A stretch of 27,684 nt of DNA, taken from IMG/VR virus record IMGVR_UViG_3300032309_000926, positions 1 to 27,684 of that record, one strand, 5' to 3'. The notes beneath the pieces were generated by a model. It saw nothing but the letters and a program-made list of their open reading frames with translations. It was not told the DNA's origin and made no database searches. The position numbers were made by a program, and so were the translations under genes. Source of the stretch: a virus. This document shows, one piece after another, positions 1 through 27,684 of the stretch. How positions within the stretch are numbered: position 1 is the first letter of the stretch; each line of letters opens with the position of its first letter.

Positions 1-984
1 CAGGTCACGCTGGCCGCGCAGCACATCGCTGGGAACCATGATGCCCTGGCTGGGCTTGCCGTTGCGCTGCTGGGCAGCTTCCGAACACTCACGCTCAAAC
101 GCTGCAGCTTCCCAGGCCTCGCGGTTGTTGGGATTGGCCAGGGCGTTGATGGCGCGCTGGAAGGAGAAGCTGCGCACTTCGCTGGCGCTCATGCCGATGT
201 CAGCGCTGCCGCCGATCGGTTGAACAGCAGCGGCCGGTGCAGCGTGCTGCTTAGCAGAGCGCTTGCCGATGGCGGCCAGCACATCCTTCATGGCATCAGC
301 TTCGCTGGCGCCACGTTCAATCAGGCCCTGGGCCAGATCATCAGCCTTGTGCTCACGGCAGAGTGCCGTGATGGAGGCAACGCGGGAGCGCTCATCGGCC
401 GCAGCCTGCGCCCGCACCGCCTCGAGATCGAGGGAAGTGTCTTCCATTGGGGGGTTAAGGGGTTGGGTTTGGGTTGCGGCCGTAGCCGCTCCATCGGCTT
501 CGAGCTTTCGCCCGATGCCAATGGTTGGATCGGCAGGAACGCCGACAATGGACACTTCGTAGGGACTCCACGATGTGGCGACGAAATCGCCGCTGCGCTC
601 CTCCATCTGATTGATGGAGTAACCGACAGAGACATTCCGAAGAACGCCATCTGCCACGTCGGCCATCACCTCCTGCGCGAACGCATTACGGCTGAACTTG
701 ACCGACACCATGCCGCGCTTCTTGTCACCATCCAGCCAGGCGCGCTCCACCACGCCAACCACACGGCTGGTGTCGTGGTTAAACAGCAGCGGCGCACCAT
801 CAGCCAATCGGCTCAGGTCAACCGCTCCGCGGTCATGGCTCAGCACTTCATTGCCGAAGTAACGCTGAACCGGATACTCACTGGAGAAGCTGAACTCCAT
901 CGTGCGCTCTTCGCTGATGGCGCTGCCATCCAGCTGCGCCGCTCGGCGATACGTCTGGCCTTCCAGATCACGCATCAAGTCCAT
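1..984 (-). CDS. Prohead protease fused to HK97-fold major capsid protein (3' end beyond window)
   Basis: Translation of the minus strand gives 328 codons without a stop up to the left edge. Residues 1-160 look like the HK97-type prohead serine protease (peptidase family S78/U35): LLFNHD with the candidate catalytic His70, NVSVGYS with Ser119, and EVSIVGVPAD with Glu143. Residues 180-260 are charged and helical, like a scaffold (delta) domain. The segment after about residue 270 (SASEVRSFSFQRAINAL) looks like the start of an HK97-fold capsid protein. The protease would cut the scaffold and itself during head maturation. The start at 984 is preceded by GGAG six bases upstream and overlaps the portal stop; an in-frame ATG at 996 is the alternative. 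The protease and capsid parts are in one frame, so they should be made as one polyprotein. Family assignment is by motif recognition only. Confidence 0.88.
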   Translation of the reverse strand, partial: MDLMRDLEGQTYRRAAQLDGSAISEERTMEFSFSSEYPVQRYFGNEVLSHDRGAVDLSRLADGAPLLFNHDTSRVVGVVERAWLDGDKKRGMVSVKFSRNAFAQEVMADVADGVLRNVSVGYSINQMEERSGDFVATSWSPYEVSIVGVPADPTIGIGRKLEADGAATAATQTQPLNPPMEDTSLDLEAVRAQAAADERSRVASITALCREHKADDLAQGLIERGASEADAMKDVLAAIGKRSAKQHAAPAAAVQPIGGSADIGMSASEVRSFSFQRAINALANPNNREAWEAAAFERECSEAAQQRNGKPSQGIMVPSDVLRGQRDL

Positions 985-2563
985 CGCTATCTCCATCCTG
1001 GCTCAGGCTATCCAGTCCGAGTTGCTCATCTTCTGAGTCGGCGGCCTGCACGTTGTCAGGCATGTAGGCATCTTGCGGAATGATTGACCCGGCCGGTCTT
1101 GCTTGTGTCAATCCGGCCTTGCTGACCTTGCCTGCATCAATGTCCAGCGTCAGTCCTAGCTCTTGCGCGCGTTCACGCTCAGCAGCCAGTGCCACCAGCA
1201 GCTCGTCAAGGTCGCCGCCCTGCTCAGCCACGATCTGCGCCTGGGTGGCAAAGCCGCACCGCACCGCATCCTTGTAGGCGTTCACTTCCTTCTCAGGATC
1301 AACCCAGCCCCAGCCGCGCCCGATCCACTTCGCTGAGTCATACATCTCTGGCATTTGCTCATAGCCAGGCAGATCCAGCTGGCCAACGGCTACAGCAGCG
1401 CGCATCCACTGCTCAAACACCGGCCGGTGCAGGTGCTCAATCATGAACTGCTGCAGCGTCCGCCAGTGCTCGCGCGACTCGAGCAGTTCCAGTCGGCTGC
1501 TTGAGTAGTTGGTCTGGCTGTAATCGGCCGACAGCGACGGATACGGCACGCCGGTGGTGGCCGCCACTGCTCGCAGCATGGCTCGCATGAACGGTTCAAA
1601 CTGACCATCCGGTGCGTCCAGCGTTGGCACGTTGACCGATTCACCAGGCGCCAGGTACTTGAAGACGCCAGGCTCAAAGTTGCTCACGCGCTCTTCTTGG
1701 TACACCTCATCACCCTGAAGCTCACCTTCAGGGCTGGTGATGAAGCCCATCAGGCTGCTCGCCGCACGGGCACGCACCACCTCAGCTTCCTCATACCCAG
1801 CCAGGTGATGCAGCCGCTTAATCGCCGCGGCGAACATCGGCACGCCTCTCGTCTGGCCCGGCCTTTCAATCATCGCCAGGTGCAGGATCTCAGCGGCTGG
1901 CACCTCAACCAGCTGATGCCCGAGGCCGTTCTGGATGTCGCCCGGGTGCCGCGTGCGGAACGCATAGCTCAGCGGCCGGCCCCACCGGTCCACCTTCACA
2001 CCCATCCGCCATTCGCTGCCATCAGGCGCTGGCCCGTCGTTCTTGTCTTCCTTCACCAGGTCGGCCTCGAGCACCTCAAGCGCCAGCGGCACGCTGCTGC
2101 CACCGAATGCCTGCGGCACCATGCGGATGAACACCTCACCGCTTTCAGCCATTGCCTGGATCGCCAGCCGGCTGATCTCGACAAAGCTCAACCGGCCGGC
2201 GGTGTGGCATGTGCTCGGCCGGCACCACCGATCCCAAGCGGTTTCGATCTGACGGTTCAGCCGTTCATCCAGTCGCCCGCCACCACGCTGCATCGGCACC
2301 TGCGCCTGCAGGCGGATGCCATGGCCGATCACGTTGCAGGCAATCGCGCGCAATGCCTGCCGCGCGTAGGCGTTATCGCGCACCAGCTGGCGGCTGCGGT
2401 TGCGCAGGCGCACCAGGCTGCTGTTGATCTCAGCGTCAGCGCTGGTGCTGCTGGTCACCCAGTCAGAGGTCAGCCTGCTGACCACCGCACCTTCATACGC
2501 ACGCCGGCCGCGACTGGCTGCTGGCTTGGGTTGCTTGGGTTGCTTGCGCTGTCGCTTGCTCAT
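968..2563 (-). CDS. Phage portal protein, lambda family
   Basis: The 531-residue product has the hallmarks of lambda gpB-type portals (Phage_portal_2): a basic N-terminus, then SSLVRLRNRSRQLVRDNAY and ARQALRAIACNVIGHGIRLQ, a central GVPMFAAAIKRLHHLAGYEEAE segment, and a C-terminal TTGVPYPSLSADYSQTNYS motif. Twelve copies are expected to form the dodecameric ring at the capsid vertex through which terminase pumps DNA. Its length is normal for the family. It starts in a 4-nt ATGA overlap with the upstream head-joining gene and overlaps the downstream protease-capsid gene by 17 bases, so translation is probably coupled. Gene order (terS, terL, joining protein, portal, protease) matches the lambda head module and supports the call. 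Confidence 0.95.
   Translation of the reverse strand: MSKRQRKQPKQPKPAASRGRRAYEGAVVSRLTSDWVTSSTSADAEINSSLVRLRNRSRQLVRDNAYARQALRAIACNVIGHGIRLQAQVPMQRGGGRLDERLNRQIETAWDRWCRPSTCHTAGRLSFVEISRLAIQAMAESGEVFIRMVPQAFGGSSVPLALEVLEADLVKEDKNDGPAPDGSEWRMGVKVDRWGRPLSYAFRTRHPGDIQNGLGHQLVEVPAAEILHLAMIERPGQTRGVPMFAAAIKRLHHLAGYEEAEVVRARAASSLMGFITSPEGELQGDEVYQEERVSNFEPGVFKYLAPGESVNVPTLDAPDGQFEPFMRAMLRAVAATTGVPYPSLSADYSQTNYSSSRLELLESREHWRTLQQFMIEHLHRPVFEQWMRAAVAVGQLDLPGYEQMPEMYDSAKWIGRGWGWVDPEKEVNAYKDAVRCGFATQAQIVAEQGGDLDELLVALAAERERAQELGLTLDIDAGKVSKAGLTQARPAGSIIPQDAYMPDNVQAADSEDEQLGLDSLSQDGDSDGLDA
1000..1011 (-). promoter_or_regulatory. 12-mer ATAGCCTGAGCC, copy 1
   Basis: The exact 12-mer ATAGCCTGAGCC lies inside the portal 3' end, 15 bases upstream of the ATG at 984. 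Identical copies precede the genes starting at 3135 and 22919. Its role is unknown; it could be a late promoter element or a translation signal. Confidence 0.45.
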
Positions 2564-3135
2564 GCGCCGAACCTCACGAACAGATTGCGCGGATCACCAA
2601 GGCCCGCAGCCACCTTCTCGGCAGCACGCTCCTTGGCGACGATCGCCTTCAGCTGCGCTTCGCGCTCCATCAGCTGCGCCAGGTCCATCGCGGTGAAGCT
2701 GCGGCTGCCGATGGTGTATTGCTTGGCGCCCTTCACCACAATCGCCCGGATTGCAGCCTGCACTGCCTCGAGGTCCTGCTCGGCCTGGCTGCGGCCATCA
2801 AATGCCGCAGGGTTGCTCACATAGCTCAGGCTCCGCATCACCTCCGTGATGCCGCTGCCCACCGTGATCACCGTGGCGCCGCTGCTGATCCTGCTCTGCC
2901 AGCTCCACACGCCAGCATCAAATCCAGCACTGGTACCAGCTGGAATTGCCATTAGCCAGCCGCCATCACTGCGCGCTGTGCCCGTAACCGTCGCGCCTTC
3001 GTTGGTGGCGTTGAATCTCAGAAACGTCGTGAAGCTCCAGCTGGCTGATGTAGCCGCTGCACCGTCAAGATCCAACGCAGCCGGCTCAATCCACTGCACC
3101 GTGTCGCCAGCTCGAATTGCCGCCGGAACTGTCAT
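2560..3135 (-). CDS. Putative head-tail joining / head completion protein (gpW-like C-terminal half)
   Basis: This 191-residue protein sits between terL and portal, where lambda carries gpW. Residues 1-110 are beta-rich, Ser/Thr/Ala-rich and not recognised. Residues 113-191 (from RSQAEQDLEAVQAAIRAIV through YTIGSRSFTAMDLAQLMERE to GLGDPRNLFVRFG) resemble the gpW-like joining proteins of many phages, with a helix, a short GSRSF turn and a second helix. Those proteins plug the portal after DNA packaging. The ATG at 3135 has a strong GGGAGG seven bases upstream, and the stop overlaps the portal ATG (ATGA). The N-terminal half could be a second, decoration-like domain. The gpW assignment is by resemblance and position. 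Confidence 0.65.
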   Translation of the reverse strand: MTVPAAIRAGDTVQWIEPAALDLDGAAATSASWSFTTFLRFNATNEGATVTGTARSDGGWLMAIPAGTSAGFDAGVWSWQSRISSGATVITVGSGITEVMRSLSYVSNPAAFDGRSQAEQDLEAVQAAIRAIVVKGAKQYTIGSRSFTAMDLAQLMEREAQLKAIVAKERAAEKVAAGLGDPRNLFVRFGA

Positions 3136-3148
3136 CGCAAAGCCTCCC

Positions 3149-3160
3149 GGCTCAGGCTAT
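3149..3160 (-). promoter_or_regulatory. 12-mer ATAGCCTGAGCC, copy 2
   Basis: Exact copy of the 12-mer, lying between the terL stop (3164) and the ATG at 3135, 13 bases upstream of that ATG. A GGGAGG ribosome-binding site follows it directly. Confidence 0.45.
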
Positions 3161-3163
3161 GAA

Positions 3164-5068
3164 TCACCAGCCCGAGACAAATCCTCCAGGGCGTGATGCC
3201 ACCGCCGGCCGCCGCTTTGCAGCTGGTGCTGGCTGGCTGCCTTGCTGCCCCAGCTGCTGCTCGAGCTGCTCCCACATTGTTGCCCTGTTGTACCGGCGCT
3301 TCACCAGCTCCAGCGCTGCCAGGCAATAGACCTCAAGGTCAAGCGGCTCGTTGCGTGCGCCGGATGGCTTGACCCACTCGAGCACCTGAAAGCCCTTCAC
3401 CGTGCGCGGAATCAGCCGCTCGCAGGTCAAGCCCTCAAGGTACTCATCAGTTGCGTTCTGCCCGAAATGGCAGAAGCCTGGGCCTGGCTGCCCAATCTTC
3501 AGGCGGGCGTAGATGGTTCGCTTCAGGGTGTCGGTGCCAACCATGTAGAGCGTCACGCCGCTCTTCACCGTGCGGCCTTTCAGGTTCACATCCTGCTTGC
3601 TCCCCTTGCCCAGCGCCGGTGCGGCCTTGGTGCTGCTGCCCTTGATGGCGATCACGCCTTCCTTGGCGTTGCGGCGGCAGTAGTCGTAGGCCTCGTTGGT
3701 GAAGTGACCGCCGGTGTCGATCGCCGTGTGCCTGGCCTTCAGGGTGCCGCCTCCCTCGAGGGGGAACTCTGTTCGGCGGATGGTGTCGATTTGGTCCCAC
3801 ACCTCATCCTGCGCCGGGTCGCCTTCGATCTTTTGGTGCCAGATCAGCCAGCTTTCTTCACCCCGTCCGTAGCCCTTCACCTTGATCTCGAGCCAGGTGT
3901 CCTGAACGTCAACTGACGCCAGCAGCAGCAGCACGCCGGCAGGGCAATGGCCGGTCGGATAAGGGTTCCTCGATGCGCGCTCCATCAGGCCATCGGCGTT
4001 GATGCGCGCTACGGCTTCGTCTTCCCAGGCCTCGGCGCTGTGCTTGTTGACCCAGCCCTTGAGAAGTAACGGGTCACCCTTTGCGCGCAGGAACTCGTCG
4101 CGGATCTGCTCCCATGGCGTCCACCCGGCCGGGGCATACCAGCTGGGTAGATGAAAGCCAGCAGTTTGGCCGTCGCCGATGGAATGCGCGCGCCATTTGG
4201 CGCCGCACAACATGGCGGTTTTGTGGTGCTGCGCAATCCGCTCACCGCAGGCCGGACAGTGGCAGAACACCTCGCCATCGGGTCGATCCCAGACCATGTG
4301 CTCACGCCAGCGCAGCACCTCCCTGGCGCCGCAGCAGGGCATGAAGGCTGCGTAGCGACGCTGGTCTGATCGGCGCTCAAACTCCTCGGTGATCCGGCAA
4401 GCGCCGCGCGTGCCTGGGGTGGATGTGATCAGCACCTTCCCCATGGGGAACGTCCGTGTTCTGGCCTCGGCGTTCTCCAGCGGGTCGCCCTTGTCGTCGG
4501 CCTCGAGGGGGTAGCTGCTCACCTCGTCGGCGAACAGGTAGCAGGCTGGCATTGACTGCAGGCCGCTAGCGCTGTTGGCGCCGGTCAGCACGTACATGCC
4601 GCCGGTGAACTCCTTAAGGAACATGGTGTTGCCGCTGTCCCTGCTGCGCGCTGGCGCAATCCGCTCGGCCAGGGTTGGCGTTTCCCTGAGCAACGGCTCC
4701 AGGCGCTGGCGATTGAGCCGCTTGGCCATGTCGAGCGTGGGCTGCACCAGCAGCGCCGGCCCGGGCCAAAGCTCAATAACGGCGCCCAGGGCGTTGAGGA
4801 TCACCTCCGTCTTGCCCATCTGCGAGCCGAACACCAGCACCACCCGGCGCGTGGGGTTGCCGGGGCTCAAGCAGTCCATCGGCTCGCGCAGGTACGGGGT
4901 CCGGCTGGTGCGCCACGGTCCCTTCTCTGCTGATCCCTTGCCGCTGAGGATCCGATTCGCGTCGGCCCACTCGCTCACGGTCATGGCGGCCGGTGGCCTC
5001 AGGCCATCACTGAACGCTTGCCGGTAGACCGCTGCTGCATCAGCCATCGGACAATCCGCGCAGCGCAA
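3164..5068 (-). CDS. terL: Terminase large subunit, lambda gpA family
   Basis: The 634-residue product follows lambda gpA along its length. VSEWADANRILSGKGSAEKG lies near the N-terminus. The ATPase motor has VLVFGSQMGKTEV (Walker A, residues 81-87) and CYLFADEVSSYP (Walker B, Asp181-Glu182). A CxxC-type zinc ribbon follows (MPCCGAREVLRW, then CHCPACGERI). The nuclease part carries LASVDVQD, GYGRGEESWLI and HTAIDTGGHF. It pumps DNA into proheads and cuts it at the packaging site. Start choice: an ATG at 5047 has no clear ribosome-binding site, whereas an in-frame TTG at 5068 has GAGGAG seven bases upstream, so I take the TTG with moderate confidence. Either start overlaps the terS stop at 5040. 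Confidence 0.95.
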   Translation of the reverse strand: MRCADCPMADAAAVYRQAFSDGLRPPAAMTVSEWADANRILSGKGSAEKGPWRTSRTPYLREPMDCLSPGNPTRRVVLVFGSQMGKTEVILNALGAVIELWPGPALLVQPTLDMAKRLNRQRLEPLLRETPTLAERIAPARSRDSGNTMFLKEFTGGMYVLTGANSASGLQSMPACYLFADEVSSYPLEADDKGDPLENAEARTRTFPMGKVLITSTPGTRGACRITEEFERRSDQRRYAAFMPCCGAREVLRWREHMVWDRPDGEVFCHCPACGERIAQHHKTAMLCGAKWRAHSIGDGQTAGFHLPSWYAPAGWTPWEQIRDEFLRAKGDPLLLKGWVNKHSAEAWEDEAVARINADGLMERASRNPYPTGHCPAGVLLLLASVDVQDTWLEIKVKGYGRGEESWLIWHQKIEGDPAQDEVWDQIDTIRRTEFPLEGGGTLKARHTAIDTGGHFTNEAYDYCRRNAKEGVIAIKGSSTKAAPALGKGSKQDVNLKGRTVKSGVTLYMVGTDTLKRTIYARLKIGQPGPGFCHFGQNATDEYLEGLTCERLIPRTVKGFQVLEWVKPSGARNEPLDLEVYCLAALELVKRRYNRATMWEQLEQQLGQQGSQPAPAAKRRPAVASRPGGFVSGW

Positions 5069-5573
5069 CCCGGTGCTCCTCGGTCAGCAGCTGATGGCAT
5101 TCGCGCGCATCGGTGGTGGCAGCCAACATCGGCGCCAACCGGTCCGCCAGGCCCAGCAGCGCATCACGCACCGCACGCGCGCAGGCAAACGCTTCGGCCT
5201 TCACCTGATCCGATGGCACCAGCTCATCCCTTCCTCGCAGCGCCTCAAGGCGGGCCTTTTCCGCCAAGTAATGCTCACGCCTGGCGCGGCTGTCGTTCAG
5301 GTCTGGGATCTGATCTTCTGGCAGGCCTTGGATGAAGGCCTGCAGCTCCCGGTCAGTTGGCGGCTTGGGTGCGGCGGCGGCCGCCCTTGTAGGTGGCGGC
5401 TGCTGCTGGGTGTTGCGCTCCCACAGTTCATTCGCTTTGTCGAAGTCGAGCAGCTCGCGCCCGTTCTGGGTCACCACAGCCGCCTTGATCCGGCCGGACT
5501 TGATGGCACCAGTCACTGCCGCCGGGCTGCATCCACGTGAGCGTGCGTACTCGCTCTTGGTCAGCAGTGGCAT
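5040..5573 (-). CDS. terS: Terminase small subunit, lambda Nu1-like
   Basis: The 177-residue protein begins with a winged-helix DNA-binding segment (LTKSEYARSRGCSPAAVTGA, then IKSGRIKAAVVTQNGRELLD), as in Nu1. A Pro/Ala-rich linker (residues 55-72) follows, and then helices that would assemble the oligomer and bind the large subunit (DLNDSRARREHYLAEKARLE). It would recognise the packaging site and load the large subunit. It is the first gene of the head operon and overlaps terL. No standard Shine-Dalgarno is well placed: AAGGAAGGG lies about 12 bases upstream, and a TTAAAGG repeat abuts the ATG directly. Confidence 0.9.
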   Translation of the reverse strand: MPLLTKSEYARSRGCSPAAVTGAIKSGRIKAAVVTQNGRELLDFDKANELWERNTQQQPPPTRAAAAAPKPPTDRELQAFIQGLPEDQIPDLNDSRARREHYLAEKARLEALRGRDELVPSDQVKAEAFACARAVRDALLGLADRLAPMLAATTDARECHQLLTEEHRVALRGLSDG

Positions 5574-5634
5574 CCTTTAAGCGGCCCTTCCTTTAAGTTA
5601 AAGGCTACCGATGCCCCTTAAAAAAACCAAGGGG
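5574..5634. repeat. Repeat cluster upstream of terS (candidate packaging site)
   Basis: This stretch holds CCTTTAAG at 5574-5581 and again at 5590-5597 (direct repeat, 16-base period). A near-palindrome CCTTTAAGTTAAAGG spans 5590-5604. A second inverted repeat has CCCCTT (5614-5619) and AAGGGG (5629-5634) around an A-rich loop. In lambda-type phages the cos site with its terminase-binding repeats lies directly upstream of the small terminase gene. By synteny this is the best candidate packaging or terminase-binding region. It could instead be promoter and operator sequence for the head operon. Confidence 0.4.
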
Positions 5635-5692
5635 ATGGGCGAAAAGTGCCTGTGGCGCAGTGGGTTTCAGCGGGTTGGCAGGCTGCCGCTAG

Positions 5693-5719
5693 AAAAACAG
5701 GGTGCTATGAATACACCCT
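5693..5719 (-). terminator. Hairpin plus T-run, end of the early minus-strand operon
   Basis: Read on the minus strand, AGGGTG (5719-5714), a 9-base loop and CACCCT (5704-5699) are followed by G and five T (5698-5693). The 6-bp stem with a short T-run fits a modest intrinsic terminator between the gene ending at 5759 and terS. The left arm can also pair with an upstream segment, which makes it look like part of an attenuator. Confidence 0.5.
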
Positions 5720-5758
5720 CGATGGTGGAGGGTGGAAGGACCCTAAAAATTTTTGAAG

Positions 5759-6559
5759 TCATCGAGACTTCCGCGCTTGATAGGCCATCTCTTTTCCCAA
5801 AGCTGATTCAAACTCTTTGGAGAAGACGCGCTGATACTCAGCCATCGCCACCGACCGAACTGGAAACCTTCGTTCGTAGTTCGGCTGATCAGTGATGAAC
5901 AGAGCAGGCACAAAGCCACGACCGACACGCTTGGCAATAAATGCCGACTCAGCCCCAAGTTGCCAGCGGCTGTAACCGCTTGAGTCCTTGCGCATCACGA
6001 AGTAATCCGACTGCTTGCGCTTTGACTTGCTGGTGGTGTTCTGGTTTGAGCCTGCAGCGCTGAAGCCTTTGACGCGAGAAAGGATCTGCTGATACTGGCT
6101 AGCACTCAGGTTCCCTTGCGCGTTGAGCTTGACGCCGCCGGATGCCGGCGTGATGAATTGATCAGAGCTGATGATGCCGGCGCGTCTCAGCTGAAGCTCT
6201 GTGGACTTTGGCCGGCGATCACCACCACGGGCGTTCACGTCCATGTAGCGACCAGCAGGAGTGCCCATTCCTTTGCCGGCAAAGGTGGCGGAGAAGCTGC
6301 CGTCGCCGTAGTTGAAGCCGATGTTGCTGGTCAGGTTGTCAGGGCGAGCAAAGGAGACCATCAGGCCGCGTCGTGTCCAGGTGGTTGGGCCACCTTGGAT
6401 GCGGGGGAACACATCAGCAGCAACGGCCGCCTTGGCGGCTTTGGCTGAGTTGGTCATGGCACGGGCCACGATCCAGTTGTAGTTGCCCGTGAGCCCAGCC
6501 AGGGCGTTGCTCATGGCTGAAACCTGGGAGGTGTCGATGGTGAATTGAACGCCGCTCAT
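5759..6559 (-). CDS. Conserved phage virion-type protein (minor tail gpZ-like?)
   Basis: The 266-residue protein matches, by memory of motifs, a widespread uncharacterised phage family. An N-terminal helical segment (NWIVARAMTNSAKAAKAAV) is followed by an FTRR/WTRRG-like strand (FPRIQGGPTTWTRRGLMVSF), KLNAQGNLSASQYQQILSRV, a YFVMRK strand and a closing PALFITDQPNYERRFPV. These proteins are usually listed as structural or tail-associated, and the topology recalls minor tail protein Z. It is the last gene of the early minus operon and overlaps the 52-residue ORF upstream by ATGA. An early-operon position is unusual for a virion gene, but terS follows directly, so read-through to the late genes is plausible. 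Function is not proven. Confidence 0.6.
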   Translation of the reverse strand: MSGVQFTIDTSQVSAMSNALAGLTGNYNWIVARAMTNSAKAAKAAVAADVFPRIQGGPTTWTRRGLMVSFARPDNLTSNIGFNYGDGSFSATFAGKGMGTPAGRYMDVNARGGDRRPKSTELQLRRAGIISSDQFITPASGGVKLNAQGNLSASQYQQILSRVKGFSAAGSNQNTTSKSKRKQSDYFVMRKDSSGYSRWQLGAESAFIAKRVGRGFVPALFITDQPNYERRFPVRSVAMAEYQRVFSKEFESALGKEMAYQARKSR

Positions 6560-6714
6560 CTGACCTGCCTAACCATGAGCACAGTCTCAGCAGGGTGGAG
6601 CTGGGTGTAGAGCCAGCGTGCAGCCCATGGGGAGCGAGCAGTGATGCGGCGATCAGCAGTGCGGCCGCGTTCGATCTCGATCGTTACCCAGTAGTGCTGC
6701 AGAGTGAACTGCAT
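6556..6714 (-). CDS. Small hypothetical protein, 52 aa
   Basis: Reading the minus strand from the ATG at 6714 gives a 52-residue protein starting MQFTLQHYWVTIEIERGRTA and ending VLMVRQVR. Its TGA overlaps the ATG of the gene at 6559 (ATGA), the same coupling seen at most junctions here, which supports it as real. The start lies just after a run of nine C (minus strand) with no ribosome-binding site, so the exact start is uncertain and frame errors at the homopolymer are possible. No family recognised. Confidence 0.55.
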   Translation of the reverse strand: MQFTLQHYWVTIEIERGRTADRRITARSPWAARWLYTQLHPAETVLMVRQVR

Positions 6715-6732
6715 GAGGGGGGGGGTCTTTTT

Positions 6733-6849
6733 TTAGAAGCGCTGGCAGGCATCAGGTGTGGGGCCGATGCAGCGGCTGGCGGTGGTTTCGCTGTGGCCGG
6801 AGTAGACGAAAGCAGCCAGGACGATGGCCAGCAGGATGGTGATCTTCAT
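6733..6849 (-). CDS. Small secreted or membrane peptide, 38 aa
   Basis: The ATG at 6849 overlaps the stop of the resolvase-like gene (ATGA). It encodes MKITILLAIVLAAFVYSGHS, which looks like a signal peptide or single transmembrane segment, followed by a short tail with two Cys (RCIGPTPDAC). The size and shape recall small phage envelope peptides or spanin/lipoprotein-like parts, but there is no lipobox and no family match I can name. The ORF ends directly before an A7 run. Confidence 0.5.
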   Translation of the reverse strand: MKITILLAIVLAAFVYSGHSETTASRCIGPTPDACQRF

Positions 6850-7169
6850 TGGAGGTGATGGAGTAGGGATCGGAGTTGTGATGTCGAGCAGATTGCGAAC
6901 TGCTCGCCGGGGTCGGTGGTGCCTTTGCGCTTGACGACGAGGAAGCCGTAGGGCTTGTCGGCATTTCGTTGCTGGTGGTGGGTTTGATCCAGCCAGGCGC
7001 CGAGCGATAAGGCGCGGTGGTTCTTGCATTGGATGGCGGCCTGTGGTGTCCAGAGGTCGCCGCGGTCAAGGGTTGCGCCGGCGGGGATGCGTTCGCACGC
7101 GACCGCTTCCGCCAGGTAGGAGCAGACAAGGCGCTCAAAGGCGCTGCCCTTGGCCTTCTGTGGATTCAT
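6846..7169 (-). CDS. Holliday-junction-resolvase-like PD-(D/E)XK endonuclease
   Basis: The 107-residue product has the compact nuclease core of phage Hjc/RecB-like resolvases: KGSAFERLVCSYLAE with the motif-I Glu, ATLDRGDLW with the catalytic Asp, and IQCKNHRALSLGAW with the Q-x-K motif. KPYGFLVVKRKGTTDPGEQF then forms the last strand pair. The Gln in place of the usual Glu in the E-x-K motif is seen in some phage members. It would resolve branched DNA from replication or recombination before packaging. Both ends overlap neighbouring genes by 4 bases. The family call is by motif; a restriction-like role is the main alternative. Confidence 0.7.
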   Translation of the reverse strand: MNPQKAKGSAFERLVCSYLAEAVACERIPAGATLDRGDLWTPQAAIQCKNHRALSLGAWLDQTHHQQRNADKPYGFLVVKRKGTTDPGEQFAICSTSQLRSLLHHLQ

Positions 7170-7435
7170 TCGGCGGTGATGGTGCGGCTCAGGGTTGCCA
7201 GGCTGATTGCATTGATGCCTGCTTTGGACAGGTTGCTGAGCTGCTCCTCGATCAGGGAGAGGATGCGGGTGCGTTCATCACGCCGGCCGGCTTCATAGGC
7301 CTGCGCTGTTGGCAGGGTGCTGGTGGCCAGCTCAATGGCGTGAGCGGCCAGGGCGCGATCGGCTTCGATGGCATGAGCGGCTTCTTCAATGACGAGATCC
7401 AGCTGACGGCGGATGCGCTCGAGGGTGTCGCTCAT
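7166..7435 (-). CDS. Hypothetical helical protein, 89 aa
   Basis: The protein runs MSDTLERIRRQLDLVIEEAA to LSRTITAE and is predicted nearly all helix, with many Ala, Glu and Leu residues and a charged AYEAGRRDERTRIL patch. It overlaps both flanking genes by 4 bases (ATGA), so it belongs to the early operon. No domain recognised; a coiled-coil or accessory replication factor is possible. Confidence 0.7.
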   Translation of the reverse strand: MSDTLERIRRQLDLVIEEAAHAIEADRALAAHAIELATSTLPTAQAYEAGRRDERTRILSLIEEQLSNLSKAGINAISLATLSRTITAE

Positions 7436-7785
7436 GGCTTGGGTGCGCGGATGGTCCAGAAGGGACGGCCCAGAGAGCGGGTGGCGGTGCCATCAGCTTC
7501 GGCGGCCTTCTTGGCTGCTTTGGTCTGCGCTTCCAGTGCCTGAACGTGATCGGGGTAGGAGTAAGAGGTGCGGCCTGCTGACCAGGAGAAGGCCCAGTCG
7601 TTGTGGGAGAAGGTGGGATCGATGTCGCCGGCCTCCATGCGCTTGGAGAGCTCATCCAGCAGGAGGTCTTCGGTGTCCTTGAGCTTGGTGAGCGCGGCCT
7701 TGAGGTCTTCGAGGTGGAGGAGTAGGTCTTCTTCGGAGAGGGTGGTGGGATCGAGCTGAGAAGGCTGAGTGGGCGCGAGGGTCAT
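7432..7785 (-). CDS. Hypothetical protein, 117 aa
   Basis: Residues 16-55 form an acidic helical pair (LSEEDLLLHLEDLKAALTKL, then DTEDLLLDELSKRMEAG). An aromatic segment FSHNDWAFSWSAGRTSYSYP follows, and then an Ala/Lys-rich helix. It is the first gene after the promoter-like element at 7808-7839. It starts in a C-rich leader without a Shine-Dalgarno sequence and overlaps the next gene by ATGA. I do not recognise the family; the context suggests a DNA-metabolism accessory protein. Confidence 0.7.
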   Translation of the reverse strand: MTLAPTQPSQLDPTTLSEEDLLLHLEDLKAALTKLKDTEDLLLDELSKRMEAGDIDPTFSHNDWAFSWSAGRTSYSYPDHVQALEAQTKAAKKAAEADGTATRSLGRPFWTIRAPKP

Positions 7786-7807
7786 GGGGTGGGGTGAAGG
7801 AACAGGA

Positions 7808-7839
7808 GCACCTTATCCGGTCGGTATGGTGATCCGCAA
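7808..7839 (-). promoter_or_regulatory. Promoter/operator-like element, copy A (minus)
   Basis: On the minus strand this reads TTGC, seven bases, CATACCGA, one base, CGG, one base, TAAGGTGC. A plus-strand element at 16810-16841 has the same order and the same total length, with 25 of 32 bases identical. TTGC could be a -35 core and the TAAGGT block a -10 region. The centre is an imperfect dyad (TACC and GGATA arms), as in an operator. It lies 23 bases upstream of the ATG at 7785. Confidence 0.55.
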
Positions 7840-7871
7840 CCGTTTAGGGAGGCTGCGGCTCAGGGTTCTGA

Positions 7872-8736
7872 TCAAGCGGCAGACGCTTTGCGCAAGCGCT
7901 CCAGCTCCAACATCCGCGCCAGCGGCACCATCGCCACCTGAGGCACCACGGCATTGCCCAGGGCCTTCAGCCGGTCCACCCGACCGGATAGCCCATCATC
8001 TCCTCGACGAAGGCCGGGTTGAGATAGAAACGCTCGCCAGTCGGGAGCAAGTCGGGCAACCGCTGAGGGCCATGGCGTTGCGCTTTCTCCCAGTTGGTTG
8101 GGCCCTTCCAATCGTTCGCCGTGGGGGTTAGCAGCCCCACGTTCCCATGGGTCATCCACAGCCAGTCCGTCAGCGTCACCCCGCTGTGGTGCTGGGAACC
8201 TGGCTTGCGTGTCGCTGTCGCGTTGCGGGCCCCCGACCGATCGGTGGTGACGGGCGTAGGCAACAAGCCACCACCTGTCCCGCTGATGGCAGGCACCCAC
8301 AGCCGCTGCCGGTATGCACGCCCCATTCCGCGTCATACCCTGCCTCGGCCAGCGCTCCGAGAACGTCGTCCATCCCTCGGTAAGTGATCGCTGCGACGTT
8401 TTCCAAGACGATGTAACGCGGTCCCACCAGGCGAACGACTCTGAGCAGTTCGTAGAACAGGCCCGATCGGCTGCCAGCCAGGCCGGCACCCTTTCCGGCT
8501 TGGCTGATGTCTTGGCAGGGAAATCCACCGCAAACAATGTCGGCTGAATGTGGCGTGGGGTTGAAGGTGCAGATGTCATCGTGAATGGGAACGGTGGACC
8601 AGTGTTTGGCGAGGATGCGTTGGCAGAACAGCTCGCGCTCCACGAACTGCACGGTTTCAATGCCGCCCAGCCAGCGAGCGGCGAGGCTGAATCCGCCGAT
8701 GCCGCTGAAGGTGTCAATCATGCGGAGGGGCTTCAT
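7872..8736 (-). pseudogene. DNA cytosine-5 methyltransferase, frameshifted
   Basis: The N-terminal half starts at 8736 (MKPLRMIDTFSGIGGFSLAA, motif I). It carries the catalytic GGFPCQDIS (motif IV), LENV (motif VI) and GYDAEWGV, in the frame open to 8176. The C-terminal half (IPAAAVGACHQRDRWWLVA, motif VIII, and RVDRLKALGNAVVPQVA, motifs IX/X) is in another frame that ends at 7872. Skipping one base near 8316 joins them into a normal EWGV-IPAAAVGA sequence of about 288 residues, so a one-base insertion is the likely cause. It could be a real inactivating mutation, a sequencing error or a programmed +1 shift. The intact enzyme would methylate cytosine in phage DNA, probably against host restriction. 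The ATG overlaps the nuclease stop (TGATG). Confidence 0.85.
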
Positions 8737-9419
8737 CAGATAAAACCAGGCTCAGCAGCCCGAGCCCGATAGGTGGCCCAGGCGCCAGCCCACGCCAGCA
8801 GGCACTCAGAGCGGCTGTAGAGGGGGCTGAAGGTGGTCGAGCCAGGACGGCACCAGATGGTCTGCCCTGCGTCGTAGTGATGGCCGTGCGTGGCCTCCAG
8901 CGCCATGTATCCACCCAGCTGTGCTGCGGTGCTGTAGGTGGCACCGTTCTCGCCCAGGCTTTTCAGGTCGGCCAGGATGCGCCGGTGGTCTTCATCGATG
9001 TAGGCAGCGTCATAGGTGCCGGCGACTTTGCGGCGGATGCAGCAGGTAGGGCGTTCGCTGGCAATCACCTGCAGCTGGTGCCAGCGGTCGTGCTCGAGCA
9101 GCGGCTGGATCCAGGTGCTGTGATCACCAACCGCCAGGGCGCCGAGCTCAGCGATGGCATGGCGGATCTGTTCGATGCCCCAGGGTGAGCCGGATGTGGT
9201 GCCGAGCATGAGCTCAAGGGCGCGGTGGCAGTTGTTGCCTCTGGGTTCCCAGGTGGAGCGTGTGGCCATGATCCGCTGCATGGCGTAGTCGGACTTGAGG
9301 CAGCCGATGACGCCGGTGACGCTGATGGGGAACTCCAGCTGGCCTAGCCAGTAGCGGTGTTCAGGATCGCGGCGGTGAAGGCCATCGATCGGCGGGAGCC
9401 AGTGGGTGGGGGTGATCAT
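8736..9419 (-). CDS. PD-(D/E)XK exonuclease, RecB/Cas4-like
   Basis: The 227-residue protein shows the RecB nuclease motif series: RGNNCHRALELM (G-x3-H-x2-LE, His65), VAGTYDAAYI (Asp137), ILADLKSLGE (Asp151-x-Lys153) and AAQLGGYMAL (Gln167 to Tyr171). These bind metal and cut DNA in lambda-exo, RecB and Cas4-type enzymes. In this operon, between primase-helicase and methyltransferase, a role as replication or recombination exonuclease is most likely. There are no Cas4-type Cys clusters, so an iron-sulfur protein is unlikely. The upstream side is the iteron-rich gap. The stop shares one base with the methyltransferase ATG. Confidence 0.8.
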   Translation of the reverse strand: MITPTHWLPPIDGLHRRDPEHRYWLGQLEFPISVTGVIGCLKSDYAMQRIMATRSTWEPRGNNCHRALELMLGTTSGSPWGIEQIRHAIAELGALAVGDHSTWIQPLLEHDRWHQLQVIASERPTCCIRRKVAGTYDAAYIDEDHRRILADLKSLGENGATYSTAAQLGGYMALEATHGHHYDAGQTIWCRPGSTTFSPLYSRSECLLAWAGAWATYRARAAEPGFI

Positions 9420-9449
9420 CGGTCGGGCTTGGGAGGCTGAGGGGGTAGC

Positions 9450-9724
9450 GGCTTTGTTGGCTCAGTGTTGGCAGTCCGACCAACATTCAAAGCAGCTGCG
9501 CTGCAGCGGATCTGAGCCGAATGTTGGTTTGTTGGCTGTGTTGGCTGCTTTTGCGTGTGCGTATCACTGCGCTACAGAAAAAGAAGGGAGAGAAGAAGAA
9601 AGACAAAAAGAACCAACAAACCAACATTCTTCTTTTATTCCTTTCTTTTTCCAGTCGTGGCCTGCGTTTTGGGATGTTGGCTGCCAGCCAACATTGAGCC
9701 AACACAGCCAACAGAGGCCAACAG
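9450..9724. other. Iteron-rich AT-rich region, candidate replication origin
   Basis: This roughly 300-base gap between the exonuclease start and the primase-helicase stop holds about a dozen copies of a TGTTGGCT-type iteron on both strands. Forward copies start at 9455, 9466, 9520 (AATGTTGG), 9530, 9539 and 9675. Reverse copies start at 9480, 9621, 9686, 9697, 9706 and 9716. Neighbouring copies are 9-11 bases apart, about one helical turn. Between the clusters lies an A/T-rich purine tract (about 9578-9612) and a pyrimidine tract (about 9628-9656), forming a large imperfect inverted repeat. Iterons beside a DNA-unwinding-type tract and next to a primase-helicase gene are the classic layout of an origin. 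Short ORFs crossing it look like chance frames. Confidence 0.7.
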
Positions 9725-12346
9725 TCACGGCAGCGGCTCCGTAGCCCGGTAGGCCCAGGCTCCGCGTGCTGTGCGATCAACCGTGCCGAGGTTCATGCCA
9801 GCCAGGGCATCAGCGGCCGCACCGGCGGCTGCGGAGTCGATCTCCTTGCGCTGCTGGCGGCTAAGGCGTTGCGCCACATCGCGCCAAGCAATGGCTTCAC
9901 CGCTTGCTTCAGCCAACCGATGAACAAGGCGCATCAGGTCCGATGCTTCACCAGTGGCGGCAGCTTCATGAATGCCAAGGGTCCAGGCATTGAGCTGATC
10001 AACCAGCTTGATGCCAATGGCAACCGCGTTTGAGCTCACCGGGGTGGAATGCGAGACCTTGGCCTCCCATGCCCAGAGCAGATGCACCAGTGCCGCGACG
10101 CGAAGCACCTTGCCGGGCGCTTTGCCCATCAGGGCGCCCTGCGCCGGGAGTGTGGCGGTTAAGGCCTGGTGCTGGCAGTCGGCCTCGTAATCCATGAACA
10201 TGCGCCGCGCGCCGCCATCCAGCTTGAGGCTGGTACGTGGCAGCCGGTAGACATGACTGCAGGCATCAGCAAGAAGAGCACCGGCGGCTTCGCTGGCGGC
10301 CGCTTCCTGATCGGATTCTTCGTGCGCCAGTTTCACCACCTTTTCTGGCAGCGGGATGAAGAGGTAGCGAGCCCAGAGACCGGAAGCATCACCATCGCGG
10401 ACCAGAGCTTGAAGCACCGCGGGCTGGATGGTGCCCCAGATCGATAGGTGGCAGCGGCTGTAGGAGCGGCCGCCGCCGATGGCGGCAACACGCAGTGATC
10501 GAAACCCTGAACCGTCGTAGGCCTCGAGGAGCTGTTCGGAATCGGAGCCGCGGCCGCTGCGGTACTGGTTGAGGTTGCCGAACAGGCCGGCCAACTCATC
10601 GCGGTGAAGAAGCAGGCCGAGGCCGCGATCCTCTTGTACCTGCAACTGCTGAGCGAGTGCTTCAGCGGTGGCATCACTGATGGAGAGGTAAGCAGCCTTT
10701 GGCGGATCGGGCCGCTCGGATGGCTTCACGCCGCGGTTCTGCTCGGTCCAATCCTCCATGGCGCGGCTGTGTTGCCTGGCGAGGTTGAGGCGTAGCTCCT
10801 CGGTTGGCTTGGAGACCAGCAGCCGACTGAGGGGCGACTTCTTGGCGCCAGAGCGTGCGACGAGTGCGCCGTAGAGGTTGAGCGGAACGCGGTAATCAGC
10901 GGCCTTGCTGGCGATGATCTCGGTGCCGAGCTTGACGACACCTGAGACGCACACGAGGAATGCCATGCAGGCGGCCACGTCATCGGCCGGCAGGTAGTGA
11001 GTGCGGGTCTTGAGTGCTGCGGCCAGAGAAGGCGGCAGAAGTTCATCAATGCTGATCTGCTTGTTGGCGCCGGCGCGCTCAACGGCCCGGGCCAGGCGCT
11101 GGGCCTCCTGCAGCACCTGCAGACCGGAATCGGCTTCACGTTGAATCGCTAGCAGCAGGCCCTGGAGGGTGGCGGCTGGGATGTCGCTGGCGGCTGCCAG
11201 GCGGATGCGTTCGGCCTCGAGGTCTTGGCGTGATGCACCGGCTTCGACGGCATAGCGCAGCCGGTCGCGCACCTCGTCGAGTGTGAGCAGCTGGGTGCGC
11301 TTGGCGGCCTGCTGCTGGCCCTGGTGCTGATCATCGGCCGGCGGCGCCTGCTGGCTCTGGTGGGCGCCGCCTGGGTGCTTTCCCCGCAGATCGTGGCGGC
11401 TGATGTCAATGCCCCATTGATCGCGGAGGTAGGGCCAGACGCTGCCGCGGCTGATCTTGGTTGGCTTGCTGGTGAAATAGGAATCGAGGTCGGTGATGGA
11501 CTGGCAGCAGGTTTCAGCCAGCAACTGCTCAGCATCAGTGGCGCCGACTTCGACATGAAGCCTGATGGCCAAGCCCACCAACTGGTCGTACTGTTTGGCC
11601 CCGTGCTTGAACTGCGGCACCTGCAGCAGGGCCTTTTTCAACGCCTCGGGTGGACGTTCCGGCAGATCGCCAGCATCCCAGAGTGGAATGCCGCTGAAGG
11701 GGTCGTCATCTGCGTTGGCGGCAGGTGGTGCGGGCTGAGTTGTGAGCCATGCCTCCACCTGCTCGACGTCGTAGCGCTTGGCGTTGCTGGCGTGGATCTT
11801 CGACTGACCAGATGCCTTGCCATCCGGGCCGATGTAGAAGGCGCCGGGCAACCGCATCACCCTGCTGGCGTTTTTGTTTACCGGGTCGGCTCCGGTGACA
11901 GCAATCAGCGCCGCTTGAATCGGCTCCCAGCGGCTGCGGCTGATTGGCTCGGCCAGCACCCAGTAGAGGTGCGCCGACTTGCCGCCAGTGGTGACGACGA
12001 TCGACGGTTCACCGAGGCCAAACTCACGCCATGCGGTGAGCTGCCAATCCACGGGCCGATCGTCCCATTCAACCCAGAAGGCGCGGCAGAGGGTGATGGC
12101 GTTGTCGTCGTCGCCGCCGTCGTTGATGACCAGGTAGACACCGCGCCCTTCGCGCTGCCAGCGGCTGGCTGCGTCGAGTTCGTATGAGCCTTTGCGGGCC
12201 TTGATGCCGTTCGGGTTGGTCTTCGCGTGGAAGCGGTTGGGGTTGAGGCGATGGGGGAAGGCACGCAGCCGAGCCGCTGCGGGGTCTTTCCCAAGCAGCG
12301 ACAGGAACTGATCAGCCTGGCCCCGATGAATCGGGGGGATGGTCAC
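9725..12346 (-). CDS. Primase-helicase: RepB/PrimPol-like primase plus DUF3987 ATPase
   Basis: With the GTG start at 12346 the product is 873 residues. The N-terminal part (about 1-210) resembles RepB-like archaeo-eukaryotic primases: AFWVEWDD (acidic motif, 92-96), VVTTGGKSAHLYWVL (124-129) and RVMRLPGAFY. A Gln/Ala-rich linker follows. The C-terminal part (about 430-760) matches DUF3987, with a Walker-A-like VARSGAKKSPLSR (497-504), Walker B LLLHRDELAGLFGNL (Asp583-Glu584) and SIWGTIQPAVLQAL. It would prime and unwind DNA at the nearby iterons. The GTG overlaps the upstream stop as GTGA, which fits the coupling style here; a longer ORF start at 12424 would overlap the upstream gene more. 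No DNA polymerase is seen in the window. Confidence 0.88.
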   Translation of the reverse strand: MTIPPIHRGQADQFLSLLGKDPAAARLRAFPHRLNPNRFHAKTNPNGIKARKGSYELDAASRWQREGRGVYLVINDGGDDDNAITLCRAFWVEWDDRPVDWQLTAWREFGLGEPSIVVTTGGKSAHLYWVLAEPISRSRWEPIQAALIAVTGADPVNKNASRVMRLPGAFYIGPDGKASGQSKIHASNAKRYDVEQVEAWLTTQPAPPAANADDDPFSGIPLWDAGDLPERPPEALKKALLQVPQFKHGAKQYDQLVGLAIRLHVEVGATDAEQLLAETCCQSITDLDSYFTSKPTKISRGSVWPYLRDQWGIDISRHDLRGKHPGGAHQSQQAPPADDQHQGQQQAAKRTQLLTLDEVRDRLRYAVEAGASRQDLEAERIRLAAASDIPAATLQGLLLAIQREADSGLQVLQEAQRLARAVERAGANKQISIDELLPPSLAAALKTRTHYLPADDVAACMAFLVCVSGVVKLGTEIIASKAADYRVPLNLYGALVARSGAKKSPLSRLLVSKPTEELRLNLARQHSRAMEDWTEQNRGVKPSERPDPPKAAYLSISDATAEALAQQLQVQEDRGLGLLLHRDELAGLFGNLNQYRSGRGSDSEQLLEAYDGSGFRSLRVAAIGGGRSYSRCHLSIWGTIQPAVLQALVRDGDASGLWARYLFIPLPEKVVKLAHEESDQEAAASEAAGALLADACSHVYRLPRTSLKLDGGARRMFMDYEADCQHQALTATLPAQGALMGKAPGKVLRVAALVHLLWAWEAKVSHSTPVSSNAVAIGIKLVDQLNAWTLGIHEAAATGEASDLMRLVHRLAEASGEAIAWRDVAQRLSRQQRKEIDSAAAGAAADALAGMNLGTVDRTARGAWAYRATEPLP

Positions 12347-12654
12347 AGGATGGCTAACTGGGTTGAGATGGCGGTTCGGGCTCGGGAGTCTGAGCCTGTG
12401 CGGGCGCGATCGGCACGAGCGCACGAAGCGATAGCGCTGGCGGTTGCGTTGCGCTGACGGCTGGCGCGCTTCTCCTGGGCCAAGCGGCGGCAGTTGTCTT
12501 CAATCTGTTGAGGGGTGGGCCAGTTGTCGGCCAGGTACTGCACAAGCTCATCGGTGAGCCAGGCATCCATGGCTTCGCGGTTTCGAGCCCTGATCCACTG
12601 CTGGCCTGTAAGGCGGCCCCATTTGGTGAGGATGGTGGTTTCAGGCCTTGGCAT
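12343..12654 (-). CDS. Hypothetical basic protein, 103 aa
   Basis: The ATG at 12654 has AGGAG four bases upstream, a better start than the longer frame from 12756. The product begins MPRPETTILTKWGRLTGQQW, continues with a helical DAWLTDELVQYLADNWPTPQ segment and ends in a strongly Arg/Ser/Ala-rich tail (from RRLAQEKRASRQRN). The basic tail suggests nucleic-acid contact. It overlaps the upstream gene by 14 bases and the primase GTG by 4. No family recognised. Confidence 0.7.
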   Translation of the reverse strand: MPRPETTILTKWGRLTGQQWIRARNREAMDAWLTDELVQYLADNWPTPQQIEDNCRRLAQEKRASRQRNATASAIASCARADRARTGSDSRARTAISTQLAIL

Positions 12655-12808
12655 CAGGCTCCTGAGGCGGCAGCGGATCGGCAGCCATGGCCTGCTCGAT
12701 GGCCAGGAGGATGACAGCGTTGAAGGCCAGGCCGCGGCGGCTGCGCTGGGACTCAAGCCACAGGCGCTGAAGTGCTGTAGGTCTGATGCTGATCGGGTGT
12801 CGCTGCAC
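12641..12808 (-). CDS. Small ribbon-helix-helix-like protein, 55 aa
   Basis: From the GTG at 12808 the product reads MQRHPISIRPTALQRLWLES and on to RRGLAFNAVILLAIEQAMAA. A short strand (HPISIRP) followed by two helices is the CopG/Arc ribbon-helix-helix pattern of small phage regulators. It is the first gene of the leftward early operon and lies next to the nested inverted repeats at 12812-12871, so it could autoregulate the divergent promoters. An in-frame TTG at 12871 would extend it, but that start runs through the inverted repeats and looks less likely. Confidence 0.5.
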   Translation of the reverse strand: MQRHPISIRPTALQRLWLESQRSRRGLAFNAVILLAIEQAMAADPLPPQEPDAKA

Positions 12809-12925
12809 GGCTTGGCTCAGAGTTCTGAGGCATAGTAGCCGGAGCGACCCGGGCTGGCTACTCTGAGCCAATCAGCGGACCGCCACCTCACTCACCCCAC
12901 CCCATCCCCTTCCTCCATCCAACCC
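12809..12925. promoter_or_regulatory. Divergent control region with nested inverted repeats
   Basis: The region separates the leftward and rightward early operons. TTGGCTCAGAG (12812-12822) is perfectly complementary to CTCTGAGCCAA (12861-12871). Inside it, AGTAGCC (12834-12840) pairs with GGCTACT (12856-12862). The two dyads suggest operator sites for a dimeric repressor over divergent promoters; TACTAT on the minus strand is a possible -10. A C-rich, unstructured leader (12892-12905 and beyond) follows toward the plus-strand gene. Confidence 0.6.
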
Positions 12926-13210
12926 ATGACCTCAAGCCTTCAGGTTTTCAACGACCCCGAGATGAAGTTGACGGTGACCGCGCGAGCTGGTCTTAATGGC
13001 TGCTGGCTGGTGACGTTTATCCGCCGCGGCCGCAATGGCCATAAGGTGCTGGATCAATGTGCAGCGTGGCTACCAGGCGGGTGGTGGGATGAACGGCGCT
13101 GGGATCCGTTAGGTGCGCGGTTGGTACCAGCCGCTGTGGTTGATGAGGTGGAGCAATGGCTGCGCGGCTATTTGTTGGTTGGTGATGCTCAGACTCAGGA
13201 GGCTGAGTGA
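12926..13210 (+). CDS. Hypothetical early protein, 94 aa
   Basis: First gene of the rightward early operon. The product starts MTSSLQVFNDPEMKLTVTAR and has a beta-like GLNGCWLVTFIRRGRNGHKV stretch, Trp-rich LPGGWWDERRWDP and a C-terminal helix. No family recognised. The start has no Shine-Dalgarno but a C-rich leader like that of the gene at 7785. The stop overlaps a following GTG (GTGA). Confidence 0.65.
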   Translation: MTSSLQVFNDPEMKLTVTARAGLNGCWLVTFIRRGRNGHKVLDQCAAWLPGGWWDERRWDPLGARLVPAAVVDEVEQWLRGYLLVGDAQTQEAE

Positions 13211-13332
13211 AGATGGACATGTTGATCTGGCTGCTGATGATCGCCACGGCCTGTCTGGCGATCGGCAATCATCCCTGGCTGGCGTTGATGACTATGGTCA
13301 TGGCCTTTGTCGTGAGGTGCTGCTGTGACTGA
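13207..13332 (+). CDS. Small membrane peptide, 41 aa
   Basis: The frame from GTG 13207 (GTGA overlap with the upstream stop; ATG at 13213 is the alternative) encodes MLIWLLMIATACLAIGNHPW followed by LALMTMVMAFVV and ends RCCCD. It is almost wholly hydrophobic, enough for one or two membrane passes, with three consecutive Cys at the end. Coupling to its neighbours and strong hydrophobicity support it. Function unknown; early small membrane proteins of phages often act on the host envelope or in exclusion. Confidence 0.5.
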   Translation: MKMDMLIWLLMIATACLAIGNHPWLALMTMVMAFVVRCCCD

Positions 13333-13335
13333 GCA

Positions 13336-13659
13336 ATGAAACGCGACGCCTTGCGGCTCAGCCAACACCAGTTCATTGAAACCAGCCGTGATCACAACGG
13401 CCGCTACTTCATCGCCTATTCCAGTGGTGCCAGTGTGTTCTGCCGTGAAGCAGCAGAACTGCGGCGGTTCCTGAAGCTGCCCAGGACCATCCCTATGAGG
13501 GAGGCATTGGAATCATGGCTGGCCAGCCTGAGTGATCAGGATGCCAAGCGGCAGGTGCCGCCAGCGGCTGCGACAGCAGAGCTGCTGGCTACCGGGTTCG
13601 GCCCGGAGTGCCACCTCGATGAGTCCGATCCCAACCACGCGACCAGGACGATCATTTGA
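13336..13659 (+). CDS. Hypothetical protein, 107 aa
   Basis: The product starts MKRDALRLSQHQFIETSRDH and contains GRYFIAYSSGASVFCREAAE and a helical FLKLPRTIPMREALESWLAS segment. The latter resembles small phage proteins that take the shape of a modified-helix regulator, but I do not recognise a family. It sits three bases after the membrane peptide stop and its TGA shares one base with the next ATG (TGATG). Confidence 0.65.
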   Translation: MKRDALRLSQHQFIETSRDHNGRYFIAYSSGASVFCREAAELRRFLKLPRTIPMREALESWLASLSDQDAKRQVPPAAATAELLATGFGPECHLDESDPNHATRTII

Positions 13660-13877
13660 TGCGATGCCCAGAGTGCAGCAGCAGCCGGCTGACTGTGGTG
13701 AGCACCAGCAGCTGCGCTGATGGTCGCGTGGTGCGCAGGCGGCGCTGCCTGATCTGCGATCACCGCTTCTACACCATCCAGCAGCTCGAGGTGCTGCTGC
13801 CTAAGGAGGCATTCAGATGGGTGGAGCGCAAGGGGCAGCGCCACACCGTTGAACTGCTGGGTGCTGATGGTCGCTGA
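13659..13877 (+). CDS. NrdR-like zinc-ribbon protein, 72 aa
   Basis: The product begins MRCPECSSSRLTVV, then GRVVRRRRCLICDHRFYTIQ. The CPxC and CxxC pairs with the RRRR stretch between them closely match the N-terminal zinc ribbon of the repressor NrdR, but the ATP-cone that NrdR needs to sense nucleotides is absent. It is therefore probably a stand-alone DNA-binding zinc ribbon, perhaps a phage transcription regulator. The ATG at 13659 is chosen because a TTG just before it is less likely and the TGATG overlap is typical here. It overlaps the next gene by 11 bases. Confidence 0.65.
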   Translation: MRCPECSSSRLTVVSTSSCADGRVVRRRRCLICDHRFYTIQQLEVLLPKEAFRWVERKGQRHTVELLGADGR

Positions 13878-14277
13878 ACGTCCGCTGCGACCTGATAGGG
13901 AAGCAATGGCGGCGGTGTTGGCTGCTGCTGCTGCTGGCGCACCGCTGGTGGCTGATCGGCCGGTGTCTGAAGTGCGATGGGGTGTGCAGCGGATTGACAT
14001 GGCCAACGGCTGGCAGCTGGCGATCTGGTGGCACGCTGATGGCGTGATGGGTCCGCTGCATGGCGCAGTGGCACCAGGTGGTGGTGAGTGGGTGTATGGC
14101 TGCGATCGATGGCCGGATTGGTTGGCGGGGCCTGATGCGGTGGTGCTGGATCCAATCGAGCACCTGCTGACGGATGAGCAACGTGAGCAGCTGCGTGCGC
14201 GGCTGATGGCGTGCAGCTGCTGGCCGCAGCCAGAACGGCAGGAGGTGTATTGGTCGCCGGTGCGGTGGATAGGTTGA
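13867..14277 (+). CDS. Hypothetical protein, 136 aa
   Basis: From the ATG at 13867 the product has an Ala-rich N-terminal helix (AMAAVLAAAAAGAPLVADRP). A beta-like region follows (VQRIDMANGWQLAIWWHADG, then GEWVYGCDRWPDWL) and then an acidic helix (LLTDEQREQLRARLM). The NGWQLAIWW strand echoes NGCWLVTFI in the gene at 12926, which hints at distant relation. It is the last gene before the terminator at 14311. No known function. Confidence 0.65.
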   Translation: MVAERPLRPDREAMAAVLAAAAAGAPLVADRPVSEVRWGVQRIDMANGWQLAIWWHADGVMGPLHGAVAPGGGEWVYGCDRWPDWLAGPDAVVLDPIEHLLTDEQREQLRARLMACSCWPQPERQEVYWSPVRWIG

Positions 14278-14310
14278 GCGCGAGCTGATGGAGCTCCGAG
14301 TGGGAAACCT

Positions 14311-14341
14311 GCCACCTGTCGTGATAGCAGGTGGCTTTTTT
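14311..14341 (+). terminator. Intrinsic terminator of the 12926-14277 operon
   Basis: A perfect 8-bp stem, GCCACCTG (14311-14318) and CAGGTGGC (14328-14335), with a 9-base loop is followed at once by six T (14336-14341). It lies 33 bases after the stop at 14277. The reverse orientation has no T-run, so it acts mainly on plus-strand transcripts. Confidence 0.92.
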
Positions 14342-14351
14342 GTGGGTGGTC

Positions 14352-14537
14352 CTACGCCAGCAGCCTGCGAACGGTGGAGCGTGAGCAGCCGAGGCGTGTG
14401 GCGATGGCCTGCTGCGTGAGGCCTGAGCGGCGCCACCTGCGAGCACGCTGACTGCGTGACTCGCTCGCCCAGGCCAGCAGGGTGAACGGCAAGAGCAGCA
14501 GGGCCAGTGCCCATGCTGCGAGGCATGTGATGGTCAT
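14352..14537 (-). CDS. Membrane-anchored helix-turn-helix protein, 61 aa
   Basis: From the ATG at 14537 the product starts with a hydrophobic segment (CLAAWALALLLLPFTLLAWA, about residues 5-24), long enough to cross the membrane. A basic stretch (SRSQRARRWRRS) follows, and then a helix-turn-helix (LTQQAIATRLGCSRSTVRRL) of the kind at the C-terminus of resolvases. The basic stretch after the hydrophobic part suggests the DNA-binding end is in the cytoplasm. An in-frame GTG at 14591 would add 18 residues; neither start has a clear ribosome-binding site. It is alone on this strand between the terminator and the divergent recombinase gene. The combination is unusual and the function unknown. Confidence 0.55.
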   Translation of the reverse strand: MTITCLAAWALALLLLPFTLLAWASESRSQRARRWRRSGLTQQAIATRLGCSRSTVRRLLA

Positions 14538-14668
14538 GGTGGGAATGCTGTGTTGATCGCCAGGGGGCAGCGCCCGCGCCTGGTGACTCACACAGCATAG
14601 TGCCTAGCAGGCGTTCTGCTTGGAGAAGGCCGTCAAAGCACTACGCTGAATCGAGCGGCTGCGCGCCT

Positions 14669-15946
14669 GTGATCATCGGTTACGCCAGGGTCAGCACTGA
14701 CAAGGCCGAGCAGGACATCAGCATCGCTGAGCAGGTCCAGCAGCTCAAGGCAGCCGGCTGTGATCGCGTCATTGCTGAGCGCCGCAGCGCGCATAAAGAC
14801 GCCAGCAGGCCCGGGTGGGATGAACTGCTCGCCCTGGTGGCTGGCGGCCAGGTGCGCCGCGTGGTGGCTTGTTCGCTATCACGGCTCAGCCGCCGCGGTG
14901 AGGATGTGCCGTTTCTGCGCATGTGCGCGCGTCTGCGCGTCGAGGTGCAGCTGCTGGATGGCACGCCGGCTGATACGGCCGATCCATCGGGGAAGTTGCT
15001 CACCGGCGTGCTGTCGCTGGTGAATGAGATCGACAGCGACATCAAAGCGATCAACATCCGCAACGGCCTTGCGCGCAGGAAGGCGCAGGGCCACTACGCC
15101 TGCGGTCGGGTGCCGTTTGGGTACGCCTACGACGGCAGCCAGGTCGTGATCCACCCTGAGCGGTTTAGGGATGCGCGTCAGCTGTGGGACAGGCTGGCGG
15201 CGCTGGAGTTCAACATGCCGGCAACGATCCGGCGCCATGGGCTGCAGTGGAGCCCTCGAGGCCTTGGCCGCTGGATCAACAACCCGATCTTGCGAGGCGT
15301 TGTCAACAACGAGGCTGGACGCGTGACACCACTGATCAGCTGGGAGGAATGGCAGCAGGCGCGGCGGCTGTTGGATGCACGCCGGGTTGGTGGCACCAGG
15401 GCGCCGCGGGTGTTGCGCGTGTTTTCCGGCATGGTGCGTTGCAGCTTCTGCAGCAAGGCGCTGCATTACGCAATGGCAGCAGGCCGTCCACGCCTGAAAT
15501 GCACGAACCTGCATTGCAGCCACTACGGCCGCGGGTTGGCTGAGTGGAAGGTCAAGCAGCAGGTGATCGAGGAGCTGTGCGCCGCGGCCGCGGCCATGGG
15601 TGATGCCGTTGCTGCTGCTGCAAGCCAGCCGGCGCAGGAAGTACCGGAGCAGGTGGAGAAGCGGCAGCAGCTGGCGCAGCTGGAGGCGCTCAATGCGCAG
15701 GGCGTGCCGGGCCTGGTGCCAACTATCGATGCCATGCGGCTTGAGCTGCTGGCACCACCGCCGATCGCCTCAGCGAACTGGGCTGATTTCCGAATGGCTT
15801 TGCAGCGGCCGGACATCATGGCCGGGGCCACTGACGAAGAACTCAGGGCAGTGCTGCTTGAGCTGTGCTCTGAGCTTCTCTATGTCGGCAATTCCAACAG
15901 GATCGAAGTCCGGCTGCGCGACCGCCCGAGCAACAATCCGAAGTAG
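14669..15946 (+). CDS. Large serine recombinase (phage integrase type)
   Basis: From the GTG at 14669 the product is 425 residues. The resolvase domain has VIIGYARVSTDKAEQ with catalytic Ser9, the Arg-rich CSLSRLSRRGED motif and NEIDSDIKAINIRNGLARRK (the long helix). A recombinase domain follows (GRVPFGYAYDG, then PRGLGRWINNPILRGVV), and a zinc ribbon (VRCSFCSKALHY and LKCTNLHCSHYG). The C-terminal part is Ala/Gln-rich and helical, the place of the coiled coil that controls direction in large serine integrases. It would integrate and, with a partner factor, excise the phage. A longer frame starts at GTG 14600, but the conserved domain begins at VIIGYA. No attachment site core could be identified from the window alone. 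Confidence 0.88.
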   Translation: MIIGYARVSTDKAEQDISIAEQVQQLKAAGCDRVIAERRSAHKDASRPGWDELLALVAGGQVRRVVACSLSRLSRRGEDVPFLRMCARLRVEVQLLDGTPADTADPSGKLLTGVLSLVNEIDSDIKAINIRNGLARRKAQGHYACGRVPFGYAYDGSQVVIHPERFRDARQLWDRLAALEFNMPATIRRHGLQWSPRGLGRWINNPILRGVVNNEAGRVTPLISWEEWQQARRLLDARRVGGTRAPRVLRVFSGMVRCSFCSKALHYAMAAGRPRLKCTNLHCSHYGRGLAEWKVKQQVIEELCAAAAAMGDAVAAAASQPAQEVPEQVEKRQQLAQLEALNAQGVPGLVPTIDAMRLELLAPPPIASANWADFRMALQRPDIMAGATDEELRAVLLELCSELLYVGNSNRIEVRLRDRPSNNPK

Positions 15947-16103
15947 GGCGGTGGCTGCGTTCATGCTCAGCACTCTGAGCCTGAGCAGCTCGCGTTGTCA
16001 AGCTGCCGGGCTTCTGAGTCTGAACTGCAGCAATCAGCATCACGCGGTTGCCGCAACCCATCCCGGCCCCGTACCGTTTGGGTATGGCAACGGAGCGAGA
16101 GCA
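15947..16103. promoter_or_regulatory. Intergenic region with a TACC-N5-GGTA palindrome
   Basis: The 157 bases between recombinase and HTH gene hold GCTCAG and CTGAGC repeats (about 15963-15986). At 16072-16084 lies an exact TACC-N5-GGTA dyad, 20 bases before the ATG at 16104. The same dyad occurs inside the element at 16823-16835. A TTGCC/GGCAA pair (16048-16052 and 16086-16090) flanks the dyad. It is a likely operator and promoter for the HTH gene. The recombinase attachment site could also lie here, but nothing shows it. Confidence 0.5.
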
Positions 16104-16805
16104 ATGTCGGTCTACAGCCTGACCAAGGAGCAGCAGGACGCCGCCGCGGATGAGTTCGGCGCGATGCTCAGGCGTTGGCGTCTGATGAACGGCTGGACGC
16201 AGTACACCGCCGTCAACTGGGCCAAGGAGGCCGGCCTCACAGCGATCTGCCACAGCGGCCTATCGGAGCTCGAGCGCGGCCTGACCAAGAACCCACGCGT
16301 GGGTCTGTTCCTGTCCCTGGCGAGCCTGAACGCCTTGGTTCACGCTCAGGACTGGAGCGGTGTGCGCACCCGCAAGCTGCTGGATCAGCTGAAGACCAGC
16401 CGCGCGATCACCGACCAGGACGGCAACCCATGGGGGCCGGAGCAGTTCTGGTCATGCCGTGCCGGGTTGCTGGCACCACCGGAGTGGCTGGCACCACCGA
16501 AGCACAACCCAGTGCCGCTGCTCAGTGCTGAGCAGGCTGAGGAGCTCTGCACCAGCTGGGCGACTGCCGCCAGGCGGATTGCACGCCAGACCGGTGCCGG
16601 CCGCCGCGGCTTGGATCAGTTGCGGCAGATGGCACCAGCCTCCGGTCGCCGCGAGTGGGCTGATGTGCTCGATGAGCAGCTGATCTGGACACCGGAGCAG
16701 CTGGCGCTGGGCTGGGATCCAGCGGCATCGGAATGGCAGCCGGCACTCTGGCTGGCGCAGTGGGAAGTGGAGCTCAAGTCGGAAGTGCGACCAAGCGCGG
16801 CCTGA
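16104..16805 (+). CDS. XRE-type HTH regulator, 233 aa
   Basis: The ATG at 16104 has GGAG eight bases upstream; the frame is open far upstream, but that part is antisense-like and overlaps the recombinase. Residues 13-65 form an XRE-like helix-turn-helix (GAMLRRWRLMNGWTQYTAVN, then LTAICHSGLSELERG). The rest is helical, with WxxP and PPEWLAPPKHNP segments, and is not recognised as a LexA/CI protease domain: no Ser-Lys protease motifs are visible. It would bind DNA as a phage regulator. Palindromes TACC-N5-GGTA lie directly before it (16072) and directly after it (16823), which fits autoregulation. Whether it is the lysogeny repressor is inferred from position only. Confidence 0.7.
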   Translation: MSVYSLTKEQQDAAADEFGAMLRRWRLMNGWTQYTAVNWAKEAGLTAICHSGLSELERGLTKNPRVGLFLSLASLNALVHAQDWSGVRTRKLLDQLKTSRAITDQDGNPWGPEQFWSCRAGLLAPPEWLAPPKHNPVPLLSAEQAEELCTSWATAARRIARQTGAGRRGLDQLRQMAPASGRREWADVLDEQLIWTPEQLALGWDPAASEWQPALWLAQWEVELKSEVRPSAA

Positions 16806-16809
16806 CTTG

Positions 16810-16841
16810 TTGCCAGTCGGCATACCGAGCGGGTAAGGTGC
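16810..16841 (+). promoter_or_regulatory. Promoter/operator-like element, copy B (plus)
   Basis: This reads TTGC, seven bases, CATACCGA, G, CGG, G, TAAGGTGC, matching the minus-strand element at 7808-7839 in order and spacing. The core TACC-GAGCG-GGTA (16823-16835) is an exact dyad, shared with 16072-16084. It lies 20 bases before the ATG at 16862. Confidence 0.6.
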
Positions 16842-16861
16842 GCGGGTGATGCAGATTCGCT

Positions 16862-17494
16862 ATGCACTCAACACCACCTCTGAGCACGGAGCTGGCGCTT
16901 CGAGCTTTTGAGGCTGATCAAGCCTTCAGCACCGCATTGGCTGCTGTGCAGTCCAGCTTCCAGCCGGGCCTGAGCCCGATCGAAGCGGCGCGCAAGGCCA
17001 ACGCCCACGGCTTTGCCTGGCTCAGCCGGCCATGTGATGACGACCCAGCACTGGTGCAGGTGATGCTCCGCCACCAGGGCGGCGCGGAAACTGCAGCGGT
17101 GGGTGACAACATCGCCCAGCTGTTGGCTGGCCTGCTCGGCATTGCGCTCCAACCTGCCGCTCAGACTTCCGAGCCTGAGGGGGGGGGGGGCGACGATGCC
17201 GCTCCGGTCGTTTGCCCTGCAGTGCGGCCGGCGGCACCTGTCGATCCAGAACCCGAAGCCGACCCCGAGCAGCAGCCAGCCAGCCAACTCCTGGACGATC
17301 AGCAGAAGGCCACTGCGGTGGCCATTTGCAAGGCGATGGATGCGGCCACCAGGAAGGCGTTCACCATCTCCTTCCGTGATGCCTTCCGCGTTGATCGGGA
17401 TGCACGCTCGATCATTCCGCTGATCACCGAGATCAGGCATCTCGAGTTCATCGATCGCTTCAGCATCGAAGCGGCAGGGGGTATCAGTGAATGA
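16862..17494 (+). CDS. Hypothetical protein with G12 tract, 210 aa
   Basis: The product has a helical N-terminal half (LALRAFEADQAFSTALAAVQ, then AARKANAHGFAWLSRPCDDD), an acidic Pro/Glu/Asp-rich linker with GGGGDD (about residues 107-112), and a C-terminal helical domain (DDQQKATAVAICKAMDAATR to IRHLEFIDRFSIEAAGG). The linker codons GGG arise from a run of twelve G at 17179-17190, prone to slippage. The C-terminal domain is in the same frame only if this run is correct; both halves look like coding sequence. It is the first gene after element 16810-16841. No family recognised. Confidence 0.65.
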   Translation: MHSTPPLSTELALRAFEADQAFSTALAAVQSSFQPGLSPIEAARKANAHGFAWLSRPCDDDPALVQVMLRHQGGAETAAVGDNIAQLLAGLLGIALQPAAQTSEPEGGGGDDAAPVVCPAVRPAAPVDPEPEADPEQQPASQLLDDQQKATAVAICKAMDAATRKAFTISFRDAFRVDRDARSIIPLITEIRHLEFIDRFSIEAAGGISE

Positions 17495-17759
17495 TCCCCA
17501 TTTCCGTCAGCTGCTCCGCCGTGCCGTTGATGCCTGCCAGCAGGCCAGCGATCTCCAGCAGCTGCAGCTCAACGCCATGCCAGCTGTCGTCACCCTTGGC
17601 GACATCGGCCAGCTGCTCAGCTGCGGGCGCACCATCGACACGATCGAGCGCTGCTGTGATGAGCTGCAGGCGATCTTGGATCAGCCGCCACGGTTGGATC
17701 ATCGAGAGCACATCCGGCTGCTATCTCGACCCGTGCGGCAGGACCACGATGCAGCCTGA
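17487..17759 (+). CDS. Hypothetical protein, 90 aa
   Basis: The GTG at 17487 has AGGGGG five bases upstream and overlaps the previous stop. The product starts MNDPHFRQLLRRAVDACQQA and has helices (LQLNAMPAVVTLGDIGQLLS, then TIERCCDELQAILDQPPRLD). An overlapping frame from ATG 17491 gives a Ser/Pro-rich shadow and was not chosen. Function unknown. Confidence 0.6.
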   Translation: MNDPHFRQLLRRAVDACQQASDLQQLQLNAMPAVVTLGDIGQLLSCGRTIDTIERCCDELQAILDQPPRLDHREHIRLLSRPVRQDHDAA

Positions 17760-17904
17760 TGCGGCCTGGCTGGTGCTGGATCCTGCAACAGCAGCTGCAG
17801 GCCTGCGGCGCCTCGAGCTGGATGCCAGCAGCTGGCGCCTGGTGCCGGTGGTCTGCATTGCGCCGGTGGATGAATACCCACGGCGCTGGCAGGTGCAGGC
17901 ATGA
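17749..17904 (+). CDS. Small hypothetical protein, 51 aa
   Basis: The ATG at 17749 has AGGA five bases upstream. The product is MQPDAAWLVLDPATAAAGLR and on to VDEYPRRWQVQA, overlapping the genes on both sides (11 bases upstream, ATGA downstream). Compact size and coupling support it. No function can be assigned. Confidence 0.55.
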   Translation: MQPDAAWLVLDPATAAAGLRRLELDASSWRLVPVVCIAPVDEYPRRWQVQA

Positions 17905-18089
17905 CCAAGCCAAAGCCGCAGCCGTACGGCAGACCAAAGCGCCGGCCACCGTCCACCCATGTGATGACGGTGCTGCATCCAGATGCCCTGCAGGCCGTTA
18001 CGGCCGTCATGACCAAGCACCAGCTCAGTCGATCTGGCGCCATTCATCACCTGGTCCGCCTTGGTGCGGGCCTTCCTCCTCTGAACTGA
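17901..18089 (+). CDS. Small ribbon-helix-helix-like protein, 62 aa
   Basis: A basic N-terminus (MTKPKPQPYGRPKRRPPS) is followed by a strand and two helices (THVMTVLHPDALQAVTAVMT, then LSRSGAIHHLVRLGAGLPPL). The pattern fits CopG-type ribbon-helix-helix DNA-binding proteins, with SRSGAIHHLVR as the second helix. It starts in an ATGA overlap and sits just before the ssDNA-binding protein gene. A regulatory role is inferred from fold resemblance. Confidence 0.55.
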   Translation: MTKPKPQPYGRPKRRPPSTHVMTVLHPDALQAVTAVMTKHQLSRSGAIHHLVRLGAGLPPLN

Positions 18090-18093
18090 ACCC

Positions 18094-18669
18094 ATGGCTT
18101 CTGAAACCTTCTACAGCCCCAAGGCGCAAGTGCGCTGGGCGCACCTGATCAACGCCGACGAATACGAAGGCAAATACAGCTACAGCTGCGAGCTGGTGCT
18201 GGACAACAACAACGCAGCGCATAAGGCCTTTCTGGCCAAGCTCGAGACTGAGTTTGTAGCGCAGCACGGCGCCAAGAAATCACGCAGCGCCAAGGGTGAA
18301 CCCTGGCGGCCGGACAAGGACGATGCCACCAAGACGGTGGTGCGCTTCAAGGCCAACCGCTTTAGCAACGACGACGGCACCTTCACCAAGGGTCCGCGGA
18401 TGGTGGATGCCAAGAAGCAGCCATGGGATGGCCAGGAGATTGGCAACGGCTCTGAGCTGATCATCGGCTTCACGGTGTATCCGTGGAATCGCTCTGAGGG
18501 ATGTGGCATCACATTGCAACCGAAAGCGGTGCAGGTGGTCACGCTGATCCCACGCGAAGATCCAGGTGACAAGGTTGCCGATGGCTTTGATGAGCAGGAC
18601 GGTTATGTGGTCGGCCAGGCGTCTGAGTATGTGGACGAGTTTGCGGACGATGAGGAGGCACCCTTCTGA
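18094..18669 (+). CDS. Single-stranded DNA-binding protein, Enc34/DUF2815 type
   Basis: The 191-residue protein has the look of the Enc34-like phage ssDNA-binding family. AQVRWAHLINADEYEGKYSY and SCELVLDNNNAAHKAFL lie at the start; VVRFKANRFSNDDGTFTKGP and ELIIGFTVYPWNRSEGCGIT form the OB-type strands; LQPKAVQVVTLIPRED follows. The C-terminal tail (DEFADDEEAPF) is acidic and ends in Phe, as in SSB proteins and T7 gp2.5, where the tail contacts replication partners. It would coat single strands during replication driven by the primase-helicase. There is no Shine-Dalgarno, and its stop shares a base with the next ATG (TGATG). Confidence 0.85.
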   Translation: MASETFYSPKAQVRWAHLINADEYEGKYSYSCELVLDNNNAAHKAFLAKLETEFVAQHGAKKSRSAKGEPWRPDKDDATKTVVRFKANRFSNDDGTFTKGPRMVDAKKQPWDGQEIGNGSELIIGFTVYPWNRSEGCGITLQPKAVQVVTLIPREDPGDKVADGFDEQDGYVVGQASEYVDEFADDEEAPF

Positions 18670-18848
18670 TGGATCGCGCAACTGTTGACGCCATGCGCAC
18701 TGCTGATGCGTCGATTGCCGCTCAGGCCATCGAGTCTGAGCTGCGCTTGTGGTGGCGCTCCCAGTCGCAACCGGAGCAGGTTCTGCTGTCAGCTGATGAC
18801 ACCGTGCGGTTTGTGCAGCACATCCTGCGGCGAGGTCGCCATGGTTGA
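18669..18848 (+). CDS. Small hypothetical protein, 59 aa
   Basis: The frame from ATG 18669 (TGATG overlap with the SSB stop) gives MDRATVDAMRTADASIAAQA, then an IESELRLWWRSQSQPEQVLL helix and a basic end (HILRRGRHG). It overlaps the next small ORF by 8 bases. Composition is coding-like; no family recognised. Confidence 0.5.
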   Translation: MDRATVDAMRTADASIAAQAIESELRLWWRSQSQPEQVLLSADDTVRFVQHILRRGRHG

Positions 18849-18999
18849 TCTGCCCTTCATGCGCGGTCATGGCGTCAACCGTTCCAGCGGTGTGCGCCTG
18901 GTGCCGGTGGCTGATCTGCGCCGGCTGCATCAGCTGATGCTGGCGGCGATCTGCCTGCAGCTGCTGCAGGTGGTGGCGGTGCTGTGGCGGCTGCAGTGA
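18841..18999 (+). CDS. Small hypothetical protein with hydrophobic end, 52 aa
   Basis: The ATG at 18841 opens a 52-residue frame beginning MVDLPFMRGHGVNRSSGVRL and ending in a hydrophobic helix (MLAAICLQLLQVVAVLWRLQ). The helix could sit in the membrane or pack against a partner. It ends two bases before the sigma factor ATG. Support is moderate, from position and overlap only. Confidence 0.4.
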   Translation: MVDLPFMRGHGVNRSSGVRLVPVADLRRLHQLMLAAICLQLLQVVAVLWRLQ

Positions 19000-19000
19000 C

Positions 19001-20149
19001 ATGAGCTCTGCAGGTCTGGGCTGGTGGCTGGAGACGATTGGTCGGTATCCGCTGCTCAGCCCAGCGCAGGAGATCGAGCTTGGCACTGCTATCCAGGCAT
19101 GGTTGAACCATCCGGGATTCCCGGATCGTTGCCCGCCAGGCATCCGCCGCTGCGGTGAGCGTGCCAAGCGTCGATTCATCGAAGCCAACCTGCGCCTGGC
19201 GGTGAGCTATGTCTCGAAGCACTGCAACAGGTTGGCCAAGGGCCACAGCCACGATGATCTGATCCAGGCCGCCAACCTGGGTCTGATCACGGCAGTCGAG
19301 CGGTACGACCCAGCGCGTGGCTACCGCTTCTCCACCTACGCCTACTGGTGGATTCGGCAGTCGGTCACGAACTGGGCAGATCGGCACGGCCGCACCGTGT
19401 CCATCCCTGCGATCCATTCGCAACACCTCGGCCGGCTTGATGCCATCCGCCGCCGGCTGCTGCTTGAGCTCGGCCGCGAGCCATCACGCCAGGAGCTGTC
19501 CGAAGCGCTTGGTGTATCGGATCGCGTGCTCGAGCAGCTGCTGGTGAACATGCAGCCGATCGGCAGCCTGGATCGCGTCATCGCTGATGACGGCGGCATG
19601 GAGCTGGGCGATCTGATCGCCACCCATGACACCACGCTCGAGGATCAGGAAGAACAGGAGCAGCGGCGGCAGCAGGCGCAGCAGCTGCAGCAGTTGATCA
19701 GCCGGCTGCCAAGGCGTGAGCAGCGCCTGGTGCGTCAGGCGTATGGCCTCGATGGTGTGCAGCGCAGCCGTAAGGAGGTCGCCACGGCAGCGGGCATCAG
19801 CACACGCAAGCTGGATGTCATTCTGCAGGCGGTGGAGCAGCAGCTGCAGCAGATGGCTGTGCAGCTGGAGTTGATCACATGGCCGGTGTCCGCACCGCCA
19901 CCACGGGTGAAGGTGAAGCGCAGGCCGCGGTTGCTGGTGATCACAGATCAGCTGAGTTTCTGGCCAGCAGTTCCCGCGCCATTTCCATGTACTGCTCACT
20001 TGGACCAGGTAGCGACGGTTCAGCCTTTGCCAGCAGCAGTTCCACCTCGAGGCAGGCCACACGCCGCAGCGCCTGGTTCAGCAGATGCTGCTGCGTGTAC
20101 CACTGCACAATCAGCCGATCGGATTGCTGCTGCAGCTCCTGCAGCTTGA
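19001..20149 (+). CDS. RNA polymerase sigma-70 factor, group-2-like
   Basis: Residues 8-30 resemble region 1.2 (WWLETIGRYPLLSPAQEIEL). Residues 57-127 are region 2 (RRFIEANLRLAVSYVSKHCN, DDLIQAANLGLITAVERYDP, RFSTYAYWWIRQSVTNWA), with the aromatic -10 melting residues present. Residues 135-210 resemble region 3. Residues 230-285 are a region-4-like HTH (LPRREQRLVRQAYGLDG, RKEVATAAGISTRKLDVILQ). The order and wording are close to cyanobacterial group-2 sigma factors. It would redirect host polymerase to phage promoters. The last 70 or so residues are Pro/Ala-rich, unlike sigma factors, and lie opposite the minus-strand gene 19941-20225. Confidence 0.9.
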   Translation: MSSAGLGWWLETIGRYPLLSPAQEIELGTAIQAWLNHPGFPDRCPPGIRRCGERAKRRFIEANLRLAVSYVSKHCNRLAKGHSHDDLIQAANLGLITAVERYDPARGYRFSTYAYWWIRQSVTNWADRHGRTVSIPAIHSQHLGRLDAIRRRLLLELGREPSRQELSEALGVSDRVLEQLLVNMQPIGSLDRVIADDGGMELGDLIATHDTTLEDQEEQEQRRQQAQQLQQLISRLPRREQRLVRQAYGLDGVQRSRKEVATAAGISTRKLDVILQAVEQQLQQMAVQLELITWPVSAPPPRVKVKRRPRLLVITDQLSFWPAVPAPFPCTAHLDQVATVQPLPAAVPPRGRPHAAAPGSADAAACTTAQSADRIAAAAPAA

Positions 20150-20225
20150 GGCGCACCGCCTTCCGGCGGTCGGTTTCCATCTGCAGTTCAGTGGCCAGGC
20201 TGAGGGTTGGATCGAGCCAGCTCAT
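19941..20225 (-). CDS. Small coiled-coil protein, 94 aa
   Basis: The product MSWLDPTLSLATELQMETDR continues as a long helix (LKLQELQQQSDRLIVQWYTQ, then LNQALRRVACLEVELLLAKA) of coiled-coil character, and ends QYMEMARELLARNSADL. It lies 24 bases downstream of the HNH gene on the same strand. Its 3' part overlaps the sigma gene by about 200 bases antisense. The composition is much more protein-like than the opposite sigma tail, so I favour it as real. Function unknown; small HNH-adjacent phage proteins can be packaging helpers. Confidence 0.6.
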   Translation of the reverse strand: MSWLDPTLSLATELQMETDRRKAVRLKLQELQQQSDRLIVQWYTQQHLLNQALRRVACLEVELLLAKAEPSLPGPSEQYMEMARELLARNSADL

Positions 20226-20249
20226 GCAAGTGGCAGCTGATAGTCAAGG

Positions 20250-20549
20250 CTAATCCGCCAACCAATCATCAATCCGCGCCTGACGGTTGACGCAATGGAA
20301 TGCCTGAGCGGTGAACCATTGGCGCCATTCGTCGCTACCTTTGCTGCGGTTGCATTCGCGGCAGGCTGGCACAAGGTTGCTGACGACGGTATTGCCGCCC
20401 TTGTGCCTGGGCTTGACATGATCCAAGGTGTCGGCTGTGGCATCGCAATAGGCACAACAGTGCTGCCATGCTTCAAAGATTTGCTGCCTAAACCTTTGCT
20501 TTGCGGAGCGCTTGGGAACGAGAGATGTGCCATCAATCTGATGATCCAC
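20250..20549 (-). CDS. HNH endonuclease, 99 aa
   Basis: The HNH core is clear: CCAYCDATADTLDHVKPRHK with the first zinc pair and the DH of the active site, GGNTVVSNLVPACRECNRSK with the Asn and second zinc pair, and KGSDEW. Such small HNH proteins beside phage genes nick or cut DNA during packaging or act as free-standing homing-type nucleases. It starts at GTG 20549, overlapping the upstream 60-residue ORF by 17 bases. Distance from terL (about 15 kb here) argues against a simple terminase partner in this layout. Confidence 0.85.
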   Translation of the reverse strand: MDHQIDGTSLVPKRSAKQRFRQQIFEAWQHCCAYCDATADTLDHVKPRHKGGNTVVSNLVPACRECNRSKGSDEWRQWFTAQAFHCVNRQARIDDWLAD

Positions 20550-20715
20550 GCAACTCAGGGATGGGTAGGACGTTGACCGAGAGGCCCAGGATGTGATCGT
20601 TGGATGGTGCCAATTCTGTTAGGCGAGAAACGAAATCATCGCTAACAGTTTCGGGATCGTCGTCTTCGCTTTCGACGACGATGGTGTATTCGATCTCAAG
20701 GACGTACTGCCTCAT
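20533..20715 (-). CDS. Small acidic hypothetical protein, 60 aa
   Basis: MRQYVLEIEYTIVVESEDDD opens with a beta-strand pair, then an acidic helix (PETVSDDFVSRLTEL), and ends VLPIPELRGSSD. It starts in an ATGA overlap with the phosphoesterase stop and overlaps the HNH gene. Strong negative charge recalls DNA-mimic proteins, but nothing specific supports that. Confidence 0.55.
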   Translation of the reverse strand: MRQYVLEIEYTIVVESEDDDPETVSDDFVSRLTELAPSNDHILGLSVNVLPIPELRGSSD

Positions 20716-21335
20716 ACGGTGGGAGTGCAGGTGATTTCAACGCCTCCGCGATGGCGGGGACGCAGTGTGAGCCAGATGCCGCCCCAGGCGCCGTGATGGA
20801 AGAACAACATGCAGCGCCTGGTCTTGCTGTTGCCGTCCTGCGTGAAGCTGAACCTGAGCCAGCCTTGATAACCCATGTGTTCGATGTTGCTGCCGTTGTT
20901 GCGCATCAGCCGCACAACGTTCTCTAATGGGTCGATTTCCTGATTGTTGCTTACGGCTGTTTCATGGTTGCCATCGCCTGCCATGAGAATGATGTCTTGC
21001 CATGGCTTGAAGAACTCAGCTGCTTCACTGAATACGAGGTCAAAATAATTACCACCTAGGTGTTCGGGGCGAATGTCGCCCTTACTTGCTCTGCGGTCCT
21101 TCTTGCCTTGCATCAAGCAAAGCACATCTCCGAACATAAGAACGTGGCCATTCTGCGCTCGGCACTCATCGAGGTGCTTAGCCAGCAGCTTGCGGTCACA
21201 CTTTGGGTTGTCCAAGTGAATGTCACTAAGCAGCAGGAATGTTGCTGTTTCACTGAACGCTGTGTAGGGGATGCGCAGCTCTAGCAGCTCTGGCGTCTTG
21301 CGGATGGATGTGATGGTCACAAGACGCGAATCCAT
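20712..21335 (-). CDS. Calcineurin-like metallophosphoesterase, apparently C-terminally short
   Basis: The 207-residue product shows LLLSDIHLDNP (D-x-H), HVLMFGDVLCLM (G-D motif) and LMAGDGNHETAV (G-N-H-E), and then CMLFFHHGAWGG. These are the first metal-binding motifs of the family. The closing GHxH motif, which supplies the last metal ligands, is absent: the frame ends LTLRPRHRGGVEITCTPTV soon after the HHG. Phage phosphoesterases of this type are usually longer, so a deletion or frameshift at the 3' end is likely and activity is uncertain. It overlaps the next gene by ATGA and may act on nucleotides or nucleic acid. Confidence 0.7.
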   Translation of the reverse strand: MDSRLVTITSIRKTPELLELRIPYTAFSETATFLLLSDIHLDNPKCDRKLLAKHLDECRAQNGHVLMFGDVLCLMQGKKDRRASKGDIRPEHLGGNYFDLVFSEAAEFFKPWQDIILMAGDGNHETAVSNNQEIDPLENVVRLMRNNGSNIEHMGYQGWLRFSFTQDGNSKTRRCMLFFHHGAWGGIWLTLRPRHRGGVEITCTPTV

Positions 21336-21346
21336 TTGCGCTCAAC

Positions 21347-22519
21347 CTATGGGGCGTGGCTGACAAGCATTGCCCAGCCAGTGCCAGGGCCATCCACTTC
21401 CCAGCGGCGCAGCCAGTTCTTGCGGCTGTAGGCAATGCCTGCACCTTTGCTGTGGTTGACGTAGCCGCCATTCACCAGGTCAGCCTCACCGTTCGGATCG
21501 TTGTGGATGAAGGCGCCGCTGGTGGCGCCGATGACCACGGACCAGTGGCCGCCACCGGTGGGTGCGCCGACAGGTCCTTTATGAAGCCAGCCCACCATCA
21601 CGGGGCGCCCGGCTTCGAGCTCGGTTTCGATCACGGCAGGGTTGCAGTTGGTCCGTAGCCGTGCGGTTAGCGCCAAGGATTGCAGCGCCTTGATCTGCGC
21701 TTGCGCGTCGGTGGTGTCGCCGTACTTGGCGCGGATCTTGTTGTAGGCATCGTCGCTGGTGACCTTGCCGTAGAAGCGGGCCACCATGGCAGCGCTGCTG
21801 CTGAAGCATTCGCGGTAGCCGGTGCCTGAGCGGTTGTCGTTCTGCGCCTCATACGGCACACGCAGCAGGATGCCCTGCTGTTGCAGTTGCGGTGTGCCCT
21901 TCTGCCAGAGTGCGCCCTCAGCCTTTCGGCGGCGCAGGAGGCCGGCTTCGACGTTTGTGCCAGGGTTGCGGTAGAGCAGCAACGCAGCTGGCACCGATGG
22001 CCAGTCCTTGTCACGCAGCGCTGCGCTGATGGTTTCGAACCCAGCGCTGCCGTAGAAACCAGTGCCGAGGTTGTAGGCGAAACTTACAAGTGCGCAGCGC
22101 TGCGGATCGTTCATGCTTGCCCAGTGCGGGATCGTGCGCAGGCGTTCGGCAATGCGGTCCACCTCCAGGCGGAGCAGCATGTCAGCTTCGATGACGTTGA
22201 TCTTGTCGCCGCGCTTGACCGGATCGCCGTTGCCGTAGCGCGTGGTGCCGTAACCAATCGTCCACGGATCGCCGCCGCTCAGCGGATCGGGGTAGGCGCT
22301 GAGGTGGCAGCCCTCGAACTCCTTGATGATCTGGATTGCATCAGCCAGGTCGGTCTGCTTGCCGGGGACGCTCCAGGTCTTGAACCATGGCTGATCGCGG
22401 TTCAGCAGTTGCGGTGCGCGCTTGTTGATGGCGGCCTCGAGCTCGCTGATCGAAGCCAGCTGATGCGGCAGGCCCTTGAAGTACCGAAACAGGTCAATCA
22501 GCCGCAGTGGTTGCGTCAT
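21347..22519 (-). CDS. Two-domain endolysin: GH24 muramidase plus C39-like peptidase
   Basis: Residues 60-215 match T4-type lysozymes (GH24): IIKEFEGCHLSAYPDPLSGG with catalytic Glu69 and Asp78, DPWTIGYGTTRYG, and VSFAYNLGTGFYGSAGFETI. Residues 219-380 resemble papain-like C39 peptidases: YRECFSSSAAMVARFYG with Cys238, GGHWSVVIGA with His325, and FIHNDPNGEADLVNGGYVN with the Asn/Asp. The N-terminal 55 residues form a helical domain with no signal peptide, so export would need a holin. One chain could thus cut both the glycan and the peptide of peptidoglycan. It follows two small membrane genes in an ATGA/GTGA-coupled lysis cassette. The GH24 call is firm; the peptidase call is by motif. Confidence 0.88.
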   Translation of the reverse strand: MTQPLRLIDLFRYFKGLPHQLASISELEAAINKRAPQLLNRDQPWFKTWSVPGKQTDLADAIQIIKEFEGCHLSAYPDPLSGGDPWTIGYGTTRYGNGDPVKRGDKINVIEADMLLRLEVDRIAERLRTIPHWASMNDPQRCALVSFAYNLGTGFYGSAGFETISAALRDKDWPSVPAALLLYRNPGTNVEAGLLRRRKAEGALWQKGTPQLQQQGILLRVPYEAQNDNRSGTGYRECFSSSAAMVARFYGKVTSDDAYNKIRAKYGDTTDAQAQIKALQSLALTARLRTNCNPAVIETELEAGRPVMVGWLHKGPVGAPTGGGHWSVVIGATSGAFIHNDPNGEADLVNGGYVNHSKGAGIAYSRKNWLRRWEVDGPGTGWAMLVSHAP

Positions 22520-22773
22520 GGCCGTTGCTGCTGGATGACAGGCTGCCGATAGCTGAATGCGCTCTTGATCTCGGACCAGATGATGGGGCTGAGCATTGCG
22601 GCCACAACGGCAAGGATCACGACTTGCCCCATGCGCGTCTCGAGGCGCCCAACACGGACGCCTAAAGAGCCGCGCTCGGTCTTGTCGGTGATGGCGGCAT
22701 CAAGCAGCTGCTTGAGTTGGCCTTCCAGCACGCCGATGGCGCGGAGGATCTCGCCGTGCGTTGGCTCAGTCAC
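22516..22773 (-). CDS. Holin-like protein with one membrane segment, 85 aa
   Basis: The product has an amphipathic helix (EILRAIGVLEGQLKQLLDAA, then TERGSLGVRVGRLETRM) and a membrane segment (GQVVILAVVAAMLSPIIW) near residues 50-67. This helix-then-membrane plan is that of XhlA-type holin partners. It starts at GTG 22773, overlapping the upstream stop (GTGA), and its stop overlaps the endolysin ATG (ATGA). Placement directly before the endolysin makes a lysis role likely; whether it is the pore or a helper is open. Confidence 0.65.
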   Translation of the reverse strand: MTEPTHGEILRAIGVLEGQLKQLLDAAITDKTERGSLGVRVGRLETRMGQVVILAVVAAMLSPIIWSEIKSAFSYRQPVIQQQRP

Positions 22774-22919
22774 CGCTTGCGGGAGGCAATGCCACGCAGT
22801 GCGCCGAGGATCAGCTGAGTCCAGCTGTTAGCGCGAATGCCAGGCACGATTGCCAGCAGTTCAGAGCCAGCCAGCAATGCAACGGCGATGCTTGTGATGT
22901 CTTCCGGTGTGGGCGCCAT
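22770..22919 (-). CDS. Small membrane protein, 49 aa
   Basis: From ATG 22919 the product reads MAPTPEDITSIAVALLAGSE, then LLAIVPGIRANSWTQLILGA and a basic end (RGIASRKR). It is mostly hydrophobic with one or two short membrane helices and a positive tail, as in small class II holins. It is coupled to the next gene by GTGA and preceded at 15 bases by the 12-mer ATAGCCTGAGCC. I think similar short proteins occur in cyanophages, without a known function. Confidence 0.65.
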   Translation of the reverse strand: MAPTPEDITSIAVALLAGSELLAIVPGIRANSWTQLILGALRGIASRKR

Positions 22920-22934
22920 AGTTGATGCGCTGAT

Positions 22935-22946
22935 GGCTCAGGCTAT
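22935..22946 (-). promoter_or_regulatory. 12-mer ATAGCCTGAGCC, copy 3
   Basis: Exact copy of the 12-mer, 15 bases before the ATG at 22919 and overlapping the stop of the gene at 22943. A 9-of-12 variant (CTAGACTGACCC, 24344-24355) sits at the same 15-base distance before the ATG at 24328. Confidence 0.45.
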
Positions 22947-23392
22947 GGGCTGGATGCAGCACCACCAGCCAGGGTGGCTGTAACGGTGGAGGCCAGGCCG
23001 GCAGATGCTGCGGCGACCACAGCTGGCACGCTGATCAGGCTGATCGAGACGTTCACGTAGCCGGCGGATAGGTGGTCTTCCTGCGGCTGTGCGGCGTAGC
23101 GCCAGTGCGTAGAGGTTGGCACCAGATCGGTAAAGCTGGTGTGGCCGGCCCAGGCTTCAGTGCTGAGCGGAAATGCGATGTAGCCGCCCTGTTGCTCGCG
23201 GTAGTGATCGCGCAGCAGCTTGGCCTGTGCTTGCGTCAGTGCAGCGAAGCCCAGTTCAAGGTTGTGGCTGTAGGCGGTGGTGCCATGCCGGAAGCGGACG
23301 CTGCCACCACCGAAGCCGCGTTCCTCGGTGACAGGGAACACGCCCATGCTGTAGCGGCGTGTGGCCGGCTCCAGTGCCGGGAAGGTGGCCAT
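22943..23392 (-). CDS. Distal tail protein, paralogue of the 25283 gene
   Basis: The 149-residue product starts MATFPALEPATRRYSMGVFP. FAALTQAQAKLLRDHYREQQ, GGYIAFPLS, THWRYAAQPQED and a closing VNVSISL strand follow. The product of 25283-25867 shares the plan (MAVFPTLTPAARAFTPGEYP, LADMLSILSHYQGQFG-type helix, YRWRYTEAP, YNVELAL), so the two are diverged duplicates. Such proteins sit near the tail tip in the order seen here. The assignment comes from context and from resemblance to phage tail proteins of the DUF2460 type, not from a firm match. The start overlaps the upstream stop as TGATG. Confidence 0.65.
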   Translation of the reverse strand: MATFPALEPATRRYSMGVFPVTEERGFGGGSVRFRHGTTAYSHNLELGFAALTQAQAKLLRDHYREQQGGYIAFPLSTEAWAGHTSFTDLVPTSTHWRYAAQPQEDHLSAGYVNVSISLISVPAVVAAASAGLASTVTATLAGGAASSP

Positions 23393-23808
23393 CAGTTCTG
23401 CAGCGTGATGACGCTGGAGCCCAGGCTGAAGGTTGCAGAGCTGCTGCTGACATCGGCGCCAAAGTCCACATAGCAGACCAGCTCATCAGCGCTGCTGGCA
23501 CCGCCGCGCGACTTGTAGATCACAGCAGCCCTGGCGGTGATGGTGCTGCTGGCCCAGTTCACAGCAGCAAAGCTGAGCGTGACGCGATCGTTGGCGGTGG
23601 ACTTGGTGACTGTGCAGGCAGTGGTCACACCGCCGGCGGTGTAGCCAGTGCCGCTGACTTCGTTGGTGACGGCAGAGCGCTTGAGATCAGTGTCTTTGTT
23701 CGGACTGTAGGCCGATGTGACCAGCAAGACCTTAAAGGTGTCAGTGTCGAGGTCGATGGCGCCACGGGCCATGTCATCAACGAATGAGTTGTAGATCAGG
23801 CTGGCCAT
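23392..23808 (-). CDS. Conserved phage virion protein, 138 aa
   Basis: The product has a signature seen in many tailed phages: MASLIYNSFVDDMARGAIDL, DTDTFKVLLVTSAYSPNKDT, VTNEVSGTGYTAGGVT, and the beta-rich VNWASSTITARAAVIYKSRG. It is typically annotated as a structural or hypothetical virion protein. It lies among tail genes. Its first 29 or so codons are duplicated in the next upstream gene (see 23828-24328). It starts 15 bases after a GCATCAACT leader shared with the 22919 gene, without a Shine-Dalgarno sequence. Confidence 0.75.
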   Translation of the reverse strand: MASLIYNSFVDDMARGAIDLDTDTFKVLLVTSAYSPNKDTDLKRSAVTNEVSGTGYTAGGVTTACTVTKSTANDRVTLSFAAVNWASSTITARAAVIYKSRGGASSADELVCYVDFGADVSSSSATFSLGSSVITLQN

Positions 23809-23827
23809 AGTTGATGCTCAGATGGAT

Positions 23828-24328
23828 TCATTCTGCCGAGATGGCAGGCGGCTGCGGCCAGGTGATGTCAAACGGGTTGGGCGCATCGGCCAGGTCGCGC
23901 AGTGCCTGGCGGTAGGCGGCCCAGGCATCACGATCGGCGCCGAGGTCGTAGTCAGCAATCTGCGTCCAGTCGCAGGACTGCAGCAGCTCAATGCGCCGCT
24001 GGCGGATCTTGGCGTATTGCGCCTGCAGCTCATCGAAGCTGTAGGGGCGCACCAGGAACTGCGTGCCGTCCCAGTCGATTGTTTCCAGCTTGGGGTCGCG
24101 CTCGGGGCGCTCGTAGGGGCCGGAGTAACCGGCACGCTCCAGCTCGTCAGGTGTGAAGGTGGTGCTGTCGGTGCGGGTGCTGCCGTCCGCAAAGCGGATG
24201 CGGTGAGGCAGGGGCGCTGGGGTGGCTTGGCGGTGGGAGTAGAGCATCATTTTGAAGGTGTCGGTGTCGAAGTCGATGGCACCACGGGCCGTGTCGTCAA
24301 CGGCTGAGTTGTAGATCAGGGATGCCAT
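23828..24328 (-). CDS. Chimeric tail gene: duplicated virion-protein start plus tail-fibre-assembly-like domain
   Basis: Residues 1-30 (MASLIYNSAVDDTARGAIDF, DTDTFKMMLYS) repeat the start of the neighbouring virion protein. At the DNA level, 24243-24328 and 23723-23808 agree at 71 of 86 positions. After that the protein is unlike the neighbour: HRIRFADGSTRTDSTTFTPD, then LEAQYAKI-type helix (ELQAQYAKIRQRRIELLQSC), DWTQIADYDLGADRDAWAAY and RQALRDLADAPNPFDITWPQ. The second part matches tail-fibre assembly / tail chaperone C-termini (CDWTQ...AWAAYRQALRDL...ITWP). The gene thus seems built by copying a 5' end, with its expression signals, onto another ORF. Confidence 0.75.
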   Translation of the reverse strand: MASLIYNSAVDDTARGAIDFDTDTFKMMLYSHRQATPAPLPHRIRFADGSTRTDSTTFTPDELERAGYSGPYERPERDPKLETIDWDGTQFLVRPYSFDELQAQYAKIRQRRIELLQSCDWTQIADYDLGADRDAWAAYRQALRDLADAPNPFDITWPQPPAISAE

Positions 24329-24377
24329 GAGGTACTTGCGTTGGGGTCAGTCTAGGCCGCTAATTACCATCATCGGC

Positions 24378-24920
24378 TTAGCTTGCATAGAACTCGGATG
24401 CTGCTACATAGCCACCGTTTTTACGCAGGCGAATGTATCTTGCGCTCACAGCAGTAAAATTGCTTGGCGCCGTGTATGTATAAATGCCTTCTGCAGGCAG
24501 GCCCGGAATAGTAAACAGAGTTGTCCAGGTTGTATCATCGGTGGATGTTTGAACGTTGCAACCTTCGGTGTCGCTTTTGGCCCACCCGCCAGGAATGTTA
24601 TTTGTGGCTGTTCCGACTGTGACTGATCCAATAGTAAATGCTACGCCGTAGTCGATCTTGATCCAAGCATCGTTTCCTCCACCGGGACTGTTAGTGGCCG
24701 CTCCGGTGTTGGTGAAGGAGTTGTCAGTCATTATTGCAGCCGAAGCTGCTGTTGTGCCTGAATAGACGGATGACTGCGAATAAGTTCCGACACGTGCCGA
24801 TGGCGGCCAAATCGCGGCCCGCTGCGCATCGCACTGCTCATTCTGAAACCACAGCCCGGTTGCTGCGCTGGTTGTCGGCGTCCGCCTGATGCCCATCAAT
24901 CCGCCGTTGAAGCCGAGCAT
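24378..24920 (-). CDS. F5/8 type C (discoidin-like) carbohydrate-binding protein, candidate receptor-binding protein
   Basis: After about 40 residues the 180-residue protein follows the F5/8C jelly-roll pattern: DAWIKIDYGVAFTIGSVTVG, WAKSDTEGCNVQTSTDDTTW, TTLFTIPGLPAEGIYTY and a closing SARYIRLRKNGGYVAASEFY. These domains bind sugars and lipids on cell surfaces. Set among distal tail genes, it is a good candidate for the protein that recognises the host lipopolysaccharide. Its DNA is clearly more A/T-rich than neighbouring genes, which fits recent acquisition. It overlaps the next gene by one base (TGATG). Confidence 0.8.
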   Translation of the reverse strand: MLGFNGGLMGIRRTPTTSAATGLWFQNEQCDAQRAAIWPPSARVGTYSQSSVYSGTTAASAAIMTDNSFTNTGAATNSPGGGNDAWIKIDYGVAFTIGSVTVGTATNNIPGGWAKSDTEGCNVQTSTDDTTWTTLFTIPGLPAEGIYTYTAPSNFTAVSARYIRLRKNGGYVAASEFYAS

Positions 24921-25279
24921 CAGCTGATGTCCTCGTACGAAATAACCAGCTCCAGGTCGCCTGCAGCGCTGGCCTGTGCGCGGAGGCTGTGGCCTTCCTC
25001 CAGGTAGACGTATGCCTCGCGGGTGACCAGCACCTGCGTGGCATCAGCTGGCACGCTGATCGTCTTGCCGATGGCAAAGCCAGTGGTGCCGTTGTAATGC
25101 TCCAGGCTGATGTCAGCTGCTGCGCTGCCGTCCACATTGGCGCAGTACACCGAGTTGATTTTCAGCACCTTGCCGCTGCTGGCGCCATTGCTCAGCGCTG
25201 CCGCCATCGAGGTAGTGACGGCATAGCCGACCGACTTGCCGGTGATCGTCGTGGGAGTCTTAAGGTTCGGCGCTGCCAT
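24920..25279 (-). CDS. Cyanophage-type structural protein, 119 aa
   Basis: The product begins MAAPNLKTPTTITGKSVGYA and has repeated beta segments: VLKINSVYCANVDGSAAADI, TISVPADATQVLVTREAYVY and LEEGHSLRAQASAAGDLELV. This wording closely recalls small structural proteins found repeatedly in marine cyanophages, where the function is not known. It lies between the receptor-binding candidate and a distal tail protein, and is probably part of the tail tip or fibre. The gap to the upstream stop is three bases. Confidence 0.75.
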   Translation of the reverse strand: MAAPNLKTPTTITGKSVGYAVTTSMAAALSNGASSGKVLKINSVYCANVDGSAAADISLEHYNGTTGFAIGKTISVPADATQVLVTREAYVYLEEGHSLRAQASAAGDLELVISYEDIS

Positions 25280-25282
25280 GGA

Positions 25283-25867
25283 TTAGTTGCCCCACCATTC
25301 AACATAGGCTAGCGATTCCCAGCCGAACAGCTGCACGCTCATGTCGCCAAAGTAGTCGCCAGCGACGAATACAGAAGCCGTACCACCTGCCAAGGTGATT
25401 GTGATGCTCTGCTGCAGGCCGTTGGTGGTCACAGCAGCTCCAGGTGCCAGCGTGATGATCACGGCCAGCTCAGTGCCACTGGCAAACGCACCATCAGGCG
25501 GCACGGTTTCAAGCGCTAGCTCGACGTTGTAAAGATTGCAGTAGGCGTCATCGACGGTTGGCGCTTCTGTGTATCTCCAGCGGTAGTCCGTCAGTTGATA
25601 GTCGCTGATGGTGGTGACGCCACTCCAGATGCTGGACGGCAACGTGAAGCTCTCAAAGCTGCCGAACTGGCCTTGATAGTGGCTGAGGATGCTGAGCATG
25701 TCAGCTTCAGCTAAGGCAATGAAGCTCAGCCGCAGCGAGCTGCTGAGCATCACGTTGCTATGGCGCACGCGATTCTGGAATCCGCTATACGTGCTGAACG
25801 GCGTGTGCGGATACTCGCCTGGCGTGAAGGCGCGGGCGGCTGGCGTAAGGGTTGGGAATACTGCCAT
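25283..25867 (-). CDS. Distal tail protein, paralogue of the 22943 gene
   Basis: MAVFPTLTPAARAFTPGEYP, LRLSFIALAEADMLSILSHY, QGQFGSFESFTLPSSIW and TDYRWRYTEAP match the order of features in the 22943 product. It carries an extra C-terminal beta segment (AAVTTNGLQQSITITLAGGT to LFGWESLAYVEWWGN). It follows the tail-tip gene at two bases. Probably part of the tail-tip complex; the exact role is unknown. Confidence 0.7.
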   Translation of the reverse strand: MAVFPTLTPAARAFTPGEYPHTPFSTYSGFQNRVRHSNVMLSSSLRLSFIALAEADMLSILSHYQGQFGSFESFTLPSSIWSGVTTISDYQLTDYRWRYTEAPTVDDAYCNLYNVELALETVPPDGAFASGTELAVIITLAPGAAVTTNGLQQSITITLAGGTASVFVAGDYFGDMSVQLFGWESLAYVEWWGN

Positions 25868-25869
25868 GG

Positions 25870-27684
25870 TTATGTAACCGATGTAATCCGCACCGCATCT
25901 ATGTACTCAGGTGGGCCTGCTGCGCCAAAGAACCAGCCGCCAAATGCCGGATCATAGCAATAAACAACTCGCGTGTTACTAGGCCCATCTCCGAGGTAGG
26001 GCGGATAAATCTTGCTGATGTAGGATCCATCTACCCAGTTTCCAAATTGTAGGTATTGCCACGTGTAATCCCTGCTAATCACGCCAGAGCCAACGGTGAC
26101 GCTACTTGCGACTTGGATGCCATTGTTGCAAGTGACCACTGATGTGATCAGTGGGCCATCGCCCACTTGCAGGACGATTGCGTATTGGCCAAGATCAGAT
26201 CCCTGCCAGAAAGTGACCGAGTTGGTAGGCCCTCCAGGGGTTGTATAGACAGGAGGATCCTGCGTGTAATCAATCGTTGATACAAGCACTCCATTCTCGT
26301 ACCAGTCAACAAGCGCAACGCCTGATGCACCACAAGGGCCGACCGCTGGGGCAATGAACGAGCCAGCTGGCGGCGTAGCCGAAAATGGGGATGCTTGCAT
26401 TTGGAATGCAGGAACATCCAACCCATCGTTAGTGTTGCCGGTGTCGCCAGTCGGCGCCGAATCATCAAAGCCCAGCCCGACGCCGCTTGGTGATAGCTCC
26501 AGCGGATCAGCGCCATCGGCGTCTGTAAACGATTCGGCGGGGATGGTGTTGTCGCTGCTTGAGTTCACATCACAGCTCACGCCAGTGCGGCCGCTTGGCA
26601 GGATGATGCCGGTGCCGACAGCAGCAGCCACATCCAATGCGATCAGGCTGCGGCCTTGGTCGTCGATCGGGAAGTGTGTCGCCTCATAGCTCACATCACC
26701 CGCCAGTGTCTTGGTGATGCGCTCCACCTGGTAGAGGTAGTCATGCACCGAGTTGGCGTAGGTGGTGTTGTCACGCGCCAGCTGCACGCGGATGATGTCG
26801 CCAGCGCTGATCAGCGTGTTGTGCTCCTGCGGCCGTGCTGCGAACCTGATGGTGTGCGTGGTGTAGAGCCGCTTGGCCAGGATGTAGGCGCCAACCTTGA
26901 CGGCGTGATCCTCGCTGGTGCAGAACGTCGAGAGATCATGCGACTCATACGGCCCGGTTTCGGCGGTGCCGCTGTAACGCACCTCAGCGGTGCGGATGAT
27001 GCCGATGTCGCTCTCCAGCTGTTGGCGCCAGATCACCTGCACCACGAATGGCTGACGGTCCGCCAGTGACAGATAGTTGATCTCCAGCGTGCCGGGCAGC
27101 ACCGTGTCTTCGGTAAAGGTGTACTCCGCCGTGATCGCCGTGGTCTTGATGGCGCCGCCAGCGGTCACCGGCAGTAGCGGACGCAGCCCGCGCTTGCCGC
27201 CTGCGCTGCTCTCAGCCAGCAGGAAGTAGGGCGCCAGCCTGGCGGCAAGGTCTGAGTAGTTGGTGCTTTCGCGGATCTCGATGTTGCAGGTAAAGCCGTT
27301 CACCTCAAGGAACGTGGCTGCTGCCAGCAGTGCGGTGTTGTCGATCATCGCCGCCGGCACCCTGCTGGTATTGACCAGCAGCCACTTCACCAGGTCCGCG
27401 AAGTTGTCGCTAGGGCCAGTCACGCTGTCGTAGATCCGGGTGATGGCCATGCCACCACGGATGAACAGATGCACCTGGCGGTTGTACTGATCGAAGCCGT
27501 CCGGGATGGTGACGTTGAAGCTGAGCGTGCTGATGTCCGGGTAGCTGCCGACCGTGCCGCAGAAGAATGGCGCCTCGGGCAAATCCTTACCGGCACGCTG
27601 CACCAGGTAGTTGCCGGGCGCCCAGGTGCCAGCTCTGCGGTCGTAGGTCTGCGTGTGGGCGCCAACGCGGCAGGCACGCTGAAA
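25870..27684 (-). CDS. Tail tip / central fibre protein, lambda J-like (5' end beyond window)
   Basis: The frame is open through the right edge, so the protein starts outside; an internal GTG at 27603 is not the start. The visible part has NYLVQRAGKDLPEAPFFCGT, HLFIRGGMAITRIYD and NFADLVKWLLVNTSRVPAAM, then IEIRESTNYSDLAARLAPYF. Conserved phage tail-hub strands follow (LEINYLSLADRQPFVVQVIW, VGAYILAKRLYTTHTIRFAA, DIIRVQLARD). The last 200 or so residues are Thr/Gly/Asp-rich with Ig-like repeats (for example VDWYENGVLVSTIDYTQDPP) and several Cys. It would form the tip that contacts the host and triggers DNA release. The 3' third is more A/T-rich than the rest. Confidence 0.85.
   Translation of the reverse strand, partial: FQRACRVGAHTQTYDRRAGTWAPGNYLVQRAGKDLPEAPFFCGTVGSYPDISTLSFNVTIPDGFDQYNRQVHLFIRGGMAITRIYDSVTGPSDNFADLVKWLLVNTSRVPAAMIDNTALLAAATFLEVNGFTCNIEIRESTNYSDLAARLAPYFLLAESSAGGKRGLRPLLPVTAGGAIKTTAITAEYTFTEDTVLPGTLEINYLSLADRQPFVVQVIWRQQLESDIGIIRTAEVRYSGTAETGPYESHDLSTFCTSEDHAVKVGAYILAKRLYTTHTIRFAARPQEHNTLISAGDIIRVQLARDNTTYANSVHDYLYQVERITKTLAGDVSYEATHFPIDDQGRSLIALDVAAAVGTGIILPSGRTGVSCDVNSSSDNTIPAESFTDADGADPLELSPSGVGLGFDDSAPTGDTGNTNDGLDVPAFQMQASPFSATPPAGSFIAPAVGPCGASGVALVDWYENGVLVSTIDYTQDPPVYTTPGGPTNSVTFWQGSDLGQYAIVLQVGDGPLITSVVTCNNGIQVASSVTVGSGVISRDYTWQYLQFGNWVDGSYISKIYPPYLGDGPSNTRVVYCYDPAFGGWFFGAAGPPEYIDAVRITSVT

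Follow-up and report, generated by a model that had tools for sequence, protein, structure and literature searches.

The array of TGTTGG repeats that lies 3' of the primase-helicase gene in the window (the whole stretch of DNA analysed, a linear IMG/VR virus record of 27,684 bases) is very probably where copying of the phage DNA starts, and its repeats, or iterons, are probably read by the C-terminal domain of the primase-helicase. Taken together, the sequence comparisons make it highly likely that a cyanophage replicates bidirectionally from this region, an iteron origin that a self-loading primase-helicase binds through its C-terminal domain. This reading follows from the position and layout of the array and from the co-variation of repeat and helicase half, which over about 90 related loci are as expected for an origin read by the primase-helicase. 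The original prediction of an iteron-containing origin is supported over those loci, and of the two candidates that it offered for binding the iterons, the primase-helicase or a partner, the former is now favoured, since the repeat varies together with the helicase/C-terminal half of that protein. The window is assigned to a cyanophage because its TerL is 76% identical to that of the Synechococcus siphoviruses S-CBS3 and S-CBS1, and because an 85% identical homologue of the primase-helicase is present in a Synechococcaceae MAG contig (L005).

Exact copies of TGTTGG, six forward and seven reverse, fill positions 9455-9723; nine of them continue as TGTTGGC and seven as TGTTGGCT. The most clustered 6-mer per 275 nt in 40 Markov-shuffled genomes reached 5-7 copies versus the 13 observed, and clustering far above chance is confirmed. 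The array occupies the gap between the stop codon of the primase-helicase (9725) and the next gene, which is exonuclease-like (9419..8736), and it is the only TGTTGG cluster in the window, a 27.7-kb fragment that is possibly incomplete. About twelve copies, mostly forward on the left and mostly reverse on the right and adjoining the primase-helicase gene, had been noted, and this description proved accurate: 13 exact copies lie in 9450-9724, five of six iterons in block 9455-9544 are forward and six of seven in block 9613-9723 are reverse, and only 1-2 nt separate the final iteron from the stop codon. Within clusters the start-to-start distance is 8-14 nt, and the order read along the primase gene is >>>><>> then <<<><<. 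In each block 2-4 outer repeats are followed, 11-15 nt away, by one inverted repeat, and beyond a gap come 2-3 inner repeats; the two blocks are arranged approximately as mirror images (Table 1). The array region gave no match to a promoter or terminator, and none in Rfam at the gathering score.

Table 1. Features of the putative origin and its flanking genes, in window coordinates
Feature	Position	Strand	Description
Primase-helicase, 899 aa	9725..12424	-	AEP PrimPol-like N-terminus ~30-223; DUF3987 helicase-like domain 486-809; C-terminal domain
C-terminal domain, residues ~828-899	9728..9943	-	Predicted three helices and two-strand wing; proposed iteron-binding domain
Left-half iterons (primase direction)	9613..9723	-	Minus-strand TGTTGG at 9613, 9621, 9688, 9699, 9708, 9718; one inverted at 9675-9680 (+)
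A/T-rich left gap	9627..9660	.	CT-tract in window; TATATATA-type A/T sequence in relatives
Central spacer between inner iterons	9546..9612	.	Holds purine tract 9577-9609
Conserved palindromic element	9496..9513	+	Window copy CTGCGCTGCAGCGGATCT, 3 mismatches to TTGCGCTGGAANGGATCT
Right-half iterons (primase direction)	9455..9544	+	TGTTGG at 9455, 9466, 9522, 9530, 9539; one inverted at 9480-9485 (-)
Exonuclease-like gene (phrog_298)	8736..9419	-	Next gene, same strand as primase-helicase; outside origin

The same arrangement recurs among relatives. With the aligned helicase as query, 13 IMG/VR loci were recovered, and in the non-redundant sample used for comparing DUF3987 helicases the CCAACA/TGTTGG group comprises L005, L160 and L162-L170, with L171 left out. 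All eleven of these phages carry a related DUF3987 helicase and possess the same hexamer array in the same spot with a near-identical layout (>>>< >> <<< > <<). Ten of them hold 12-14 repeats, one-base variants counted, in nearly the same order and at nearly equal distances from the stop codon; the array of L160 is degenerate, with 8 repeats. The iteron positions of the window's right half are conserved in L005 and L162-L170, and alignment of L005 through the array reveals hexamers that are retained and DNA between them that has diverged. A 57% identical relative, L171, follows the same plan with CCTACG instead of CCAACA; only one iteron switch was seen within the window's helicase family. The exonuclease-like neighbour is not kept beside the array in relatives, where the downstream gene varies and the upstream primase-helicase is constant. 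Named phages yielded no significant close DNA relatives of the array, and a comparable array was not found in the tested gaps beside the replication genes of S-CBS1 and S-CBS3. A gap after the PrimPol gene of cyanophage S-2L that looked repeat-rich was not above chance.

Natural rearrangements of the replication gene indicate which part of the protein the repeat accompanies. By Pfam assignment and alignment, the primase module at the N-terminus, which in the window matches the S-2L PrimPol and phrog_36873, is freely exchanged. The CCAACA repeat is common to three N-termini joined to the DUF3987 helicase and C-terminus, namely PrimPol (window, L005), a Zn_Ribbon_Prim/TOPRIM type (L105) and another (L154), and CGTTAC is likewise common to L131 (PrimPol) and to L129 and L153 (Zn_Ribbon_Prim), all with an L131-type helicase that differs from that of the window. 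In L004, a PrimPol is combined with a RepA-like ATPase/helicase, and the repeat is GCGGGAA. Because the repeat is constant through these swaps of primase module, it follows the helicase/C-terminal half, and origin specificity would thus be set by the helicase half of the fused primase-helicase. AlphaFold2 consistently models the last 72 residues of this half as H-H-H-E-E (pLDDT ~74-89; the model of the helicase core is poor), an arrangement compatible with a winged helix. A Foldseek/PDB search with the C-terminal model, which is of medium confidence, returned weak matches and no significant fold, with ArsR/Fur/MarR-type regulators among the first rows and none of them at E<0.5; P4 alpha was not matched among the fold-search hits listed.

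A finer correspondence emerges from the L131-type helicases, a family whose homology to the window's helicase is not detectable, and of which 80 loci were collected and 78 were suitable for analysis. In almost every case the most frequent word behind the gene is a CGTNAC/G/T variant, mostly in 4-15 copies; in a few weak arrays the top word is close to the shuffle level. On a tree of the helicase part of the 78 loci, about 20 changes of iteron word are counted, compared with an expectation of about 50 under label shuffling. Where the predicted wing begins (RF, HF, YF, WF), all 51 loci with C at iteron position 6 have Arg, and all 27 with G or T at that position have a residue other than Arg (His/Tyr/Trp), such that Arg/non-Arg agrees with C/non-C in 78 of 78 loci and over 5 independent switches on the tree (Fisher p = 2.9e-6 with one representative per 75%-identity cluster, n=24). 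This column was spotted by eye first and then ranked top in a scan of all low-gap alignment columns, in which the iteron word was limited to CG-starting hexamers, a choice guided by the arrays seen. The natural reading is that the Arg would touch the guanine opposite the position-6 C.

In addition to the iterons, many of the arrays share a palindrome, TTGCGCTGGAANGGATCT, with the ideal form GAGATCCCTT-GCGCTGS-AAGGGATCTC. The window's copy (9496-9513) sits within an imperfect inverted repeat of about 50 nt (9479-9528; z -2.7). An exact scan of the viral collection with the 17-nt form found 29 contigs, about a dozen of which have a copy inside an iteron array close 3' of a primase-helicase gene (overlapping the gene end in L135), and the palindrome-bearing arrays use differing iterons: CCAACA, CGTTAC, CGTAAC, TGGACA and GCGGGAA. 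Allowing up to 3 mismatches, the palindrome lies within 600 nt of the gene end in 44 of 91 related loci, a count of gene ends that includes near-duplicates, versus 0 in control stretches inside the gene. It is placed in one gap of the array, sometimes in both. Pair counting gave no covariation beyond shuffles; we therefore claim only an inverted repeat, a hairpin being possible. As candidates, the element may be a second recognition site, either a priming hairpin or a host-factor site. A role as a host chromosomal site was considered and set aside, the 7 scattered matches in one host-like MAG (2 mismatches), one of them the phage contig L005, being nothing telling. The close relatives L165, L169 and L170 differ in the orientation of the 7-nt centre (GCGCTGG or CCAGCGC), while the arms around it are almost the same, as in L165 versus L169, which points to template switching, cruciform events or a symmetric binding site.

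The original prediction had placed a purine/pyrimidine inverted repeat at the centre of the array, and this feature is real in the window yet is not conserved in relatives. The GA-tract and CT-tract (9578-9600 / 9627-9649) are complementary at 18 of 23 positions, compared with a maximum of 17 in 200 shuffles. The purine tract 9577-9609, a pyrimidine tract on the primase strand, is kept as such in relatives; close relatives retain this pyrimidine run and have TATATATA-type A/T sequence in place of the CT-tract on the opposite side, and in L005 the partner region is replaced by TATATATATATG. Judged from these alignments, the inverted repeat appears to be no essential part of the origin, and the A/T-rich left gap (9627..9660) is a possible melting region. 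The A+T-richest 30-nt stretch (22/30 in the window, 22-26/30 in relatives) is located inside or beside an iteron set, not exactly midway between the two mirror-like sets.

GC skew, one of the checks proposed for the origin, gave a divided answer, with a cumulative minimum in the window near 5 kb, away from the array, but a step at the locus itself in 36 aligned relatives. The window minimum is weak evidence, because the window is a 27.7 kb linear fragment in which genes up to 12.4 kb lie nearly all on one strand. The 36 relatives are non-redundant and have co-oriented genes to either side of the array; the fourfold-site skew of those genes rises from -0.285 upstream to -0.100 downstream, and a rise is found in 27 of the 36 (Wilcoxon p=1.9e-5). 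Since divergent replication predicts such a rise, the step agrees with it; early versus late gene effects may contribute.

The proposed mechanism begins with binding of the iterons by the winged-helix-like C-terminal domain of the primase-helicase, upon which one ring would assemble per array half. The A/T-rich gap would then melt and the rings would load and travel away from each other, with the fused primase starting synthesis on the exposed strands.

Other explanations were also weighed. It is unlikely that the array is an origin at which a separate initiator, from phage or host, binds the iterons in place of the primase-helicase. The iterons of RSF1010 are served by a separate RepC (PMC4234260), and the window encodes several small proteins without a known family that might act in this way; however, a change of iteron type goes along with a change in the C-terminus of the primase-helicase, with an exact residue-base match over 5 switches, and a separate host protein would not track such changes. 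The same co-variation with the helicase C-terminus speaks against an operator cluster, in which a phage regulator would bind TGTTGG and control the promoter of the downstream exonuclease gene. Repeated inverted sites are typical of operators, and the array does lie directly upstream of a co-oriented gene, but it is the downstream gene that varies among relatives and the upstream primase-helicase that is constant, the region lacks a promoter match, and 10-13 position-fixed copies across 270 nt are unusual for an operator, all of which makes this explanation very unlikely.

Iteron-like arrays also serve packaging, partition or incompatibility roles in plasmids, and a site of this kind is the most improbable of the explanations weighed here. 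The array stays beside the primase-helicase and follows the helicase type, the gpA-type terminase gene (terminase gpA domains are encoded in the window) is about 5 kb distant, and no partition gene was recognised.

An origin read by the primase-helicase has close parallels in known systems. In SaPI/PICI elements the ori lies immediately 3' of rep, with an A/T-rich region between two sets of iterons (PMC6092414), and the initiator's C-terminal domain reads the iterons (PMC7581432). The window shares with them an array immediately 3' of the putative initiator gene, where it ends at the stop codon, also in relatives, two iteron sets with a candidate melting region, and a self-loading helicase whose C-terminal domain is here the predicted reader and whose primase is sometimes fused. 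Those elements are satellites, whereas the window and its relatives are tailed phages that encode a terminase and portal themselves, with DUF3987, L131-type or RepA-like helicases, and with an extra conserved palindrome. In the PLE RepA-ori system, covariation of the initiator's DNA-binding domain with the iterons was proven functional by swaps (PMC8263062). P4 alpha is a fused primase-helicase whose C-terminal winged helix binds origin iterons (described in PMC4234260), and the window shares the fusion, with the winged helix and its iteron binding predicted; P4 differs in possessing a TOPRIM primase, where the window has an AEP type and relatives L105, L129 and L153 carry Zn_Ribbon_Prim, and in having ori plus crr, where the possibly incomplete window shows a single array. 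The origin of pRN1 lies 3' of orf904, whose product joins an AEP PrimPol, a helicase and a DNA-binding domain at the C-terminus (PMC4234260). This organization, with the origin directly 3' of the gene, is shared by orf904, phage BIP-1 type and the window, but pRN1 uses a 100-nt stem-loop without iterons, whereas in the window iterons dominate and the palindrome is short. Finally, the oriV of RSF1010 (IncQ) has iterons and, close to the origin, the short inverted repeats ssiA/ssiB (PMC4234260), a combination also seen in the window, yet it depends on three separate proteins and ssi priming sites, compared with one fused protein and a palindrome without covariation support.

Our literature search found no paper mapping such origins in cyanobacterial siphoviruses, and nothing beyond the precedents cited. 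If function is confirmed, ordinary tailed phages too would follow the PICI/SaPI origin plan, which has been described as found in those satellites alone. It is about an even call whether these loci form a modular class of phage origin with two layers, a constant palindrome read by some factor, perhaps of the host, and exchangeable iterons that the C-terminal wing of the primase-helicase recognises by a simple residue-to-base rule (Arg for C, His/Tyr/Trp for not-C), such that a PICI-type plan has spread across tailed phages of cyanobacteria and Pseudomonas. A precise candidate origin is supplied here, and some 90 natural variants are material for learning the initiator's DNA-reading rule.

Arrays resembling that of the window were also seen elsewhere. 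TGTTGGG iteron arrays lie 3' of a DUF5906-type bifunctional primase in Pseudomonas phage Lodos (L157) and in L083, L104, L124, L158 and L159. The first six repeat distances in Pseudomonas phages such as Lodos are 15, 24, 35, 54, 100 and 109, versus 15, 24, 35, 48, 102 and 110 in the cyanophages. Common descent of their C-termini and that of the window found no support, the two showing no detectable profile similarity, and selection accounts in part for the shared hexamer, because these phages were found through the CCAACA pattern. CCAACA arrays of mixed orientation are present in contigs of about 40-44% GC (L056:4418-4716, L061:2000-2286 and L091:1858-2144), that of L056 lying about 200 nt behind a DnaG/CHC2-type primase gene (1319 aa).

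Other features of the window and of L005 bear on gene structure and lifestyle. The primase-helicase of the Synechococcaceae MAG contig, otherwise 85% identical, contains a frameshift (L005:5060-5107) that may reflect either an assembly error or a decayed prophage. A C5 cytosine methyltransferase gene of the window (7872-8736, minus strand) is broken across two reading frames, with the N-terminal half at 8176-8736 and the C-terminal half at 7872-8717, as a result of either a phage frameshift or a sequencing error. The window also encodes a large, integrase-like serine recombinase (14600-15946, plus strand) and a sigma-70 factor (19001-20149, plus strand), which together suggest a temperate phage that carries a transcription factor of its own.
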